The notes beneath the pieces are model-generated. The model was not told the origin of the DNA and did no database searches. It was given only the letters and a program-made list of their open reading frames with translations. A program made the position numbers and the translations under genes. A DNA stretch of 64,000 nucleotides from Sphingobacteriales bacterium (GTDB lineage: Bacteria > Bacteroidota > Bacteroidia > Chitinophagales > Chitinophagaceae). Within the stretch, counting starts at the first letter, position 1. Each line of letters starts with the position of its first letter. Positions 1-64,000 of this stretch are shown piece after piece. The stretch is taken from assembly GCA_027484425.1 (NCBI GenBank), contig JAIXSZ010000010.1, positions 1-64,000 on the forward strand. Reading direction: 5' to 3'.

Positions 1-109
1 ACATGATTTGGCTTTTAAACAACTATCGTAAAGATACATAAGTATTGTTTATCTACGTCTTTCCTATTTTTTATTCTGCTATTACTCCGTGTGATTTGCC
101 CTGCTCGAG
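1..109. other. Left-edge non-coding DNA
   Basis: I see no gene here. Positions 86-109 resemble the conserved flank that lies next to the REP hairpins near 35.95 kb and 38.12 kb (a CGTG...CCTG...CGAGG pattern running into GTTGTTGGTC). A reverse-strand reading of 1-45 looks faintly like a transposase tail but is too degraded to call. Confidence 0.4.
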
Positions 110-265
110 GTTGTTGGTCAATCCATCGACTGGCATGCCGTTGATTAATTTATACAACCTGTAACTTTATATTTCTTTCAGTAGAAACATTAAAATTCTT
201 TTTAAAGAACTCTCATTATCAACAAGTTAGTAGTTGGTTGTACAGGAGAAAATAAGACCAACAAC
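110..265 (+). repeat. REP-bounded 156-bp element, left copy
   Basis: A 156-bp segment begins with GTTGTTGGTC (110-119) and ends with its inverted copy GACCAACAAC (256-265). The reverse complement of 35793-35948 matches it over the same length without gaps; I count about 12 mismatches by eye. The same terminal decamers form the short REP hairpin at 38087-38115, so this looks like a REP hairpin with a long loop or two REPs around a spacer. The right copy lies directly upstream of the RAYT transposase gene, but no transposase is present here. Confidence 0.85.
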
Positions 266-362
266 GGCGGAAATATCATAATATTTTGTCTTAAAAAATG
301 TGGTTTTTGTTATTAGAATGCGATAAAGAGATACTATTTGTTGATAAACAACGAACTAATTT

Positions 363-485
363 TAGTTGTAGGATATATGTGATTTCGGCGTGTATGAGCA
401 AAGCCCCTCATTGCCCCGCCAGTACAGGCGTGTGACACAAAGCCCGCTGCTAGTAGTGCAACGGCTGGTGACCAACGAAAGAACA
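363..485 (+). repeat. Dispersed repeat B, left copy
   Basis: Positions 393-485 match the reverse complement of 34107-34200, including the shared segments AAAGCCCCTCA, GTGTGACACAA and GGCTGGTGACCAAC. Weaker similarity extends left to about 363 (GGATAT). At the right locus this repeat lies between dnaG and the RAYT array. It covers what would otherwise read as the first part of an N-terminally extended hydrolase, so that extension is not coding. Confidence 0.75.
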
Positions 486-545
486 AATGAGGTAGGGGTG
501 TGGTGGGTAATGTGGTGGTGGGGTATTACATTTGTAGGATATATG
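366..545. repeat. 14-bp direct repeats flanking inserted DNA
   Basis: TTGTAGGATATATG occurs exactly at 366-379 and again at 532-545. The 152 bp between them contain most of repeat B. The second copy includes the hydrolase start codon. This could be a target-site duplication or a small segmental duplication made when repeat B arrived. Confidence 0.7.
527..534 (+). promoter_or_regulatory. -7 element TACATTTG
   Basis: A match to the Bacteroidota TAnnTTTG element ends 8 nt before the hydrolase ATG, implying a very short leader. It lies just inside the DNA between the 14-bp direct repeats, so the promoter may have come with the insertion. Confidence 0.5.
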
Positions 546-1229
546 AAAACACTACTGGTACTACATGGCGCTATAGGCGCTGCTATACAGATGGCGCCGC
601 TGGCCGATGCGCTCAGGGCGCACTATCACGTGCATGTGCTAGATTTTTCGGGGCATGGGGGTAGGGTGATAGGTGATGCGCCTTTCTCGATAGAGTTGTT
701 TGCCAGAGATGTGCTGAGTTATATGGAGTTTCATGGGTTGGCTAGGGTATCGGTGTTTGGGTATAGTATGGGTGGCTATGTAGGTATGTATCTGGCGCGC
801 CACCATGCCGATAGGGTGGAGCGGGTGATGACCCTGGCTACCAAGTACTGGTGGGACGAGGCTGTGGCTGCCAAGGAGGTCCTGATGCTGAACCCCGACA
901 AGATAGTGGCTAAGCTGCCTACCTTTGCAGGTACACTGATGCAACGGCATGAGCCACAAGACTGGAAAGAGGTGCTGCACAAAACTGCCGAAATGATGTT
1001 GGCTATGGGTGCCCACAACCCGCTGAGCACCGACGACTATGCACTGATAGACAAACCCTGCCTGATACTGATGGGCGACAGAGACAAGATGGTGACGCTG
1101 GAGGAGACACTGCAAGTGTATAAAGCGGTGCCGGGTGCGCAACTAGGCATACTGCCAGGCGTGCCACACCCTATAGAGCAGGTAGATGCAGGTATGCTGT
1201 CGTTTTTTATAGACAGGTTTATGGCTTAG
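543..1229 (+). CDS. Alpha/beta hydrolase
   Basis: A 228-aa cytosolic alpha/beta-hydrolase-fold protein with no signal peptide. The oxyanion strand is near residue 7 (LLVLHG), the nucleophile elbow is GYSMGG with Ser75, the likely acid is Asp179 or Asp181 (GDRDK) and the likely base is His209 (GVPHP). This is the usual Ser-Asp-His order for esterases and related hydrolases; the substrate cannot be read from sequence. I chose the ATG at 543 because a GTG at 390 would add 51 residues encoded by repeat B and because the -7 element lies between the two. The gene converges on the toxin-antitoxin pair downstream. Confidence 0.85.
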   Translation: MKTLLVLHGAIGAAIQMAPLADALRAHYHVHVLDFSGHGGRVIGDAPFSIELFARDVLSYMEFHGLARVSVFGYSMGGYVGMYLARHHADRVERVMTLATKYWWDEAVAAKEVLMLNPDKIVAKLPTFAGTLMQRHEPQDWKEVLHKTAEMMLAMGAHNPLSTDDYALIDKPCLILMGDRDKMVTLEETLQVYKAVPGAQLGILPGVPHPIEQVDAGMLSFFIDRFMA

Positions 1230-1238
1230 TGTGGGCGG

Positions 1239-1652
1239 CTACATGTGTTGATTGAAAAACTGCTCGGGCTGCAAAGCCGGTATGGTGGAAAAGTAGAAGG
1301 CTTTGGTGTTGTCGGTTATGATTACTTCGCAGCGGCTGTGCAGTGCGGCATAGTACTGCATACCATTTTCAAAATCATTGATTGTTTTGTTGGTGATGGC
1401 CAGTTGTGCTTCTTTGTGGGCGCAGGGTGCTATGCTGATGTGCTGTAGCAGTAGCGCAATTTTGTTTTTGGCTACGGTGCTGCCATGTTTCTTTTCGGAG
1501 AAATAATAAGCTATAGCCAGACACACCGCCGATGTGTATAAGGTATACTTGCGGTTATCGGCAAGGCTGAGGATACGAGCATTGTAAATGTAAGCAGGGT
1601 ACTCTTTGTTGAGCACAGACACCAGCACATTGGCATCGAGATATATCCTCAT
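1239..1652 (-). CDS. PIN-domain toxin, VapC-like
   Basis: A 137-aa PIN-domain protein, expected to act as a Mg-dependent endoribonuclease toxin. The N-terminal acidic residue is in YLDANVLVSVL (Asp6), the middle acidic cluster is NDFENGMQYYAA, and the C-terminal one is VIITDN. This matches VapC-type proteins of about 130-140 aa. Its start overlaps the antitoxin stop by 4 bp, the usual arrangement for translationally coupled toxin-antitoxin genes. The cleavage target is unknown. Toxin function is inferred from fold and operon. Confidence 0.85.
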   Translation of the reverse strand: MRIYLDANVLVSVLNKEYPAYIYNARILSLADNRKYTLYTSAVCLAIAYYFSEKKHGSTVAKNKIALLLQHISIAPCAHKEAQLAITNKTINDFENGMQYYAALHSRCEVIITDNTKAFYFSTIPALQPEQFFNQHM

Positions 1653-1903
1653 TTATGGTCGTTGAAGTAGGTGTCTTTGAGGTCTTTTCTTTTGGGTGTG
1701 GTTATGTATTCGGCTTCGCCCTCTGATAGGGTATGTACCCAATCAGAGACGGGTATGTCTTCTATGTTTTTGTAGCCGCCAGAGGTAGCCTTGCGCAACA
1801 GGATTTCGGTAAGCCTGCTGAGGCTAATGCCTTTTGAATCGGCATAGGCTTTGGCTTTTTCTATTACGGTTTCGTTGAAACTCAGCGTTACTTTAGCATC
1901 CAT
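1649..1903 (-). CDS. Antitoxin, DUF6364-like
   Basis: An 84-aa protein starting MDAKVTLSFNETVIEKAKAY. The N-terminal part has the beta-strand then two-helix pattern of ribbon-helix-helix antitoxins (DUF6364 type), and the C-terminal part is acidic and probably binds the toxin. An upstream in-frame start at 1966 would add 21 residues read through the likely promoter, so I prefer 1903. It sits upstream of the PIN toxin in one operon and probably represses that operon. Confidence 0.8.
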   Translation of the reverse strand: MDAKVTLSFNETVIEKAKAYADSKGISLSRLTEILLRKATSGGYKNIEDIPVSDWVHTLSEGEAEYITTPKRKDLKDTYFNDHK

Positions 1904-1921
1904 AGCATAGTGTTTATACCA

Positions 1922-1929
1922 CAAAAATA
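1922..1929 (-). promoter_or_regulatory. -7 element of the toxin-antitoxin operon
   Basis: On the minus strand this reads TATTTTTG, a full TAnnTTTG match 18 nt before the antitoxin start. A TTTG lies about 15 nt further upstream (1945-1948), slightly closer than usual. Confidence 0.45.
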
Positions 1930-2017
1930 AAAAATCTTTACGTACAAAGTGTAATCCTCTCAACATTTTCTTTGACCAAAGCTGGTGTTAAAAAATCTGT
2001 AAAAGGGAGTAAGATGT

Positions 2018-2064
2018 TTTGTTTTACGAAAATATTCGTACGTTTGTATACGAAATCATTCGTA
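2018..2064 (+). promoter_or_regulatory. Promoter with two BlaI-type operators
   Basis: Two dyads of the form TACGAA-N4-TTCGTA lie at 2025-2040 and 2049-2064, with centres 24 bp apart. A complete Bacteroidota promoter is interleaved: TTTG at 2018-2021, a 17-bp spacer, then TACGTTTG at 2039-2046. A repressor on either dyad would cover the -7 element. This fits autoregulation of the BlaI-type gene 21 bp downstream. Confidence 0.8.
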
Positions 2065-2084
2065 CAAAGAATGAGGTGTGAAAA

Positions 2085-2477
2085 ATGAGCGAGATGAATC
2101 AAAACATAAAGCCAACAGAAAGCGAGCTGGAGATACTGAACATACTGTGGAGCAAGGGTGCGTGTACGGTGCGCGATGTGCACGAAGTGCTGGAGCAAAA
2201 CAAAGATGCGGGTTACACTACTACGCTAAAGCTGATGCAGATAATGCACGATAAAAACCTGCTGACGAGAGATGCCAGTGCCAGGAGTCATGTGTACAGT
2301 GCCAATGTATCGCAAGAGAAAACACAAGGCCAGCTAGTGAAGAAGCTAATAGATAATGTGTTTAACGGATCGGCAGCACAACTGGTGATGCAGGCACTGG
2401 GAAATCACAAAACGGACAAAAAAGAACTAGAAGCTATAAAGATTTACCTGAAAGAAATGGAAAATAAACAGCAATAA
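2085..2477 (+). CDS. BlaI/MecI/CopY-family repressor
   Basis: A 130-aa winged-helix repressor. Residues about 8-75 carry the DNA-binding domain (ELEILNILWSKGACTVRDV and the TTTLKLMQIMHDK recognition region); the rest is a dimerisation helix bundle. It is the right length for BlaI/MecI. In known systems the BlaR1/MecR1 sensor triggers cleavage of the repressor. The partner peptidase gene follows after 63 bp, and two matching operators lie immediately upstream, so the pair is probably autoregulated. No beta-lactamase gene is nearby, so the wider regulon is unknown. Confidence 0.92.
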   Translation: MSEMNQNIKPTESELEILNILWSKGACTVRDVHEVLEQNKDAGYTTTLKLMQIMHDKNLLTRDASARSHVYSANVSQEKTQGQLVKKLIDNVFNGSAAQLVMQALGNHKTDKKELEAIKIYLKEMENKQQ

Positions 2478-2540
2478 TACTGTAACCTACATACCTACTG
2501 AAGCGACAAATGATATAATAACAAGCAGAACCAAAAAGAT

Positions 2541-4346
2541 ATGGCATCACTATCTGTACATGTGCCGGCATTGGCTAATTCGTTTTCGTATGCGCTGTTG
2601 TACTCTGTGCTACAGGCAGGGCTGCTGTACGGGCTGCTATGGGCTACGCTGAAAGCCCTACCAGCTGCTGGGGCACGTGTGCGCTATTCACTGAGCTACG
2701 GCGTGCTAGGCGGTATAGTGGTGTGGTTTGTGGCTACATGGGTACAGCACTATGGTGCACTAACAACTACCGAAGTATATATAACCGATGCTGTGCAGGG
2801 CCAGATAATGATGCAGGCGAATGTACCTAACAACCAACCCATAACTAGCGGAGCCACCACAAACATACTGCCGGCACTGGCAGACTATGTGCCCTATATA
2901 CTGGTAGCCTATGGGGTAGGCTTGCTGATAATGGTAGCACGGCTGGCGAGGAGTGTGATGGGGATGCATAGGCTCACCAGAAAGGGAGTGCAGCAGCCCG
3001 ACCATAAATGGGTGGATTTCCTGAGCCAATGGCAACACCGCATGGGTGTGACGAGGCAGGTAAGGCTTCTGCTCACAGACAGGATAGAAGTGCCCATGAT
3101 GCTGGGTGCTATTAAACCAGTGATACTCCTGCCCATAGCCACCATCAACAACCTAAGCACAGCACAAGTGGAGGCAATACTGCTGCACGAACTGGCACAC
3201 ATAAGCCGCCACGATTACGTGCTGAACCTGCTGCAAGCTGTAGCGGAGGCGGTATTGTTCTTCAATCCGTTTGTGTGGCTGGTGTCGGGGAGTATACGCA
3301 AGGAGCGCGAGCACTGCTGCGACGACCTGGTAGTGGCTGCCTGTAGCAACCCTATGATATATGCCACAGCACTGGCACAACTAGAAGAAAACAGAATGAA
3401 CGATAACAGTCTAACGATGGCTGCAACAGGAACAGATAAACAATTGCTAAACAGAATAAAAAGAATCATGGAAATGAAAAACACAACCAACAACCGACAA
3501 ACCAGCGTAGCAGTGCTGGTAGCAACAGTAGTGGCAGCCACCCTGCTGATGGGCATGATAGCCTACACACCTACATGGGCACAAGAAAAGAAAAAAGACC
3601 CGAAAGAGGTGCAGAAGAAAACGGTAACCAAAGTGATAACAGTAGACGAAAGTGGTACTAAAAAAGTGGTGACCAAAACTGCTACTAATGTAGCAGCAAG
3701 TAAGGATGCTGATACTGATGATGTGCGGATATCGATATCGGTAAGTGATGACGACGGCAAAACTAATGCCAAAGTAGTGGTGGTGAATGGCAAAACAATA
3801 GATATAGTAGGCACGGATAGTAAACAACCCACCACAAAAGTGATAGTATCGAAAAGTATAAAGGGTGTAGAGGCTGATATGGAAAAGGAACTGGCAGAAG
3901 TGAAGCAACAACTGGCTAATGTGGACTGGGATGGTGTGAAAAGTGAAATATCAACAGCATTGGCAGAGCTAGATAAAGAGCTGAACATAGACGAAATAGT
4001 AAAAGAAGTAACAACAGAAATAAAAAAGGAGCTAGATAAGAATGGTGATGAGCCTAATGCAGCACAAAAACAAACTGGAAAAACACGAAAAATTGTAAAG
4101 AGTGATGATGCCCCCCACAGCGACAACAGAATAGAAGAAATGCTGAACGAGATGGAAAATGATGGACTGCTGAATAGAAACAAAAACTATAAAGTGGAAA
4201 AGAAAGACGACGATTTGTACATAAACGGTAAAAAACAATCTGCTGTGGTATATAACAAATTCAATAACTACATGATGGATGAGTATGTGGAGATAAAGGG
4301 TAGCAGAAAAAGCCTGACCATAAAAAAGAGCAATAGCAGAGATTAA
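2541..4346 (+). CDS. BlaR1/MecR1-like M56 membrane peptidase
   Basis: A 601-aa integral membrane zinc metallopeptidase. The first ~120 residues contain transmembrane segments, the catalytic motif is HELAH (His216, Glu217, His220) and the downstream acidic ligand is probably in KEREHCCDDL. A last membrane segment lies near residues 321-345. The following ~255 residues are highly charged and lysine/valine/aspartate rich, with no SxxK penicillin-binding sensor motif that I can see. It is therefore a BlaR1 relative with a different outer domain. It is co-transcribed with the BlaI-type repressor and presumably relieves repression when it senses an envelope signal. Confidence 0.88.
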   Translation: MASLSVHVPALANSFSYALLYSVLQAGLLYGLLWATLKALPAAGARVRYSLSYGVLGGIVVWFVATWVQHYGALTTTEVYITDAVQGQIMMQANVPNNQPITSGATTNILPALADYVPYILVAYGVGLLIMVARLARSVMGMHRLTRKGVQQPDHKWVDFLSQWQHRMGVTRQVRLLLTDRIEVPMMLGAIKPVILLPIATINNLSTAQVEAILLHELAHISRHDYVLNLLQAVAEAVLFFNPFVWLVSGSIRKEREHCCDDLVVAACSNPMIYATALAQLEENRMNDNSLTMAATGTDKQLLNRIKRIMEMKNTTNNRQTSVAVLVATVVAATLLMGMIAYTPTWAQEKKKDPKEVQKKTVTKVITVDESGTKKVVTKTATNVAASKDADTDDVRISISVSDDDGKTNAKVVVVNGKTIDIVGTDSKQPTTKVIVSKSIKGVEADMEKELAEVKQQLANVDWDGVKSEISTALAELDKELNIDEIVKEVTTEIKKELDKNGDEPNAAQKQTGKTRKIVKSDDAPHSDNRIEEMLNEMENDGLLNRNKNYKVEKKDDDLYINGKKQSAVVYNKFNNYMMDEYVEIKGSRKSLTIKKSNSRD

Positions 4347-4381
4347 GATACTTGCTTTATAAACCCATCTGCTGAAAATGG

Positions 4382-4429
4382 GCTGTCTTCTATGTTTGTG
4401 TACACAAGCGTGAAAGACAGCTTTTTTTT
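4382..4429 (+). terminator. Intrinsic terminator after the blaR1-like gene
   Basis: GCTGTCTT (4382-4389) pairs with AAGACAGC (4414-4421), with an inner TTGTG/CACAA stem, followed by eight T residues. Confidence 0.8.
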
Positions 4430-4481
4430 GTGGAGGAAAGTAAGGTAGTGAGGGGCATTACTATCTGTGATGGCGAAAGAT

Positions 4482-4489
4482 TACTTTTG
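4482..4489 (+). promoter_or_regulatory. -7 element upstream of truA
   Basis: TACTTTTG matches TAnnTTTG and lies 58 nt before the chosen truA start. It argues against an upstream in-frame start at 4467 or 4470. No good TTTG is seen at the -33 position. Confidence 0.4.
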
Positions 4490-4547
4490 CGTGAGCCGCT
4501 ATTTGGCTGACAAAATAGTATTACTCACCACAATAGGATACAGAATA

Positions 4548-5309
4548 ATGCCCAGATATGTACTGGAGGTAATGTATGATGGCACATGTTTTCATGGGTC
4601 GCAGGTGCAGGGGCTAACGCCCACTGTGCAGCTAAGCATCAATGCTATGCTGAGCACACTACTGCGCACACCCATGGGTACAGTAGGGGCCAGCCGCACG
4701 GATGAGGGGGTGCATGCACTGTGCAACTACTATCATTATGACTCAGATGAAGAGCCCGGGAATGATTTTTTGTACAAATGCAATGCCATACTGCCGCAGG
4801 GGGTAGCAGTAAAAAAGCTATTTTTGGCACTAAAGCCCGACTTCAACGCCCGATTTGATGCGGCGGACCGAGCCTACAGATACCGCATATATGCTGCCAA
4901 AAATCCATTTCTACACGGTAGGGCACTGTACTATCCGTTTCCTATGAGGCGAGATATGCTGGATGAAACAGCCGCTGTAATAAAAGAATACACAGATTTT
5001 GAGTCGTTTGCGAAGCGGAATACGCAGTCCAAAACATTTATTTGCAAAATAGGGGAGTCGTACTGGCAGCAGCAGGGCGAAGAGCTACAATACGTGGTGA
5101 AGGCAAACCGATTTTTGCGAGGAATGGTAAGAGGGCTGGTGGCTACACAGCTCAGAATAGCAAAGGGCGGATATGAGTTGGCCGATTTCAGAGCCATATT
5201 AGAAGCTAAAGATTGTACTAAGGCGTTTTTTAATGTGACGGGCAATGGGTTGTACCTGGAGCAAATACAGTATCCTGATGGTACTATGCAGCTACTGCAA
5301 GTACACTGA
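4548..5309 (+). CDS. truA: tRNA pseudouridine(38-40) synthase TruA
   Basis: A 253-aa protein that isomerises uridines 38, 39 and 40 in the anticodon arm of tRNAs. The N-terminal strand YVLEVMYDG and the catalytic motif GASRTDEGVHA with Asp52 are diagnostic, as is RYRIYAAKNPF. It ends with the RGLVATQLRIAKG helix region. Length fits the family (about 245-270 aa). The ATG at 4548 starts right at the conserved first strand. It is a single gene behind the bla-type terminator. Confidence 0.93.
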   Translation: MPRYVLEVMYDGTCFHGSQVQGLTPTVQLSINAMLSTLLRTPMGTVGASRTDEGVHALCNYYHYDSDEEPGNDFLYKCNAILPQGVAVKKLFLALKPDFNARFDAADRAYRYRIYAAKNPFLHGRALYYPFPMRRDMLDETAAVIKEYTDFESFAKRNTQSKTFICKIGESYWQQQGEELQYVVKANRFLRGMVRGLVATQLRIAKGGYELADFRAILEAKDCTKAFFNVTGNGLYLEQIQYPDGTMQLLQVH

Positions 5310-5537
5310 GTGAAAAGGTCGTAATGTTATAAATAGTTAAGGTATTATTGTGTGTTGATTAATAAATTGTGAGAGCAAAATGAAGTGCAGTCATAACGCT
5401 GAAAGTGTTGATGTTATTGTGTTTTAGTGAAATGAGGGGTGGTGTGATGATAGATTTTTATAAAAAAATATGAAAATTGCAGGGATAACTATAATTTTTT
5501 GAGTATTTTTCGGCATTGTTTCATAAACTATATTGAT
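5310..5537. other. Intergenic between truA and the adhesin
   Basis: AT-rich DNA with no recognisable gene, hairpin terminator or repeat. A TTG at 5499 would extend the adhesin by 13 residues, but the ATG at 5538 is a better start. Confidence 0.5.
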
Positions 5538-8500
5538 ATGAGATTAGAACATATTTACCTAAGGCAATCAAGAAGGGAGAAAAGCACAAAAAAAGACGGT
5601 TTATTACGAACGTTTTTGTTTGGCGGTATGCTTATGGTTTTGCCATTAGTGGGTAGTGCGCAGGCACCTATACCATTGGAGGGAACTTCACAAACCAGAA
5701 CTGTGTGTGGTAACTTGGTTGTTGATTTGAATCAGTGGTTGAAAGTATCGGATATAGATCCTTCAGAAACGATTACTTGGTCAATTTTTAATGGACCTAA
5801 CAATGGTGTTCTAGGTGGATTCCCTTATTCTGCTGGTACTGGGAGTACAGTGGTGCCTACAGGTCTAAATTACATTGCAGATCCAGGTGCAACGAGTGAT
5901 GCATTTACTATAGAGATCACAGATGGGACTAATCCTCCAGTATATGTTAATATACTTCTTTCTATCAATAACGGTCCATCACTTACACTGGGTGCTATGC
6001 CTTCTGTTTGTGCTGGTGTTACGGTAGCTAGTATTCCGTTTACGGGTCTTACTAATGTAGGCCCTGATACGGCGATATTTAGTTATACGGGTGGCGCTCA
6101 GTCATGGACTGTACCTGCCAATGTTACCAGCTTCAAGTACGATATCATGGGTGCCGCTGGTGGTCGTGATAGCTACATAGGCGGTGTAGCTGGCAAGGGT
6201 GGTCGTGTGCAGGGTACTATTTCGGTAGCTCCTTTTACCAATGTAGGTATACAAGTAGGTGGCAAGGGCAATGATGGCTCTGTGCTGGGTGCTGCTGGTG
6301 GTTACAATGGTGGCGGCGATGCTTACTACTATTTTTACGGTAGTGGTGGTGCAGGTGGCGGTGCGTCAGACCTACGTATAGGTGGTATGGGCATGTCAAA
6401 CCGCAAGGTTGTAGCAGGTGGCGGAGGTGGTAATGGAGCCGATGGTTCTACTACATTTGCCGGTGGTAATGGTGGCGGACCCGTGGGTGCCAACAGTGCA
6501 GCCAACGTGTTTGGTTCTTCAGCTAGAGGCGGATCGCAGACAGCAGGTGGTGCTGGTGCCAACTACTTTGGTTGGGTACCTGGCGCATTTGGTTCTGCTG
6601 GTAATGGCGGCGACGGTAGCACACAAGGTTTGTCGGGCGGTGGAGGCGGTGGCTTCTATGGCGGCGGTGGTGGTATATGGAACGGTGGTGCAGGTGGTTC
6701 GTCTTACAGCGACCCTATCACTACATTCAATGTAGTGCACACACAAGGTGTAAACGAGGGCGACGGTATAGTAAATATATATTACACTAATCCTGGTACC
6801 TACACAATAATATGGGACAGCGTAACTACTGGCGGCGCATTTGATCAAGGTTTTGTGAATGTCGCTAATGCTGCATTGCCTACCAATGGTCAGTTTACCT
6901 TTGCAGTACCTGCAGGTGCTGCTCCTGGCACTTACTATGGTGCATTGTTTATCAACAACGTATCGTGTAATAGCGTAGAATATCCTATAGAAATATTTGT
7001 AAAACCACTCCCTACCGTTACAACACCAGCTGATATTGTTGTATGTCATGGTAATCCAGTGCCATTTACTCCATTCAGTGGTCCATTGGGTGGCAGTGCC
7101 TACAATTGGGTAAACGATAACCCAGCTATAGGTTTGGCAGCAGCAGGCGAAGGTCACATTCCTGCTTTTCCTCCAATTAACGATACACATTTCCCAGTAA
7201 GTGCCAATATCACTATTACCCCAGTGGCTAATGGTTGTATAGGTGCACCTGTAGTATTCCAGATAGTTGACAATCCAATACCAGTATTGAATAGTAGTGC
7301 TACACCACCAGCTATATGCAACAACACTTCCTTCAGTTACATACCAGGTAGCCTTACTCCGGGCACTACCTTTGCATGGACCCGCGATACCATAGCTGGT
7401 ATAGCAGAGCCTGGTACCTCTGGTACTAACAATCCTGGCGAAGTTCTGAGCAACACCACTATTGCCCCAATAACTGTACCTTATGTATATACACTCACTG
7501 CTAGCGGATGTTCAAATGTAGCAACAGTGCCTGTAGTAGTTAATCCTACTCCAACACTATCTAGCGAGGTGAATCCTGCACCATTGTGCAACAATGCACC
7601 ATTCAACTACACTCCTACTACATTAACTCCAGGTGCTACTATCAGTTGGAATCGCCCAGCAGTTGCTGGTATCAGCAATCCTACCGCCTCTGGTACGGGT
7701 GCTATCAGCGAAACATTGATCAACACTACCGCTACTCCTAAAACTGTAATCTATGCAATGACCATAAGAATAGGCAGTTGCAACTACGCACAGAATGTTA
7801 CTGTAGTCGTTAATCCATCATTGGCACTTACCAGCACTACTGCTTTGACCCCAACTTGTGACAGTCTTTTGCTGCATTACGAACCAACAACTATTGTATC
7901 TGGTGCTACTATCACTTGGTCTCGCGCTGCAATCGCTGGCATCAGCAATGCTGCTGCAACAGGTGTTGGCAATATCGACGAAACACTGGTGAACACAACC
8001 GCCGCTCCTATCGTTGTAACTTACAACTATACAGTGGCAGCTTTTGGTTGCACACGCACTCAGCCAGTTACTATCACAGTTAATCCAAGACCAAGACTGT
8101 CTACCTCACTGACTCCAGATGCAATCTGTACCAACTCATTGTTTGCGTACACAGCTGCTAGTGCAACAGCAGGTACTACATTTACATGGGCTCGCGATTT
8201 CAAAGCAGGTATCAGCAACGCACCTGTGTTGAGTAGTGGTAATGTAAGCGAGATATTAGTGAATTTCACTGATACTACAATCATCGTTCCTTATCTGTAC
8301 ACTTCATTTGCTAATGGTTGTGCTAATCAAGAATCAGTTTTGGTAACAGTACATCCGCTTCCAAAAATCAGCAACAATATTTCATCATTAGCAGTATGCG
8401 ATAGCGCAGTGTTCTCTTTCAATCCTACTAGCATTACTCCGGGCGCTACTTTCACTTGGACTCGTGGTTATGAAGCAGGTATTGCTAATCTTGCTTCATC

Positions 8501-9671
8501 TGGCTCAGGTAATCCTGTAGAGAGACTGAACAACACTACTTATATCAGTGTTCCGGTTACTTATCAGTACACTATCATAGCCAATGGTTGTTCAAACTCA
8601 CAGAATGTAACAGTACAGGTACGTCCTTCACCAGTACTTACTTCTAACACAGCAGTAGTGTGCAGCGGCGCTCCATTCACATACAATCCTATTAGTTACA
8701 CATCTGGTACCCAATTTGCTTGGAGCCGTAATGTTACACCAGGCATCACTCCAGATACTGCAGATGGCACAGGTAGCATCACAGATGTGCTTAGACATAC
8801 GCAGAGCACACCAGTGGTAGTAAATTATGATTATGCACTTACTATATTTGGTTGTGTTAATATGCAGACGCTTATAGTAACTGTTAACCCAGCTCCTGCT
8901 GCAGGCGTAATAGCTACACACACTTCTACTAGTCTTTGTAACAATGCTATGTATATGAACTTTGGTGCAGCTACACCAGCAGCACCAGGCACTACATATA
9001 GCTGGAGTGCTACTAATGCTTCTATACATTCTACTAGCGCCGATGGTCAGTTTGCACTAGTTAACTTCACTACACCAGGCAATGCTGTGGTAACGCTTAC
9101 TACTAGAACTACAGCTACTACTTGTACTAACAGTTCTGCTACCTACAATGTAACCGTAGGATCAGGCACTACACCATCGCCAGAGGTAATATACTTTGAT
9201 GGTCAGTTTATATGCAAGCAAAATGATGTGAAGTCTTACCAGTGGGGTTATGATGATGCATCTTCATTTGATTCTACAATACTGGTAGGTGAAACTAACC
9301 AGAACTATGCTAATGCATTCCCTGACTTTGGAAAAAGAAACTACTGGGTTATTACTACCCACAACAATGGTTGTGTAGTAAAGACTTACTTCAACAAACC
9401 AACAGGTGTTGCAGATGTTAACACAGCTACAGCCGAAATGAAGGTGTATCCTAACCCTGCTAGCAGCCACATCAATGTAGAAGTGAGCCGCACAGTAAAA
9501 GGTGCTATTTACATGGAGGTGTACAATATGCTGGGTCAGCAGTTACAGCATGTAGAAGCTACTGACAACAAAGCTCAGATCGGTATTGTAGATCTACCAG
9601 CTGGTGCTTACATAGTAGATTGCTATAGCGATGGTATTAAAGTAGCAGCAGCAAGGTTCATTAAAAACTAA
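5538..9671 (+). CDS. Giant T9SS-secreted adhesin, Gly-rich and PKD-like
   Basis: A 1377-aa exported protein. The N-terminus has a basic stretch then a hydrophobic signal (FLFGGMLMVLPLVGSAQA). A glycine-rich domain, about nt 6080-6790, is of the Bacteroidota Gly_rich type. From about nt 7010 to 8900 there are six or seven repeats of about 85-90 residues with the pattern CxN..F.Y.P....G..F.W.R....GI, PKD-like. The last ~75 residues form a type A T9SS sorting domain (MKVYPNPAS...), predicting export through the type IX pore and surface attachment. The OmpA-like gene starts 25 bp downstream, probably in the same operon. Adhesion is inferred from architecture. Confidence 0.85.
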   Translation: MRLEHIYLRQSRREKSTKKDGLLRTFLFGGMLMVLPLVGSAQAPIPLEGTSQTRTVCGNLVVDLNQWLKVSDIDPSETITWSIFNGPNNGVLGGFPYSAGTGSTVVPTGLNYIADPGATSDAFTIEITDGTNPPVYVNILLSINNGPSLTLGAMPSVCAGVTVASIPFTGLTNVGPDTAIFSYTGGAQSWTVPANVTSFKYDIMGAAGGRDSYIGGVAGKGGRVQGTISVAPFTNVGIQVGGKGNDGSVLGAAGGYNGGGDAYYYFYGSGGAGGGASDLRIGGMGMSNRKVVAGGGGGNGADGSTTFAGGNGGGPVGANSAANVFGSSARGGSQTAGGAGANYFGWVPGAFGSAGNGGDGSTQGLSGGGGGGFYGGGGGIWNGGAGGSSYSDPITTFNVVHTQGVNEGDGIVNIYYTNPGTYTIIWDSVTTGGAFDQGFVNVANAALPTNGQFTFAVPAGAAPGTYYGALFINNVSCNSVEYPIEIFVKPLPTVTTPADIVVCHGNPVPFTPFSGPLGGSAYNWVNDNPAIGLAAAGEGHIPAFPPINDTHFPVSANITITPVANGCIGAPVVFQIVDNPIPVLNSSATPPAICNNTSFSYIPGSLTPGTTFAWTRDTIAGIAEPGTSGTNNPGEVLSNTTIAPITVPYVYTLTASGCSNVATVPVVVNPTPTLSSEVNPAPLCNNAPFNYTPTTLTPGATISWNRPAVAGISNPTASGTGAISETLINTTATPKTVIYAMTIRIGSCNYAQNVTVVVNPSLALTSTTALTPTCDSLLLHYEPTTIVSGATITWSRAAIAGISNAAATGVGNIDETLVNTTAAPIVVTYNYTVAAFGCTRTQPVTITVNPRPRLSTSLTPDAICTNSLFAYTAASATAGTTFTWARDFKAGISNAPVLSSGNVSEILVNFTDTTIIVPYLYTSFANGCANQESVLVTVHPLPKISNNISSLAVCDSAVFSFNPTSITPGATFTWTRGYEAGIANLASSGSGNPVERLNNTTYISVPVTYQYTIIANGCSNSQNVTVQVRPSPVLTSNTAVVCSGAPFTYNPISYTSGTQFAWSRNVTPGITPDTADGTGSITDVLRHTQSTPVVVNYDYALTIFGCVNMQTLIVTVNPAPAAGVIATHTSTSLCNNAMYMNFGAATPAAPGTTYSWSATNASIHSTSADGQFALVNFTTPGNAVVTLTTRTTATTCTNSSATYNVTVGSGTTPSPEVIYFDGQFICKQNDVKSYQWGYDDASSFDSTILVGETNQNYANAFPDFGKRNYWVITTHNNGCVVKTYFNKPTGVADVNTATAEMKVYPNPASSHINVEVSRTVKGAIYMEVYNMLGQQLQHVEATDNKAQIGIVDLPAGAYIVDCYSDGIKVAAARFIKN

Positions 9672-9696
9672 TCATTCAACATTAAAAATCCCGTAG

Positions 9697-11439
9697 ATGA
9701 AAAAATTATTTTTCTTGTTGATAGCAGCCAATGGGGCGTTATCAGCCATCGCACAGGCCCCGGATACTACCAAAAAGTATACGGACGATGCGCTGCCTCG
9801 GTGGGTATTCGATATTAATCTTATGGGTGGCGTACTCACTCATGATATTACCACCACCAATCCAGTACTGAACTATACCAATGCGCTGAATTCTTCAGGT
9901 ATCAGTGGTTTGAAATTCGAGAATGGTGTGTCTTATGGTGGCAATGCACAGGTAGGTTTCTTCTTTGACAAAAAAAGCCATTGGGGTATAGGAACTGGTA
10001 TTATGTACAAGATGCAGACCGGTGACGTAACCATGGATAAATATAAAGCAGAATACCAGTCGACCGATGCTAATGGAAACATTTTCCGTCAGATCATCAC
10101 TGCTGGATCACCTGTAAAAGAAGAACTAAAAATCACTAATATCAGTATACCTGTACTATTGAAGTACAAACACAGATTTACTAAGCGTGTAGGTATATCG
10201 GCTGATGCGGGTTTTGTGTACAATGCTATGCTGAAGAACGAGTATACTACTAATGGTAAATTCGATTACGAAGCGATATACAAACACGTAACTACTGGTG
10301 GTAACTCAGTAACTGTATATGACAACGCTGCAACTCCAGGCAACACTAGCCTGTTGATAACACGCAATCACTATGCTGCTACAAACCCCAATGGTAATGT
10401 AAATGATTACTTCACTACACAGCGTATCAACGGATACAACGTGGGGTTGGGTGTAGAACCAAGCAACAAAAAAGGTGATGTATCTTATGTACAAAGTTCT
10501 GTAGGTTTCTTGTTCCAGCCTTCATTCAGCTATTATCTGTCTGACAGGGTAGCCTTGAACATAGGTGGTTACTTTATGTATCAGGTGTTTACACATGCTG
10601 CTAATGGTGCTCGTCTTACGGACAAAGTAGGTGAGTACAACTCATTCCTGAACAATGTAACCACCACCAATGCAACTTCTTATGGTGGTAATTTAGGTCT
10701 TCGTTTTTACTTCTCTAAATTTAGTGATAGAGACAAAGATGGTGTGCCAAACAGATTTGATAAGTGTCCTTATGTACCAGGTTTGCCTCAGTTTGAAGGT
10801 TGCCCAGATACAGATGGCGATGGTATCCCAGATTCACAAGATTCTTGTGCTGATGTGCCTGGTCTGAAACACCTGAATGGTTGTCCTGATAGCGATGGTG
10901 ATGGTATACCTAACTATGATGATGCTTGTCCTTATCAGGCTGGTCCTGCTAAGTTCATGGGTTGCCCTGATACTGATGGTGATGATATCCCAGATAGCGA
11001 AGACAAGTGTCCTAACGAAGCTGGTCCGGTATCTAACGATGGTTGTCCAATACCACCACCGCCACCACCACCATTGCCTCCACCAGCACCAATACGTGAG
11101 CATGACATGACTGAGCCTATTTTGTTTGAGGTAGGTAAAGCTAAAATCAGTGAAGTGTCTTACCCAATATTGGCTGAAGCTATCATGGAGCTGAACACAC
11201 ATGAAAATGCATACATCATGATAGAAGGTCACACAGACATCACTGGTGGTAATGCTATCAACGATGCATTATCTTTCAGACGTGCAAATGCAGTACGTAA
11301 GTATCTGATAGACATGGGTGCAAATCCTAAACACATGGTAGCTGTGGGTCATGGTAGCAGAACGCCAGTAGCCGATAACAACACAGCAGAAGGTAGGTCT
11401 AAAAACCGCCGAGTTATCATGTCGTTGAAACACAGATAA
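9697..11439 (+). CDS. OmpA-family protein with TSP3 repeats
   Basis: A 580-aa outer-membrane protein. After a signal peptide (about 20 residues), residues ~25-344 look like a beta-barrel. Residues ~345-450 carry calcium-binding thrombospondin type-3 repeats (DxDxDGxPDxxDxC pattern, four to five copies). A proline hinge (IPPPPPPPLPPP) leads to an OmpA C-terminal domain (~475-580) with EGHTD and the SFRRANAVRKYL and RSKNRRV motifs that bind peptidoglycan. It should anchor the outer membrane to the wall. It follows the adhesin closely and ends in a strong terminator, so the two are likely co-expressed. Confidence 0.92.
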   Translation: MKKLFFLLIAANGALSAIAQAPDTTKKYTDDALPRWVFDINLMGGVLTHDITTTNPVLNYTNALNSSGISGLKFENGVSYGGNAQVGFFFDKKSHWGIGTGIMYKMQTGDVTMDKYKAEYQSTDANGNIFRQIITAGSPVKEELKITNISIPVLLKYKHRFTKRVGISADAGFVYNAMLKNEYTTNGKFDYEAIYKHVTTGGNSVTVYDNAATPGNTSLLITRNHYAATNPNGNVNDYFTTQRINGYNVGLGVEPSNKKGDVSYVQSSVGFLFQPSFSYYLSDRVALNIGGYFMYQVFTHAANGARLTDKVGEYNSFLNNVTTTNATSYGGNLGLRFYFSKFSDRDKDGVPNRFDKCPYVPGLPQFEGCPDTDGDGIPDSQDSCADVPGLKHLNGCPDSDGDGIPNYDDACPYQAGPAKFMGCPDTDGDDIPDSEDKCPNEAGPVSNDGCPIPPPPPPPLPPPAPIREHDMTEPILFEVGKAKISEVSYPILAEAIMELNTHENAYIMIEGHTDITGGNAINDALSFRRANAVRKYLIDMGANPKHMVAVGHGSRTPVADNNTAEGRSKNRRVIMSLKHR

Positions 11440-11471
11440 TACAAGGGTTAGCAATAACTCAACACAATACA

Positions 11472-11502
11472 AGGGCTGTACCTAATGGTGCAGCCCTTTT
11501 TT
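11472..11502 (+). terminator. Terminator after the OmpA-family gene
   Basis: AGGGCTGTACC (11472-11482) pairs with GGTGCAGCCCT (11487-11497) with one G-T wobble and a TAAT loop, followed by six T residues. Confidence 0.85.
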
Positions 11503-11582
11503 CTTTGTAATATTTTTTGTTGATTTTTTATGGAAAGCTGTGTGTGGTGCGTCTTATTTAAGAACTAAATAAACAAACTATC

Positions 11583-12398
11583 ATGGACACCAACACACTA
11601 AACCACGCCGACTACCTGGATTTGATTTTTTACAACAGGAACAAAAAATATGGTGGATACCAGCTCCGCAGAACCTATGGCGACCGCATGGGTAAGGCAG
11701 TAGGAACCTTGTTTGGGATTCTAGCTGCAGCAGTATTAATAGCTGTTTTTTATAGCCCCAAAGCAGATGCAAATGCAGGGATTATAAGTTGCCCCATGGT
11801 GCCTATAGAGTTGACAAAGTTTACGGAGGTGAATATTACGCCTGCTGTTCCACCAGTAATAAAACAACCCAAACCAGAGCCAGTAAAAGCTAAAACAAAC
11901 CCATTTACGGAGCCGGTAATAACCAAAGACCCTATAGAGCCCACCAAACAAATGAGTACTATTACAGACTTGAAAACAGGCCAACCAGGCGCAGGCAACG
12001 AGACAGGAAATGAAGGAAGTGGTGACGGGAAAATAGGAGGGGGTACTGGCAACGATAAAGTAAATGGAGGACCAACGATTGCATTGCCAGAACCACCAAG
12101 AAAAATAGTAGAACAAATGCCCGCCTATGATGGCGACATGCAGAAATATCTCGCAGATAATGTTAGGTATCCCGAACAAGCAAGAAATGCTGGTATAGAG
12201 GGTAGGGTGATAGTGGAGTTTGTGATAGATGAAGAGGGTAGAGTGACAATGGCTCATGTGGCTAGAGGCATAGGTGGTGGCTGCGATGAAGAGGCACTGA
12301 GGGTAGTAAACGCAATGCCCAAATGGAAACCCGGCAAACAGAATGGAAGGGCTGTAAAAGTGTTTTTCTCACTGGCTGTGAAGTTTTTGCTGCAATAA
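11583..12398 (+). CDS. tonB: Energy transducer TonB
   Basis: A 271-aa protein that couples the inner-membrane proton gradient to outer-membrane receptors. It has a cytoplasmic N-terminus with the Bacteroidota pattern NRNKKYGGYQLRR, one membrane helix (about residues 37-57), a proline/lysine-rich periplasmic spanner (about 80-170) and a TonB C-terminal domain (about 185-271; YPEQARNAGIEGRVIVEFVI). No exbB or exbD is adjacent. It may serve the receptor at 55.4-57.8 kb, but Bacteroidota usually have several TonB proteins, so that is only a guess. Confidence 0.9.
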   Translation: MDTNTLNHADYLDLIFYNRNKKYGGYQLRRTYGDRMGKAVGTLFGILAAAVLIAVFYSPKADANAGIISCPMVPIELTKFTEVNITPAVPPVIKQPKPEPVKAKTNPFTEPVITKDPIEPTKQMSTITDLKTGQPGAGNETGNEGSGDGKIGGGTGNDKVNGGPTIALPEPPRKIVEQMPAYDGDMQKYLADNVRYPEQARNAGIEGRVIVEFVIDEEGRVTMAHVARGIGGGCDEEALRVVNAMPKWKPGKQNGRAVKVFFSLAVKFLLQ

Positions 12399-12420
12399 TT
12401 GTAGCATGAAAAACTTAATG

Positions 12421-12456
12421 TACTGCAATGGCTGTAAGCTGTTGCAGTAATTTTTT
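12421..12456 (+). terminator. Terminator after tonB
   Basis: TACTGCAA (12421-12428) pairs with TTGCAGTA (12442-12449), with a partial inner GGCT/AGCT stem, followed by a T-rich run. Confidence 0.7.
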
Positions 12457-12467
12457 ATATTCAGGCT

Positions 12468-13430
12468 ATGAATAAGATATACCTGTTAACAGTGTTGTTG
12501 TTAATGCACTATTGGGCTACAGCACAAACGCAAGGTGATGGCCAAATTTTGGTGCTGGGTGTGGCGCAGGATGGTGGCTATCCCCATGCTGGTTGCACAA
12601 AACGATGCTGTACAATGGCGTGGAAAGATGCCAATAAACGAAGATTTATAACATCGCTGGCATTGATAGACGAAGGAACTAAAAGATGGTGGTTGTTTGA
12701 GGCTACACCAGACATAAAAGAGCAGCTCGAATATTTCAGACAGCTGACGGGAGGTGTTTTCCCTTATCTGCCAGAGGGGATTTTTATAACTCATGCACAC
12801 ATTGGTCACTATACTGGTCTCATGCAATTGGGAAAAGAGGTCATGAATGCAAAGGAAGTAAACGTTTATGTATTGCCCAGAATGAAGCAGTATTTAGAAG
12901 TTAATGGTCCATGGAGCCAATTAGTAAGTATGAAAAACATAATACTGAAAGATGTGTGTATACTAGAAGATAAACAGGCCATAGCTAGTAGTATGGGATG
13001 CAAAATAGCTGATGGTATAGGTGTGTCGGCTTTCAGAGTACCACACAGAGACGAATACTCAGAAACTGCTGGTTTTTATATTGGCTTGTCTAACAGAAAA
13101 TATGTTTTTATACCTGACATCGATAAATGGAGTAAGTGGAAAATGGATCTGAAGAATGTAGCAGAGATAGCAGATGTGCTACTTGTAGATGGTACATTTT
13201 ATGATAGCCAAGAGTTACCTGGTAGAAATATTACGGAGGTGCCTCATCCGTATGTGCCCGAAACAATTAAGTTGTTTGATAGTGTTAGCCAACAAAAGAG
13301 AAAAATACTAACCTCTAAAATTCATTTTATCCATTTCAATCACACCAATGCACTAATGTGGGATACAGTGGCGCAAGAAAAGGTAATGAAAGCTGGTTTT
13401 AGGGTTGCAAAGCAGGGGCAGCGATTGTGA
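12468..13430 (+). CDS. Exported PqqB-like metallo-hydrolase
   Basis: A 320-aa protein with an N-terminal signal sequence (ending near TAQTQG). It contains a metallo-beta-lactamase fold with the ligand motif THAHIGHYTG (His109, His111, His114) and later residues His194 (VPHRD) and VLLVDGTFYD. The opening ILVLGVAQDGGYPHAGC is typical of PqqB-like hydrolases, but no other pqq genes are present, and a secreted form argues against PQQ synthesis. The substrate is unknown. Confidence 0.8.
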   Translation: MNKIYLLTVLLLMHYWATAQTQGDGQILVLGVAQDGGYPHAGCTKRCCTMAWKDANKRRFITSLALIDEGTKRWWLFEATPDIKEQLEYFRQLTGGVFPYLPEGIFITHAHIGHYTGLMQLGKEVMNAKEVNVYVLPRMKQYLEVNGPWSQLVSMKNIILKDVCILEDKQAIASSMGCKIADGIGVSAFRVPHRDEYSETAGFYIGLSNRKYVFIPDIDKWSKWKMDLKNVAEIADVLLVDGTFYDSQELPGRNITEVPHPYVPETIKLFDSVSQQKRKILTSKIHFIHFNHTNALMWDTVAQEKVMKAGFRVAKQGQRL

Positions 13431-13756
13431 CACTATAATAGTTGGCAAATAATGTCGAACAAGATGTTAGGTATTGCTTTGTACAGGTAGGGCAAGTTTG
13501 GCAACTATCCCGTTTTTTTCGTACGTTTGTGAATAGTACTTTTTTTAACAATTAGGCAGATTGCTGAAAGAGATTGTGCGGTTTGGAACAACGATAGTTG
13601 GTGTTAGTAATATAAGAAACAGAAAGCATTAGCAGTATATAATACAAGAGCAAACAGTGGTAAAACGTACAGCAAAACTATGTGCGTTTCACTGTGTTAA
13701 ATGCTAATAGCTGATAAAAATCGTTTCGCATCTGCTCGATATAAATATATTTTTAG
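13431..13756. promoter_or_regulatory. Long leader with promoter for the PSP1 gene
   Basis: A good Bacteroidota promoter is present: TTTG at 13497-13500, a 21-bp spacer, then TACGTTTG at 13522-13529. It implies a 5' leader of about 220 nt before the ATG at 13757. I see no clear riboswitch or strong hairpin in the leader. Confidence 0.5.
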
Positions 13757-15421
13757 ATGGGATGTGGTAATTGCAGCACTGGTACCGGTGGTAAACCAGG
13801 CGGATGCAAAGGTAATGGTGGGTGTAGCACAGGAGGGTGCAACCGCCTTAATGTTTATGACTGGCTGAATGCCTTGCCCCTGCACGATGGTGCAAAACCT
13901 TATGCAGTAATAGAGGTGAGTTTCAATAAAGGCAGCAGAAAGGAGTTTTTTAGGAATAATACCAACTATATACTAGAGAAAAACGACTGGATAACCGTAG
14001 AAGGTACAGGCGGGGTAGATGTGGGACAGGTAAGCCTAACTGGCGAGCTAGTGAAACTGCAACTCAAAAAATATGGTGTTCGTGAAAACGATGTCACCAA
14101 AAGAGTGTTGCACCCTTCTACCGACGAAGAGATGGAGGTGTATGGCAAGAACAAAGAAAGAGAGGCTGATACACTCACTCGCTCCCGTGCTATAGCCAGA
14201 AGTTTGAACCTGGATATGAAACTGTGTGAGGTAGAAATACAGGCAGATGGCAGAAAAGGTACGTTCTTTTACACCGCCGATCAGCGTGTAGACTTCAGAG
14301 AACTTATAAGAGTATTCGCTACAGACTTTAAACTGAAAGTGGAAATGCGCCAGATAGGTGCTCGCCAGGAAAGTGGTAAGGTAGGTGGTATAGGGTCGTG
14401 TGGCAGAGAGTTGTGCTGTAGCACATGGTTAACAGACTTTAAGTCGGTTAACACCACTGCTGCCCGCTATCAGAACCTGTCTATTAACCAAACCAAACTA
14501 TCAGGGCAATGTGGTAGGCTTAAATGTTGCCTCAACTATGAGCTCGATACCTACATGGATGCGTTGTCTGTGTTTCCAAATAATGCAGACTCTCTGGAAA
14601 CGGTATCTGGTATAGCACATTTGCAAAAGAGAGATATCTTCAAGAATGTAATGTGGTATAGTTTTCATGGCAACAACAAACAATATCCATTATCCATAAC
14701 TAGAGTAAAGGAGATATTGACTCTGAATAAAGAAGGTAAAAAAGCCGAAGATCTGCAACCAGTAGAGCTGGAAACACGCGATGCAAGAGGAACTATAAAG
14801 GCAGTGGATATGGGCTACGTGAATGACGTGGGCCAGATAACACTGAAAGCACTAGAGAAAAACAACAGCAAAAAGAAAAAGAAAAAACCAGCCTCAAACA
14901 CTGCTAAGCCGCAGAAACAAGCTACAGCAGGAGAGCCAGTAGAGGGTGCACCACAGGCAGCAAAACCAGCCAACAGGCCACAGCCACAAGGAAATAAACC
15001 ACCACAGCAGCAAGGAAACAAACAACAACCTAAGCAAGGGCAACCAAAACCTAACAACAACCCCAATGCAGCCGTAGAGGGCGGAGCGCCTGCTACCGAA
15101 AGACCCCCAAAGCCACAAGGGCAAGGTGGGCAGCAAGGTGGTAAAGCACCGCAACAACAGCGTAGGCCAAATCCGAATCAAGGACAACCTGCCGCCGAGG
15201 GCGAAAGACCACAGCAGCAGCAACGTAAACCAAACCCTAACCAAGGGCAACCAACTGCAGATGGTGAAAAGCCACAACAACCTAAACAACAGCAAGGTGG
15301 TAAACAAGGTGGAAATAGACCACAACAACAAAGGCGCTCCAATCAGCAAGGTGGTACTCCTCGCCCCGATCAGCCAAGACCACCTAAACAAAGTGAAGGT
15401 GATGCTCCAAAGACAGAATAG
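13757..15421 (+). CDS. PSP1 / RicT-like protein with long PQN-rich tail
   Basis: A 554-aa protein of the PSP1 (RicT/YaaT) family, which in Bacillus is an iron-sulfur protein involved in mRNA processing. The first 28 residues are unusually rich in Gly and Cys (MGCGNCSTGTGG). The core, about residues 35-320, carries the conserved Cys signatures CGRELCCSTW and GQCGRLKCCLNYE that hold the cluster in relatives. From about residue 370 to the end there is a disordered tail made almost only of Pro, Gln, Gly, Asn, Lys and Arg. The tail is an addition to the usual family length. Role in RNA metabolism is inferred from the family. Confidence 0.85.
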   Translation: MGCGNCSTGTGGKPGGCKGNGGCSTGGCNRLNVYDWLNALPLHDGAKPYAVIEVSFNKGSRKEFFRNNTNYILEKNDWITVEGTGGVDVGQVSLTGELVKLQLKKYGVRENDVTKRVLHPSTDEEMEVYGKNKEREADTLTRSRAIARSLNLDMKLCEVEIQADGRKGTFFYTADQRVDFRELIRVFATDFKLKVEMRQIGARQESGKVGGIGSCGRELCCSTWLTDFKSVNTTAARYQNLSINQTKLSGQCGRLKCCLNYELDTYMDALSVFPNNADSLETVSGIAHLQKRDIFKNVMWYSFHGNNKQYPLSITRVKEILTLNKEGKKAEDLQPVELETRDARGTIKAVDMGYVNDVGQITLKALEKNNSKKKKKKPASNTAKPQKQATAGEPVEGAPQAAKPANRPQPQGNKPPQQQGNKQQPKQGQPKPNNNPNAAVEGGAPATERPPKPQGQGGQQGGKAPQQQRRPNPNQGQPAAEGERPQQQQRKPNPNQGQPTADGEKPQQPKQQQGGKQGGNRPQQQRRSNQQGGTPRPDQPRPPKQSEGDAPKTE

Positions 15422-15440
15422 ACAGTATTGAGTACATAAA

Positions 15441-15480
15441 AAAGCGGCTCGGGAGTTATCCTGAGCCGCTTTCTCTTTTT
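15441..15480. terminator. Bidirectional terminator
   Basis: AAAGCGGCTCGGGA (15441-15454) pairs with TCCTGAGCCGCTTT (15459-15472) with one mismatch. T-rich DNA follows on the plus strand and an A-run precedes it, so it can serve both the PSP1 gene and the convergent DUF2911 gene. Confidence 0.85.
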
Positions 15481-15493
15481 AAATTTTATTGCT

Positions 15494-16369
15494 TTAGTCA
15501 GTGTACTGACTGCTGCGTTTTTGGCGATTTATTTCACCTATTATTTTGTCATTATTGCGCTTGTACTCTAGCTCATTAGGCGTATTCTTAGTAAGCTCTA
15601 TTGATTTTTTTGCTGCCGCCAGTGCTTCTTCATTGTTGCCTAGCTTTTTCTCAATGCGGGCTTTCAAGTACCACATGTAGTATGCTTTTGGATTTTGGTC
15701 AAGTGCCTTGTCTACATAGGTACGAGCAAGGTCCAGCTTTTGGTTGCTTTCGAAGTAGTAAGTAGCTGCCTGAAAGTAAGGAAGTGCAGGTGGATTGTTG
15801 ATAGCTTTGTCGATATTGTCTGCAATAGTATTTGCATTGTTGGCAGCCACTGGTATTACAAGTTTAGTGCGCTCCCATAGTATTTCTATCTTACATGTAT
15901 TGTAGGTAATGTCCTTGATCTGAATGCTGAAGGTTTGGCAATCTTCAGTAGTAGCAGATGGTTTTATTTTGAATCTGGCTACATCAAACTCTCTAGGGAA
16001 ACCGTCGGCTGTCCAGCTGCCAGTAGCGCTGCTCAGAATCACTTCCCACTTATCTTTGTCAGGTATCGTATACATCAGATATTCACCAGCTTTTACACGA
16101 TAGCCAGCAAATTCCAAGTCTTCACCCGTTTTAATTTTGGTAGGGGCATTAGCACCAGTACGCCATGGCTTGCCATAAGCTACCATATCTCCCATTACTT
16201 TGCGTCCGCGCATAGATGGTCTGCTGTAAGAGATCTCAATATTAGATACAGAGAAGTCTTGCGATATTTTTGCGGTAGGACTTAGCGACGGCAATTTCAG
16301 TGCATTCTGAGCATTGGTTGCAGTGGCAATAGCCGCAAGCATTACTACTGACAGGAAAAATTTTTTCAT
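15494..16369 (-). CDS. Exported DUF2911 protein with TPR tail
   Basis: A 291-aa protein with a signal peptide (MKKFFLSVVMLAAIATATNA). Residues about 25-175 match the DUF2911 pattern (PSLSPTAKISQDFSVSNIEI, YSRPSMRGRKVMG, PWRTGANAPT). The C-terminal ~100 residues look like tetratricopeptide helices (YYMWYLKARIEKKLGNNEEALAAAKKSIEL). DUF2911 proteins are common and uncharacterised in Bacteroidota; a periplasmic location follows from the signal peptide. Confidence 0.88.
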   Translation of the reverse strand: MKKFFLSVVMLAAIATATNAQNALKLPSLSPTAKISQDFSVSNIEISYSRPSMRGRKVMGDMVAYGKPWRTGANAPTKIKTGEDLEFAGYRVKAGEYLMYTIPDKDKWEVILSSATGSWTADGFPREFDVARFKIKPSATTEDCQTFSIQIKDITYNTCKIEILWERTKLVIPVAANNANTIADNIDKAINNPPALPYFQAATYYFESNQKLDLARTYVDKALDQNPKAYYMWYLKARIEKKLGNNEEALAAAKKSIELTKNTPNELEYKRNNDKIIGEINRQKRSSQYTD

Positions 16370-16477
16370 ATTTATAACTTGTTTTTATGAATGTGCAAAA
16401 TACAAACAATATGCCTATACTTGGTGATAGGCTTATAAGTAATACAAGTAAAATAACACACGCCGGCACTTACGAGC

Positions 16478-16510
16478 AAAAAAACTCCCGACATGCAGAG
16501 CATGTCGGGA
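16478..16510 (-). terminator. Minus-strand terminator without an obvious gene
   Basis: A perfect 11-bp stem, TCCCGACATGC (16486-16496) with GCATGTCGGGA (16500-16510) and an AGA loop, is followed on the minus strand by seven T residues. No convincing protein gene ends just upstream of it on that strand, so it may end a small RNA or an upstream transcript from within 16511-16746. Confidence 0.7.
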
Positions 16511-16679
16511 AAGGACTGTGCTTACTAACCCATCGTTAGTAAAGCAAATGTCAGTAAAATCTTTTGGAATGCGAAATAATATTTTATTACCTATGTGATG
16601 GGTTTGCACTTTCTGTAGGCGCAATATGAAAATAACAGATAATCGTATTTGGTTATAGCAGTATTAGACGCACTGTTGG

Positions 16680-16709
16680 TTTGATACTACATTCAAATGT
16701 TTACTTTTG
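16680..16709 (+). promoter_or_regulatory. Promoter of bshB1
   Basis: TTTG at 16680-16683, an 18-bp spacer, then TACTTTTG at 16702-16709. The predicted transcription start is about 30 nt before the bshB1 start. Confidence 0.6.
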
Positions 16710-16746
16710 CACACTGCCAGCATGGCAGATGTAAATAATATAAACA

Positions 16747-17487
16747 TTGGGAAACACAAAACTGCATATACTGGCCATAGCGGCGCATCCAGACGATATA
16801 GAACTGGGATGTGCTGGCACACTAATAAAACATGCACAAGCCGGGCAGGCTGTAGGCATAATAGACCTCACAGAGGGCGAACTAGGCACTAGAGGCACAG
16901 TAGCCAAACGCTATGAAGAGGCAGCAAATGCAGCCAAAGTAATGGGGTTAGTGGCAAGAGAGAATGCAAGGATGGCCGATGGCTTTTTTGTGAATGATAA
17001 AGAACATCAGTTACATCTTATCAGTTTTATACGTCACTACAGGCCCGAAATAGTAATAGCCAATGCTCTTGAAGACCGTCACCCAGATCACAGAAAAGGC
17101 GGAAGACTCATAGCAGATGCTTGTTTTTTGTCGGGTCTAATAAAGATTGCTACACAACGGGATGGTTTTGCTCAGCAGCCTTGGCGGCCTAAACGTGTGT
17201 ACCATATGATACAAGACCGGATAATGGAGCCTACGTTTATTGTAGATATTACTGATACCTTCGATGCAAAGATGGAAGCAATAAAATGTTACACCAGTCA
17301 GTTTCACAATCCCGATTCTCGTGAGCCAGTCACCTATATATCTACAGGGCAGTTTATGAGAGATGTTGCCAGCCGCGATGCCCTGATGGGCAAAAGAATA
17401 GGTACCCGTTATGCTGAAGGCTTTGTAAGCGAAAATATACCAGGTTTAAGCAGTTTAGATGCAATTATACTGCCCGAATTGCCCTAA
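16747..17487 (+). CDS. bshB1: Bacillithiol deacetylase BshB1
   Basis: A 246-aa LmbE/PIG-L zinc deacetylase that removes the acetyl group from N-acetylglucosaminyl-malate in bacillithiol synthesis. Key motifs are AHPDDIELGC (His14, Asp16, Asp17) and EDRHPDHRKGG. The C-terminal FHNPDSREPVTYI and RYAEGF are typical of BshB1. The start must be TTG at 16747, because TAA lies immediately upstream in this frame. The ATG at 16722 is in another frame; a frameshift in the first codons of a relative's gene cannot be excluded. Confidence 0.88.
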   Translation: MGNTKLHILAIAAHPDDIELGCAGTLIKHAQAGQAVGIIDLTEGELGTRGTVAKRYEEAANAAKVMGLVARENARMADGFFVNDKEHQLHLISFIRHYRPEIVIANALEDRHPDHRKGGRLIADACFLSGLIKIATQRDGFAQQPWRPKRVYHMIQDRIMEPTFIVDITDTFDAKMEAIKCYTSQFHNPDSREPVTYISTGQFMRDVASRDALMGKRIGTRYAEGFVSENIPGLSSLDAIILPELP

Positions 17488-17577
17488 AAACTAGTACATT
17501 TGCAGCAAGTGTAGAAAATAGAACAGAAAATGTTTACTTTTTTTGTCTTTTTATTTTTTAGTTTTAATTTTTACACT

Positions 17578-17585
17578 TACCTTTG
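17578..17585 (+). promoter_or_regulatory. -7 element of the rpmB operon
   Basis: TACCTTTG, a full TAnnTTTG match, lies 25 nt before the L28 start within a T-rich region. No TTTG occurs at the normal -33 distance. Confidence 0.5.
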
Positions 17586-17610
17586 CAGTCCCAAAAAAAT
17601 ATAAAAAATC

Positions 17611-17847
17611 ATGGCTCGCGTTTGTCAGGTAACAGGTAGAAAACCAGTTGTAGGTCATAAAGTATCTTTCTCTAACAAGAAAGCAAAGCGTCGTTTTTTG
17701 CCAAATTTGCAAACTAAACGTTTCTTTCTTCCAGAAGAAGATCGTTGGGTTTCTTTGAAGCTGTCTACAGATGCTATCCGTACTATCAATAAGAATGGAT
17801 TGCTTGCAACAATCAAGGAACTACGTGCAAAAGGAGTAACTATCTAA
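17611..17847 (+). CDS. rpmB: Ribosomal protein bL28
   Basis: A 78-aa large-subunit protein starting [20 protein letters not shown], with the conserved [18 protein letters not shown] segment. It heads the L28-L33-DUF4295 operon, with 32 bp to the next gene. Confidence 0.97.
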
Positions 17848-17879
17848 ATTTCGCTCAAGAAAAGTAAACACATCATAAA

Positions 17880-18062
17880 ATGGCTAAAAAAGGAAACCGC
17901 GTTCAGGTAATAATGGAATGCACCGAGCATAAAAATAGTGGTATGCCAGGTACAAGCCGCTATATAACTACTAAGAACAAAAAAACTACTACTGAGCGCT
18001 TGGAACTCAAAAAATACAACCCGATTCTGAAAAGAGTCACTGTTCACAAAGAAATTAAATAA
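17880..18062 (+). CDS. rpmG: Ribosomal protein bL33
   Basis: A 60-aa large-subunit protein ([21 protein letters not shown], then [21 protein letters not shown]). It lacks the CxxC pairs of zinc-binding forms, having only one Cys, so it is the zinc-free type. It is in operon with L28. Confidence 0.96.
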
Positions 18063-18082
18063 TCAGCTAAAAATACTACGCA

Positions 18083-18256
18083 ATGGCAAAAGCAGCTAAA
18101 ACCGCGATTAAAAAAGACCCTAAACAGGCAGCGGAAGCTAAGAACTACACCAAAGTTATTAAGGCTGTTCGCAGTCCTAAGTCTGGTGCTTATACCTTCA
18201 AAGAGGGTATGGTTCATAAGGATAAAGTAAAAGATTTTTTGGCTAATATCAAGTAG
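18083..18256 (+). CDS. DUF4295 small basic protein
   Basis: A 57-aa lysine-rich protein, MAKAAKTAIKKDPKQAAEAK then NYTKVIKAVRSPKSGAYTFK. Bacteroidota commonly keep such a DUF4295 gene right after L28 and L33, as here (20-bp gap), which suggests a ribosome-associated role. The function is not established. A clear terminator follows. Confidence 0.9.
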   Translation: MAKAAKTAIKKDPKQAAEAKNYTKVIKAVRSPKSGAYTFKEGMVHKDKVKDFLANIK

Positions 18257-18305
18257 TCGAAACCCATAACTACGTACTTGTACCTAGTTGTCAAATATAT
18301 TTTTC

Positions 18306-18330
18306 AGCCACTCGTAAGAGTGGCTTTTTT
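18306..18330 (+). terminator. Terminator of the rpmB operon
   Basis: AGCCACTC (18306-18313) pairs with GAGTGGCT (18318-18325) around a GTAA loop, followed by six T residues. Confidence 0.85.
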
Positions 18331-18409
18331 GCAATATTCTTTATCCAACTTATTCAGTAGTAGTTATTGCTATCACAATGCACTATGCTACTCATTTATT
18401 AAGTAAAGT

Positions 18410-19018
18410 ATGCTTACACATTTTATAGTTCTTCCGCTTACTTGTGCATTTGTAGCATGGCTAAGTGTTTATAGTGTTTTCTACTTTATGTTGTATCCAG
18501 TACAGCCTACCAGTATTCTAGGGATTAGGGTACAAGGATTTCTATTGGGCAACAAGCAGCAGATAGCTGCTTACATAGGCACTGCGGTGGCTAATGAATT
18601 AAAAAACTCAGGCGAGGCATTGGTAGGCACACTAGTAGGTGGAAATTCATTGCAGTCGGTTCATCCCATGATAGCAGCCCATCTGGATACTTTTCTGCGC
18701 GTGAAGCTCAAAGAAAAGATGCCCGTTATAGCTGCTTTTATTGGAGAAAGCACTATTCTGAAGCTGAAAGAAGGTATGATGGAAGAGATCGCAGTATTGC
18801 TACCAGAAGTTATAGCCAGTTACACAGGTCAGGTGGTGGCACATCCCAGCATCAGTACTTACATCACACAACGCATCAATGCCGTTCCCTACGAAACTAT
18901 CGTCAATTCCATTCCTCCGCAACTAAAAAAAATGCTTGCTACGGTGCCGCTATACGCTGGTATTGTAGGTGGTGCATTAGGTGCACTGGTGGCATGTGTA
19001 TGGCATATGTCTATGTAA
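18410..19018 (+). CDS. DUF445 family membrane protein
   Basis: A 202-aa protein with a hydrophobic helix at each end (about residues 5-27 and 178-200). The middle has the DUF445 pattern: LGIRVQGFLLGNKQQIAAYIGTAVANEL, followed by amphipathic helices. DUF445 (YheB-like) proteins are membrane proteins of unknown role. It is a single gene. Confidence 0.8.
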   Translation: MLTHFIVLPLTCAFVAWLSVYSVFYFMLYPVQPTSILGIRVQGFLLGNKQQIAAYIGTAVANELKNSGEALVGTLVGGNSLQSVHPMIAAHLDTFLRVKLKEKMPVIAAFIGESTILKLKEGMMEEIAVLLPEVIASYTGQVVAHPSISTYITQRINAVPYETIVNSIPPQLKKMLATVPLYAGIVGGALGALVACVWHMSM

Positions 19019-19336
19019 GTCAAAAAGGATTTGCTTGCAGTTAGTTTCATCATAATATCATTCCGGTATGCTCCATGTTGCCGAGATTTTTCTTTTCTGT
19101 GAAGTTTTTTTATAAAAATCTTAGCATTCACCCAAGATTTTATCTTTCTGTTACGTCTTTATTGATATAAGGTGTATTTTCAAGCTTTGTTAATTTCAGT
19201 GGCTACAACAAATCATACAACATAATACCGGTTAACTGTGTGATTGTCTATGTTTAGGATACTGTAAGATTCGTTTTGCTGGAATATGCGCTCTTAGTAG
19301 GAAAATTTAGTTTGTAAACTCACAAAATATTTTCGG
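19019..19336. other. Intergenic before the M43 protease
   Basis: No gene seen. A weak 8-bp stem, AAAATCTT (19115-19122) with AAGATTTT (19134-19141), could be a poor terminator for the DUF445 gene. No clear TAnnTTTG promoter was found before the protease. Confidence 0.4.
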
Positions 19337-21616
19337 ATGAAAAAAATCCTTTTACTCTTAGCTACCGCATTAGCAGCACAAAGTGGCTACGCACAAATAC
19401 AACCCTGTGGTACAGATGAGATGCGCCAGCAATTGTTGGCAGAGCATCCTGAGTTGTTACAATTTGAAGCCGAGCTCGAAAAACAACTAGAAGCAGGTAT
19501 GCGCCAATTCGACTTCAGAACTGCTGCAAAAACTACCGCTGTCGACCAAACTGATAACCCTAACTTCTGGTACGACATACCAATTGTTATCCACATCATT
19601 CACGATTACAACCCCTATAGCACCAGCACATTTAATGGTGACTACATACCAGACGACTTCATTTTTAAGACAGTGAATGACTGGAACATCGTTTTTGCTA
19701 AAAAGAATGCAGATACTGCTGATGTGATACCACCATTCAAAAAGTATATTGGCAATGCACGTATCAGGTTGCATTTAGCTACCAAAGACCCAAATGGTAA
19801 TCCTACCAAGGGTATCACTCGTCGCAGATCTTACCTCACCTACAATGGTGGTAACGATGCTAAGTTCGACGGCTGGTCACCTACTTCATACATAAACCTA
19901 TGGTTTATCAATAAAATGAGCGCAGCCAACAATAATGCTGCAGCTTATGCCTACAAACCTGCTGCTGCTACCTACATTCCGTTTTATGATGGTGTAATAT
20001 CGCTGGCTGGTTATATGAACAATGGCTCTAAAACAATGCCACACGAGCTAGGTCATGTACTGAATCTGAGCCATACTTGGGGAGACAACAATCAGCCTGG
20101 TAACGCTTGTGGCGATGATAATGTGGATGATACACCACCCACAAGGGGGCATCCTACTACTGGATGTACTTTTGCCAGCCTGTACGATACGGTTTGTTGT
20201 ACTAACTATTATAAGTTGTATACTAACGCACTAGGTGAGTTATACATTGTCAACTACCCCGACACCGCCAATTCGCAAAATATCATGGACTACACCTATT
20301 GCGATAAGATGTTTACAAAAGGCCAGGTGTACAGAATGCATCAGGCGCTGAATAGCAACATCGCAGGTAGAAACAATCTGTGGGATAGTACCAATCTGGT
20401 AATGACTGGTGCCCTCATGCCTATGCCCGATCTCAAGCCTATACCAGACTTCAGTGTCGTAAATATAAGCGGTGGTAGTTACTTGGCTAAGAATGCCAAC
20501 TTTGCTTTCCCCGACAAAGAGATTAGGTTCATCAACCAAACCCAAAACGATACACTCGACGCGCTCAACTGGACATTCACCAATGGTGCTTCATCGCCTA
20601 CATCTACCTCTACCACCAATTTCACCAACTCTTTTTCTGAGCCAGGTTGGGTTACTGTTACCATGAAGGCTACTGGTAATAACACCGGTGATACTACAGT
20701 AGTGTTTGATAAGAGTGTATACGTTACAGAGCGTACAGGTTACAATACCGTTGCAGGATACTTTCAGGAGTTCAACGAAAGTGGCGACCGTAACAAGTGG
20801 CCTATGTTCAACTATTACAACAATGAATTTAAATGGCAGTACGCCAGTGTAGGTGCGTTCGACAATGCATCGCTGATGTACAAAGGATATGACGAAAGAG
20901 TTACCGCTACTTCTAGTCCTATCACTGGTTCTCCCAAGGGCGACTTTGACGATGTGTTCAGTTTGCCTGTAGACCTTACTGGTTGGGGTGGTGCTTGCAA
21001 TCTTAACTTCTTCTATTCAGGTGCTTCTCGTTCCAGCATATCTACTGCTATCAACGATTCTTTATTCATAGACTATACCATAAATAAAGGCACAACATGG
21101 ACCAGCTTGGCTAAACTGGGCAAAAGTGATTTGTTTAACAAAGGAACAATAACTACTCCATATACGCCTACCTCTACAGCCGACTGGGAACCCAAGACCA
21201 TTGCTTTACCCACAGCCGCTATCACCAACTATACCACTTTTAGGTTCCGTTACAAGCCCGGTGCTGGCTCTAATGGTGTAACTAGTAGCGGCAATAATTT
21301 TTACATGGATAGGATACACTTCGCATCTTGGCCAGCTAGTGCATCTGACATAAAAGCTGGTGTAGCCAGTGTGGCTATAGTGCCCAATCCTACAGTGGGT
21401 GATGCATGGGTTATAGTGAGCGATGCTACCAATACTACTGCTGCTATTACTGTTACAGACATAACTGGCAAAGTAGTGTACAGCGCTGAGCAAGCAGTAA
21501 AAGGTACTCAGGCACGTATACTCATACCATCTGCTCACATAGCTGCCAAAGGTATATACCTTATACAGACTGTTACTGGCAGCCAAATGAATACACAGAA
21601 GTTGGTAGTGTATTAA
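19337..21616 (+). CDS. T9SS-secreted M43 zinc metalloprotease
   Basis: A 759-aa exported protease with signal peptide MKKILLLLATALAAQSGYAQ. The zinc site is PHELGHVLNLSHTWG (HExxHxxxxxH), then CGDDNVDDTPPT and the Met-turn region NIMDYTYCDKMFT, as in cytophagalysin/pappalysin (M43) proteins. Around residues 350-460 there is a PKD-like domain, followed by a beta-rich domain (~470-680) and a C-terminal T9SS sorting domain (AIVPNPTVGDAWVI to the end). It should be secreted and digest extracellular protein. A single gene with its own terminator. Confidence 0.9.
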   Translation: MKKILLLLATALAAQSGYAQIQPCGTDEMRQQLLAEHPELLQFEAELEKQLEAGMRQFDFRTAAKTTAVDQTDNPNFWYDIPIVIHIIHDYNPYSTSTFNGDYIPDDFIFKTVNDWNIVFAKKNADTADVIPPFKKYIGNARIRLHLATKDPNGNPTKGITRRRSYLTYNGGNDAKFDGWSPTSYINLWFINKMSAANNNAAAYAYKPAAATYIPFYDGVISLAGYMNNGSKTMPHELGHVLNLSHTWGDNNQPGNACGDDNVDDTPPTRGHPTTGCTFASLYDTVCCTNYYKLYTNALGELYIVNYPDTANSQNIMDYTYCDKMFTKGQVYRMHQALNSNIAGRNNLWDSTNLVMTGALMPMPDLKPIPDFSVVNISGGSYLAKNANFAFPDKEIRFINQTQNDTLDALNWTFTNGASSPTSTSTTNFTNSFSEPGWVTVTMKATGNNTGDTTVVFDKSVYVTERTGYNTVAGYFQEFNESGDRNKWPMFNYYNNEFKWQYASVGAFDNASLMYKGYDERVTATSSPITGSPKGDFDDVFSLPVDLTGWGGACNLNFFYSGASRSSISTAINDSLFIDYTINKGTTWTSLAKLGKSDLFNKGTITTPYTPTSTADWEPKTIALPTAAITNYTTFRFRYKPGAGSNGVTSSGNNFYMDRIHFASWPASASDIKAGVASVAIVPNPTVGDAWVIVSDATNTTAAITVTDITGKVVYSAEQAVKGTQARILIPSAHIAAKGIYLIQTVTGSQMNTQKLVVY

Positions 21617-21638
21617 TTTTGATGAATAATAAATTTAT

Positions 21639-21680
21639 AGCGGCAACACTCAGCTTAAGTGTTGCCGCTTTCTTTTTTTC
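21639..21680 (+). terminator. Terminator after the M43 protease
   Basis: A perfect 12-bp stem, AGCGGCAACACT (21639-21650) with AGTGTTGCCGCT (21658-21669), followed by a T-rich run. Confidence 0.9.
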
Positions 21681-21682
21681 TT

Positions 21683-21710
21683 TTTGTTAATGTTTACAGG
21701 TATATCTTTG
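21683..21710 (+). promoter_or_regulatory. Promoter of ftsE
   Basis: TTTG at 21683-21686, a 16-bp spacer and TATCTTTG at 21703-21710, 5 nt before the chosen ATG, so the mRNA would be nearly leaderless unless the start is the ATG at 21752. Confidence 0.5.
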
Positions 21711-21715
21711 TGAAT

Positions 21716-22432
21716 ATGGATTATCAGATCGAGCCAACACAAACTGAATCAATGAATATTGTGACATTGATGCAGGCAAATATATATCAGGGTAGCAGCC
21801 TTGTGCTAAATAATGTAAATCTCGAAGTAGATAAAGGTGAGTTTATTTACATGATCGGCAAGACCGGTACGGGTAAGTCTAGCTTGCTGAAAACACTGTA
21901 TGGCGACCTATATCTGAAAGAAGGGGAGGGTAATGTAGCAGGCTTTAACCTTAAAGAACTCACTTGGCAAAAGATTCCATTGTTGCGCAGAAATCTGGGC
22001 ATCGTTTTTCAGGATTTCAGACTGCTTACAGACAGAGATGTGTATGACAATCTGGAGTTTGTGCTGAAGGCTACCGGCTGGAAAGACAAAGTGATGATGC
22101 GCGAAAAAATAGAAAATGTACTGGCAAAAGTGGGTCTGAAGAACAAGGGTAGTAAGATGCCTTATGAGATGTCGGGTGGCGAACAGCAGCGGGTAGATAT
22201 TGCCCGTGCATTGCTCAATAATCCTAAACTCATTCTCGCTGACGAACCTACCGGAAATCTGGACCCCGATACTACCGATGAAATCATGCAGTTGTTGTTC
22301 AATATCTGTCGCGATTTCCAAACCGCTTTTATTATGGCTACACACGACTATGGTATTATACAGAAATATCCTGCCAGAGTTGTGCGCATAGAGCATGGCC
22401 AGGTAAAAGAAATAAGCGCAGCAGGGGTGTAA
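21716..22432 (+). CDS. ftsE: Cell-division ABC ATPase FtsE
   Basis: A 238-aa ABC ATPase, partner of FtsX in controlling peptidoglycan hydrolysis at division. Walker A is GKTGTGKSS (residues 48-56), the signature is MSGGEQQRVDIARALL and Walker B is LILADEPTGNLDP. The NLGIVFQDFRLL region fits FtsE. The internal ATG at 21752 (MNIVTLMQANIYQGS) is an alternative start nearer the family norm. No ftsX is adjacent. Confidence 0.85.
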   Translation: MDYQIEPTQTESMNIVTLMQANIYQGSSLVLNNVNLEVDKGEFIYMIGKTGTGKSSLLKTLYGDLYLKEGEGNVAGFNLKELTWQKIPLLRRNLGIVFQDFRLLTDRDVYDNLEFVLKATGWKDKVMMREKIENVLAKVGLKNKGSKMPYEMSGGEQQRVDIARALLNNPKLILADEPTGNLDPDTTDEIMQLLFNICRDFQTAFIMATHDYGIIQKYPARVVRIEHGQVKEISAAGV

Positions 22433-22484
22433 AATTCAAAATTTAAATTTTCAAAAGCTTTCAGTTTTTTCTAGATATAGCACT

Positions 22485-23030
22485 ATGAATAAGTTATTTA
22501 CTTTTTTGGTACTAGTATTACTTGCCACAACCTCCTGCAAAAAAAAGCAAGCAGATATTCTGTCCAAAATCGCTAAAAACACCCAGCAAATAAACAGTAA
22601 ACTGAAAGAATATACCCTAAAGCAGGCAGATGATATAGTGTCAGAAGATCATGGGGTAGTGATGGGATATTTCAGAGACGACGAGGCCAAAAAAGTAAGT
22701 ACTCAGCATTTTGGCACCAAAAGCCGAAGTTTCACTGATTATTACTTCGACAACGGAATGCTGATATATGTCTACAGCGAGGAGTATGTATACAACAAAC
22801 CAAATACGTACACCGAAGAGGTAGCGAGAGCAGCAAATGATAGCGATTGGTATGACGATAAGAAGACGATCATGGAAATTAACAAGTATTATTTTGATGA
22901 TAATAAGCTCATAAAATGGACCGGACCCAGTAGCAGCGATGTGCCAGTTAACATTGCAGAATTCACTCAAAGAGAACCTACTATTTTGGCGCAAGCGCTT
23001 ATAGCTCTCAAGCAGCTCGATGCACAGTAA
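22485..23030 (+). CDS. Hypothetical lipoprotein
   Basis: A 181-aa protein with a lipoprotein signal (VLVLLATTSCKKK, lipid Cys18). The rest is charged and tyrosine-rich with no family I recognise (FTDYYFDNGMLIYVYSEEYVYN, KYYFDDNKLIKW suggest beta hairpins). It follows ftsE by 52 bp and may share its transcript. Confidence 0.75.
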   Translation: MNKLFTFLVLVLLATTSCKKKQADILSKIAKNTQQINSKLKEYTLKQADDIVSEDHGVVMGYFRDDEAKKVSTQHFGTKSRSFTDYYFDNGMLIYVYSEEYVYNKPNTYTEEVARAANDSDWYDDKKTIMEINKYYFDDNKLIKWTGPSSSDVPVNIAEFTQREPTILAQALIALKQLDAQ

Positions 23031-23188
23031 TATATTGTTTCTTTTCTCTTAATTATACATGGTTTACAGAATGAGGGAACAGTCCAACTTTTGTTTTTGT
23101 GTATTTTATGTTAGCTATTTGTCCAATTAAAATCCCAAATTGTCGTACTTTTACCAGCAAGAATTTTTTGATTGATTACGTACTGCGA

Positions 23189-24106
23189 ATGTTGCAACAA
23201 GAGTCGATAGGAGCCAAACAAAATATAACTGTGTTAGCACGCTTACGTGACTATAATCAGTTGCTAAAGCCCAACCTAAGTGGTATGGTGGTGTTTAGTA
23301 GTGTCATTGGTTATCTTATGGCGCCAGGAATAGATTTTTCTTGGGGCGACTTCAGCCTTTGGCAGCGTATTGTTACACTTTTTGCAGGTGGAATGATGGT
23401 TACAGGTGGTGCCAATACCATCAACCAGATATTGGAGCGCGATAGTGACAGACTCATGAAGCGTACCCGCACTCGTCCCTTGCCTGATGGCAGAATGAGC
23501 GACACAGAGGCATGGATATTTGCCATTTCTACTGGTGTTATTGGTGCTTTATTATTAGGTTTTTATTTCACTCCCCAGGCTGGTATACTCAGTTTCATTT
23601 CTTTGTTGTTGTATGCCTTTGCATATACACCTATGAAGAAAGTACATCCTATAGCGGTTTTTATAGGCGCTATACCAGGTGCGTTACCCCCACTTATCGG
23701 TTGGGTAGCAGCTACTGGCTCTATCGATGCTGGCGGGTTCTTGTTGTTTACACTACAGTTTTTCTGGCAGTTTCCTCACTTTTGGGCTATCGCTTGGGTC
23801 GCTTTCGATGATTACAACAATGCTGGTATACGGATGTTGCCCACACGCGAGCGTGAGACAAAGTTTACTGCCATACAGTGTATGTTATACAGTTTGGTAC
23901 TGATACCAATGGCTATGTTGCCGCCTATGTTTGGCCTCACTGGCATGGGTGGCATGTGGGTATGTGTCGCTTGTGGTGTGCTTTACTTTGCAGCATCAGT
24001 AGTATTTTATTTCAAAAATGATTATAAGTCTGCCCGAAGGGTTATGTTCGCTTCTTTTATATATTTGCCTACAGTTTTGCTGGCACTTATAATAGACAAA
24101 GGATAA
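23189..24106 (+). CDS. cyoE: Protoheme IX farnesyltransferase
   Basis: A 305-aa polytopic UbiA-family prenyltransferase that makes heme O for heme-copper oxidases. The first aspartate-rich motif is NQILERDSDRLMKRTRTRPLPDG, and the second conserved region is YTPMKKVHPIAVFIGAIPGALPPLIGW. About eight to nine membrane helices. The ATG at 23189 is preferred over an upstream start at 23099, which would add 30 non-conserved residues. It heads the oxidase cluster. Confidence 0.93.
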   Translation: MLQQESIGAKQNITVLARLRDYNQLLKPNLSGMVVFSSVIGYLMAPGIDFSWGDFSLWQRIVTLFAGGMMVTGGANTINQILERDSDRLMKRTRTRPLPDGRMSDTEAWIFAISTGVIGALLLGFYFTPQAGILSFISLLLYAFAYTPMKKVHPIAVFIGAIPGALPPLIGWVAATGSIDAGGFLLFTLQFFWQFPHFWAIAWVAFDDYNNAGIRMLPTRERETKFTAIQCMLYSLVLIPMAMLPPMFGLTGMGGMWVCVACGVLYFAASVVFYFKNDYKSARRVMFASFIYLPTVLLALIIDKG

Positions 24107-24164
24107 GGGTAGACAGTTAGTACAATAATAAAGAGGGAAAGAGTAGAGGCGTAAAACAAATAAT

Positions 24165-24770
24165 ATGGAACTGACTAAGACACGTAAGAAAATACATCCA
24201 CAAAAATTTATGATGTGGGTGGCTATGGGAAGTATGTCAATGGCTTTCGCAGGCCTTACCAGCGGATATGTGGTAAGGCAGGCTCAGGGCAACTGGCGAT
24301 ATTACTCACTACCTGCTATGTTTTGGTACTCTACAATTGCCATTGTAATCAGTAGTGTCACCATGATAATGGCAGTTAAGGCCTTTAAGAACAGGGAAAT
24401 GCCAAAATACAAGATGCTGGTAAGTATCACATTGATTTTGGGCGTCATTTTTGGATTGTTGCAGTACGGCGGTTTTTATCAGCTATACCACGAGTTGCAA
24501 CAAGTAACTATCAATGGAGAAACACTAAAACAAGCTGAAACAGTAAGAATAGACGGAAATCCAAGTGAATCTTTCCTTTTTGTAATAGCTGGGCTACATT
24601 TAGTGCATCTTTTTGGTGGAATTATTGCATTATTATTTGTATTTTTCCGCGCATTTAGAAAGAACGTAAAAGTATACAGCAGCACAGGGTTAGAGATAGC
24701 GGCAACCTATTGGCACTTTGTGGATATATTGTGGGTATATTTATTTGTGTTTTTTCTGGCAAATCAATAA
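24165..24770 (+). CDS. Cytochrome c oxidase subunit III, first copy
   Basis: A 201-aa subunit III family membrane protein with about five helices. Conserved features include the SGYVVR helix end and the C-terminal AATYWHFVDILWVYLFVFF. It is shorter than the next gene, which encodes a second subunit III-type protein. Two adjacent subunit III genes are usual in Bacteroidota oxidase clusters. The product sits in the inner membrane and supports the catalytic subunit I, whose gene is not in this window. Confidence 0.88.
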   Translation: MELTKTRKKIHPQKFMMWVAMGSMSMAFAGLTSGYVVRQAQGNWRYYSLPAMFWYSTIAIVISSVTMIMAVKAFKNREMPKYKMLVSITLILGVIFGLLQYGGFYQLYHELQQVTINGETLKQAETVRIDGNPSESFLFVIAGLHLVHLFGGIIALLFVFFRAFRKNVKVYSSTGLEIAATYWHFVDILWVYLFVFFLANQ

Positions 24771-24824
24771 AAAACTTTCGAAATTCGCACCCAAATCACA
24801 ACTAACACACTTTTAAATCAGTAT

Positions 24825-25583
24825 ATGTCTCATTCAACAGTAGTAACCTCAGCTCCGAAGCAAAATTTGTGGGAAGGTGGACGTTCACCTTACAATGTCA
24901 GTTATGGCAAGATAATGATGTGGTTTTTCCTTTTATCAGATGCACTCACTTTCGGTGCATTGCTGATATCGTATGGTACCACTCGTTTCTTTAGCGCAGT
25001 ATGGCCAGACCCTAACGAAGTGTTTAAAGCGTTTCCTTTCATGCATGGGCAAAATCTTCCCCTGCTGTTTGTGAGTTTGATGACCTTCATTCTTATCATG
25101 AGTTCGGTAACTATGGTGTTAGCAGTACATGCGGGTCACTACAACGACAAAAAGAGTGTTGCAAAATGGCTACTTTGGACCATCATTGGTGGTATATGCT
25201 TCTTGGCTTGTCAGGCTTGGGAGTGGACGCACCTTCATGGCGAAATAGGTGGATTGTGGGGTACTTTTACCGACCCAGCTACCCCTACTAGCAGCTTTAG
25301 CCATTTCTTCAATCAAGACTTAGCTGGTCATGTGCTTAGTACTCAGCCAGGTATGGCTATGCAGTCTACTCACAACTTCTTCAATTACTTCTTTACTATT
25401 ACTGGTTTCCACGGTGGTCACGTTACTTCTGGTGTCGTGTTTAATATTCTTATATTGGTAAATACCGTTAACGGAGTTTATGAGCGCAGAGGTCACTACG
25501 AAATGATAGAAAAAATCGGTCTTTACTGGCACTTCGTTGATCTGGTTTGGGTATTCGTATTTACCTGCTTCTATCTGTTGTAA
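24825..25583 (+). CDS. Cytochrome c oxidase subunit III, second copy
   Basis: A 252-aa subunit III-type protein with six to seven helices. It has KIMMWFFLLSDALTFGALL, ACQAWEWTHL, FHGGHVTSGVVF and LYWHFVDLVWVFVFTCFYLL. It follows the shorter copy by 54 bp, within the cyoE-cox3-cox3-cox4-SCO operon. Confidence 0.92.
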   Translation: MSHSTVVTSAPKQNLWEGGRSPYNVSYGKIMMWFFLLSDALTFGALLISYGTTRFFSAVWPDPNEVFKAFPFMHGQNLPLLFVSLMTFILIMSSVTMVLAVHAGHYNDKKSVAKWLLWTIIGGICFLACQAWEWTHLHGEIGGLWGTFTDPATPTSSFSHFFNQDLAGHVLSTQPGMAMQSTHNFFNYFFTITGFHGGHVTSGVVFNILILVNTVNGVYERRGHYEMIEKIGLYWHFVDLVWVFVFTCFYLL

Positions 25584-25649
25584 TCTATATTTTTCACACT
25601 ATTACATTTCACAATACTATCTCAAACAAAACCACTAACAATATTTAAC

Positions 25650-26102
25650 ATGTCAGCACATCACAATACAGACAGCATACAACACCTGTACGAGGGCGAT
25701 CAGTCTAAGTTATATTCAGGGGTTATGGCTCATCATTCAGACATTAACTCTACCGAAAGCAAAACACAGATCAAAAAGATTTGGAAAGTATTTTGGATAC
25801 TTTTGGTTATTACAGTAGTAGAAGTAGGAATGGGTATGTTCTTTAGCCACAGTATTCCAAAGGCAGTGATCAACTTCCTTTTCCTTGCCCTTACTTTGCT
25901 TAAGGCTGGTTACATAGTGGCCATCTTCATGCACCTTGGCGATGAGTTCAAAGGATTTATAGCCAGTGTATTGATTCCACTGGTATTGTTTGTATGGTTT
26001 ATCATTGCATTTTTAGCAGATGGATTCTTTTGGCTGCGCATGAACAATTCATCGCCAGCTCGTGAGCAGATTGAAAACGTAGCACATTCAACAAAAAAAT
26101 GA
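25650..26102 (+). CDS. Cytochrome c oxidase subunit IV family protein
   Basis: A 150-aa membrane protein with three helices after a hydrophilic N-terminus. The core (KVFWILLVITVVEVGMGMFF, LKAGYIVAIFMHLGDE) is that of prokaryotic cytochrome c oxidase subunit IV. Its stop overlaps the SCO start by 4 bp, indicating translational coupling. Confidence 0.9.
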   Translation: MSAHHNTDSIQHLYEGDQSKLYSGVMAHHSDINSTESKTQIKKIWKVFWILLVITVVEVGMGMFFSHSIPKAVINFLFLALTLLKAGYIVAIFMHLGDEFKGFIASVLIPLVLFVWFIIAFLADGFFWLRMNNSSPAREQIENVAHSTKK

Positions 26103-26815
26103 GTAAAAAATCAAATAGTAGGTTTATTTTAGGGTTAGCGGTAGCGTTTTTGCTACCGCTTTCTTTTTATTTTATTGCCAAGTCTTTGTCTAAGGACAAA
26201 ATTCACTTACCTGGCAGATACGGCGTGGAGCGTGTGGATAGTAAGGAGGTTAACGGTGTATTGCAGACAGATACAATATATTATAAGGTTGCCGACCTGA
26301 AGCTTACCAATCAACTGGGCGATAGTATATCGCTCAACAAAGATTTGGAAGGACGTATAATGGTTGTCAGTTTCTTTTTTATCAACTGTCCAGATGTATG
26401 CCCAAAGATGGCTAGTAACATTGGTTTGCTGCAAAAGGCATTCAGAAAGAATCCAAAGATGGAAAATGGATTAGATTACTCGGTTCATTTTGTTTCTATT
26501 TCAGTAGACCCTACAAAAGATACGGTGCAAGCATTGCGTCTGTATGCCGATAGCTACAAAGCAAATCACGACCATTGGTGGTTTCTTACGGGCGACAAAC
26601 AAAGTATTTATAATTACGCACGCAATGAGCTGAAACTTGCAGTAGGTGCCGGAGATGGTGGTGCTGACGATTTCCTACACTCACAAAAGCTTGTGCTTAT
26701 TGATGCTAAGAGAAACATCAGGGGTTACTATGATGGACTAGATGTAGTACAGGTGAAAAAATGTGCAGATGATATGGTGCTACTCACGATGGAAAAAGAA
26801 AGAAAAAAGAAATAG
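26099..26815 (+). CDS. SCO1/SenC copper chaperone
   Basis: A 238-aa membrane-anchored thioredoxin-fold protein that delivers copper to the CuA centre of oxidase subunit II. One N-terminal helix (about 8-27), then the copper motif CPDVCPKM and the third ligand His in DDFLHSQKLVLID. SVDPTKDTVQALRLYA is also conserved. Position inside the oxidase operon supports the role. Confidence 0.93.
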   Translation: MSKKSNSRFILGLAVAFLLPLSFYFIAKSLSKDKIHLPGRYGVERVDSKEVNGVLQTDTIYYKVADLKLTNQLGDSISLNKDLEGRIMVVSFFFINCPDVCPKMASNIGLLQKAFRKNPKMENGLDYSVHFVSISVDPTKDTVQALRLYADSYKANHDHWWFLTGDKQSIYNYARNELKLAVGAGDGGADDFLHSQKLVLIDAKRNIRGYYDGLDVVQVKKCADDMVLLTMEKERKKK

Positions 26816-26867
26816 CCTGTATGGCTGAATTGACAAACAGATTACAACCAGCCAAATACAGATTGTA

Positions 26868-26875
26868 TATTTTTG
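26868..26875 (+). promoter_or_regulatory. Possible internal -7 element
   Basis: TATTTTTG matches TAnnTTTG 45 nt before the DUF420 gene; no clear -33 TTTG. It could give the last two genes some independent transcription. Confidence 0.3.
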
Positions 26876-26920
26876 CACAGTTAATTATTAAGAAGTAATC
26901 AATAAACAAGTTTAGGTTTT

Positions 26921-27466
26921 ATGCTAACTCCGGCTTTGAAGAAGAATGATAAAACGGCCCGTTTGCTCATACTGACGGTGTCGTTTGTGGTGTTTGCGGC
27001 AGTATTGTTGTTGCACAACTTTAAGTTGAATGTAGATTTAGGTTTTGATGTGCATGTTTTTGCCTTAGCCAATGCAGTTATTAACAGTATCGTCACTTTG
27101 TTGCTCATATGGGCCGTAGTGGCTGTGAAGAATAAAAACTATGACCTACACAAGAAACTCATGCTTGCAGCTATACTGTTTTCAGTACTGTTTCTGGTGT
27201 CATACATAGCACACCATCTTTTTGCTGGCGATACCAAGTTTGGGGGAGAGGGCACAATGAAAGGCATTTACTACTTCATTTTGTTGACCCATATTCCGTT
27301 AGCAGCTATTATATTGCCTTTCATCTTGTTTGCTGCCTACAGAGGCCTCACTGGCGAATACGCAGCACACAAAAAGATGGTGAAATACACTTGGCCTCTG
27401 TGGCTTTATGTAAGCATTACTGGGGTGCTAGTGTATATTTTCATCAGTCCTTATTACGGGCAGTAA
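26921..27466 (+). CDS. DUF420 membrane protein
   Basis: A 181-aa protein with five or so membrane helices, matching DUF420: YDLHKKLMLAAILFSVLFLVSYIAHHL, KGIYYFILLTHIPLAAIILPF and YAAHKKMVKYTWPLWLYVSITGVLVY. DUF420 proteins usually accompany SCO and oxidase genes and are thought to assist oxidase assembly; the exact job is unknown. Confidence 0.9.
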   Translation: MLTPALKKNDKTARLLILTVSFVVFAAVLLLHNFKLNVDLGFDVHVFALANAVINSIVTLLLIWAVVAVKNKNYDLHKKLMLAAILFSVLFLVSYIAHHLFAGDTKFGGEGTMKGIYYFILLTHIPLAAIILPFILFAAYRGLTGEYAAHKKMVKYTWPLWLYVSITGVLVYIFISPYYGQ

Positions 27467-27536
27467 CTAAAGGTGAGCATTGTTAAATTGTGGATTCTGA
27501 TTTTGTGAATAATAGCAACAAGAGTAACTTTATAGT

Positions 27537-27755
27537 ATGAAACGTTTAGTTTTTATAGCATTATTAGCATGTAGTGTAGCACCACCAGCTATGGGTCAGG
27601 GATGTTCTGTATGTACAAAAACAGCACAGGGATTGGACGATAAAAGCGCAAAAGGGCTTAATGGAGGAATTCTTTATCTGGCATTATTGCCATTGGGCAT
27701 CATGGGTACTTTGACCTACTTCTGGTGGAAATCAAAAGGAACACAAATGTCTTAA
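27537..27755 (+). CDS. Small exported membrane protein of the oxidase cluster
   Basis: A 72-aa protein with a signal peptide (ending PAMGQ), a CSVC motif directly after it and one membrane helix (residues about 45-63). The CxxC suggests metal or redox contact, possibly copper, given the neighbours. I do not recognise a named family. Confidence 0.75.
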   Translation: MKRLVFIALLACSVAPPAMGQGCSVCTKTAQGLDDKSAKGLNGGILYLALLPLGIMGTLTYFWWKSKGTQMS

Positions 27756-27777
27756 TGTTGTTGTAACCTTATTATTT

Positions 27778-27816
27778 TTTGGTGCGTCTAATGGTGTAGG
27801 CACATAATTTTGTGCC
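27778..27816 (+). promoter_or_regulatory. Promoter with overlapping dyad before the DUF2807 gene
   Basis: TTTG at 27778-27781, a 23-bp spacer and TAATTTTG at 27805-27812. The -7 element lies inside the dyad GGCACA-N6-TGTGCC (27799-27816), which could be an operator. Confidence 0.45.
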
Positions 27817-27887
27817 AGTGTTGATTTGTGTAATGATGCATTGTTATTTAATGTAGCATCTATCCATACCTCTCAAACATAATATTT

Positions 27888-28619
27888 ATGAAGCACCTAT
27901 TATCAGGTTTATTCGCTGTCGTAGTTATTCTTTCTTTATCGTCTTGCGGCATGAACGTTCTTCGTGGCGAGGGTGAAATCGTTACTGAGATGCCCTCAGT
28001 TACCGAGTTTGATGCTATCGATGTAAGTATATCATCAGATATCAACATTACAGTGGCAGAGGGTGGAGGGCATGGATTGGAGCTAAGAGGTTATGGCAAC
28101 ATAATAAAGCATATAAAAACCGAAGTTAAGGACAAAGTACTGTACATAGAATACGACCTCGACGACACATGGACAGTAAACGAAGAAGATACAAAGGTGC
28201 GCATAAGTGTACCTTCTCTCAAATCACTCTCTTTATCTGGTGCTCCAGATGTCAAAATACAAGGCAATGTAAAAGGGGATGAATTTAGGCTAGATGTATC
28301 TGGTGCAAGCGAGGTAATCATAGACAATATCAACGTTAATAAATTTGATGTAGATATGTCTGGAGCATCGGAGCTTGTTGTGAAAGCAGGGATTGTGAAA
28401 CAGGCCGCATACGACATCAATGGCGCAGGTAAAGTAGAGGCTTTCCCGCTCCAAACAGAAGAAACAATAGCATCTATTTCTGGGGTGGGAGAAGGCGAGG
28501 TAACAGCATCTGTCAAGCTGGACGCTAATATCAGTGGTGCCGGATCCGTGAAATACAAAGGACAGCCCAAGGTGACAGAACATATATCTGGCGCAGGTAG
28601 TGTATCGCCCGCAAAATAG
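27888..28619 (+). CDS. DUF2807 (GIN domain) lipoprotein
   Basis: A 243-aa lipoprotein (signal with SLSSCGMNV). The body has the DUF2807 pattern: GEGEIVTEMPSVTEFDAIDVSISSDI, then repeated SGA/SGxG turns (SLSGAPDVKI, DVSGASEVII, DMSGASELVV, ISGVGEGEV, ISGAGSVKYKG) that form a right-handed beta-helix-like repeat. Widespread in Bacteroidota and of unknown function; envelope location is predicted. Confidence 0.9.
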   Translation: MKHLLSGLFAVVVILSLSSCGMNVLRGEGEIVTEMPSVTEFDAIDVSISSDINITVAEGGGHGLELRGYGNIIKHIKTEVKDKVLYIEYDLDDTWTVNEEDTKVRISVPSLKSLSLSGAPDVKIQGNVKGDEFRLDVSGASEVIIDNINVNKFDVDMSGASELVVKAGIVKQAAYDINGAGKVEAFPLQTEETIASISGVGEGEVTASVKLDANISGAGSVKYKGQPKVTEHISGAGSVSPAK

Positions 28620-28670
28620 TTGTCTGTTTCATGTCTCTGCACTAAATTTATAGACAAATAATTCTTGTCT

Positions 28671-29117
28671 ATGACATTGCAATCAACCTTACGTTCCTTT
28701 TTATTGTTCATCTTATTGTGCGCTACATCAGGCGTAGGCTTTGCTCAAGACGCCATCGAGCACATATGGTACAATCAGGAAAAAACCGCCAAAGTGCAAA
28801 TATTTAAAGCCACTGACGGAAAATACTATGGCAAGATTGTGTGGCTTAAAGAGCCTAACAATGAAGAAGGCAAACCGAAAGTAGATAAAAACAACCCTGA
28901 TAAAGCAAAGAAAAGTACACCGCTCATGGGGTTACAGCTGCTAAAAGGTTTCAAAAAAGAGGGTGATAATGAATACGCAGATGGTACTATCTACGACCCT
29001 AAAAACGGCAAAACCTATAGCTGCAAAATAACCAGAAAAGGCGAAACGTTAGATGTGCGTGGCTACGTGGGTATTTCGCTGCTAGGTCGCACCACCACAT
29101 GGACCAAAGCCGATTAA
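28671..29117 (+). CDS. DUF2147 exported protein
   Basis: A 148-aa protein with a signal peptide (LLFILLCATSGVGFAQ) and the DUF2147 core: HIWYNQEKTAKVQIFKA, YYGKIVWLKEPN, GLQLLKGFKK, YADGTIYDPKNGKTYSCKI and GETLDVRGYVGISLLGRTTTW. Start set at ATG 28671 rather than TTG 28665. Function unknown; periplasmic. It converges on the amidohydrolase with only about 20 bp between. Confidence 0.9.
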   Translation: MTLQSTLRSFLLFILLCATSGVGFAQDAIEHIWYNQEKTAKVQIFKATDGKYYGKIVWLKEPNNEEGKPKVDKNNPDKAKKSTPLMGLQLLKGFKKEGDNEYADGTIYDPKNGKTYSCKITRKGETLDVRGYVGISLLGRTTTWTKAD

Positions 29118-29138
29118 CTTACTACTACTATCACTCCA

Positions 29139-30302
29139 TTAGGCTATTCGCTTCACCGCAGGTTTGCTGCTATCAATATGAGTGATGTGTAATATGCCTG
29201 GCTTTCTACCTGTTGCAATACTTCCTACTACATCGGTTAGTTGAAGTGCTTGTGCCCCATTGTTGGTACCCCACGTCAGCAGTGTTTCCCACGATAAGGC
29301 AGGGTAGTACTTTTTGATGGTGGCCAACTCCGCCATTATACTCAATTGATGGTTTGATGCCAGGCTATCAGTACCTACACATAGGTTTACTCCTGCTTTA
29401 ACCAGCATATCAATATCTGGCAATCTGTTCTCTATATATAAGTTCGCGTTAGGGCATAGGCACCAATGCACATTACCAGAGTGCTGCACTGCAAATTCTA
29501 TATCCTGCAGATTCGAATAAGTATTATGCACCAGTACCAATCGATGCTCTGGAGACAGCAGCGGCATGTACGATGCCAACGACCGCTTGCCTGTTGGCAC
29601 AAAGCTGCTATCATCAATCTTTAGGCTTTGCAGCAGGTCATTTACCAGCCCGCTTTTATTGTAGTAGTATTTGTTTTCTTCTTCGCTCTCCTGATTATGT
29701 ATACTTATGATACCAGAAGGTGAGTGCTCATTAATAAGCCTGAATAGCGACCGTGACACCGAATAGGGTGCATGTGGCACTATACTCTGTTTTAGTTGCT
29801 TCGCATTGATACTTTGCTTGGCAAACGATGCATATGTAGCAGTTGCATACCCCATACTCCGTTCTGCACCACTATCTGCAAACCCCAACGCCTCTACAAA
29901 TGTCTGAAAGTGCATTTTGCCGAGCGTTCTTAGGTCTTTAGTGTCATCAGTATTGGCTATATCACCTACAGCCACTACACCATTCTGCAGCATATTTTCA
30001 AATGCTGTGTGGCGAGCCTCTTGTTTTTGTTCAGTGGTATAGTTGTTCCGGTATTGGGGTATGTTCTTCAAAAAGGGTATCAGTCCAGTGCCTTCAGCAG
30101 CAACGCCCTTCATGTGCGATAGCTCCAGATGGCAATGCACATTCACAAAACCCGGACAGAGCACACCATCATAACGAATGGTGTGCTCTGTAGGTGTGTC
30201 TAAAATATCAGTTATTATCCCTTCATCTGTTACGGCCAGTGTAGTGCCTGATGGCATCCATTTTTGTCCGTCATGTATGCTGCTAGCAGTTATCAGTCGC
30301 AT
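29139..30302 (-). CDS. Amidohydrolase, aminofutalosine-deaminase-like
   Basis: A 387-aa metal-dependent hydrolase of the Atz/Trz/guanine-deaminase group. Metal ligands: NVHCHLE (His56, His58), the SIHNQESEEE histidine, VLVHNTY and GTDSLASNH. This subgroup deaminates purine-like rings; a Bacteroidota branch acts on aminodeoxyfutalosine in menaquinone synthesis, which is possible here but not shown by neighbours. It starts 31 bp behind the rluB-like gene and is probably in the same operon. Confidence 0.82.
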   Translation of the reverse strand: MRLITASSIHDGQKWMPSGTTLAVTDEGIITDILDTPTEHTIRYDGVLCPGFVNVHCHLELSHMKGVAAEGTGLIPFLKNIPQYRNNYTTEQKQEARHTAFENMLQNGVVAVGDIANTDDTKDLRTLGKMHFQTFVEALGFADSGAERSMGYATATYASFAKQSINAKQLKQSIVPHAPYSVSRSLFRLINEHSPSGIISIHNQESEEENKYYYNKSGLVNDLLQSLKIDDSSFVPTGKRSLASYMPLLSPEHRLVLVHNTYSNLQDIEFAVQHSGNVHWCLCPNANLYIENRLPDIDMLVKAGVNLCVGTDSLASNHQLSIMAELATIKKYYPALSWETLLTWGTNNGAQALQLTDVVGSIATGRKPGILHITHIDSSKPAVKRIA

Positions 30303-30333
30303 GTAGGGATATTTATACTACTAGATATTACAA

Positions 30334-31950
30334 CTAGGACTTAAAATGTTTCAGCAGTATGATCTCTCTTTCATCCAGAAAACGCCACTTGCTACGTGGA
30401 AGGTTCTTTTTGGTAAGGCCGGCATACATAACTCTGTCCAGTTTCTCCACCACATATCCCAGCGACTCAAAAGTGCGCCTCACAATGCGGTTTTTGCCGC
30501 TGTGTATCTCCAAACCTATTTCATTTTTGCTTTCCAGATAAGCCATTTCGTCTATCACAGACTTGCCATCTTCCAGCTCTATACCTTCCATTATTTTATC
30601 AAAGTCCGTCTGAGTCAGTTGTTTATCCAGCGTCACATGATACACCTTCTTTACCTTACCCGATGGGTGCGATAGTTTCTGAGCCAGTGCGCCATCATTC
30701 GTCATCAGTATCAGTCCAGTAGTAGCTCTATCTAGTCTGCCTACAGGGTACAGTCTGCCTACATCTGCACTGGCCACCAGTTCCATCACTGTGCGTCTGC
30801 CTTGTGGGTCGTCATTGGTGGTTATAAAGCCCTTGGGTTTGTTCAGCAGTATATACACCATACCTGTTTGCAGGGCTAGTTTTTTACCACTTAGGGTTAC
30901 TTTATCAGTTTCATTGATCTTATGCCCTGGGTCTACTATTAGTTCGCCATTTACCTTGGCCTTACCCTGATGCACCAGTTCGGCAGCATCTCTGCGGCTG
31001 CACTCGCCACTGTGAGCTATGTATTTGTTCAGCGGCATCGGAAAGTTGGCTGCCACTGGTGGTTTTTTCTTTCTTTTTTTCTCTTCTACTACTTCCCACT
31101 CATCACCATCATCTTCCAGATACCTGTTTTCCGCTTCAGTATAAGGCTTCTCCTTCTTCTTGTAGAAGTCTGCTGGGGTTTCTCTGCGTGGTCCGGGCAT
31201 TGGTTTATCCTTGCCATAAGCATAGGGTTTTTTCTCTGGTCCCCCGCGCTTTTCGTCTTTGTTATAGGGCTTTCTGAATTCTTTTCTTGCTCCGCCACCA
31301 TCACTACCTCGTTCGCTCCTATCCTGGTACGGGCGTTTGTATCCACCCTCACCACCCGCATCACCTTCTGTTTTGGGGCGGCTATAAGGTTTACGCTCGG
31401 CACCCTCACTTTTGCCATAAGGTCTATCGCTATTTTCTCTGCGGGGTGGTCGGCTATCGCTACCTGCACCATAGGGTCTGCTTGGTGCACGGTCTGCTCT
31501 CGGATCTCTGTTAAATGGCTTGTCCGACGCTCTATCTGGTCTTTCGGTACGGTCGCTAAATGGTCGTTTACTGTCTCTACCAGTATTACTTCTACGTTCA
31601 GTGTTGTACGGTTTACGATCTGGCGAGCCTCCTTCCGTGCTTCTAGCACCATACGATGGGCGTGCAGGTCTGTCACCTTCACTAAAGTTACTTTTGCGAG
31701 GTCTATCAGTACCTTCAGATCTTCCTGCTGGTTTACCGTAAGATTCTTTTTTCTTGTATCCGCTATCTCTGCTGCCTGGTCCACCGTAGTCTTTGCGTGG
31801 ACGGTCGCTGCTGCTGCGGGTATCATCACCAGCCCCATCTCTTTTAAATGGTTTTTTACTGTAGCTGCTGCCCCCGCGGCTAGCTTCCTTCTTGTCAAAG
31901 GAACTACTACTTTTTTTGTCGCGGGGATTGAATGACGATTTTTTATCCAT
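30334..31950 (-). CDS. RsuA/RluB-family pseudouridine synthase with long tail
   Basis: A 538-aa protein. The C-terminal ~235 residues are a normal RluB/RsuA enzyme that modifies rRNA: an S4 RNA-binding domain near 305-350 (LNKYIAHSGECSRRDAAELV) and the catalytic GRLDRATTGLIL (Asp about 402). The first ~300 residues are a disordered tail rich in Arg, Asp, Ser, Gly, Pro and Lys with repeated DRP, KPYN and RPYG blocks. The tail probably binds RNA; such extensions occur in related Bacteroidota, but this one is long. Its biased codons create long false reading frames on the other strand. Confidence 0.88.
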   Translation of the reverse strand: MDKKSSFNPRDKKSSSSFDKKEASRGGSSYSKKPFKRDGAGDDTRSSSDRPRKDYGGPGSRDSGYKKKESYGKPAGRSEGTDRPRKSNFSEGDRPARPSYGARSTEGGSPDRKPYNTERRSNTGRDSKRPFSDRTERPDRASDKPFNRDPRADRAPSRPYGAGSDSRPPRRENSDRPYGKSEGAERKPYSRPKTEGDAGGEGGYKRPYQDRSERGSDGGGARKEFRKPYNKDEKRGGPEKKPYAYGKDKPMPGPRRETPADFYKKKEKPYTEAENRYLEDDGDEWEVVEEKKRKKKPPVAANFPMPLNKYIAHSGECSRRDAAELVHQGKAKVNGELIVDPGHKINETDKVTLSGKKLALQTGMVYILLNKPKGFITTNDDPQGRRTVMELVASADVGRLYPVGRLDRATTGLILMTNDGALAQKLSHPSGKVKKVYHVTLDKQLTQTDFDKIMEGIELEDGKSVIDEMAYLESKNEIGLEIHSGKNRIVRRTFESLGYVVEKLDRVMYAGLTKKNLPRSKWRFLDEREIILLKHFKS

Positions 31951-31971
31951 GTTTTAATGCTTGAAAGCCTG

Positions 31972-31979
31972 CAAAGGTA
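31972..31979 (-). promoter_or_regulatory. -7 element of the rluB-like gene
   Basis: On the minus strand this reads TACCTTTG, 21 nt before the start codon, divergent from dnaG. Confidence 0.5.
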
Positions 31980-32111
31980 CCACATTTTGAGGGTAAATCT
32001 GCTTTGGGCTTAATATTGGGGTAATCATGCAATGCTATTGCTGCTATATTGCTACCTCATTCTATTTTTTTGCCCATATTTATTCCTATTCCTCCCCTCA
32101 CTACTTCGCCT

Positions 32112-32119
32112 TACATTTG
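32112..32119 (+). promoter_or_regulatory. -7 element of dnaG
   Basis: TACATTTG ends 6 nt before the ATG at 32126. This implies a nearly leaderless mRNA and supports that start over one at 32027. Confidence 0.5.
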
Positions 32120-32125
32120 CATCAC

Positions 32126-34096
32126 ATGATCACACCTGCATCCATACAGGAAGTAATGAACCGCGCCGACATCGTTGATGTCCTAGGCCAGTTTATACGG
32201 TTGCGCAAAAGGGGCACCAACTACATAGCCAATTGTCCGTTTCACAACGAAAAAACACCTTCGTTCAATGTGTCGCAGGCAAAGGGTATCTACAAGTGTT
32301 TCGGCTGTGGCAAGGCAGGCGATGTAGTCACATTCGTCAAAGAGCACGAAAAACTAACCTATCCCGAGGCCATTCGTTGGCTCGCAGATTATTACAAAAT
32401 TGCACTCGAGGAAACCGAAAGTTCGCCAGAGCAGCAACAGCACCAAATGGCGGGCGAGGCATTACGTATACTCAACGACTATGCCGCCAACTACTTTTAC
32501 GATACACTCCTCCACGACGAAGAGGGTCAACTCATAGGCCTCAGTTACTTCAAGCAGCGCGGCTTCCGCAAGGAAATCATAGATCGTTTCAAGCTCGGCT
32601 ACAACCCCGACAAAGGCGATACTTTTTATCGCGAGGCAATAGCCAAGGGCTACAGTGCCGAAATGCTGGAGAAAGCAGGCCTTGCCAAAAACCGCAATGG
32701 CATCTACTACGATGTCTACAGGGGCAGGGTCATTTTCCCTATTCACAACATGACGGGGCGCATAGTGGGCTTTGGGGCACGCATACTCAAAACCACCGAC
32801 AAAGCACCTAAGTACATCAACACGCCCGAGAACGAACTCTACATCAAGAGCCGCATACTCTATGGCATGTACCAGAGCCGTCAGGCAATAGCCAAGCAAG
32901 ATGAATGCCTGCTGGTAGAGGGTTACACAGATGTTATATCCCTGCATCAGGGTGGGGTAGAGAATGTAGTATCCAGCAGTGGCACATCACTTACCGAGGA
33001 CCAACTGCGCCTCATAGCTCAGCTCACCAAAAACCTCACAATCCTCTACGATGGCGATGCAGCCGGTATCAAGGCAGCCCTCCGTGGCCTAGATATGGCA
33101 CTCTCCCAGAGCTTCAATGTACAGCTCGTACTGCTGCCCGATGGCGAAGACCCCGACAGTTTTGTACAGAAATCGGGTGCTGCACGGTTTCACGAGTATG
33201 TCAAAGAGCACAAACAAGATGTCATCAGCTTCCGCATGCAGGTGGGCTTGGCAGATGTAGGCGATGATCCTGTAAAACGCTCCAAACTCGTAAACGAAAT
33301 AGCCGAAAGCATTTCGCGCATCAACAAGGCCGAAGATTTTGCGCTCCAGAGCCACTACATCAGGCTCGCAGCCCAAAAGATGCAGGTTGACGAGGCAGGG
33401 CTCATCAACCTCATCAACAAGTACATTCGCGACCGCATAGAAAACGAGCAGCGACAAACCCGCAGAGCCGAAGGCCTCTCGCAGCAGCCCGATGTACTGC
33501 CACCACCTGGCATAGAAGTAGCCCACACCGACGACCAGCCCGCCGAAACCAAACCCGATGCCCACCACAATCAGGAGTGGCAGCTCATCAGAGTACTTAT
33601 AGAGCATGGTGCCAAGCCCTACGAGGGGTTCGACAATGTAGCGCGCCTCATAGAGTCCAGGGTAGACGAAAACCTGCTACAACAAGACATGGTCAAAGCA
33701 CTATACATAGAGTATTTTCATACCTACAACCACAGCGGACAAGTGCCCGACACCCAATACTTTATTCGCCACACCGATGCCGATGTCAGGTCTCGTATGG
33801 CGTCATTGCTCCACCCCCCACAGTCTATCAGCAGCAAGTGGAAGGAGAAATACGGCATAGAACAGCTACCCGACACCATCATTTATCCAAACGACGTCGA
33901 CAGCACTCTGTCTTACTTCGAGCTCAAGAAGATACTCCTAATACAGCAGCAACTCATGCTTCGCCTCAAAGACGAGCAAGACCCCATCAAGATGCAAGTA
34001 ATGCAACAGCGCTTCCTAGCCCTCCGCCTAGCCGAAAAAGACATCCTCAAGCGCCACGGCACCGTAGTCTACGAAGCCAAAAAACGTAATGCATAG
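32126..34096 (+). CDS. dnaG: DNA primase DnaG
   Basis: A 656-aa replication primase. The zinc-ribbon is CPFHNEKTPSF...YKCFGCG (Cys37, His40, Cys58, Cys61). The TOPRIM catalytic core has LLVEGYTDVISL (Glu about 264) and LYDGDAAGIKAA (Asp-x-Asp about 309-311), and the RNA polymerase basic region includes GYNPDKGDTFY and GRVIFPIHNMTGRIVGFGAR. The C-terminal ~200 residues should bind the DnaB helicase. The first codons MITPASIQEVMNRADIVDVL fit the family start. Confidence 0.96.
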   Translation: MITPASIQEVMNRADIVDVLGQFIRLRKRGTNYIANCPFHNEKTPSFNVSQAKGIYKCFGCGKAGDVVTFVKEHEKLTYPEAIRWLADYYKIALEETESSPEQQQHQMAGEALRILNDYAANYFYDTLLHDEEGQLIGLSYFKQRGFRKEIIDRFKLGYNPDKGDTFYREAIAKGYSAEMLEKAGLAKNRNGIYYDVYRGRVIFPIHNMTGRIVGFGARILKTTDKAPKYINTPENELYIKSRILYGMYQSRQAIAKQDECLLVEGYTDVISLHQGGVENVVSSSGTSLTEDQLRLIAQLTKNLTILYDGDAAGIKAALRGLDMALSQSFNVQLVLLPDGEDPDSFVQKSGAARFHEYVKEHKQDVISFRMQVGLADVGDDPVKRSKLVNEIAESISRINKAEDFALQSHYIRLAAQKMQVDEAGLINLINKYIRDRIENEQRQTRRAEGLSQQPDVLPPPGIEVAHTDDQPAETKPDAHHNQEWQLIRVLIEHGAKPYEGFDNVARLIESRVDENLLQQDMVKALYIEYFHTYNHSGQVPDTQYFIRHTDADVRSRMASLLHPPQSISSKWKEKYGIEQLPDTIIYPNDVDSTLSYFELKKILLIQQQLMLRLKDEQDPIKMQVMQQRFLALRLAEKDILKRHGTVVYEAKKRNA

Positions 34097-34106
34097 CACA
34101 CCTTTT

Positions 34107-34240
34107 TTTCATTGTTGGTCACCAGCCATTGCACTACTAGCATCGTCGCTTGTGTCACACCCTTGTACGTCTAGGGCTGTGAGGGGCTTTCTCTCACAAA
34201 CCACACACCCCAACATGATATCCCCCAACATAGGGGCAGA
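34107..34240 (-). repeat. Dispersed repeat B, right copy
   Basis: The reverse complement of 34107-34200 matches 393-485, and weaker similarity extends to about 34240. It lies between the dnaG stop and the double-hairpin element. A small stem, TGTGAG/CTCACA, is visible near 34170-34190. Confidence 0.7.
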
Positions 34241-34250
34241 TAATAAGTAA

Positions 34251-34325
34251 ACTCCCCTCCTTGACTAAGGAGGGGATGCCGCAAAAACATTGGCGAAGCC
34301 GGTTTTTGCGGCTGGGGTGGTAAAA
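34251..34325. repeat. Double-hairpin REP-like element
   Basis: Two perfect stems in tandem: CCCCTCCTT (34254-34262) with AAGGAGGGG (34267-34275), and GCCGCAAAAAC (34278-34288) with GTTTTTGCGGC (34302-34312), followed by TGGGGTGG. From memory, intergenic elements of this ACTCCCCTCC...GGGGTGGTAAA type recur in many Bacteroidota genomes. Only one copy is in this window. Confidence 0.7.
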
Positions 34326-34372
34326 GCCAGTCTGATCGAAGCGCTTAGGATACATTCTTCTGACCAGAACGA

Positions 34373-35389
34373 TATTTTTAGCCGCCGTTGTTGGCGTCCT
34401 CGCCAACAACCACGAGTAGGACAAAGATCATGTTTTACAAATAGCAGTGATTTTCACATCCCCCCTTTGTTGGCGCCCCAGTTCGAAACCGCGAGCTGGG
34501 CAGACATCATTGTTTACAGATAGCAGGGCGTTACAAAATCCCAAGTGTTTGGCATGCTGTTATACAGAGCAGCAGTGCTGTATTTATACTCTTCGGCACA
34601 TGAGGTGTAGCCCGCATTTACAGGATTTGTATGTATATAGTAAAGTTTTTGCATCAGCACTTCTTCAGAATAAATGTCCACCGAAAGTGCATTCCGTTCC
34701 CATATTTGGTATTTTTACCCGCCGTTGTTGGCGTCCTCGCCAACAACCACGAGCAGGACAAAGATCATGTGTTACAAATAGCAGTGATTTTCACATCCCC
34801 CCTTTGTTGGCGTCCCAGTTCAAAACCGTTAGCTGGGCAGAGATCATTGTTTACAGATAGCAGGGCGTTACAAAATCCCAAGTGTTTGGCATGCTGTTAT
34901 ACAGAGCAGCAGTGCTGTATTTATACTCTTCGGCACATGAGGTGTAGCCTGCATTTACAGGATTTGTATGTATATAGTAAAGTTTTTGCATCAGCACTTC
35001 TTCAGAATAAATGTCCACCGAAAGTGCATTCCGTTCCCATATTTGGTATTTTTAGCCGCCGTTGTTGGCGTCCTCGCCAACAACCACGAGTAGGACAAAG
35101 ATCATGTTTTACAAATAGCAGTGATTTTCACATCCCCCCTTTGTTGGCGCCCCAGTTCAAAACCGTGAGCTTGGCAGACATCATTGTTTACAGATAGCAC
35201 GGCGTTACAAAATCCCAGGTGTTTGGCATGCTGTTATACAGAGCAGCAGTGCTGTATTTATACTCTTCGGCACATGAGGTGTAGCCTGCATTTACAGGAT
35301 TCGTATGTATGTAGTAAAGTTTTTGTATCAGCACTTCTTCAGAATAAATGTCCACCGAAAGTGCATTCCGTTCCCATATTTGGTATTTT
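34373..35389. repeat. Three tandem 337-bp units: RAYT tail plus REP hairpin
   Basis: Units at 34373-34709, 34710-35046 and 35047-35383 are near-identical. Each carries the hairpin GTTGTTGGCG-TCCT-CGCCAACAAC (34387-34410, 34724-34747, 35061-35084), a second stem CCCAG...CTGGG and, on the minus strand, the last ~65 codons of the RAYT gene from YQIWERN to the stop. In the third unit this is the real gene end; in the other two it is a headless stub (34514-34709, 34851-35046) that keeps an open frame and the same final residues TWDFVTPCYL. Confidence 0.92.
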
Positions 35390-35706
35390 CTGTCTTTTGC
35401 ATTGACATAATGTTTATTGAGCAATGTTGGGTTTTCATCTTTCAGGTGTTTGATAATACCTTTTGCAGTAAACCCAAGAAAGTCGCGTTGTACATCTTCT
35501 TTTTTATAAGGATGAAGTATATGCCATATAAGGTGCAAGTGGTTATTCATAATAACAAAAGCATTGAGCTGTATCCTATTTTGGGCAACAAGGAATCGGA
35601 GGCTATTGATAATAATGTCTTTGTTTTGTTCATTATCCAGCAATGGCTGCCACTGCAATATTGTTGCAGTAAAAAAGGTCAGTTCATATCTTCGAGCAGA
35701 TGACAT
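35188..35706 (-). CDS. REP-associated tyrosine transposase (RAYT)
   Basis: A 172-aa single-domain Y1 transposase of the IS200/IS605-related RAYT type. The HUH motif is MNNHLHLIW (His56, His58), and the catalytic tyrosine is probably Tyr132 in KLYYIHTNPVNAG; the WERNAL region and the closing EYKYSTAALY are also typical. Such enzymes nick and join single-stranded REP hairpins. The gene is intact, has a -7 element, and has REP hairpins on both sides (35061-35084 and 35793-35948). The ATG at 35706 (MSSARRYELTFF) is chosen because a degraded paralogue at 38.3 kb starts the same way. Confidence 0.9.
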   Translation of the reverse strand: MSSARRYELTFFTATILQWQPLLDNEQNKDIIINSLRFLVAQNRIQLNAFVIMNNHLHLIWHILHPYKKEDVQRDFLGFTAKGIIKHLKDENPTLLNKHYVNAKDRKYQIWERNALSVDIYSEEVLIQKLYYIHTNPVNAGYTSCAEEYKYSTAALYNSMPNTWDFVTPCYL

Positions 35707-35724
35707 AGTTTTAAGGAAATAAGA

Positions 35725-35732
35725 CAAATGTA
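35725..35732 (-). promoter_or_regulatory. -7 element of the RAYT gene
   Basis: On the minus strand this reads TACATTTG, 18 nt before the chosen start. No convincing TTTG at -33. Confidence 0.4.
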
Positions 35733-35792
35733 TTGTATTTTGTATGATATTTTCATGCGGTATAAATACATAGAAGTACATAACTTTCTGCC

Positions 35793-35948
35793 GTTGTTGG
35801 TCTTATTTTCTCCTGTACAACCATCTACCAACATGTTGATAATGAGAGTTTTTGAAAAAGAAGTTTAATGCTTCTTCTGAAAGTAACATAAAGTTACAGG
35901 TTGTATGAATTAATCAACGGCATCCCAGTCGATGGATTGACCAACAAC
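35793..35948 (-). repeat. REP-bounded 156-bp element, right copy
   Basis: It begins GTTGTTGGTC and ends GACCAACAAC, and is the inverted counterpart of 110-265 at equal length. It lies about 85 bp upstream of the RAYT start codon. Just beyond it (35949-35972) is the conserved flank CACGTGCCGGACAGGAAACA seen beside the other REP hairpins. Confidence 0.85.
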
Positions 35949-35973
35949 CACGTGCCGGACAGGAAACATGTGA

Positions 35974-36051
35974 TCAAATATAAAAAGGTTCAATAAATCC
36001 AAGCTTATCTTCGCCGCTACAATAAATCGATGCTGTGCAATTCTTATAATC
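35974..36051 (-). pseudogene. RAYT C-terminal remnant
   Basis: The minus strand encodes a short tail, DYKNCTASIYCSGEDKLGF then IEPFYI and a stop, which resembles the end of the RAYT pseudogene at 38.1 kb (EDYKYSTASIYSSGEDKFGF). Nothing upstream continues the gene; another repeat begins at about 36058. Confidence 0.65.
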
Positions 36052-36057
36052 ACCACT

Positions 36058-36250
36058 CGTCCCCGTTTGCAACGGGGATGCTGTGGAATGGCGTTTGTAA
36101 CGCCTCTCTCTGAGTTTGGCGTAAGTTGTACCTACGGCATGCTCGGTTGCCGGTTTCCGACCTGCTTTCCAGTTCTATAATGTGTGCCAACCCCATATAT
36201 ATGGCGCATCTTTCACCGACGGCAGGCATGGTTGCCTGTTTCAACTCATA
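36058..36250. repeat. Palindrome-rich block before mrr
   Basis: Contains the stems CCCCGTT-TGC-AACGGGG (36061-36077), GGCGTT-TGT-AACGCC (36090-36104) and CAGGC-N6-GCCTG (about 36223-36238). The stretch from 36112 (GAGTTTGGCGTAAGTTGTACC) resembles the boundary element found at 37225, 37905, 39028, 40111 and 40207 (AGTTTGGCGTATGT). No gene seen. Confidence 0.55.
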
Positions 36251-36337
36251 AGTGTTCGGAAGTTTTTTTCTTTGCTTAACTTGTATATGCATCGCCCGCA
36301 ATTATTAAATAACTTTACTGATTACAACAGAATAATA

Positions 36338-37219
36338 ATGGACATACCTAAATTTGATCAAACTTTTTTGCCTATCCTTGAAGTTCTAAAGACCGGTAAA
36401 GTATACAAGACCAGAGAGTTAATCGAAGAAGTAAAATCGAAGTTTTATACTGCACTGACAGATGACCAACTGAAACAAGAAACAAAATCAGGCGATCTAT
36501 TAATAGATAACAGAATCGCATGGGGTAAGTCATACCTAAAGAAAGGAGGATACGTGTTTTTTCCACAACGTGGACACGTCCAAATAACAGACAAGGGTAA
36601 AAATCATAAAGCTGATTTGTCGGTAAGGGAGTTAGAAAATGAGAGTACACTGTTTGAATTTTATAAACAAGAGAAGCAATCCGCTTCTGTTGACAATAAA
36701 CATACAGTAGAGATATCTTCACCTCAAGACCTTATCGATGAAGGTTTCAATAGAATTGAAAGCGATGTAAAACAAGAATTATTACAGAAATTGAAAGGAA
36801 TTGATCCTTACTTTTTTGAAAAAGTAGTCCTTAGATTACTTAAAAAAATGGGGTATGGCGAATTCATAGAAACCTCAAAATCAAATGACGGTGGGATAGA
36901 TGGCATTATTAACGAGGATAAATTAGGCCTTGATAAAATCTACATTCAAGCTAAACGATTTAATGAAGGAAAGGTCAGAGAAAAAGATATCAGAAATTTT
37001 ATTGGTGCTATGAGCGGTGACACAAACAAAGGTGTTTTTGTTACTACATCAGATTTTGACGAAAAAGCAATTGAAAAAGCACGATCAGCACATCATAAAA
37101 TAATTTGCATTGACGGACAGAAGTTGGTTAAACTCATGCTTGAATTTAATGTTGGAATTCAGGTAAAGACGACCTACGAAATAAAACAAATAGATGAGGA
37201 CTTTTTTGATGAGCAATAG
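36338..37219 (+). CDS. mrr: Mrr-family restriction endonuclease
   Basis: A 293-aa protein. Residues ~1-95 form the Mrr N-terminal winged helix (MDIPKFDQTFLPILEVLK, IAWGKSYLKKGGYV, ITDKGK). The C-terminal ~150 residues are the Mrr PD-(D/E)xK nuclease: LRLLKKMGYGEFIETSKSND, GGIDGII with the catalytic Asp near 188, and IYIQAKRF with Gln/Lys near 203-205. Mrr enzymes cut DNA bearing foreign methylation (type IV restriction). The ATG at 36338 is used because upstream codons run through the repeat block. No methyltransferase is nearby, as expected for type IV. Confidence 0.92.
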   Translation: MDIPKFDQTFLPILEVLKTGKVYKTRELIEEVKSKFYTALTDDQLKQETKSGDLLIDNRIAWGKSYLKKGGYVFFPQRGHVQITDKGKNHKADLSVRELENESTLFEFYKQEKQSASVDNKHTVEISSPQDLIDEGFNRIESDVKQELLQKLKGIDPYFFEKVVLRLLKKMGYGEFIETSKSNDGGIDGIINEDKLGLDKIYIQAKRFNEGKVREKDIRNFIGAMSGDTNKGVFVTTSDFDEKAIEKARSAHHKIICIDGQKLVKLMLEFNVGIQVKTTYEIKQIDEDFFDEQ

Positions 37220-37224
37220 TATTT

Positions 37225-37270
37225 CCCTCGCTCAGTGTAGTATAAAGTAAAATGTAGTTTGGCGTATGTA
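37225..37270 (+). repeat. Boundary element, copy a (short)
   Basis: Starts CCCTCGCTCAGTGTAGTATA, 5 bp after the mrr stop, and keeps the TAGTTTGGCGTATGT segment. It lacks the second half found in copies b-d. Confidence 0.75.
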
Positions 37271-37357
37271 ACAGCAAAGGTTAGTATCTCTAAACAAGAT
37301 CAACATGCTATTGAAGATGGTTGCAATTGTGAAAATATCAGGTAATAATATTGTTGT

Positions 37358-37897
37358 ATGAAGTATGTTTTAGAAATATTTATTCTGTTTTTCCTTTTAA
37401 GTGGTTGTGATCATAGTGTGTGTTCTGAAGAAGGAAATACATCTTTTTTCAACCTAGATAAGGACGAAATTCTTGTTTTTAGGGGTGTTAATATCGACCA
37501 TCGGTACCAACGGAAGATAACTGTGTTGACTATAGAAGTTAACGATACTCCATATGTTATCCCAACGAATGAAAGAGGTTATTCAGATTCGTTGGAACTG
37601 AAAAAGTACTATCATATTATGGAATTTGTAAATAAAAAGGGGATTGATACTACTATGGCATTCTCTTATTTAGATTCACTAACTAGCGAAATCGTCTCCA
37701 TTTTTAGAAGAGCAAAAGTAAAGAAAGTTTTTAGCCATCCATCAGGAGATGATTTTATTACATTCGTTCCATTTCAAGGTTATGAAATGATATACAAATA
37801 TGGTAATAATATAGGCAGCAGCAGAATGAGGTTTTTTTTTGATACTGCAAAAGCAATAAATGGTAATTGGTATCGCGGTGCTTGTGTTTCGGATTAG
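37358..37897 (+). CDS. Orphan lipoprotein
   Basis: A 179-aa predicted lipoprotein (FLLSGCDHS, lipid Cys17). I recognise no domain. It is rich in aromatic and charged residues, and the codons are more AT-rich than in the flanking housekeeping genes, as for the other orphan at 38.5 kb. It lies between two boundary elements and 138 bp after mrr. Transfer is plausible; function unknown. Confidence 0.65.
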   Translation: MKYVLEIFILFFLLSGCDHSVCSEEGNTSFFNLDKDEILVFRGVNIDHRYQRKITVLTIEVNDTPYVIPTNERGYSDSLELKKYYHIMEFVNKKGIDTTMAFSYLDSLTSEIVSIFRRAKVKKVFSHPSGDDFITFVPFQGYEMIYKYGNNIGSSRMRFFFDTAKAINGNWYRGACVSD

Positions 37898-37904
37898 GTA
37901 GTTT

Positions 37905-37999
37905 CCTAGCCCAGCGTAGTATAAAATAAAATCTAGTTTGGCGTATGTCTCCGACTACGTCACGGCGGCAGTCAATCTCCAGATTGACGGAACAATAAT
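37905..37999 (+). repeat. Boundary element, copy b
   Basis: Full-length copy starting 7 bp after the lipoprotein stop. It reads CCTAGCCCAGCGTAG, then AGTTTGGCGTATGTCTCCGA, and ends with the perfect stem GTCAATCT-CC-AGATTGAC. It is nearly identical to copies c and d and has the same orientation. Confidence 0.88.
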
Positions 38000-38086
38000 C
38001 TGCCCATCCTCGTTGTTCCATTTATTCATTCGGTCAACTAGAACTTCCAATAAAAATCGTTCTCCCGAACGCCTTCACTTTCTGCC

Positions 38087-38115
38087 GTTGTTGGTCTTAT
38101 TTTCTGACCAACAAC
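38087..38115. repeat. REP hairpin
   Basis: GTTGTTGGTC (38087-38096), a 9-nt loop and GACCAACAAC (38106-38115), then the flank CTCGTGCTGGACAGGAAACA shared with 35949-35968. Confidence 0.85.
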
Positions 38116-38140
38116 CTCGTGCTGGACAGGAAACACGTGA

Positions 38141-38333
38141 TCAAAAATAAAAAGGTTCAATAAATCCAAACTTGTCTTCGCCGCTACTATAAATCGATGC
38201 GGTGCTATACTTATAATCTTCGGCATATGCACATAATCCGGCTCTATCAGGATTATTGTTAAGATACATAAGATTTCGATTCATTTATGGTGGCAGTAAA
38301 AAAGTCAGCTTCATAACGCCGGGAGGATGCCAT
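38141..38333 (-). pseudogene. RAYT pseudogene with internal deletion
   Basis: It begins like the intact RAYT (MASSRRYEADFFTATI) and ends like it (MYLNNNPDRAGLCAYAEDYK, then YSTASIYSS and IEPFYF), but everything between, including the HUH motif, is missing and the two parts are in different frames. REP hairpins lie on both sides (38087-38115 and 38396-38424), as for the intact gene. Confidence 0.85.
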
Positions 38334-38395
38334 GGTGTGCAAAATATAAATTAATTTGCTAAATAATTACTATTTGTAGATTTTTCCTGCGCGAG

Positions 38396-38424
38396 GTTGT
38401 TGTTCGGAGAATAAGATCAACAAC
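38396..38424. repeat. REP hairpin, imperfect
   Basis: GTTGTTGTTC (38396-38405) pairs with GATCAACAAC (38415-38424) with one mismatch around a short loop. It is the 5'-side partner of the hairpin at 38087 around the RAYT pseudogene. Confidence 0.7.
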
Positions 38425-38475
38425 GTTGAAAAATTATTCTGATTACGGTGGTAGAATTTACCAAAACAAATAAAA

Positions 38476-39033
38476 ATGAAAACTAAACTTTTAATTGCTG
38501 TAATGCTAACCCTTTCTTACATCTCTTATTCACAGCACACAGATAGAACAGTGATATTTAGTAATGAAATAAAATATTTTATGGATTCTGTTAGAAGTCA
38601 AACTAACGGCAAATTAAATTATCATGTTTTTGTGGTTAAGTTATTCAGTCAATATCCTGACTCTAATTCCCTATGCTTTTCAATAAGTTACATAATGAAT
38701 TATGTTAATTTAAACGATCAAAATCTCAATCATTACATTAAGATTGACAGTGATTACGTTATGATCAATAGAAACGATTTTAACAGTGACGTCTTTCTAG
38801 ATTATAAAATAAAAAATAAAGATTCTGTGTGTCAAAATTTTCTTTCCCATAAATTACTGGACATTAAAAAAGGATATATTAGCTCCCACCCAGAAGGTGC
38901 AATAGTTTGTATTTCCCAAAAGAAAATAAAAAAGAAATTCTATGAATATGCTGATGACATGCCACCTCAGTTTTCAGTATTCAATATGCCTGAAGGTGTT
39001 ATTATCGAAAAGATATATGAACCTAAGCCCTAG
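38476..39033 (+). CDS. Orphan exported protein
   Basis: A 185-aa protein with a signal peptide (MKTKLLIAVMLTLSYISYSQ). No recognised domain; rich in Asn, Asp, Ser and Lys, and AT-rich in codon use. Its stop codon TAG is the TAG of the boundary element that starts at 39028, so the last residues (KP) are encoded by element DNA. Function unknown. Confidence 0.65.
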   Translation: MKTKLLIAVMLTLSYISYSQHTDRTVIFSNEIKYFMDSVRSQTNGKLNYHVFVVKLFSQYPDSNSLCFSISYIMNYVNLNDQNLNHYIKIDSDYVMINRNDFNSDVFLDYKIKNKDSVCQNFLSHKLLDIKKGYISSHPEGAIVCISQKKIKKKFYEYADDMPPQFSVFNMPEGVIIEKIYEPKP

Positions 39034-39119
39034 CCCAGCGTAGTATAAAAAATCAAGTTTGGCGTATGTCTCCGACTACGTCACGGCGGCAGTCAATCTC
39101 CAGATTGACGAAACAATAA
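39028..39119 (+). repeat. Boundary element, copy c
   Basis: CCCTAGCCCAGCGTAGTATA through the GTCAATCT-CC-AGATTGAC stem. It overlaps the stop codon of the preceding gene and has the same orientation as copies a, b, d and e. Confidence 0.88.
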
Positions 39120-39306
39120 GCTCCACTGGCTGAATTTTCCAGAACTGCCCTATGCGCAAGGGAACTCCTGACCTACACAATGGTGCCAGTTTTAAATGGT
39201 AATAGTCACTCTTGGTCTTTATTAATGCAAGCGTCCTCTTGCGATGAGTGTACTTGGTTCTACTTGTTCCTAAAGGTCAATTAGAACAACCAAGTACTTA
39301 GGTTAA
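39120..39306. other. Hairpin-rich spacer
   Basis: No gene seen. Stems include GTACTTGGTT (39250-39259) with AACCAAGTAC (39288-39297). An outer inverted pair, AAATGGTAAT (39194-39203) and ATTACCATTT (39306-39315), encloses about 120 bp and reaches into the last codons of the vapC-like pseudogene, suggesting a further small inverted-repeat element. Confidence 0.5.
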
Positions 39307-39877
39307 TTACCATTTATTTACTGCTAGTTCCCCTATTTCATCAAAATGTTTGTCTACTGTTATTAATATGTAGTCATATTGTTGAGCCACAGCAGCTATC
39401 CACACATCATTTGTGGGTATCGGTTTGCCTTTTTTATGTAGTTGTGCCATTATAGCACCATAATATATTGCTGTTTCTTCATTTACTTCCAGTAAGGAAC
39501 GATGAAAAAATAAACTCTACCGAGTAGACTAATTATTTTTCTTTTATGCGAGGCGCAAAATCTGCGAATAGCACCCTATTTAAAGACTTTTGCAACAAAG
39601 CAGAAATGGAAAAGAATAGGCTAATTGGTGGAGTTTATTTTTTCATCGTTCCTATGGTGCAAAGTTGAACAAAACTATCCAGTACCTTAAGATGTTTAGT
39701 TTTGTTCTTCACTCTATTTACGCCTACATACAACTCCCCCAATACAATAGGGCAAATCGCAAATCCATTCAACGAATGTACCTTATCTGCAATTTTCATG
39801 TTGCCACCAAAAATCTCTACAATTATATTTGTATCCAGCAAATACTTATTTCCAGTCTTGTGTATGGACGATTTCAC
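39307..39877 (-). pseudogene. vapC-like PIN toxin gene interrupted by a MITE
   Basis: Two parts of one PIN-domain gene. The N-terminal part (39877 down to 39653) encodes YLLDTNIIVEIFG through VLGELYVGV and VQLCTI. The C-terminal part (39494 down to 39307) encodes LEVNEETAIYYGAIMAQLHK, IPTNDVWIAAVAQQ and ITVDKHF. Removing the 158-bp insert and one TA joins them in frame as ...QLCTI-LEVNEE..., a normal ~136-aa VapC-type toxin. As it stands the frame stops inside the insert after 80 residues, losing the C-terminal active-site acid, so the toxin should be inactive. Confidence 0.88.
39495..39652. mobile_element. 158-bp MITE with TA duplication
   Basis: Perfect 22-bp terminal inverted repeats lie at 39496-39517 (starts GGAACGATG) and 39631-39652 (ends CATCGTTCC). 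TA flanks both sides (39493-39494 and 39653-39654), the target duplication of IS630/Tc1-mariner transposons. The interior has no coding capacity. It is inserted in the PIN toxin gene. The parent transposon is not in the window. Confidence 0.88.
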
Positions 39878-40073
39878 AGGTTTCAGCTATAGCTTTTTTT
39901 ACTTGTTTAGTTTCTTTTTCAGACAGCAATCCCACAAAATCATAAATACTCATTTTATTAGCTTCATTATCCTTTGCTTTTTTCAACACCCCTTCTAGCG
40001 CACTCAATGTAGGCTCGTCATTAATCCTTAGCACCTCTTCTATAAGGTGTATTTTTCTCGATTCACGCAGCAT
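39846..40073 (-). CDS. Antitoxin partner of the broken PIN toxin
   Basis: A 75-aa protein (MLRESRKIHLIEEVLRINDE, later FVGLLSEKETKQVKKAI). It resembles small helical antitoxins of Bacteroidota paired with PIN toxins. Its 3' end overlaps the toxin start by 32 bp. It is intact although the toxin is not. A -7 element lies 23 nt upstream. Confidence 0.7.
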   Translation of the reverse strand: MLRESRKIHLIEEVLRINDEPTLSALEGVLKKAKDNEANKMSIYDFVGLLSEKETKQVKKAIAETCEIVHTQDWK

Positions 40074-40095
40074 TTATCAGGTGTTTTATTTACAG

Positions 40096-40103
40096 CAAAT
40101 ATA
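40096..40103 (-). promoter_or_regulatory. -7 element of the antitoxin gene
   Basis: On the minus strand this reads TATATTTG, a TAnnTTTG match, 23 nt before the antitoxin start. It lies next to boundary element copy d. Confidence 0.4.
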
Positions 40104-40110
40104 AATATTT

Positions 40111-40206
40111 CCCCTAGCTCAGCGTAGTATAAAATAAAATGTAGTTTGGCGTATGTCTCCGACTACGTCACGGCGGCAGTCAATCTCCAGATTGACGAAA
40201 CAATTA
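40111..40206 (+). repeat. Boundary element, copy d
   Basis: Full-length copy, CCCCTAGCTCAGCGTAG to AGATTGACGAAACAATTAG, nearly identical to copies b and c. It lies between the two toxin-antitoxin modules. Confidence 0.88.
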
Positions 40207-40254
40207 GCCCTAGCTCAGCGTGGTATAAAATAAAATGTGGTGTGGCGTATGCCC
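40207..40254 (+). repeat. Boundary element, copy e (short)
   Basis: CCCTAGCTCAGCGTGGTATA to GGCGTATG follows copy d directly as a tandem partial copy, then diverges, as copy a does. Confidence 0.78.
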
Positions 40255-40357
40255 GATCTAAGCGTAGAATGATTTAATACATACAACATTATTTATCGTG
40301 TCGTTGAAATAGTCTTTTACTTCCTCAATTCTTCAATAAGCACGTGCTGTTTTATTC

Positions 40358-40741
40358 TTAAATATTCCTTGGATTTATTATTCGCAGACCTTGTACACCC
40401 TCAAAATTAGCATCACTACTAATTAAGATTAAGTTATTCACAATTGCTGTAGCAGCTATAATGGCATCTGGAGTTTTTATTTTTCTAGACCTACGTATAG
40501 ACACGCATTGCTGAACTACCTGTGGCGTAACACCCCAAATAGTAGAATCCCCTATAAACTCACGTAAAATTCGTTCTTTGTCCTTATCTGCGTTTATCCA
40601 CGACAACGCCTCTATCTCAGTTATCACCGACAAGTTTGGAATAGCATCTATGACTTTCCCCAAAAAATCTAACGCACTTACAGTCAGTGTTTCTGAAAAA
40701 TAACCAGAAATTACATTAGTATCTATCAAATATTCTCCCAT
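40358..40741 (-). CDS. PIN-domain toxin, VapC-like
   Basis: A 127-aa PIN-domain ribonuclease. First acid: YLIDTNVISGYF (Asp7). Second: ITEIEALSW (Glu about 42). Third: TPDAIIAATAIVNN (Asp about 93). Fourth: LISSDANFE. Intact, typical length. It overlaps the upstream antitoxin by 16 bp, so production is probably coupled. Confidence 0.88.
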   Translation of the reverse strand: MGEYLIDTNVISGYFSETLTVSALDFLGKVIDAIPNLSVITEIEALSWINADKDKERILREFIGDSTIWGVTPQVVQQCVSIRRSRKIKTPDAIIAATAIVNNLILISSDANFEGVQGLRIINPRNI

Positions 40742-40938
40742 TCCCCGCGCATATTTTCAACATGGTTGTCCATACTATGAGCATCTTCTTTAGTAAATAC
40801 TCCTTTATATTTATCAGAGAGTTTTACCGTACTTTCCACCACATTTTCTTTTACTATCCGCAATACATTCAGTAATTCTAAATCACGTAAAAGATGTAGT
40901 CCTGTTTCATTATTTATTTCTACTAGTACAGTTTGCAT
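40726..40938 (-). CDS. Antitoxin of the second module
   Basis: A 70-aa protein (MQTVLVEINNETGLHLLRDL, then IVKENVVESTVKLSDKYKGV). A short N-terminal strand is followed by helices, as in small Bacteroidota antitoxins paired with PIN toxins. It precedes and overlaps the toxin. Family name uncertain. Confidence 0.72.
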   Translation of the reverse strand: MQTVLVEINNETGLHLLRDLELLNVLRIVKENVVESTVKLSDKYKGVFTKEDAHSMDNHVENMRGEWENI

Positions 40939-41383
40939 ATAGCCCCATTTTTTTTAAACATTTTTTTAACCCTGTATTTGATATCGATTTTAACCAAGGT
41001 CAAATAGAATCTAGTAATCCAAAGTTACATGTTTTCCACTAGTGTCTACATTTATGCCAATTTTTCCCTCTGGCGATGATACCAAAAATCGCTACCGTCT
41101 ACCACAAATTCCTTAACCAGCCCCAAAGGGGCGCGATATCACAGCGGTGGGCATCGCCCACCGTAAACCCCCGAAAACACCACCAAAAAACACCCCTTCC
41201 GGACACCTTCACCAAAACTGGTTAAAAATCGGCTATAACCCGTGCCCAGAGCGGAAACCATTTTTTATGATATACACGTAGCTGTATATGATAGTGCGAA
41301 AAGCGTAGTATCATAGATTCCCAATTTGTCGTTGTCGAAGGCTCAATTCACCTTTGTGCCCTAAACACTAAAAATCCTAAACC
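40939..41383. other. Intergenic with REP-like hairpins
   Basis: No gene seen. At 41118-41165 there are two adjacent stems, CCCC-AAA-GGGG and CGGTGGGC-ATC-GCCCACCG (41145-41163), joined by GCGCGATATCACAG; this resembles a hairpin pair seen repeatedly in Bacteroidota intergenic DNA. No clear promoter for the HTH gene downstream, though CACCTTTG at 41349-41356 is a near match to the -7 element. Confidence 0.5.
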
Positions 41384-42697
41384 ATGACCCTAACAGAACA
41401 GAAACAAACAGCCCTAGATTTGTATGTCAACCAATCATTCACCCAGCAGCAAGTAGCCGACGCCCTCGGTGTCACTGTCCGCACCATCCACAACTGGGTC
41501 AAACAACACGCTTGGGATCGCCTCCGTCTAGCTACCCACCAAGCCCCAGCCCTCATTGCCGACAATTTCAGCAGCCAGCTTGTAGAGCTACAAAACAACA
41601 TTGCCGCTCGCGAGCCCGGCAAACGAATACCCACTACCCAAGAAATGGAAATCATGCGCAAGCTAACCGTATGTATAGCCAACACCAAAAAGACGGTCAG
41701 TCTGCCTCAGGTAACACAAATGATGCGAATGTTCCGCGCATTTGTCTTCGACAACCGCACCAAACCATACGCCCAAGGTGTAGCCGACCTTATCGATGGC
41801 TTCATCGAGGCACGCTCGCGTTTCGGCTATTCCCCCTTCGAACTAGAATTTGGCGTAGAAAAAATCCAACACATCGATCCACTCTATAGTCCATATGTCG
41901 ATACGATAGCCCAAGAAACCACCGAACCCGTAATCCCAAGATTTTACGAGCCACCACCACGCACCACCACCACCACCACACCCCCTGAAACCAGTAAAAG
42001 AACACACGTCATAGACACCAGTACCTGGACCGACGAAATGCTCATTGCCATCAACAAAGAACTCAGCAACCACGAAGCCATCAAAAACATGCCACCCGAA
42101 CAACAAAAAACCTACGCCGAATTGTCACAGATACTCAAACCAGTTATGGAAAGTAGATTACCATTGATTGTCAATGACTTAGCCCCCAAAACGCATGAAA
42201 CAACCGGAAACGAACCGGAAAACCTCGAAACCATGCTGACACGTATCAGAAAAGCATTCCTCCAAAACCACCCCGTCCATCCCGACTATGACAAGCCCAA
42301 AACCACCAGCAAAACTGCATCAATACCGGAAAATGAAACCTCATTGATAATCAACGACTTAAGTGCCAAAACACATGAAAACACCGGAAACGAACCCGAA
42401 ATACAGCCCGTTCGGCTGTCCCCCCAATCTAGCTCTCTTTCCCGCTCTGAAAATCCCTCTGACATGCCAATTACTGCATCATTACCGGAAAATGAAACAG
42501 CATTGATAATCAACGACTTAGGCCCCAAAACACATGAAACAACCGGAAATGAACCGGAAAATCCAACACCCCCTAAAACACCCTCCCGGCCCAAAGACAA
42601 CCTCATCCGTCAGGGCGAAGTATTCTCACGCCCTGTATTTGTCACCCCCACATGGCCCTTCCGCGAAGAGCCTCGTGGCAACAAATTCAAATACTAA
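41384..42697 (+). CDS. Terminase-gpP-like HTH protein with internal repeats
   Basis: A 437-aa protein. The N-terminal ~60 residues form a helix-turn-helix resembling the phage terminase ATPase-subunit N-terminus (LYVNQSFTQQQVADALGVTV, RTIHNWVKQHAWDRL). Residues ~60-160 are helical. The rest is low-complexity, with three copies of a ~22-residue motif (NDLxxKTHExTGNEPE) at about 259, 325 and 380. No other phage gene is near, so it is likelier a stand-alone DNA-binding protein than part of a prophage. Function unknown. Confidence 0.65.
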   Translation: MTLTEQKQTALDLYVNQSFTQQQVADALGVTVRTIHNWVKQHAWDRLRLATHQAPALIADNFSSQLVELQNNIAAREPGKRIPTTQEMEIMRKLTVCIANTKKTVSLPQVTQMMRMFRAFVFDNRTKPYAQGVADLIDGFIEARSRFGYSPFELEFGVEKIQHIDPLYSPYVDTIAQETTEPVIPRFYEPPPRTTTTTTPPETSKRTHVIDTSTWTDEMLIAINKELSNHEAIKNMPPEQQKTYAELSQILKPVMESRLPLIVNDLAPKTHETTGNEPENLETMLTRIRKAFLQNHPVHPDYDKPKTTSKTASIPENETSLIINDLSAKTHENTGNEPEIQPVRLSPQSSSLSRSENPSDMPITASLPENETALIINDLGPKTHETTGNEPENPTPPKTPSRPKDNLIRQGEVFSRPVFVTPTWPFREEPRGNKFKY

Positions 42698-42825
42698 CCA
42701 CCTCCATACCTTTTAGTAGCCATAGCTTTAAGCGAAGGCTACCGGAAAAGTGAATAGTATTGATAATCAACGAGTTAATCCCAAAAACATATGAAACCAC
42801 CGGCAACAACCGGTAATCACCCGGC
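42161..42825 (+). repeat. Four scattered ~70-90 bp direct repeats
   Basis: Copies at about 42161-42222, 42325-42402, 42483-42562 and 42749-42825 share CATTGATAATCAACGACTTA-like DNA, then AAAACACATGAAACAACCGG. Three lie inside the HTH gene and encode its repeated motif; the fourth lies after the stop codon. The match is at DNA level as well as protein level. Confidence 0.8.
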
Positions 42826-42842
42826 ACATGGCAGAACACAGT

Positions 42843-44513
42843 TTACCCCCTCTTCAGCCGTTGCTCCGCCAAATGCGCCTCTAGTTGCACCAGCGAAAAA
42901 CTACTCAGATTGCCTGCTGCCGATAAGCCCCCTTTTTGTGCCACCATCACACCATAGTAGGTGTCTTTGTAGCCATCTATGCTGTGCGCATCGGGGTTTA
43001 TAGACAGTAGCACACCACGCTCCATAGCATACCGCACCCAGCGCCAGTCTATATCCAGTCGCTTAGGGTGGGCATTTATTTCTATGGCCACGTGGTGGGC
43101 AGCACAGGTGTCTATCACCAGTTTATGATCTAGCGGGTAGCCCTTGCGCGATAGTAGTAGCCTGCCAGTAGGGTGGCCCAGCACCGTAGTGTAGGGGTTT
43201 CTGATAGCCGTCAGCACCCGGTCCATAGCCTTTTCCTGAGTCATTTTCAGGTTGCTATGCACACTAGCTATCACCATATCAAAGGTGCCCAGTACCTGAT
43301 CACTATAGTCCAGGCTACCATCGCCCAGTATGTCCGATTCTATACTTTTAAATATCTTGAATGGAGCTAGCAGTGCATTCAGTCGGTCTATTTCTTGGTG
43401 TTGCGCAGCTACTTTTTCGGGTTTCAGCCCCTCGGCATATACTGCTGTTTGCGAGTGGTCGCTTATTACCAGGTATTCATAACCCTTGTCTTTGGCAGCT
43501 CGTGCCATTTCTTCAAGGGTATGCACACCATCGCTATAAGTAGAGTGCGAGTGTATAATGCCCTTTATATCAGCAGGTTGTATCAGGTTATTGATCGTAG
43601 CGTTCAGCGTCGGCAACTGTAGTATATCCGCATCTTCCCGCAGCATAGCAGGTAGGTAGGGCAGTTTATTATGCGCAAATATTGCCTCCTCGCTTTCAGG
43701 CGCAGTAGGCATCTGGTATTGCGCGGCAAAGGCAGCCAAGAAAGCCTCACTGCCACTATTAGCCCATAGGGTAGTGTAGTAGTCAGTGGTAGCAGCCACA
43801 TGAAAACGTATTTTGGGGCTACCCGGCAGGCTCACCACCAGCTCGGGTGCTGTAGCCACAGTAGCACCTTCTATCTGTCCGAAATGGGCTGTTATTTCAG
43901 CCAATGGCAGGTCAGTCACTAGGTCCACATACTCCAGCGTTTCCATTTGTCGCCTTATATCGCCACACAGGTCGAATTTGTATTGCGGAAAATTATCTTT
44001 TAAGTTGGCAAGCAGTGCGTTAGCAAACTGTTCTGCCTCAGCCCACAGATAAAAACCTATATTTTGTTTGAAGTATACAATGTTTTGCAGCACACTTTCT
44101 TGGGTTTTAGCTCCAAACCCCTTCAGTGTCACCAGTCGGTTTTCGTTACAGGCATATTCCAGCTCTCCCAGCGACTCTATGCCCAGTTCGTTCCATATCA
44201 CTGCTATCTTTTTAGGACCTAGTCCTTTTATTTGTAGCATGTCTAGTATGCCGGGTGGGGTGTTGGCTATCAGTTCGTCTAGCACTTGCAGCCTACCAGT
44301 AGCTAGTAGTTCGGCTATTTTTTTACAGGTCGATTCTCCTATGCCCTTCATGCTGGCCAGTGTGGGCATATCCATAGTACTTGCCTCTGCTGGCAACTTT
44401 TCTATATTGAAAGCCGCAGTACTATATGATTTCGATTTAAAACTGTTTTCGCCATGTATGTCCATCAGTTTGCTCAGCATGGAAAAATGGTCGGCTATTT
44501 GGTAGTTGGTCAT
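42843..44513 (-). CDS. PolX-type protein with PHP exonuclease domain
   Basis: A 556-aa protein. It has a PolX N-terminus with helix-hairpin-helix motifs (ASMKGIGESTCKKI, LQIKGLGPKKI, LKGFGAKT) and a C-terminal PHP phosphoesterase (IHSHSTYSDG, YLVISDHSQ, SIESDIL, ASVHSN, LGHPTGR, EINAHP, NPDAHS) with all expected metal ligands. In the polymerase palm, the usual GSxRR...DxD reads GDIRRQMETLEYVDLV, so the first catalytic Asp is Tyr, and the later vDxR reads KIRFHV. It therefore looks like an exonuclease or repair phosphoesterase that has lost polymerase activity. Confidence 0.87.
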   Translation of the reverse strand: MTNYQIADHFSMLSKLMDIHGENSFKSKSYSTAAFNIEKLPAEASTMDMPTLASMKGIGESTCKKIAELLATGRLQVLDELIANTPPGILDMLQIKGLGPKKIAVIWNELGIESLGELEYACNENRLVTLKGFGAKTQESVLQNIVYFKQNIGFYLWAEAEQFANALLANLKDNFPQYKFDLCGDIRRQMETLEYVDLVTDLPLAEITAHFGQIEGATVATAPELVVSLPGSPKIRFHVAATTDYYTTLWANSGSEAFLAAFAAQYQMPTAPESEEAIFAHNKLPYLPAMLREDADILQLPTLNATINNLIQPADIKGIIHSHSTYSDGVHTLEEMARAAKDKGYEYLVISDHSQTAVYAEGLKPEKVAAQHQEIDRLNALLAPFKIFKSIESDILGDGSLDYSDQVLGTFDMVIASVHSNLKMTQEKAMDRVLTAIRNPYTTVLGHPTGRLLLSRKGYPLDHKLVIDTCAAHHVAIEINAHPKRLDIDWRWVRYAMERGVLLSINPDAHSIDGYKDTYYGVMVAQKGGLSAAGNLSSFSLVQLEAHLAEQRLKRG

Positions 44514-44539
44514 ATTGCAGGTGCACTCATGTGCTCCTC

Positions 44540-44547
44540 CAAAAATA
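44540..44547 (-). promoter_or_regulatory. -7 element of the polX-like gene
   Basis: On the minus strand this reads TATTTTTG, 26 nt before the start codon, followed by GGAGGAG as a possible ribosome-binding site. Confidence 0.45.
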
Positions 44548-44601
44548 ACAATATCACCCGACTATCTGGCCTAAAACATCGCTAAATAGCCACAAAACAA
44601 A

Positions 44602-44627
44602 ACCGCATTGCCTTTTGGCAATGCGGT
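44602..44627 (-). terminator. Minus-strand terminator-like hairpin
   Basis: A perfect 11-bp stem, ACCGCATTGCC (44602-44612) with GGCAATGCGGT (44617-44627). A T-rich run (TTTTGTTTT) follows on the minus strand. It lies nearly 400 bp after the secreted-protein stop, beyond a first terminator at 44786. Confidence 0.65.
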
Positions 44628-44785
44628 CAAGCAGCTTCTTAGTGATAGCTAAGATTCTTTTAGTTTACACAGTCAAAGGCATTTGCAGGGATATAATAAC
44701 ATTGTAAATTTTCAAAATTGGTACCAAGTAGTTTGTTTATAAATCACAAAATCATAAATAGCAACACTAATATTTTAGATAAAAA

Positions 44786-44830
44786 CTCCCTGCTGGAAGC
44801 GAACCCATTGAAATGGGTTCGCTGCAGGGG
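44786..44830 (-). terminator. Minus-strand terminator of a possible small RNA
   Basis: AGCGAACCCATT (44798-44809) pairs with AATGGGTTCGCT (44812-44823), extended by CCCTGC/GCAGGG around a bulge. On the minus strand TTTTT follows. Confidence 0.75.
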
Positions 44831-44897
44831 CCTATCAACGAGTTTAAAATATTTTTGTTAGCACTTACGACTAATAATTGTTCTTGTTTTAAAAACC
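44786..44897 (-). ncRNA. Candidate small RNA
   Basis: On the minus strand a near-consensus -7 element (TGTCTTTG, 44902-44909) is followed by about 110 nt without a plausible protein and then the strong terminator at 44786-44830. Two LytTR-like direct repeats lie upstream (44937-44971). Together this looks like a regulated small RNA. The start is approximate, and a read-through role in the secreted-protein transcript is an alternative. Confidence 0.35.
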
Positions 44898-44936
44898 TTC
44901 ACAAAGACAATATTTTTATTGAGAATAATTTTCTAC

Positions 44937-44971
44937 AATTGAGCAAACGGTATGCATAATTGAGCAAACGG
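44937..44971 (-). promoter_or_regulatory. 21-bp-period direct repeats, LytTR-like
   Basis: AATTGAGCAAACGG occurs at 44937-44950 and 44958-44971, 21 bp apart. On the minus strand each reads CCGTTTGCTCAATT. LytTR regulators bind paired direct repeats about two helical turns apart with an A/C-rich-GTT core, and a LytTR regulator is encoded at 48.7 kb. Confidence 0.5.
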
Positions 44972-45016
44972 CGAAAAGTGCGTAAAAAAACTGTAATTTT
45001 TAATTAATATTTAGCC

Positions 45017-45562
45017 CTATTTCGGCACCCCAAAAAAGTCACCCCATGCAGAGGTAGCAATATCGCCTATCTCTTTTGCTATGTTTTCCATATCCGGATG
45101 GGTACCTTTGGGTAGGTTTTTGCAAAAAAGAATAATATTAGCTTTAGCCTCCTCAGGTACTTCATAGGCAGTACCACCCTTTATTTTGCGCACAGGTGCA
45201 GAGGCCAATTTGCCGTCTTTTAATAAGTAAATAGGTTCGGTTAGCAGAGGATATACTGTTTTATTGTTTTTGTCAGCAGCCCAAAAGAAAACACCTCTTT
45301 TACTTCTGGTGATGTTGCTCTTGGTCATTACATATACAAATTGATTTTTTTGATTTTTAAAAGTACCGGTTAGTTTGCCATCAGTTTTATCGTAAACAAT
45401 GTCAATTACTGCTTGTCTGACAGGAGCGTTGGTATATAGCGATTTGTTGCAATAATAAGTTCCCGTTAGCTCAATGCCACTAGGCAAAGGAGCAGGTTGT
45501 TGTGTCCATGCGTTGGACACACTAAAGGTGATTGCTAATGAAATAAGGCTAGTTTTATACAT
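45017..45562 (-). CDS. Hypothetical exported protein
   Basis: A 181-aa protein with a signal peptide (MYKTSLISLAITFSVSNAWT). The body is beta-rich (IELTGTYYCNKSLYTN, LTGTFKNQKNQFVYVM) with no family I recognise. It lies directly downstream of the sensor kinase gene, separated by 215 bp that contain another pair of 21-bp-period repeats, so it may be a target of that system. Confidence 0.65.
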   Translation of the reverse strand: MYKTSLISLAITFSVSNAWTQQPAPLPSGIELTGTYYCNKSLYTNAPVRQAVIDIVYDKTDGKLTGTFKNQKNQFVYVMTKSNITRSKRGVFFWAADKNNKTVYPLLTEPIYLLKDGKLASAPVRKIKGGTAYEVPEEAKANIILFCKNLPKGTHPDMENIAKEIGDIATSAWGDFFGVPK

Positions 45563-45718
45563 TTTTCCCTGCAGCTAATCTGTATTGTCTCTGAATAGGG
45601 TAGGTGGCTTTTTACCGTTTTTAGAAGTGTATTTTACCAAATTCTTACGATCCCCAGAAAACGTTCAATTGTATGACAAATTAATTGCTAAAAAATGAAA
45701 ATATAAATTGTGTATTAG

Positions 45719-45749
45719 GCAACGGTATTACTTAGTTATTTAGCGGTAT
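45719..45749 (-). promoter_or_regulatory. 21-bp-period direct repeats before the exported-protein gene
   Basis: On the minus strand ATACCGCTAAA and ATACCGTTGCC start exactly 21 bp apart. They share TACCG(T)T with the repeats at 44.95 kb. TATATTTT, a weak -7 element, follows at 45698-45705. Confidence 0.4.
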
Positions 45750-45777
45750 GTATCACTTTTTTTACAGGAATATTTCA

Positions 45778-48690
45778 TTAATCTACCAGGTTTGATGGTA
45801 GTAATAATTTTACAAGCGTGCCCTTATTCACTTGTTCAGGATAGGCATCTGTAATCTCCAGACTCACTTCTTTTTGTGTTATTTTACCTATCAGTTCCAG
45901 TCTTTGTTTGGTCAGCGTCATACCCCTACTGATATGCGATTTTACCTGTATTATGGCACTTTTACTAGCTTCATGGCGGCCTTTGCCATTATCTGTTATC
46001 GTTATTTGTAAGTAGTCTTTTTTAGCTTTTATAATGTTTATTTGCACATGGCCATTAGTTGACAATGGTAATATGCCGTGCCATATAGCATTCTCAATAA
46101 ATGGTTGTAAAAGCATTACAGGTATCAAGGTCTCATATTCATCAATGTCTTTGTCTACAGATATGTTGTAAGATAAACGATCGCCAAATCTTATTTTTTC
46201 CAATGATAGGTATAGTTCCAGATAGGATATTTCTTCTTCTAGGGGTATAGCACTTCTTACAGATATGTCCAGATTCAGCCTTATAAGTTTAGCAAAATCT
46301 GATAGGTACACATTTGCTTTATAGGCATCGCTATTGTTTATGGCTTGCTGAATAGTGTTCATCACATTAAATATAAAATGTGGGTTCATCATGGCTTGCA
46401 GCGCTTGTTGTTCTAGCAGCACTATCTGATTTTTTATTTTCAGTTCTTCGTTTCGTTTGGTCTCAGCTTTTCGATTTCTATACCTCAGTAATATGAATAG
46501 AACCAATATTAGCCCAATAACACATGATGCATAGAAAAAATAAGTTCTCCAGAATGGTGGTTTTATTGTAAAAGAAAACGAAACCGGTATACTCCAGTCA
46601 CTGTCCAACACACGAGCACTTAGCTCAAATTGATACTTACCATCAGGTAAATAAAGTAGGTCTACAGAGGTATTTCGTGTATACATCCATTCGTCTTTAG
46701 AATTGAGTCTGTATTTATACTGGATACTTTCCGGAGCACGATAAGAAATAGCGATGTAGTTGAAGTGTAATGAATTCTTTTTATATCCGAATGAATAAGT
46801 ACTATCGGTGCTTATCTGTTGATCCAAACATTTAGCGGTAGTAATGTATAATAATGGGGGAGTGTTTTTTTTAATTTTAGTAAGTGCGTTGAGTACTGTA
46901 AGGCCGCCAGATGTAGCTACACATATTACCGAGTCGTCTGCATAAATGTCATTGACATTGTTACTAGCAAGGCCATTCGATGTTGTATAGTAATTTAATT
47001 CTTTAATTTTCCCCGCTTTGTATTCAAAAAAGCTTACCCCATTGGCAGTTGCCACATAAATAATGTCATTGTTGATAGCAATGCGTTTGCAGATATTGTT
47101 TGATAAACCTTTCTCTTTGTTTAACACATATATTACCGAATTGTTTTTGTAGAAAAGTATACCATTTCCGTAAGTAGCTAATACCAGTGTGCCATCGTTC
47201 GTTTGGTTGATATCAGTTATTTTTTCTTGCGCATATTTGTTTATTTCTGGGTGATGTTTTATGGTCTTTCCATTGTATGCATATAAGCCACCAGCAGCGC
47301 TGTACCAAATAGTATTGTCAGCAGTAGCAAATATGCTATACTTTCGTATTAAGGACGAGTCGAACTTATTAATTAATTCAATTTCATGATGGATATTTTT
47401 GTCTGTTTCAAATATTCCTACTGAGTAGCCTTCGCAGACTCCAATCCCCTGGTTTGTGAGGCATATGTCCTTTACTGCTCTTCTGGCATCACTACGATGT
47501 TTGCTCGAACTAAACTTGATATAATGATTCAGACCTTTGGTTGGGCTGTAATGTATAATTCCTTTATCGCTGCCTATAAAAAAGTCGTCATCTACCACTT
47601 TGATGGAGGTAATTCTGTTATGAATAAAGCCTTCATTTAAAATGGGTAGCACTTCAACTCCATGAGTATTTATTTTGCATACTTTTCCGCTATCCATTCC
47701 TGCATAGATATCGCCGCTTTGCGATATAATTACCGAGTAAATGTTTTCTTGGAGAGGGCTGTTGCTGCTATTGTAAGTACGTGCTTTTTCATACCATGGC
47801 TGCAACATATAAACACCATCATTTATGCTGCCAACCCATATGTTGCCTTCTTTATCATAGGTGATACAGCTCAGAACTTTGCCATCCAGATATTGTTCTG
47901 GAGGTTTTTGGTAGTCTTTGCCGTCATAACAAAATACTCCATTCCCACCTGTACTTATCCATAGTTTGTTGTCTTCCGATAGGGTTAAACCAGTAATAAC
48001 ATGGTTAGCAATTTGTTTGTTTAATTGCAATACAAGTTCAATTGAGTTATTTGACGCTAATAGTACGCTATCGGTTTTGTAAAAAAGCAATGTTTTATTA
48101 GGTAGATAGCAGTATGCTTTGTGGAAATTGTGTATTTTGTTTACTTCTTTTTTATTGTTGCTGTATACCAATCCGCCACCCACATAAGGTATAGCACTGG
48201 CGAGTTCAAATTTTACATCTTTATTGTCTAAAATTATGTACCCATCTAGGGTTGAGAACCATATTCGATGATAGGCATCTTCATAAAAGTATTGCAACGT
48301 TCCTTTATTGGGTATTTTACTAACGAGGATGTCATTCGAACTATTATGTATTTTACCACTATGGTAGTATGAAACTGTACCGTTAAAACCTAGAAACCAG
48401 ATGCGTCCCATACTATCCTCTCCAATGGATAATATTTCGTTTTCACTTAGACCTTCTGACATTGTGTAGTTTACAAACTTATTTCCATCAAATCTGGAAA
48501 CACCTGCATCTGTTCCGAACCAGATAAATCCTTTTTGGTCTTGTAAGATATAGTAAATAGTAGCAGAGGGCAATCCATTATTGAAAGAAAAGTGTTTGTA
48601 AGTAACTTCTTGAGCTACAATATTTCCTATTGAAATCCATAGCAGTAGAGCAAATGAAATTATCAACTTTTGCAGGTAGCTCAACTTCAT
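45778..48690 (-). CDS. Propeller sensor histidine kinase, LytS-type
   Basis: A 970-aa sensor. After a signal peptide there is a long two-component-regulator propeller (repeats such as GFIWFGTDAGVSRFDG, GRIWFLG, GNIWVGSINDGVYML, KLWISTGGNGVFCYDG), then a Y_Y_Y domain (SIQYKYRLNSKDEWMYT, LPDGKYQFELSARV), one membrane helix (YASCVIGLILVLFILL) and a coiled linker. The catalytic part has the LytS-type phospho-acceptor MMNPHFIFNVMNTIQ (His about 768) and the ATP-binding N-box PFIENAIWHG. It starts 2 bp after the LytTR gene stop, so the two form one operon. The signal is unknown. Confidence 0.93.
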   Translation of the reverse strand: MKLSYLQKLIISFALLLWISIGNIVAQEVTYKHFSFNNGLPSATIYYILQDQKGFIWFGTDAGVSRFDGNKFVNYTMSEGLSENEILSIGEDSMGRIWFLGFNGTVSYYHSGKIHNSSNDILVSKIPNKGTLQYFYEDAYHRIWFSTLDGYIILDNKDVKFELASAIPYVGGGLVYSNNKKEVNKIHNFHKAYCYLPNKTLLFYKTDSVLLASNNSIELVLQLNKQIANHVITGLTLSEDNKLWISTGGNGVFCYDGKDYQKPPEQYLDGKVLSCITYDKEGNIWVGSINDGVYMLQPWYEKARTYNSSNSPLQENIYSVIISQSGDIYAGMDSGKVCKINTHGVEVLPILNEGFIHNRITSIKVVDDDFFIGSDKGIIHYSPTKGLNHYIKFSSSKHRSDARRAVKDICLTNQGIGVCEGYSVGIFETDKNIHHEIELINKFDSSLIRKYSIFATADNTIWYSAAGGLYAYNGKTIKHHPEINKYAQEKITDINQTNDGTLVLATYGNGILFYKNNSVIYVLNKEKGLSNNICKRIAINNDIIYVATANGVSFFEYKAGKIKELNYYTTSNGLASNNVNDIYADDSVICVATSGGLTVLNALTKIKKNTPPLLYITTAKCLDQQISTDSTYSFGYKKNSLHFNYIAISYRAPESIQYKYRLNSKDEWMYTRNTSVDLLYLPDGKYQFELSARVLDSDWSIPVSFSFTIKPPFWRTYFFYASCVIGLILVLFILLRYRNRKAETKRNEELKIKNQIVLLEQQALQAMMNPHFIFNVMNTIQQAINNSDAYKANVYLSDFAKLIRLNLDISVRSAIPLEEEISYLELYLSLEKIRFGDRLSYNISVDKDIDEYETLIPVMLLQPFIENAIWHGILPLSTNGHVQINIIKAKKDYLQITITDNGKGRHEASKSAIIQVKSHISRGMTLTKQRLELIGKITQKEVSLEITDAYPEQVNKGTLVKLLLPSNLVD

Positions 48691-48692
48691 TT

Positions 48693-49475
48693 TTAGATTT
48701 TGTGATTTTTTACAATTTCTACCAAATCTGCTGCTCTACGGCGAGAGACCGCCAAATTTGTGCCGTCGACCATTAAAGCGCTTATATTATCATCCATATT
48801 TACTTTCTTTAAATGGCGTATGTTGATCATACTAGACTTATGTATTCGAATAAAGCCAGATTCAGAAAGCAATTCTTCAAATTCTTTTAAGGTTTTTGAT
48901 ACTAATATTTTGGGTTTGCCTAATAGATGAAATGCAGTATAGTTGTTGACGCCTTCTAGGTAAATAATGTCATTTATGTCTGTAATGTTGTAGCCATCAT
49001 TACCTGGCAATGAAATGTTGCGAATGGTGCCAGGGTTTTGAATCATGTTTACTAGATTACCTACTGTACTATTGTAGTTTTCAGACCCATTGCCATTTTT
49101 TAAAGAATGAATTTTTAATAATTTTTCTTCTACAACTCTTAATTCATTTATGTTGACAGGCTTTAGCAAATAATCAACTGCTGATGCTTTGATAGCTGTG
49201 AGTGCATATTTTTCGTAAGCTGTAACAAAAACAACAGATGGGAAATAATGGAGGTTATTTAGCAATTCGAAACCATTTTTTCTGGGCATTGAGATATCCA
49301 GAAATAGTACATCAGGTTTAAGATTGTAAATAAGTGAAATAGCTGCATCTGCACTTGTTGCTGTGTCTATTACTTTTATAGAAGGACAATATGCAGCTAT
49401 AAGGTTCTTGAGGTTTGAAATTGCGTTTAATTCATCATCTACTATTAAGGCATTAAGTGTTTGTCCTACCGGCAT
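48693..49475 (-). CDS. LytTR-family response regulator
   Basis: A 260-aa regulator. The receiver domain has Asp13/Asp14, the phospho-acceptor Asp60 (VLFLDIS) and Lys in LLKPVN. The C-terminal LytTR DNA-binding domain runs from about 165 to 255 (DIIYLEGVNNYTAFHLL, SGFIRIHKSSMINIRHLKKV). It is cotranscribed with the kinase downstream. It should bind paired direct repeats such as those at 44.95 and 45.73 kb. Confidence 0.94.
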   Translation of the reverse strand: MPVGQTLNALIVDDELNAISNLKNLIAAYCPSIKVIDTATSADAAISLIYNLKPDVLFLDISMPRKNGFELLNNLHYFPSVVFVTAYEKYALTAIKASAVDYLLKPVNINELRVVEEKLLKIHSLKNGNGSENYNSTVGNLVNMIQNPGTIRNISLPGNDGYNITDINDIIYLEGVNNYTAFHLLGKPKILVSKTLKEFEELLSESGFIRIHKSSMINIRHLKKVNMDDNISALMVDGTNLAVSRRRAADLVEIVKNHKI

Positions 49476-49768
49476 AAGAATGTTTTGAGTGTTTCTAATG
49501 CTTAAGATGGGGATTTAACATTAGGAACATAAGGTGCTAAGGTAATAAAGTTGCTAATTATTATTTCTCAGTGTTGTAAATAACCTATTTGTTCAAACAA
49601 TTAGTAGGTGTAGGAAATACACGACCTACTATACCCCAGTGTATGATATGAGTCAAAGATGATCAGCGTAGTGATATAAAATTCAGATATTTGAATGTAC
49701 CTGATAGGCTGTTTGGTTTTATATAAAATGAAGCTTGTTTGATTCTACATGTCCTTAGCGAAAATAAA
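49476..49768. other. Intergenic upstream of the LytTR regulator
   Basis: About 290 bp, AT-rich. I found no terminator for the envelope operon and no good TAnnTTTG. A small palindrome, TTGTT-N2-AACAA, lies near 49592. No repeat pair like those at 44.95 kb was seen here. Confidence 0.4.
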
Positions 49769-50674
49769 CTACTTGAAGGTGACAACATCGTTATAACCAA
49801 ACATTCTTCGAAGAGAATCTTTGACATGAGTTGTGTCAACTGTACGGCAAGAAATAGGCATCAGTACTAAATAATTTGTGCTGTCTTTCATTACGACTTC
49901 AACTTTATTGCCATTCAGTGTGAGGCTAGTACTGCGTTTATCGGCACGTTCGCGGGTTTTGTAGTTTCCAATTACCATTTTAAAGTCATAGTTGGTGATA
50001 GTGTCCATTGTTGGAGTACTATCTGCAGTATCTACCTGCGCAGCAATAGTATCGGGTGCTGGCAATGGTAATGCGGCAACAACAGTATCTAATACTGGTT
50101 CGATTGTAGTCTCTTCACTTTTGTTTTGTGTGGTGTAGTAGTAAACGAAATATCCGCCACCGCCCAAAATTAATATAAGCACTACTACTAGTATTACCAT
50201 ACTCCAATTGACTGAATCGGCTTTGGCTGGAGGTGGATATGCAGGTTTGTGAGATAATTTTATGTTTTGCTCGTCAAGCTGCTTACTGTTTTTGATAGTA
50301 GGTATGCTAGCGGGTGTATGTTTAAAATTGTCGTAGGTGATAAAGGATACTTTACCTTTCTGCTCAGTAAAAACACCAATATTGGGTATTGCAACATCTT
50401 TTCCTTCAGCTAAGTCTTTGCGAGCCTGAATACTGAACTCTCTAAGTGTATTGGCGGCTTTAGAGATACTAATTTGTTCGTTAGTAGCAATAAAATTGGC
50501 TAAGTTATCGTCGATAGAGCCTCCGGGAGTAACTACTACAATGTAAGAAGGAGCCTGCAAAGCACTGCCATCATGGGTAGCTGGAATTTTTTTTAATTCC
50601 ATGTTCCCAAGACCATGCACGTAACAAAACTTGTTTTTGAGCAGGTACAACCCTATATACTTAGCTATGTCCAT
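49769..50674 (-). CDS. HU-like/SPOR membrane protein
   Basis: A 301-aa protein. The N-terminal ~130 residues resemble the bacterial CCDC81-type HU-like domain (MDIAKYIGLYLLKNKFCYVH, VAIPNIGVFTEQKGKVSFI). One membrane helix follows (about 158-182, SMVILVVVLILILGGGGYFV), then a Thr/Pro/Asp-rich linker and a C-terminal SPOR-like domain (FKMVIGNYKTRERADKRSTS to the end) expected to bind denuded peptidoglycan. This places the HU-like part in the cytoplasm and SPOR in the periplasm. Last gene of the envelope operon, 34 bp after the barrel gene. Confidence 0.82.
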   Translation of the reverse strand: MDIAKYIGLYLLKNKFCYVHGLGNMELKKIPATHDGSALQAPSYIVVVTPGGSIDDNLANFIATNEQISISKAANTLREFSIQARKDLAEGKDVAIPNIGVFTEQKGKVSFITYDNFKHTPASIPTIKNSKQLDEQNIKLSHKPAYPPPAKADSVNWSMVILVVVLILILGGGGYFVYYYTTQNKSEETTIEPVLDTVVAALPLPAPDTIAAQVDTADSTPTMDTITNYDFKMVIGNYKTRERADKRSTSLTLNGNKVEVVMKDSTNYLVLMPISCRTVDTTHVKDSLRRMFGYNDVVTFK

Positions 50675-50708
50675 TGTGATAATTACTAGATGAAATTACT
50701 CTTTTCTT

Positions 50709-52337
50709 TTAAAACTTTAGCCTTAAACCTCCATAAATATTGAAACCATATACTTCATATCCTTGCCAGCGTTGGTATTTCGAGTTCAATAAATTATTAA
50801 TCTGCACAAAAGCCGAGAGTCGGGGAATAATAGCATATTCTGCATTTAAGCCAATATCTGCTATTGTTTTGAGTTTCACCGCATTGAATGCAGTGTCTCG
50901 GGCGTTGATACCACCTAAAATATAAGTATAAGCAGAAAGGTTTAGCTTGGAAGTGGGAGACACTGTAACATCGGCCTTGATGCGTGTGGTAGGTTCATGC
51001 CATACATGTTGGTCTGTACTATTGTAAAAGCTGTAGAAGTCAGCATTTGCGCCGATTGACCATTTTCCTGCCATTTGATACCTAGCACCAAACTGAAAGG
51101 AAAGTGCTTTGACGTTTTGATAGAGTACATAGAATTCTTTTTGGTCGCCAGTGTCGTTCAGAAAGGTGGGCATGTCAAAACAATTCCACCAACTTACCTT
51201 ACCTGACCACGAAATATGATTACCTACATTGCCCTCCAAGTGTGCATATATTTCATCTTTTCGGGTTTGTATTACCTGATAATTGCTTAGCATGTAAGGG
51301 TTTTCGGTAGTCAGTTGTTCGTAGGTGTTTTGCCTTAGAGTAGCATTCCAGCCTAAAGTTGCCCTCATGTCAAAGTCGGGAATGGTATAGGTGGCGACAA
51401 GGTCTGGTAAGAAGTAGGTGCTGCCATCTTTGCCTAGTGCGAAGCCAGCTAATGCATGTCCTTTAAATCTTTTGGTGTTGACCCGCACGCCGGGCGCACC
51501 CATTATATAATTATTGGCAGTAGTGATGGAGTCAGCTTTGTAGCTAGTGAGCATACCAGATATGCCCATATATAGGTCCAGATTTTTGTTGATGCGGTAG
51601 GCTATAGGTGCATTTAAACCCAGTGAAATTTCGGAGGTATTGTATCTGGCGCCATAATAAGAGCCACTAATACTTGGATGGTAATAAAGGCGCGTGCTAG
51701 TATCTTTATTGTTGTTGAGGTCTGCTGCTAGTTTTATCGAGGTATAAGTTTGTCGAACATCTTCTTTTTCGTAGTTATACAAAGTATTGTTGTAGCCATA
51801 GTAGTAGTACCGGTTGCGAGCAGCAGCTACTGCGGCATGAAGATCATTTTTTTCGTTGTAGAGCGTCCCTTCTGCATCGATACCAGAAAGTGAAGATATT
51901 TGATTCTTCAACTTGCCTTTTTGTGAAAGATGGTGAAGGTGTATGGCTGTTTCAAAATTATCTCCACGCAGGCTTCCTATGCCAGCATCTAAGTAAGCAG
52001 TAGATACATTTCCTCCACCAGCTTTAACATAGTTGGGGAAAGTGGTATCTGCAATAGTTTTACCCAATGCTAGGGGACGCAGCGGTTGTGAACGATAAGT
52101 ATAATAGAGTGTTTGTTGAGGCACCTCAAAGCTGAGAGAGGGCAACGATGTATCTACTGGGGGTAGCTGAGGTTTCCATTCTGGTTTCCTCGATTGTTTT
52201 ACTTTGGGTTTGTATGACTGTAGTACTTCAATGGTAGAACCCTTGAGCACAGTATCTGTGCCTGGTGCTCTGCGCTGAGCCACAGCAGTGAAACCTGGAG
52301 CAAGCAATGCTATTATAAAAAGAGGATTTACCTTCAT
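50709..52337 (-). CDS. Plug-less outer-membrane beta-barrel protein
   Basis: A 542-aa exported protein with signal peptide (to about residue 20) and a short N-terminal segment (VLKGSTIEVLQSYKPKVKQS), then alternating amphipathic strands to the C-terminus (ends YGFNIYGGLRLKF, a typical outer-membrane terminal strand). It resembles the barrel of TonB receptors without a plug or carboxypeptidase-like domain. It is 10 bp from the TPR gene and probably part of a complex with it. Confidence 0.78.
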   Translation of the reverse strand: MKVNPLFIIALLAPGFTAVAQRRAPGTDTVLKGSTIEVLQSYKPKVKQSRKPEWKPQLPPVDTSLPSLSFEVPQQTLYYTYRSQPLRPLALGKTIADTTFPNYVKAGGGNVSTAYLDAGIGSLRGDNFETAIHLHHLSQKGKLKNQISSLSGIDAEGTLYNEKNDLHAAVAAARNRYYYYGYNNTLYNYEKEDVRQTYTSIKLAADLNNNKDTSTRLYYHPSISGSYYGARYNTSEISLGLNAPIAYRINKNLDLYMGISGMLTSYKADSITTANNYIMGAPGVRVNTKRFKGHALAGFALGKDGSTYFLPDLVATYTIPDFDMRATLGWNATLRQNTYEQLTTENPYMLSNYQVIQTRKDEIYAHLEGNVGNHISWSGKVSWWNCFDMPTFLNDTGDQKEFYVLYQNVKALSFQFGARYQMAGKWSIGANADFYSFYNSTDQHVWHEPTTRIKADVTVSPTSKLNLSAYTYILGGINARDTAFNAVKLKTIADIGLNAEYAIIPRLSAFVQINNLLNSKYQRWQGYEVYGFNIYGGLRLKF

Positions 52338-52347
52338 GTTTTTTGGT

Positions 52348-55300
52348 TTATTCTTCCGACAATTTACTTTGTCGCTTTTCAGATGATTTAACTTCTTCCA
52401 GTTTTTTAGCAGCTTCTTGTTTCAGGTCTGAAGATTTTGTGTTCTTCACAATACTTTGCAGCAATGCTTTAGCGTTGAAATAGTCATTTTGTTTCACAAG
52501 AATGTCAGCTAGAAGAATATAAGATTTTCCGACCCACAAGTCATATCCTGCCGAAAGACGGATTGTTTCGCTTGCTGCGGCCTCGGCTTCTTTAAGTTTG
52601 TCTTGAGTAGACAACACTTCAGCAATTCTATATCTCGACTCTGCGGCAATCTCGCCATTTCTATTACCAGAAAGTTCTGTGAATGATGCAATAGCTTCAT
52701 CTGACTTTCCTGCAATTTGCAATGATCTTGCTTTGTAGAATTTTGCTTCGTTGGCTACGTCTACAGATAGGCTATTTAGTGCCATCAGAGAATCGGCATA
52801 CAGGCTACATTCAGTATTTCGGGAAGTGTAGTGACTACTTTTCATGAGTCCACGATAAACCATTTCCAAAGAACTGTTATCGGAAATATTGCTTCTGAGC
52901 GTTGTGTATAATGTAAACGCCTGCTCATAATCTTTCAACTCCATGGCAATCATCGCATTCCGCTTGGCGCTGCTTTCAGAGAAGTCGTTCCAGGGGGTAG
53001 CCAGTACTTTATTGAAGCTGATGCGTGCCTCAGTATATTTTTTTAGTTTGTAGTTACTTTCACCCAGATAATAGTTAGCCTTAACCGAGAAAATACCATT
53101 GGGGTAGAAATTTACATATTCTCCAAAAGCTTTTCGAGCATTGTCCCATTTGCCAGCTGCATATTGTGCTTCACCCGCAGCGTAATAGGTGGAATCGAGC
53201 GAGCTGCTATCGGCAGAGGGTAGGTTATTATCGCGCAGCAAGTCGGCATATTTACCCGGCTGGTTGTTTTGGATATACAGACCTTTTAATGATTCTAGTG
53301 CTGCAAACCTTTCTTCCGAGCCTTGGTAGTATGCAACAACACGTTTGTAGGCATCGATAGCTTTGCTAATGTCGTTTTGCTGTTGATGAATAAAGGCCAT
53401 TTTCATCAGAGCTTTGGGCGCTAAGTTGCCGTCAGCACCTGAGTCTGCTATTTGTTTGAACGACTTGAGTGCTAAAGAGAAATTTTCTTGCTCGAGATAT
53501 GTAAGGGCTATTTCATAGCGTGCACCACTAGAGTAGATAGATGGAGTAGATGCATTGGCTATAGACTGTAGCAGTTCTATTTTTTCCTCACCTCTGTTTT
53601 GAAGTCCTAGTAAAATACCTTTTTGATATCGGGCATACTCTGCATCTACGCCACCAGCAGCAATAATTTTATCATAAAGAGCAGTCGCTTTTGCATAATT
53701 TTTTTGTAGAAAAACTGCATCAGCTTCTAGTACTGCGGCTACAGTGGCAGTGTGTCTGTCGCCAGAGCGCGCTAGTTGAGCTTGGTTAAAATAGTCTTGT
53801 GCAGCAACATAGTTGCCGGTTTCCATAGCGGCATGGCCCATGTTGAGATAGGCATGCTGAATTGTGGCTTGAGGACTCATTTTTTCAATGATAGCGGTGT
53901 TGCCGTTTCTGCTTATAAAGTTTTGAGAATAGGTTATAGCTTCAGTGTATCGCTGTTGCTGATAGGCTATTTCTCCTCGCCAGAAGTAGGCTGCTTTTTC
54001 GTATTCAGGATTTACTGGATTACTTAGAGATTTTTCTAAATTCTCATCTGCACTATATAGTTCTCCTTTTCTGAACTGCTGCACACCGTAGCCGTAAGTA
54101 GCTTTCTGATATACACTCCAGTATTCTCTGTCCTTTACGTTTACTTCGCTTAGCTGTTTAAGGGCGGCAGAGTAGTTATTTGTTTTTATCAGCAGATCGG
54201 ATGTTAGTGTTTTGGCTTCGTCTCTGAAAGCAGATTGCGGAAAGGAGTTGATAAGAACGGACAATTGTCTCAGCGCCTCATCTTTGTTTCCTGTTTCGTA
54301 ACTCAACCTAGCGTACAATATCATCGCAGCTTCCTGTTGAGATGTATTGTAGTTCATATCTGCGCAGAGACCAAAAGCATTACGAGCACTATTTTTATCA
54401 CCAGTTTTCAGGTAGCAGTCGCCCAATAGGTACATCGATGTTTGTCCTAGTGAATCTTTAGAATTGCTGAGCATTTTGAATTTTTCTGTAGCATTCTTCC
54501 ATTCATTTAGTCTGTAGTAGCAATAGGCTATTTTGTACAAGTTGTCTTTACCTATTCTTTTTACGTTTTTATAGTAGTACTCAAAGTATGGCTTTGCTTC
54601 TTTGTATTTCTGGTCTTCGAAGTAGCATTGACCAGCGAGAAGATGCAGTTCATTATGATAATAGCTTTTTACTTTACTCTTAATGAGTTGTTCGCTTTGC
54701 TGCAATGCTTTTGATCTGTCACCTTTGAAGTAATTAATTTCGGCAATGTAGTAGGGGACAATTGTATTGTATTCTTTTTCTTCCTTTATGAGGTCGAAAC
54801 TTATTAATGCTTCAGTGTAGTTGTTCTCGTTGTAGCACAGCAGACCATAGTAATAGTTGCCAGCTATGTAGTATTTACTATCCTTGATATCCTTGATAGC
54901 AGAGAATAAAGGTTTCGCTTTGTCAAATTGTTTGTTGTTGAAATAGCTGTAAGCTAGTTCGAATTTTTGATCGCTTATCTCTTGATTATCTAGATTGTAT
55001 ATACCGGCAGATTCGTAATAGGCTATTGCTTTAGCAAAATTGTCTTGTCTAAAGTAGTATTGCGCCAAACCGAAGGATAAACGCTGCACTAATGCAAGAT
55101 TAGTAAGGTCTTCAAGTGTTTTGATAGCATATATTTCAGCGTCCTGCTGGTTGTCTTTGAGTCGGGCAAGCGATTTAGTGAATTTTGCTATTTCATCATC
55201 GGTAGCGTTGGTAGATCCAATTTTTTCTCTGTTTGTTTGCTGATAGGCTTTAGCAGCTTGAGCAGACTGACCATAATGACCTTGTTTGAAAAGTTCATCG

Positions 55301-55428
55301 GACAATGTGATATGGCTGTGTGCAGGTGCAGCAGAAATGTGTACCTGTGCGTGAGCTGGGGAGTATGAACTAACTCCGGCAGCACAAGCAATAGTGAACA
55401 GATAATATTTTTGGTTTTTCAGGCTCAT
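52348..55428 (-). CDS. Large exported TPR protein
   Basis: A 1026-aa protein with a signal sequence (ending near SPAHAQ) and about twenty tetratricopeptide repeats along its length (for example LSFGLAQYYFRQDNFAKAIA, KIAYCYYRLNEWKNATEKFK, AQYAAGKWDNARKAFGEYVN, IAEVLSTQDKLKEAEAAASE). It is probably a periplasmic scaffold. It is 10 bp from genes on both sides, between a TonB receptor and a barrel protein. Confidence 0.9.
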   Translation of the reverse strand: MSLKNQKYYLFTIACAAGVSSYSPAHAQVHISAAPAHSHITLSDELFKQGHYGQSAQAAKAYQQTNREKIGSTNATDDEIAKFTKSLARLKDNQQDAEIYAIKTLEDLTNLALVQRLSFGLAQYYFRQDNFAKAIAYYESAGIYNLDNQEISDQKFELAYSYFNNKQFDKAKPLFSAIKDIKDSKYYIAGNYYYGLLCYNENNYTEALISFDLIKEEKEYNTIVPYYIAEINYFKGDRSKALQQSEQLIKSKVKSYYHNELHLLAGQCYFEDQKYKEAKPYFEYYYKNVKRIGKDNLYKIAYCYYRLNEWKNATEKFKMLSNSKDSLGQTSMYLLGDCYLKTGDKNSARNAFGLCADMNYNTSQQEAAMILYARLSYETGNKDEALRQLSVLINSFPQSAFRDEAKTLTSDLLIKTNNYSAALKQLSEVNVKDREYWSVYQKATYGYGVQQFRKGELYSADENLEKSLSNPVNPEYEKAAYFWRGEIAYQQQRYTEAITYSQNFISRNGNTAIIEKMSPQATIQHAYLNMGHAAMETGNYVAAQDYFNQAQLARSGDRHTATVAAVLEADAVFLQKNYAKATALYDKIIAAGGVDAEYARYQKGILLGLQNRGEEKIELLQSIANASTPSIYSSGARYEIALTYLEQENFSLALKSFKQIADSGADGNLAPKALMKMAFIHQQQNDISKAIDAYKRVVAYYQGSEERFAALESLKGLYIQNNQPGKYADLLRDNNLPSADSSSLDSTYYAAGEAQYAAGKWDNARKAFGEYVNFYPNGIFSVKANYYLGESNYKLKKYTEARISFNKVLATPWNDFSESSAKRNAMIAMELKDYEQAFTLYTTLRSNISDNSSLEMVYRGLMKSSHYTSRNTECSLYADSLMALNSLSVDVANEAKFYKARSLQIAGKSDEAIASFTELSGNRNGEIAAESRYRIAEVLSTQDKLKEAEAAASETIRLSAGYDLWVGKSYILLADILVKQNDYFNAKALLQSIVKNTKSSDLKQEAAKKLEEVKSSEKRQSKLSEE

Positions 55429-55437
55429 TTATTGCTT

Positions 55438-57774
55438 TTAGAAGCTCCAAGTAAGGTTGAAGCTCGGGAAAAATGGCAATTGGTATTTTTTTACGTTAGT
55501 TATACGATCTACGTAAAATATATTTTGACGATTGTACGTATTCGTGATTGCAAAGGTTGCATCCAATTTTGATCTCTCTGACAACATGAATTGTTTTTTA
55601 ACTGAGAAGTCTAGGCGATGAAAATAAGACAGTCGTCCACCGTTGATATCATTTGCAAAAACAATGCCAATGTTGCCATTTTGCAAAAGAGGATTTGTGT
55701 TCAAACCGCTGGCGGATAGGTTGTTGTTTTCATAAAAACCTTGAGTTTGAGTAAATGGGAATGGTGCACGAACATTGAAACGTGTAGAGATATCCCAGTC
55801 TTTTTTGCGACCAGCAGTGTAAGAAGCTACTATGTTGGCATTAAATCTGGTGTCAAATGGGGTGGGGTAGGTTTGTTTGTTGCCTTTGGCATCTATGCCT
55901 GTGTAGTTGACCATTTGGTAACCCATGGCTGCCCAAAGATATACCCTGTCTCTACTGTACTTGGCAGATAGATCTATACCACTGGCAAGACCTGTAGATG
56001 CCACAAAATCAGGGTCTTGAGTTTTTGTTTTGTTTCTGTTCAGCTCGTTAACTTGTCCGAAATACTTGATCCATGGTTCTACGTTAAGCTCTACACGGTC
56101 GATATCTATTTCGATACCAGCTACACCATGATAAGATTTCTGAAGGTTAGATTTTACTAATTCACCATCTGGATTTCTGATTTGCTGATCTGGACTGAGC
56201 AAGAAACCGGAGAATAGATTAACAATATCGATGTCAGATTTAGTGCTCACAATGTTTTGAGAGTAGATGCCACCCGCAGCCTTAATACGCACAGAGTTAG
56301 AAGCATTGTACTTGAGACCTAAACGTGGTTCGGGAGAAAAGCGATTGATTTCGGAATAATACTGGAAACGCAGACTAGGTTCAAATATTAGTTTGCTATT
56401 GATGTTTTGACGGTACATGAAATACAAAGAAGCGATAGTGCTTTGACGGTCTTGAGTGGTGCCAATGCCCGCTCCGCTGTAATAGCTTAGTGAAGTATTC
56501 ATGCCATTGATTTCTACGCCGTATTTAAGTTGGCTATAGTTAGGCAAAAAGTAGGTGAAATTGATAGCAGCTTCAAAGCCTCCTATTTGGCTAGTGCGTG
56601 GCAGTGTATCTGTGCCGGTAGAGAGTTTGTCTAACTGTATGTTGTATTTGGAGTATGCAAATTTACCGTCGATAAGAGCGGAAGTACTAGCCGGAGATAC
56701 AACGAACGTAGCGCCACCACCTGTTGTTTTCCATTTATAATCAGCAATTTTAGAGCCTGTAGAATCATCTAACAGATTGGCGCGGTCATCAAAATTGAAA
56801 CCGAAGAGGTTTAGTTTAGAACCGTTATCGCCGTTGAAGGTGACTTTGCCGTACAGATCTCTGAATTCGAAAGGAAGACCGCTAGAAAACGGCTCACCAA
56901 GACCACCATAAATAGCTTTAGAAGTTTCAGAAAGGTAGCTTTGTTTTGCAGTAAGCAGGTAGGTGATACCAGCACCATTGTCTTTTTTAGATTTCAACAG
57001 AGGACCTTCGAGCATAGCTCTAGTCATAATAGGGGAGGATGAGATAAGACCCGAAGTTCTATTTTTGTTACCGTCGCGTGTGTGAACATCTACGATGGCA
57101 GCTGTACGGTTGCCGTATTGAGCGCTAAAGCCTGCAGTGTAGACATCTACGTTACGAATAGCTTCTGTTTCGAAAACTGAAAAGAGACCGATGGAGTGAA
57201 ACGGGTTATAAATAGTAACGCCATCTAAATAAATGCCCACCTGAGATGGTGAGCCACCTCTAATGTATAGCTGACCGCCTTGGTCGCCAGTGAAAACAAC
57301 CCCAGGTATAACCTGAAGGTATTGTGCTAAATCTGGTTCACCTCCGGAGCTAGGTAACATTTTTAGTTGTCTTGGCGTAACGGTAGTTACACCAGTGTTA
57401 ATTCTGGTGATTTTTTCTGTTTTTCTGCCAGATACTTCAATACCTTTTAACTCTACTTCCTTTCGAGTGAGAAATATATTTTTAGTAACTATTGATTCGG
57501 CCAAAAGGTTAACATTAGTAATGCTGCTGTCGTAACCAACGGAGGTTACTAACAGCGTGTAGCTACCTGGAGCCAATGATATAGAGAAGTATCCATTTAC
57601 ATCTGTTTGTACACCGGTTTTAGCATTCACTACAGATACATTGGTATATATCATAGGTTCGCCGGTTTTTTTGTCGTACACAAAACCTTTGATAGTACCA
57701 TTAGTGCTTTGTGCACTAACTAGAAAGGGAAATAGTAAGAAAAAAGCTGCCAACAGGCATATGCTTTTGCGCAT
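55438..57774 (-). CDS. TonB-dependent receptor with CarboxypepD-like domain
   Basis: A 778-aa outer-membrane receptor. Signal peptide, then a carboxypeptidase-D regulatory-like domain (GTIKGFVYDKKTGEPMIYTN, SVGYDSSITNVNL) at about 25-110, a plug domain (VTPRQLKMLPSSGGEPDLAQ, YIRGGSPSQVGIYLDGVTIY) at about 130-240, and a C-terminal barrel. No SusD partner is adjacent; instead the TPR and barrel genes follow. First gene of the operon. Confidence 0.93.
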   Translation of the reverse strand: MRKSICLLAAFFLLFPFLVSAQSTNGTIKGFVYDKKTGEPMIYTNVSVVNAKTGVQTDVNGYFSISLAPGSYTLLVTSVGYDSSITNVNLLAESIVTKNIFLTRKEVELKGIEVSGRKTEKITRINTGVTTVTPRQLKMLPSSGGEPDLAQYLQVIPGVVFTGDQGGQLYIRGGSPSQVGIYLDGVTIYNPFHSIGLFSVFETEAIRNVDVYTAGFSAQYGNRTAAIVDVHTRDGNKNRTSGLISSSPIMTRAMLEGPLLKSKKDNGAGITYLLTAKQSYLSETSKAIYGGLGEPFSSGLPFEFRDLYGKVTFNGDNGSKLNLFGFNFDDRANLLDDSTGSKIADYKWKTTGGGATFVVSPASTSALIDGKFAYSKYNIQLDKLSTGTDTLPRTSQIGGFEAAINFTYFLPNYSQLKYGVEINGMNTSLSYYSGAGIGTTQDRQSTIASLYFMYRQNINSKLIFEPSLRFQYYSEINRFSPEPRLGLKYNASNSVRIKAAGGIYSQNIVSTKSDIDIVNLFSGFLLSPDQQIRNPDGELVKSNLQKSYHGVAGIEIDIDRVELNVEPWIKYFGQVNELNRNKTKTQDPDFVASTGLASGIDLSAKYSRDRVYLWAAMGYQMVNYTGIDAKGNKQTYPTPFDTRFNANIVASYTAGRKKDWDISTRFNVRAPFPFTQTQGFYENNNLSASGLNTNPLLQNGNIGIVFANDINGGRLSYFHRLDFSVKKQFMLSERSKLDATFAITNTYNRQNIFYVDRITNVKKYQLPFFPSFNLTWSF

Positions 57775-57844
57775 AGAAATGAGTTTTTAAAATTTTATAA
57801 TAAGCGGCGATTATCTCTTATGAGGAGAAATGTTAAAAGTGCAA

Positions 57845-57875
57845 CAAAGATAGGGATTACGCTATTGGATACAAA
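57845..57875 (-). promoter_or_regulatory. Promoter of the envelope operon
   Basis: On the minus strand: TTTG (57872-57875), a 19-bp spacer and TATCTTTG (57845-57852), about 70 nt before the receptor start. A good full match to the Bacteroidota promoter. Confidence 0.65.
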
Positions 57876-57933
57876 TCCTATAATTTTGTGAAATTTTCGA
57901 TTTGTACAAATAGTGTAAGGTAGTTTTAATAAA

Positions 57934-58920
57934 CTACTGGATGTTTAATTGTTTAAAGTACTCTACTGTTATTTTCAATCCGTCCATGAATTGTTGTGTA
58001 GGAATGTAGCCCAAAAGGGTGTTTGCCTTGTTAATGTTAGCTAGTGAATCTCTAATATCTCCTGCTCTTGGTTCTCGATAGGTGGCGGCATGGTTTATGC
58101 CCAGCATAGATGCGATAGATTCATAAAGAAAGTTCACGGTGAAGTTGTTGCCAGTAGCGACATTGTATGCCTGGCCAAACGAAAGTGGATTGGAAGATAA
58201 CATAGCCCTGATGTTTGCCTGAACAGCATTGGCAACGTAGGTGAAGTCTCTGGTTTGTAATCCGTCTCCATTGATGTAAACGGGCGTGCGATTGAGAATG
58301 CCTGTAACAAATAATGGAATAACAGCGGCATAAGGACCGTTGGGGTCTTGTCGTTGACCAAATACATTAAAGTATCTAAGTCCTGCTACATTCATTCCAT
58401 AAAGTTTATGGAATACATTAGCATACAATTCATTGGTCATTTTGGTAACAGCGTAAGGCGATAGTAAATTGCCAGTTCTGCTTTCTATTTTGGGTAGGTT
58501 TGGTTCATCGCCATATACTGACGATGAAGAAGCATAAACGAAAGTAGTGACACCTGCATTTTTGGCTGCGGTAATCATATTGACAAAACCACCAACATTC
58601 ACTTCATTGCTAGTGATGGGGTCTTTGACCGACCTGGGTACAGAACCTAATGCGGCTTGGTGTGTGACATAGTGGATATCAACACATGCTTTTTCACAGG
58701 TGGCGGTATCTCTGATGTCGCCCAGCATGAATTCGTAATTTGGGTGTTGTGAAAACAAGGCTACATTGGACTGAAGACCTGTGGATAGATTGTCGAGCAC
58801 CCGAACTTTTCCAGCACCACTTTTGAGCAGGTAATCTACTATGTGTGAGCCAATGAAACCGGCACCACCTGTGACTAGAAAAGTTTTTTTAGAAATGTCT
58901 GTACTATGAAAGGTAGTCAT
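57934..58920 (-). CDS. UDP-hexose 4-epimerase, WbpP/TviC-like
   Basis: A 328-aa extended short-chain dehydrogenase. NAD-binding GxxGxxG is GGAGFIGSH; the catalytic site has SSSSVYGD (Ser/Thr) and YAVTK (YxxxK). The ALGSVPRSVKDPITSNEVNV and RYFNVFGQRQDPNGPYAAVI segments are those of WbpP/TviC-type UDP-GlcNAc(A) 4-epimerases used for surface polysaccharides. The nearby glycosyltransferase and rfb genes agree. Confidence 0.88.
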   Translation of the reverse strand: MTTFHSTDISKKTFLVTGGAGFIGSHIVDYLLKSGAGKVRVLDNLSTGLQSNVALFSQHPNYEFMLGDIRDTATCEKACVDIHYVTHQAALGSVPRSVKDPITSNEVNVGGFVNMITAAKNAGVTTFVYASSSSVYGDEPNLPKIESRTGNLLSPYAVTKMTNELYANVFHKLYGMNVAGLRYFNVFGQRQDPNGPYAAVIPLFVTGILNRTPVYINGDGLQTRDFTYVANAVQANIRAMLSSNPLSFGQAYNVATGNNFTVNFLYESIASMLGINHAATYREPRAGDIRDSLANINKANTLLGYIPTQQFMDGLKITVEYFKQLNIQ

Positions 58921-59134
58921 GAGTAGTGATTGAAGAACTGGAAGTGTGTGAAAATAAGTACTAAAGAAAAAGACCGTCCTATTATGGTACGGCCTGATGT
59001 CTGAAAGATGGACCTGTAATAGTTTAAAAGTATTGTAGTGTTACTGTGGGAGGTAACCGTAATTCTTTATTAATTACTGAGTCTATTTCTTGAAAAAAAC
59101 TGGCAGACAAGAACTAAGTATTACAGAAGTAATA

Positions 59135-59251
59135 TTAATCTTTCTTTTCAGCTTTTGGAGTAGCTTTTCTTACAGTGCGTGCAAGGCGAGATTTGCCGAA
59201 GCTGCCTATAGTAATTTTACCTTTTTTGGTACGTTTGTCACCTCTTCCCAT
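59135..59251 (-). CDS. Ribosomal protein THX family
   Basis: A 38-aa basic protein, MGRGDKRTKKGKITIGSFGK followed by SRLARTVRKATPKAEKKD. It matches the small-subunit protein THX (bTHX) family: MGxGDxxTxxGKxxxGSxG. It is too short for most gene callers. The -7 element at 59288-59295 supports expression. Confidence 0.88.
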   Translation of the reverse strand: MGRGDKRTKKGKITIGSFGKSRLARTVRKATPKAEKKD

Positions 59252-59287
59252 GATTTTTTATTTTTGATGTATTATTGTGAATAATGG

Positions 59288-59295
59288 CAAAAGTA
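59288..59295 (-). promoter_or_regulatory. -7 element of the THX gene
   Basis: On the minus strand this reads TACTTTTG, 36 nt before the start codon. Confidence 0.45.
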
Positions 59296-59361
59296 AGCAA
59301 AAGAATGGATTTTTACTTATCCATTTACTGATGATTAAATTTGCGATTTATGCAATGGTAT

Positions 59362-60627
59362 TTAGTCTTTGTTCAGTGCGCCCTGATATAGTTTTCGGCT
59401 AACGTGTATGGCAGCGCTCCATAGGTATACTTTACTGACGTAGTCTCGTACATCTTGTCGTCTTTGTAGGGTGTTTTCACTAAGCCATTTCAGTGTTTCT
59501 GAGGCCTGTGTGGGTATGTGTGCGTTTTTTTGGGTGATAGTGATGCCATTTAATATCTTTCTGTCAAACATTTCGTCAGCCACACCTCCTACTTCTCGTT
59601 CAATAATTATCGGTAGCCCAGCTGCAAGATATTCGGCTATTTTTACAGGATTGGCTACTCTGTTAACCAATGTAGGTTTGCGAATAAGTATACCCGCATC
59701 GCATGCTGTGAGTGCAGCAGCTACTTCAGTTTGCTGAAAACTTTTCAAAATCACCTTATCGGGATCTATGCCAGCAGCTATTAGCATAGTTTTGATTTTG
59801 TCTATCTGCGATGAGAAAAAGGCTAGTTTTATTTTTGCATCTTTTTCAGATAGTTCTTTCATGAAGGGTATAGTAAGGTCTTCAAGGTGCTGATATGCGG
59901 CAGTGGTGCCGGAGTATACCAGTAGTAGCTCGTCGTCTTTGATTCCCCATTCTTTTCTTAATGCATTCCTTTTGTCATCGGGTGTTATCTGCGATACGCA
60001 GCAAGGTACTACAGCACACTGCTGTGTAGCGCCAATATCATTGATTAACAACGTGCGAAGCGCGTTACTGACTGTGGTCAGAGCATCTGCTTGTAGAAGG
60101 ATATCTTTTAGTCTGTTATTTAGTGATATGTATTGTTCTTTGTCGGTACCTGTGGCTAGTTCGGGGTATTCTATGCCATTTTCATATAGTTTTTCGGCAG
60201 GCCAGTAGCCTCTTACATCCATTATTACTTTGTCTTGTGGGTAGTGTTTTTTCAGTTTTAATGCCCATTCAGTGGCGTCTGTGCCTCGGCAGTGATAAAT
60301 GACGGGTGTTTTAGTACCTAGTAATGTTCTATAGAATTTCATAAGTGCCATGACAGGAAATGATTGTAACCTACTTATGCCATTTAGCATTCGTATGCGT
60401 ATGTCGGGGCACCTGATGGATAAATTTGATATAGTGCTTTGGGAGGGAATATCGATGTATTCTCTCATAGCACCTATCACCCAGGCTTCAGTTTTGTGGG
60501 GAGCATCTATACCTTTGTTGACTGCTTGGCATTGTGCCTGGTCAAATAATTGACTAGCAACAAGCGGAGTTTTGTATTCACCACCAGTGGTGATGTGAAC
60601 CAAATTATATTTTAGTGTAGAACTCAT
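59362..60627 (-). CDS. GT4-like glycosyltransferase
   Basis: A 421-aa glycosyltransferase with a GT-B fold, probably family 4. The C-terminal half has DELLLVYSGTTAAYQHLEDL (donor-binding start), VILKSFQQTEVAAALTACDA, GILIRKPTLVNRVANPVKIA and EYLAAGLPIIIEREVGGVAD, with the EYLAAG region holding the usual acidic residue. It is cytoplasmic or peripheral to the membrane and likely builds a surface polysaccharide. Acceptor and donor are unknown. Confidence 0.82.
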   Translation of the reverse strand: MSSTLKYNLVHITTGGEYKTPLVASQLFDQAQCQAVNKGIDAPHKTEAWVIGAMREYIDIPSQSTISNLSIRCPDIRIRMLNGISRLQSFPVMALMKFYRTLLGTKTPVIYHCRGTDATEWALKLKKHYPQDKVIMDVRGYWPAEKLYENGIEYPELATGTDKEQYISLNNRLKDILLQADALTTVSNALRTLLINDIGATQQCAVVPCCVSQITPDDKRNALRKEWGIKDDELLLVYSGTTAAYQHLEDLTIPFMKELSEKDAKIKLAFFSSQIDKIKTMLIAAGIDPDKVILKSFQQTEVAAALTACDAGILIRKPTLVNRVANPVKIAEYLAAGLPIIIEREVGGVADEMFDRKILNGITITQKNAHIPTQASETLKWLSENTLQRRQDVRDYVSKVYLWSAAIHVSRKLYQGALNKD

Positions 60628-60858
60628 TTTGTAAGAAAGAATAACAGCTGGGTGTAAAGTAAATAAAATCTATTGAATAGGTATGCTTACAATTGTTGAC
60701 TACCTGAGTTATCGATTGTGTGTGAAAAACGAAATGAGGTGCGATAAAGGGGATGGTTTTTGAAAAGAAAGGGGTAGTGACTATCGGTTTGTTTTCTTAG
60801 TTTTCAGAATATTCGTTTCTTTACCCTTTCAATAATCAAACACAGGTGAACAACCGAT
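60628..60858. other. Divergent intergenic region
   Basis: Separates the glycosyltransferase (-) from tmk (+). I see no repeats, hairpins or full promoter match. Confidence 0.4.
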
Positions 60859-61485
60859 ATGGATAGGGAAAGTTTGTTTATAGCAATAGAGGGTACTGAC
60901 GGTAGTGGTAAAAGTACGCAGGCTAAGATGCTGGCAGATAGGTTGGAGTCAGATGGACACAAAGTACATCATACTTTTGAGCCTACCGACGGGCATATAG
61001 GCAAGCTACTGCGTAGCATACTGAAGGGGGAAAAGTCTGTTTGTCAGGAGTCTATAGCGGCGCTATTTTTGGCGGATAGGCTCGATCATTTACTGAATCC
61101 TGTAAACGGTATTCTGAAATTGTTAGCAGATGGATATACAGTAATTACTGATCGGTACTACTTTTCATCCTATGCATATCATAGTGTATACACTGATATG
61201 GAATGGGTGATGGCATGTAACAATAAATGCGCACAAATATTAAGGCCAGATATCAATCTGTTTATAGATGTAACGCCTGAGGTGTCTATGAGCAGAATAA
61301 GTGCCAATAGGGAGATACCTGAACTTTACGAAACAAATGAGATTCTTACTAAAGTGCGCAACAATTTTCTGAAAGCAATAGAGCTGACGTCAAGTGAGGA
61401 AAAAGTATTTACGCTAGATGGCAACAGACCGATGGTTGATGTTGCTGATGAGATTTACGATATTGTGAGCAGGATGTATAAATGA
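60859..61485 (+). CDS. tmk: Thymidylate kinase
   Basis: A 208-aa P-loop kinase that phosphorylates dTMP to dTDP. P-loop: IEGTDGSGKST (about residues 9-19). The DR motif is TDRYYFSSYAYH, and the nucleoside site includes FEPTDGHIGKLLR and LFLADRLDHL. Length fits the family (about 205-215 aa). Single gene. Confidence 0.92.
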   Translation: MDRESLFIAIEGTDGSGKSTQAKMLADRLESDGHKVHHTFEPTDGHIGKLLRSILKGEKSVCQESIAALFLADRLDHLLNPVNGILKLLADGYTVITDRYYFSSYAYHSVYTDMEWVMACNNKCAQILRPDINLFIDVTPEVSMSRISANREIPELYETNEILTKVRNNFLKAIELTSSEEKVFTLDGNRPMVDVADEIYDIVSRMYK

Positions 61486-61611
61486 AAAATGTAGCCGCCT
61501 GATAAGATTCTAGGTTTGTTAAATGAACATACAAGATTATTACTGCCAAGGAAGAATATTGTTATATTCGCACAATTGAGTATTACCACTTACAAAGGTT
61601 ATTTAAGTACT

Positions 61612-62391
61612 ATGAAAAGACCACTTTTAGCAATTGCATTGTTGTTTGTCGGCGCTACTGCTTTCGGTCAGCGTAAGATAAATGTGAATATTCAGATGGT
61701 TTATGTGAAAGGAGGGTATTTTTTTAGAGGATGTGATGACCGCAAGTTTACCGCTGCTGAATATGACAATGAAAGGCCAGTTCACCGTGTGAATGTTTCC
61801 AGTTTTTCTATTGGTAAGTATGAAGTGACGCAGGGGCAATGGCGTGCAATAATGGGTATTTATCCTCCATCTTACAATGGTGTGGATTATGCCAACAAGG
61901 ATTGTGATGATTGTCCGGTAGTTAAGGTAAGTTATGAAGAGATACAGGAGTTTGTAAAAAGGCTCAATGAAAAATATCCTGGTAAAAATTATCGTTTACC
62001 TACAGAACTCGAATGGGAGTATGCCGCCAGAGGAGGTCAATACTCAGGAGGATATAAATATAGTGGTAGCAACAAACTGAGTGAAGTGGGGTGGTATGGC
62101 CGCCCCAAAACAGCTGCACATCCTATAGGGCAAAAGGAGCCTAATGAGTTGTCGATCTATGACTTGTCGGGTAATGTATCAGAATGGTGCTCTGACTGGT
62201 ATGATGGCGAGTATTACAAAACTACGATTGATGCTACAGACCCTAAAGGACCCAAAGAAGGAGATAAGAAAGTGGTGCGTGGTGGGTCTTACTTTGATGA
62301 CGATGTGATGTGCCGTACAGTATACAGGAATAAATTTTCGCCTAACACTAAAAGGTGGGATCTTGGTTTTAGATTAGCAATGGATAATTGA
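61612..62391 (+). CDS. Exported formylglycine-generating-enzyme-like protein
   Basis: A 259-aa protein with a signal peptide (LLAIALLFVGATAFG) and an FGE-sulfatase (SUMF1) domain: MVYVKGGYFFRGC, SFSIGKYEVTQGQWRAIMG, PVVKVSYEEIQEF, YRLPTELEWEYAARGG, YDLSGNVSEWCSDWY, VRGGSYFDD and GFRLAMDN. Most exported Bacteroidota members with this domain are not sulfatase activators and lack the paired active-site Cys; I cannot assign a substrate. The ATG at 61612 is chosen for the signal peptide; an upstream start at 61516 would bury it. Confidence 0.86.
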   Translation: MKRPLLAIALLFVGATAFGQRKINVNIQMVYVKGGYFFRGCDDRKFTAAEYDNERPVHRVNVSSFSIGKYEVTQGQWRAIMGIYPPSYNGVDYANKDCDDCPVVKVSYEEIQEFVKRLNEKYPGKNYRLPTELEWEYAARGGQYSGGYKYSGSNKLSEVGWYGRPKTAAHPIGQKEPNELSIYDLSGNVSEWCSDWYDGEYYKTTIDATDPKGPKEGDKKVVRGGSYFDDDVMCRTVYRNKFSPNTKRWDLGFRLAMDN

Positions 62392-62408
62392 TTATCCATT
62401 GCTAATCT
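62371..62408. terminator. Perfect 18-bp palindrome between convergent genes
   Basis: AGATTAGCAATGGATAAT (62371-62388) is repeated inverted at 62391-62408, with two bases between. It covers the last six codons and stop of the FGE-like gene and ends 18 bp before the rfbA stop. There is no T-run on either side, so it may be a factor-dependent or bidirectional terminator or mRNA-end protector. Confidence 0.6.
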
Positions 62409-62425
62409 GAAAACTTCTACTGTAT

Positions 62426-63292
62426 TTATATCTTACCAATGAGCTTTTGCAAATACATGCCATAGCCACTCTTCATGTAAAGTTTTGCTAGTTTCTCCAT
62501 TTGTTCATCGTTTATCCAGTTGTTACGATAAGCGATTTCTTCAATACAGCCAATTTTAAGTCCTTGGCGTTTTTCTATTACTTCAATAAATTCGCCTGCT
62601 TCAATCAGTGAATCGAAGGTGCCTGTATCTAGCCAAGCAGTACCGCGATCGAGCACACCTACATCTAGTTTGCCTTTTTCGAGATAAACTTTGTTTACGT
62701 CTGTGATTTCCAACTCTCCTCTGTGTGATGGTTTGATGGCTTTAGCAATAGCCACTACATCATTGTCGTAGAAATAAAGACCAGGTACGGCATAGTTAGA
62801 TTTAGGATTTTCGGGCTTTTCTTCAATGCTCAATACCTTAAAATCTTTATCAAATTCTACCACTCCGTATCTTTCGGGGTCGTGTACTTGATAGGCAAAA
62901 ACTACTGCACCTTCAGGGTTTGCTTTTTTGCGCAACAAAGTTCCCATGCCAGATCCATAAAAAATATTGTCGCCCAATACTAGAGCCACGGGGTCAGAGC
63001 CAATAAAATCGGCACCGAGAATGAAAGCCTGTGCCAGTCCTTCAGGTTTTGGCTGAATCACATATTCAAACTTGCAGCCTATTTGGCTGCCATCGCCCAA
63101 TAGTTTTTTGAAAGCTGGCTGGTCTTCAGGGGTAGTGATGATGAGTATCTCATTGATACCTGCAAGCATAAGTGTAGACAATGGATAATATACCATTGGC
63201 TTATCGTATACAGGCATCAATTGTTTGCTTACAGCTATAGTAAGTGGGTATAATCTGGTGCCTGAGCCACCCGCTAGTATGATTCCTTTCAT
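62426..63292 (-). CDS. rfbA: Glucose-1-phosphate thymidylyltransferase
   Basis: A 288-aa nucleotidyltransferase making dTDP-glucose from glucose-1-phosphate and dTTP, first step of dTDP-rhamnose and related sugars. N-terminal signature [16 protein letters not shown], then [27 protein letters not shown], the VVEFD...SIEEKP segment and [13 protein letters not shown]. Full length. It lies 69 bp after the rfbB-like gene in the same direction. Confidence 0.95.
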
Positions 63293-63361
63293 AGAAAAGT
63301 AGTTGGTTTTATTTTTTAGTTGATTGAATGAGCAGCAACTGATTAATAACCTTTGGAAAGA

Positions 63362-64000
63362 TTACATTTTATATTGTTTCTCGTAGTACTTTTTATAGTC
63401 GCCAGAGGTTACATGGTTTAACCAATCTTCATTTGCCATATACCAGTCTATAGTTAAACGAAGACCCTCTTCGAAAGTAACAGATGGATACCAGCCTAGT
63501 TCTTTATTCAGTTTGTTGGCATCGATTGCATATCTGCGATCGTGGCCCGGACGGTCTTTAATGTAGGCTATCAGTTGCTCAGAAGTGCCGGGCTCTCTGC
63601 CAAGTCTTACATCCATTTCTTTACAAAGCAGCTTTACTAATTCTATATTTTGCCATTCGTTGAATCCACCAATGTTGTATGTTTCACCATTTCTGCCATC
63701 ATGAAAAACCATGTCTATAGCCCTTGCGTGGTCTTTTACATACAGCCAGTCGCGGGTATATTTCCCATCACCATACACAGGTAATGGTTTGTTGTTTTTT
63801 ATGTTGTTGATAAATAGTGGAACCAGTTTTTCTGGGAAGTGATTTGGACCGTAATTGTTTGAACAGTTAGTGATAACAAAAGGCAGATGATAAGTATTGC
63901 CATAAGCTCTTACCAAGTGGTCAGATGCTGCCTTAGATGCAGAGTAGGGAGATTGTGGGTCGTAGGGTGTTGTTTCTAAGAAGAAACCCTCTTCGCCCAA
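63362..64000 (-). CDS. rfbB: dTDP-glucose 4,6-dehydratase, partial
   Basis: The last 212 residues are present; the N-terminus with the NAD-binding motif lies beyond the window edge. Catalytic YSASK (YxxxK), then NCSNNYGPNHFPEKLVPLFI, PLPVYGDGKYTRDWLYVKDH, YNIGGFNEWQNIELV and IKDRPGHDRRYAIDANK identify RfbB. It converts dTDP-glucose to the 4-keto-6-deoxy sugar, and works with RfbA encoded next to it. Confidence 0.95.
   Translation of the reverse strand: MGEEGFFLETTPYDPQSPYSASKAASDHLVRAYGNTYHLPFVITNCSNNYGPNHFPEKLVPLFINNIKNNKPLPVYGDGKYTRDWLYVKDHARAIDMVFHDGRNGETYNIGGFNEWQNIELVKLLCKEMDVRLGREPGTSEQLIAYIKDRPGHDRRYAIDANKLNKELGWYPSVTFEEGLRLTIDWYMANEDWLNHVTSGDYKKYYEKQYKM

What the first reader, a model, noticed from the sequence alone, without database searches (positions are those of the whole stretch)
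34373..35706. RAYT gene whose 3' tail plus REP hairpin is triplicated in tandem
The sequence shows three 337-bp units, each joining the last ~65 RAYT codons (including the catalytic-tyrosine region YIHTNPVNAG) to a perfect REP hairpin (GTTGTTGGCG-TCCT-CGCCAACAAC). Only the last unit belongs to a complete gene. RAYTs are known to act on REP hairpins. Here the repeat unit includes part of the transposase gene itself, as if the cut-and-join step or slippage between hairpins copied the gene end. The stubs remain open and keep the same terminal residues, so the event is recent or the stubs are conserved.
Basis: partly seen in the sequence, partly recalled or inferred. Interest (0 to 1): 0.7.

Follow-up and report, generated by a model that had tools for sequence, protein, structure and literature searches.

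The report
Transposase gene tail copied with hairpin
Beside a bacterial transposase-like gene, its last third and the DNA hairpin behind it stand three times in a row; similar copies lie beside a minority of related genes, and in many of those one end of the copy falls a few bases outside the hairpin, which hints at a single-strand cut there, although a simple copying slip is not excluded.

Summary
In detail: 34373-35389 is a tandem array of three 337-bp units (96-97% identical). Each unit holds the last ~66 codons of a RAYT (NCBIfam NF047646, above cut-off) plus a perfect 10-bp-stem REP hairpin; only the last unit continues into the full gene. The units differ at 15 positions, so an assembly duplicate is unlikely. 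The joint is not hairpin-to-hairpin: it runs from 8-14 nt outside the hairpin (GGC side) into the gene interior across a 6-nt shared TATTTT. Of 234 RAYT sequences compared, 37 carry direct repeats overlapping a RAYT. Automatic scoring found a REP at the joint in 15 of them (window included), 5-9 nt from the hairpin foot each time; it scored none in a held-out set of remoter RAYTs (0 of 7 copies). Whole-RAYT copies end 3-9 nt outside the hairpins too. Best reading: a RAYT nick outside the REP leaves a 3' end that re-primes inside the gene, duplicating gene end plus REP; unequal exchange then made three units. RAYT-free hairpin slippage remains a serious rival. RAYT 3' termini captured between REPs were reported in 2010 in gammaproteobacteria, so the array is a variant of a known kind; the near-constant breakpoint is the new part.

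The parts
34373..34709 (.). Unit 1 of the 337-bp array (farthest from the complete gene)
34710..35046 (.). Unit 2
35047..35389 (.). Unit 3 (337 bp plus the 6-nt shared TATTTT), the part shared with the complete gene
34387..34410 (.). REP hairpin 1, 10-bp perfect stem, 4-nt loop; outer (GCC) side at left
34724..34747 (.). REP hairpin 2
35061..35084 (.). REP hairpin 3, right-end REP of the complete gene
34514..34714 (-). RAYT 3' stub 1 (66 codons plus stop)
34851..35051 (-). RAYT 3' stub 2
35188..35706 (-). Complete RAYT, 172 aa, NHLH metal-binding motif and YIHTNP tyrosine motif
   Evidence: NCBIfam NF047646 83.7 bits, cut-off 80; Pfam Y1_Tnp only E=0.049; alignment
35384..35389 (.). TATTTT inside the gene, the inner breakpoint; the same six bases stand at 34373-34378, 34710-34715 and 35047-35052
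35786..36051 (-). RAYT tail plus REP of a second type, its hairpin interrupted by about 130 bp
38084..38420 (-). Internally deleted RAYT element of the second type: right REP, last ~46 codons, first codons, left REP; its tail part is 89% identical over 204 nt to an intact RAYT locus of G013

Best explanation
The array is a one-ended, REP-anchored tandem duplication. The RAYT, an HUH single-strand nuclease, nicks about 5-9 nt outside the REP behind its own gene and leaves a 3'-OH on the hairpin side. That 3' end re-pairs through 0-6 shared bases (here AAAATA on the gene strand) inside the RAYT gene and is extended, so that gene end plus REP are copied a second time. Homologous unequal exchange between the two copies then gives three units. 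Shown: the anatomy, the microhomology, and recurrence in relatives with one breakpoint at a near-constant distance from the hairpin. Inferred: that RAYT makes the nick, that the 3' end primes, and the step from two to three units.
For: Joint read directly at 34710 and 35047: hairpin-GGCGG(C/G)TA-AAAATACC against gene ...GACAG-AAAATACC. Recurrence: a hairpin at the joint for 13 of 22 interior-start copies in the first 89 sequences (10 of 16 loci; one of the 13, in L181, is not a REP) and 5 of 13 in the second held-out set (5 of 11 loci); random positions 3.65% and 3.3%. A hairpin foot anywhere from 20 nt before to 8 nt after the joint was accepted, yet in every scored row the interior starts 5-9 nt past the foot. 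Both 3'-end copies (window, L170, L184, L187, L193, L195, L269, L271, L280, L295) and 5'-end copies (L095, L099, L176, L181, L331) occur. TRF arrays holding a REP, 101 sequences: 11 of 15 have an array end 4-14 nt outside on the GGC side, 2 on the inner side, 2.17 expected per side; second held-out set 4 of 5 outer, 0 inner; all three sets 15 v 3, binomial p 0.0075. Whole-RAYT copies end 3-9 nt outside their hairpins (read by eye); L204 has two of 653 bp at 99.85%, and three of its four edges coincide with where RAYT-free relatives of the flanks begin or stop to match. In vitro, other TnpAREPs cut 5' or 3' of REPs and leave a 5'-phosphotyrosine and a free 3'-OH: PMC8266576 passages.
Against: First held-out set (60 loci, remoter RAYTs): 0 of 7 interior-start copies scored, and its single REP-scored array was of the inner type, on inspection not this kind of REP. 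In the other two sets 9 of 22 and 8 of 13 copies had no scored hairpin at the joint; some are spaced copies with unrelated joints, some have degenerate REP-like sequence. The outer-side excess among arrays that do not overlap a RAYT is only 8 v 3 (not significant, about 0.23 by hand). No constant cleavage dinucleotide such as the C|T of other RAYTs is visible at the joints. L208 is a tandem RAYT duplication without a REP at the joint. No biochemistry or reads were available.
Confidence: 0.5

Rival explanations
1. RAYT-independent replication slippage: the newly made strand folds into the REP hairpin, its 3' end comes off the template just past the hairpin and re-anneals upstream at a short identity inside the gene; later unequal exchange makes three units.
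For: Explains the hairpin at the joint, the few nt beyond it and the microhomology (6 nt here; 0-6 nt elsewhere as read) without an enzyme.
Against: Predicts joints on both sides of the hairpin equally; TRF arrays show 15 outer against 3 inner, though only 8 v 3 when RAYT-overlapping arrays are left out. Does not explain why whole-RAYT copies end at a like distance.
Confidence: 0.33
2. Nested insertion and decay: a RAYT element inserted into another copy of itself, leaving a tail fragment behind its right REP.
For: Would also put a right REP directly against a gene interior; whole RAYT copies near each other exist (L095, L189, L204, L346, L347).
Against: Predicts a matching head fragment upstream of the complete gene; none was found upstream of the window gene, where a tail of another RAYT type lies instead. 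Does not predict two stubs with one and the same joint.
Confidence: 0.07
3. The stubs are kept for a function, for example as decoy REPs or as an RNA or peptide that regulates the RAYT.
For: Changes private to one stub: 1 in 2x193 coding against 8 in 2x144 non-coding bases, Fisher p 0.006; the one coding change is synonymous.
Against: Small numbers; gene conversion between stubs would look the same; stubs lack the NHLH motif, and expression was not testable.
Confidence: 0.06
4. Assembly artefact of a short-read draft.
For: Draft of 95 contigs.
Against: Units differ from one another at 9-12 positions; the array lies inside a 93-kb contig; the same kind of structure is seen in other assemblies.
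Confidence: 0.02

Closest known systems
rayt 3' termini captured between REPs in rayt-adjacent BIMEs (Nunvar et al. 2010, PMC2817692; Discussion section read whole)
   Same: End of a RAYT gene repeated together with REPs beside the complete gene; the authors suspect RAYT cleavage and 3'-OH priming.
   Different: Theirs are four cases in BIMEs of gammaproteobacteria; here a direct array with one REP per unit, in a Bacteroidota genome, also with 5' gene ends in relatives, and with a measured near-constant breakpoint. Their supplementary file was not seen, so their breakpoints are unknown to me.
Tandem REPIN clusters including flanking sequence beside RAYTs in P. fluorescens SBW25 (PMC3116915; passages and section 11)
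   Same: REP plus neighbouring DNA repeated in tandem near RAYTs.
   Different: No RAYT coding sequence in the repeat is mentioned in the passages seen.
TnpAREP subclass 2.6 / RAYT group 5, mostly Bacteroidetes, with atypical secondary structures (PMC6006769; passages)
   Same: NH[LIV]H and YIHxNP-like motifs, Bacteroidota, hairpins beside the gene.
   Different: Resemblance by motif and host only; no tree was made. The REP here is a plain perfect hairpin.
IS200/IS605 insertion sequences (TnpA Y1)
   Same: HUH-tyrosine nuclease, terminal hairpins, cleavage outside the hairpin (PMC6006769 passages).
   Different: The terminal hairpins in relatives are inverted REPs; Pfam Y1_Tnp is matched only at E=0.049.

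Membership tests
REP-associated tyrosine transposase (RAYT/TnpAREP) | Family profile match | tested here: met
   NF047646 83.7 bits, cut-off 80
REP-associated tyrosine transposase (RAYT/TnpAREP) | HUH motif and single catalytic tyrosine | tested here: met
   H56-x-H58 and Y132 (YIHTNP) invariant in the five sequences aligned; which tyrosine is catalytic is taken from the published motif (PMC6006769 passages)
REP-associated tyrosine transposase (RAYT/TnpAREP) | Gene flanked by inverted REPs | tested here: inconclusive
   Right REP present; no left REP of the same type found upstream of the window gene; both present in relatives such as L095, L099, L204
REP-associated tyrosine transposase (RAYT/TnpAREP) | Cognate REPs in high copy in the genome (usual, not universal) | tested here: not met
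   Exact hairpin 4 times in 4.58 Mb; a few degenerate relatives. The second type has 43 matches at E up to 1, many of them short
BIME | Alternating inverted REPs in tandem units | tested here: not met
   All three REPs here are in the same orientation, one per unit
RAYT subclass 2.6 / group 5 | Falls in that clade | not tested
   Motif resemblance only

The most novel reading that the evidence does not exclude
RAYTs of this Bacteroidota group make REP arrays by one-ended events: a cut 5-9 nt outside a REP followed by re-priming at a nearby short identity; the same cut still moves whole RAYT elements. The duplicated gene ends are then natural footprints that map the cleavage site of a transposase group for which I saw no in vitro data, and speak against the view that RAYT genes show no sign of mobility.
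Probability: 0.35. Interest if true: 0.7.

Novelty: new variant of a known kind. Interest (0 to 1): 0.45.

Why it matters
How REPs spread and form arrays is an open question; [quoted passage not shown] A breakpoint at a near-constant distance from the hairpin, in 15 loci, and near-identical whole-RAYT copies with like ends give a testable cut position and a model in which single REPs suffice. Because the copied flank is a gene, the breakpoints can be read almost to the base, which is harder in ordinary intergenic REP arrays.

Tried and rejected
Chance: rejected (one search score 1929). Assembly duplicate: unlikely on 15 variable positions. Hairpin-to-hairpin slippage: rejected, since the joint holds gene interior on one side. 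Nested self-insertion: no head stub found upstream.

Empty site for the window locus: dnaG matched in 31 of 35 genomes of the genus; of the 30 loci given, only the window's own has a RAYT in the flank held (1.5 kb at most; five loci shorter). Of 80 named dnaG loci (best 80 of 269; flanks up to 3 kb, many shorter), none has a RAYT match. The 276-bp stretch between dnaG and the array is matched over 90 bp at 78% in G013 and likewise in the nearest named relative (L396, dnaG 91%), plus a 37-bp match in L362. So the array is absent from the nearest relatives held, but the insertion point could not be mapped. Clean empty site for the G340 RAYT copies: not found; the left and right flanks match different places.

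Cleavage dinucleotide: no constant pair seen at the joints (by eye). Selection on stubs: small numbers, left open.

It gave one array, of the inner type, so a second set was fetched; both are reported. The first 89 sequences were not an unbiased draw: L095, L099 and L100 were taken because one search showed double or partial hits, and L141 and L208 were widened for the same reason. L306 was dropped from the second set as a repeat of L210. A later check found that L281 lies inside L346, so 234 sequences are 233 places, and that L250 and L256 share some stretches. Arrays of period under 60 were left out of the array counts. One search used 101 sequences (L081-L100, L129-L208, whole window), not the 89.

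Paper searches for an earlier description: (listings seen). Passages only: PMC3686654, PMC6006769, PMC8266576; passages and one section: PMC3116915, PMC2817692. Not run: fold prediction, RNA families, viral or metagenome scans.

Full report
What is there. Between an ORF that I read as dnaG (32027-34096, plus strand) and an ORF that I read as Mrr-like (36182-37219; both names are mine and come from no family search) the window carries a minus-strand RAYT gene, 35188-35706, and behind its stop an array of three 337-bp units from 34373 to 35389. The RAYT passes the NCBIfam cut-off for REP-associated tyrosine transposase (83.7 against 80), reaches Pfam Y1_Tnp only at E=0.049, and has NHLH and YIHTNP motifs whose H56, H58 and Y132 are invariant among five aligned sequences. 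Each unit consists, in the sense of the gene, of the last 66 codons, about 100 nt, a perfect hairpin GTTGTTGGCG-AGGA-CGCCAACAAC and GGCGG(C/G)TA. The exact hairpin pattern occurs four times in the genome, three of them here.

The joint. Between units the sequence runs hairpin-GGCGG(C/G)TA-AAAATACCAAATATGG; in the complete gene the same place reads GACAG-AAAATACCAAATATGG, and beyond the last REP the flank reads GGCGGCTAAAAATA-TCG. So one breakpoint is in the gene at codon 106/107, the other lies 8-14 nt outside the hairpin, and AAAATA is shared. A single ancestral REP is enough. Units 1 and 2 differ at 9 positions, 1 and 3 at 9, 2 and 3 at 12.

Relatives. RAYTs 53-69% identical to this one are in other genomes of the genus. 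I fetched RAYT loci in three lots: 88 loci plus the window, 60 loci and 85 loci. Direct repeats of at least 60 nt that overlap a RAYT by 20 nt are present in 19 of 89, 4 of 60 and 14 of 85; the first lot was partly chosen for such signs, and L281 lies inside L346. The middle lot holds remoter RAYTs. An automatic scan of copies that start inside a full RAYT found a hairpin directly before the joint in 13 of 22, 0 of 7 and 5 of 13 copies, against 3.65%, 2.9% and 3.3% of random positions (binomial p 3e-12, taking 12 of 22, and 4e-5 for the first and third lot; some rows come from one locus, so they are not all independent). One of the 13, in L181, is not a REP. In all scored rows the interior sequence begins 5-9 nt past the hairpin foot: for example L170 ggcaggaga|TTCAGC, L176 ggcggg|AATATT, L181 ggcgc|AAATCC, L193 taaga|GAATAC, L269 ggcggtgtg|GTTTGG, L271 cggcgtga|AGCAG, L280 cgtaa|ACTGG, L331 gcctgg|AGAATC. 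By eye, L165, L216, L270, L308 and L324 have degenerate REP-like sequence there that the scan did not score; L208 is a tandem copy without a REP. Both gene ends are found copied.

Side of the hairpin. Tandem arrays of period 60 or more that hold a hairpin with GGC on one side only: in 101 sequences 15 of 44 non-redundant arrays qualify; 11 have an array end 4-14 nt on the GGC side, 2 on the other, 2.17 expected on each. First held-out lot: 1 of 15 arrays qualifies, inner, on inspection not this kind of REP. Second: 5 of 32 arrays, 4 outer, 0 inner, 0.87 expected. Summed 15 against 3, p 0.0075. Seven of the 15 outer arrays overlap a RAYT; without them it is 8 against 3, not significant by itself (about 0.23, worked out by hand).

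Whole elements. L204 (a one-contig genome) holds two 653-bp copies from TCGCC-left hairpin to right hairpin-GGCGGAG at 99.85%, 2.6 kb apart; L189 two at 99.2%, L347 two at 95.8%; L095, L346 and L341 have older ones. For L204 copy 1, two RAYT-free copies of the left flank diverge at the left edge, and four alignments of right-flank relatives start exactly at the right edge (others start further in); for copy 2 a RAYT-free copy of the right flank starts exactly at the edge. No clean empty site was found, so segmental events are not excluded. Published statements that RAYT genes show no mobility are in PMC2817692, PMC6006769 and PMC8266576.

Second element type in the same genome. The sequence at 38084-38420 is a RAYT of another type with its middle deleted (right REP, ~46 last codons, first codons, left REP); similar tail-plus-REP pieces are on C4 (four within 6.4 kb), C86 and C17, with a partial one on C76. 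An intact relative is in G013. At 35786-36051 such a tail lies just upstream of the window RAYT, its hairpin interrupted by about 130 bp; the same insert interrupts the copies at the window start and on C17. I found no left REP of its own type upstream of the window RAYT.

Age. Among 30 dnaG loci of the genus and 80 named dnaG loci only the window's own has a RAYT match in the flank held. Six coding differences among the units are all at third positions, five synonymous; five of them set the gene apart from both stubs. Outgroup codons lean to a change in the gene at two of these (2 of 3 outgroups each) and are unclear at the rest.

Mechanism. In other RAYT groups the enzyme cuts next to REPs and leaves a 3'-OH and a 5'-phosphotyrosine, and the 3'-OH may prime synthesis (PMC8266576 passages; PMC2817692 Discussion). 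A cut 5-9 nt outside the REP, re-pairing within the gene and extension would give the observed joint with one REP. Hairpin-induced slippage without RAYT gives the same joint but should not prefer one side nor agree with the ends of whole copies. I hold the nick model at about one half and slippage at one third.

Known or new. Nunvar et al. [quoted passage not shown] The window array is thus a variant of a known kind in another phylum. I saw no report of the near-constant breakpoint or of copied 5' ends in the listings and the passages read; most subscription papers are not in that library.

Noticed in passing
37907-37998 and 39031-39119: A ~90-bp intergenic sequence (AGCCCAGCGTAGTATAAA...GTCAATCTCCAGATTGACG) stands twice, each time behind a small ORF; looks like a separate repeat family. 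Seen in the raw sequence.
   Followed up: no
42150-42816: Short stretches match a repeat region of contig C4 (L081:13400-13777) at about 75-90%; that C4 region also matches contigs C17, C33 and C76.
   Followed up: no
1-118 and 247-272: The contig begins inside a RAYT-tail/REP element of the second type; C76 begins in one and C17 ends close behind one, so they may break the assembly.
   Followed up: partly
L081:5670-8493: A ~1.02-kb sequence in almost three tandem copies (about 85% identical) lies between RAYT-tail elements on contig C4.
   Followed up: no
35811-35941: An insert of about 130 bp inside a REP hairpin, shared by three places (window 36 kb, window start, C17), so this interrupted REP itself seems to have spread.
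   Followed up: partly
34514-35051: Stub-private changes avoid the coding part (1 coding, 8 non-coding, Fisher p 0.006) while gene-private changes do not (5 coding, 1 non-coding); selection, gene conversion or a mutable hairpin region could explain it.
   Followed up: partly
L204:2461-3113 and 5104-5756: Two near-identical complete RAYT elements 2.6 kb apart in a one-contig genome, a sign of recent RAYT movement or segmental copying.
   Followed up: partly
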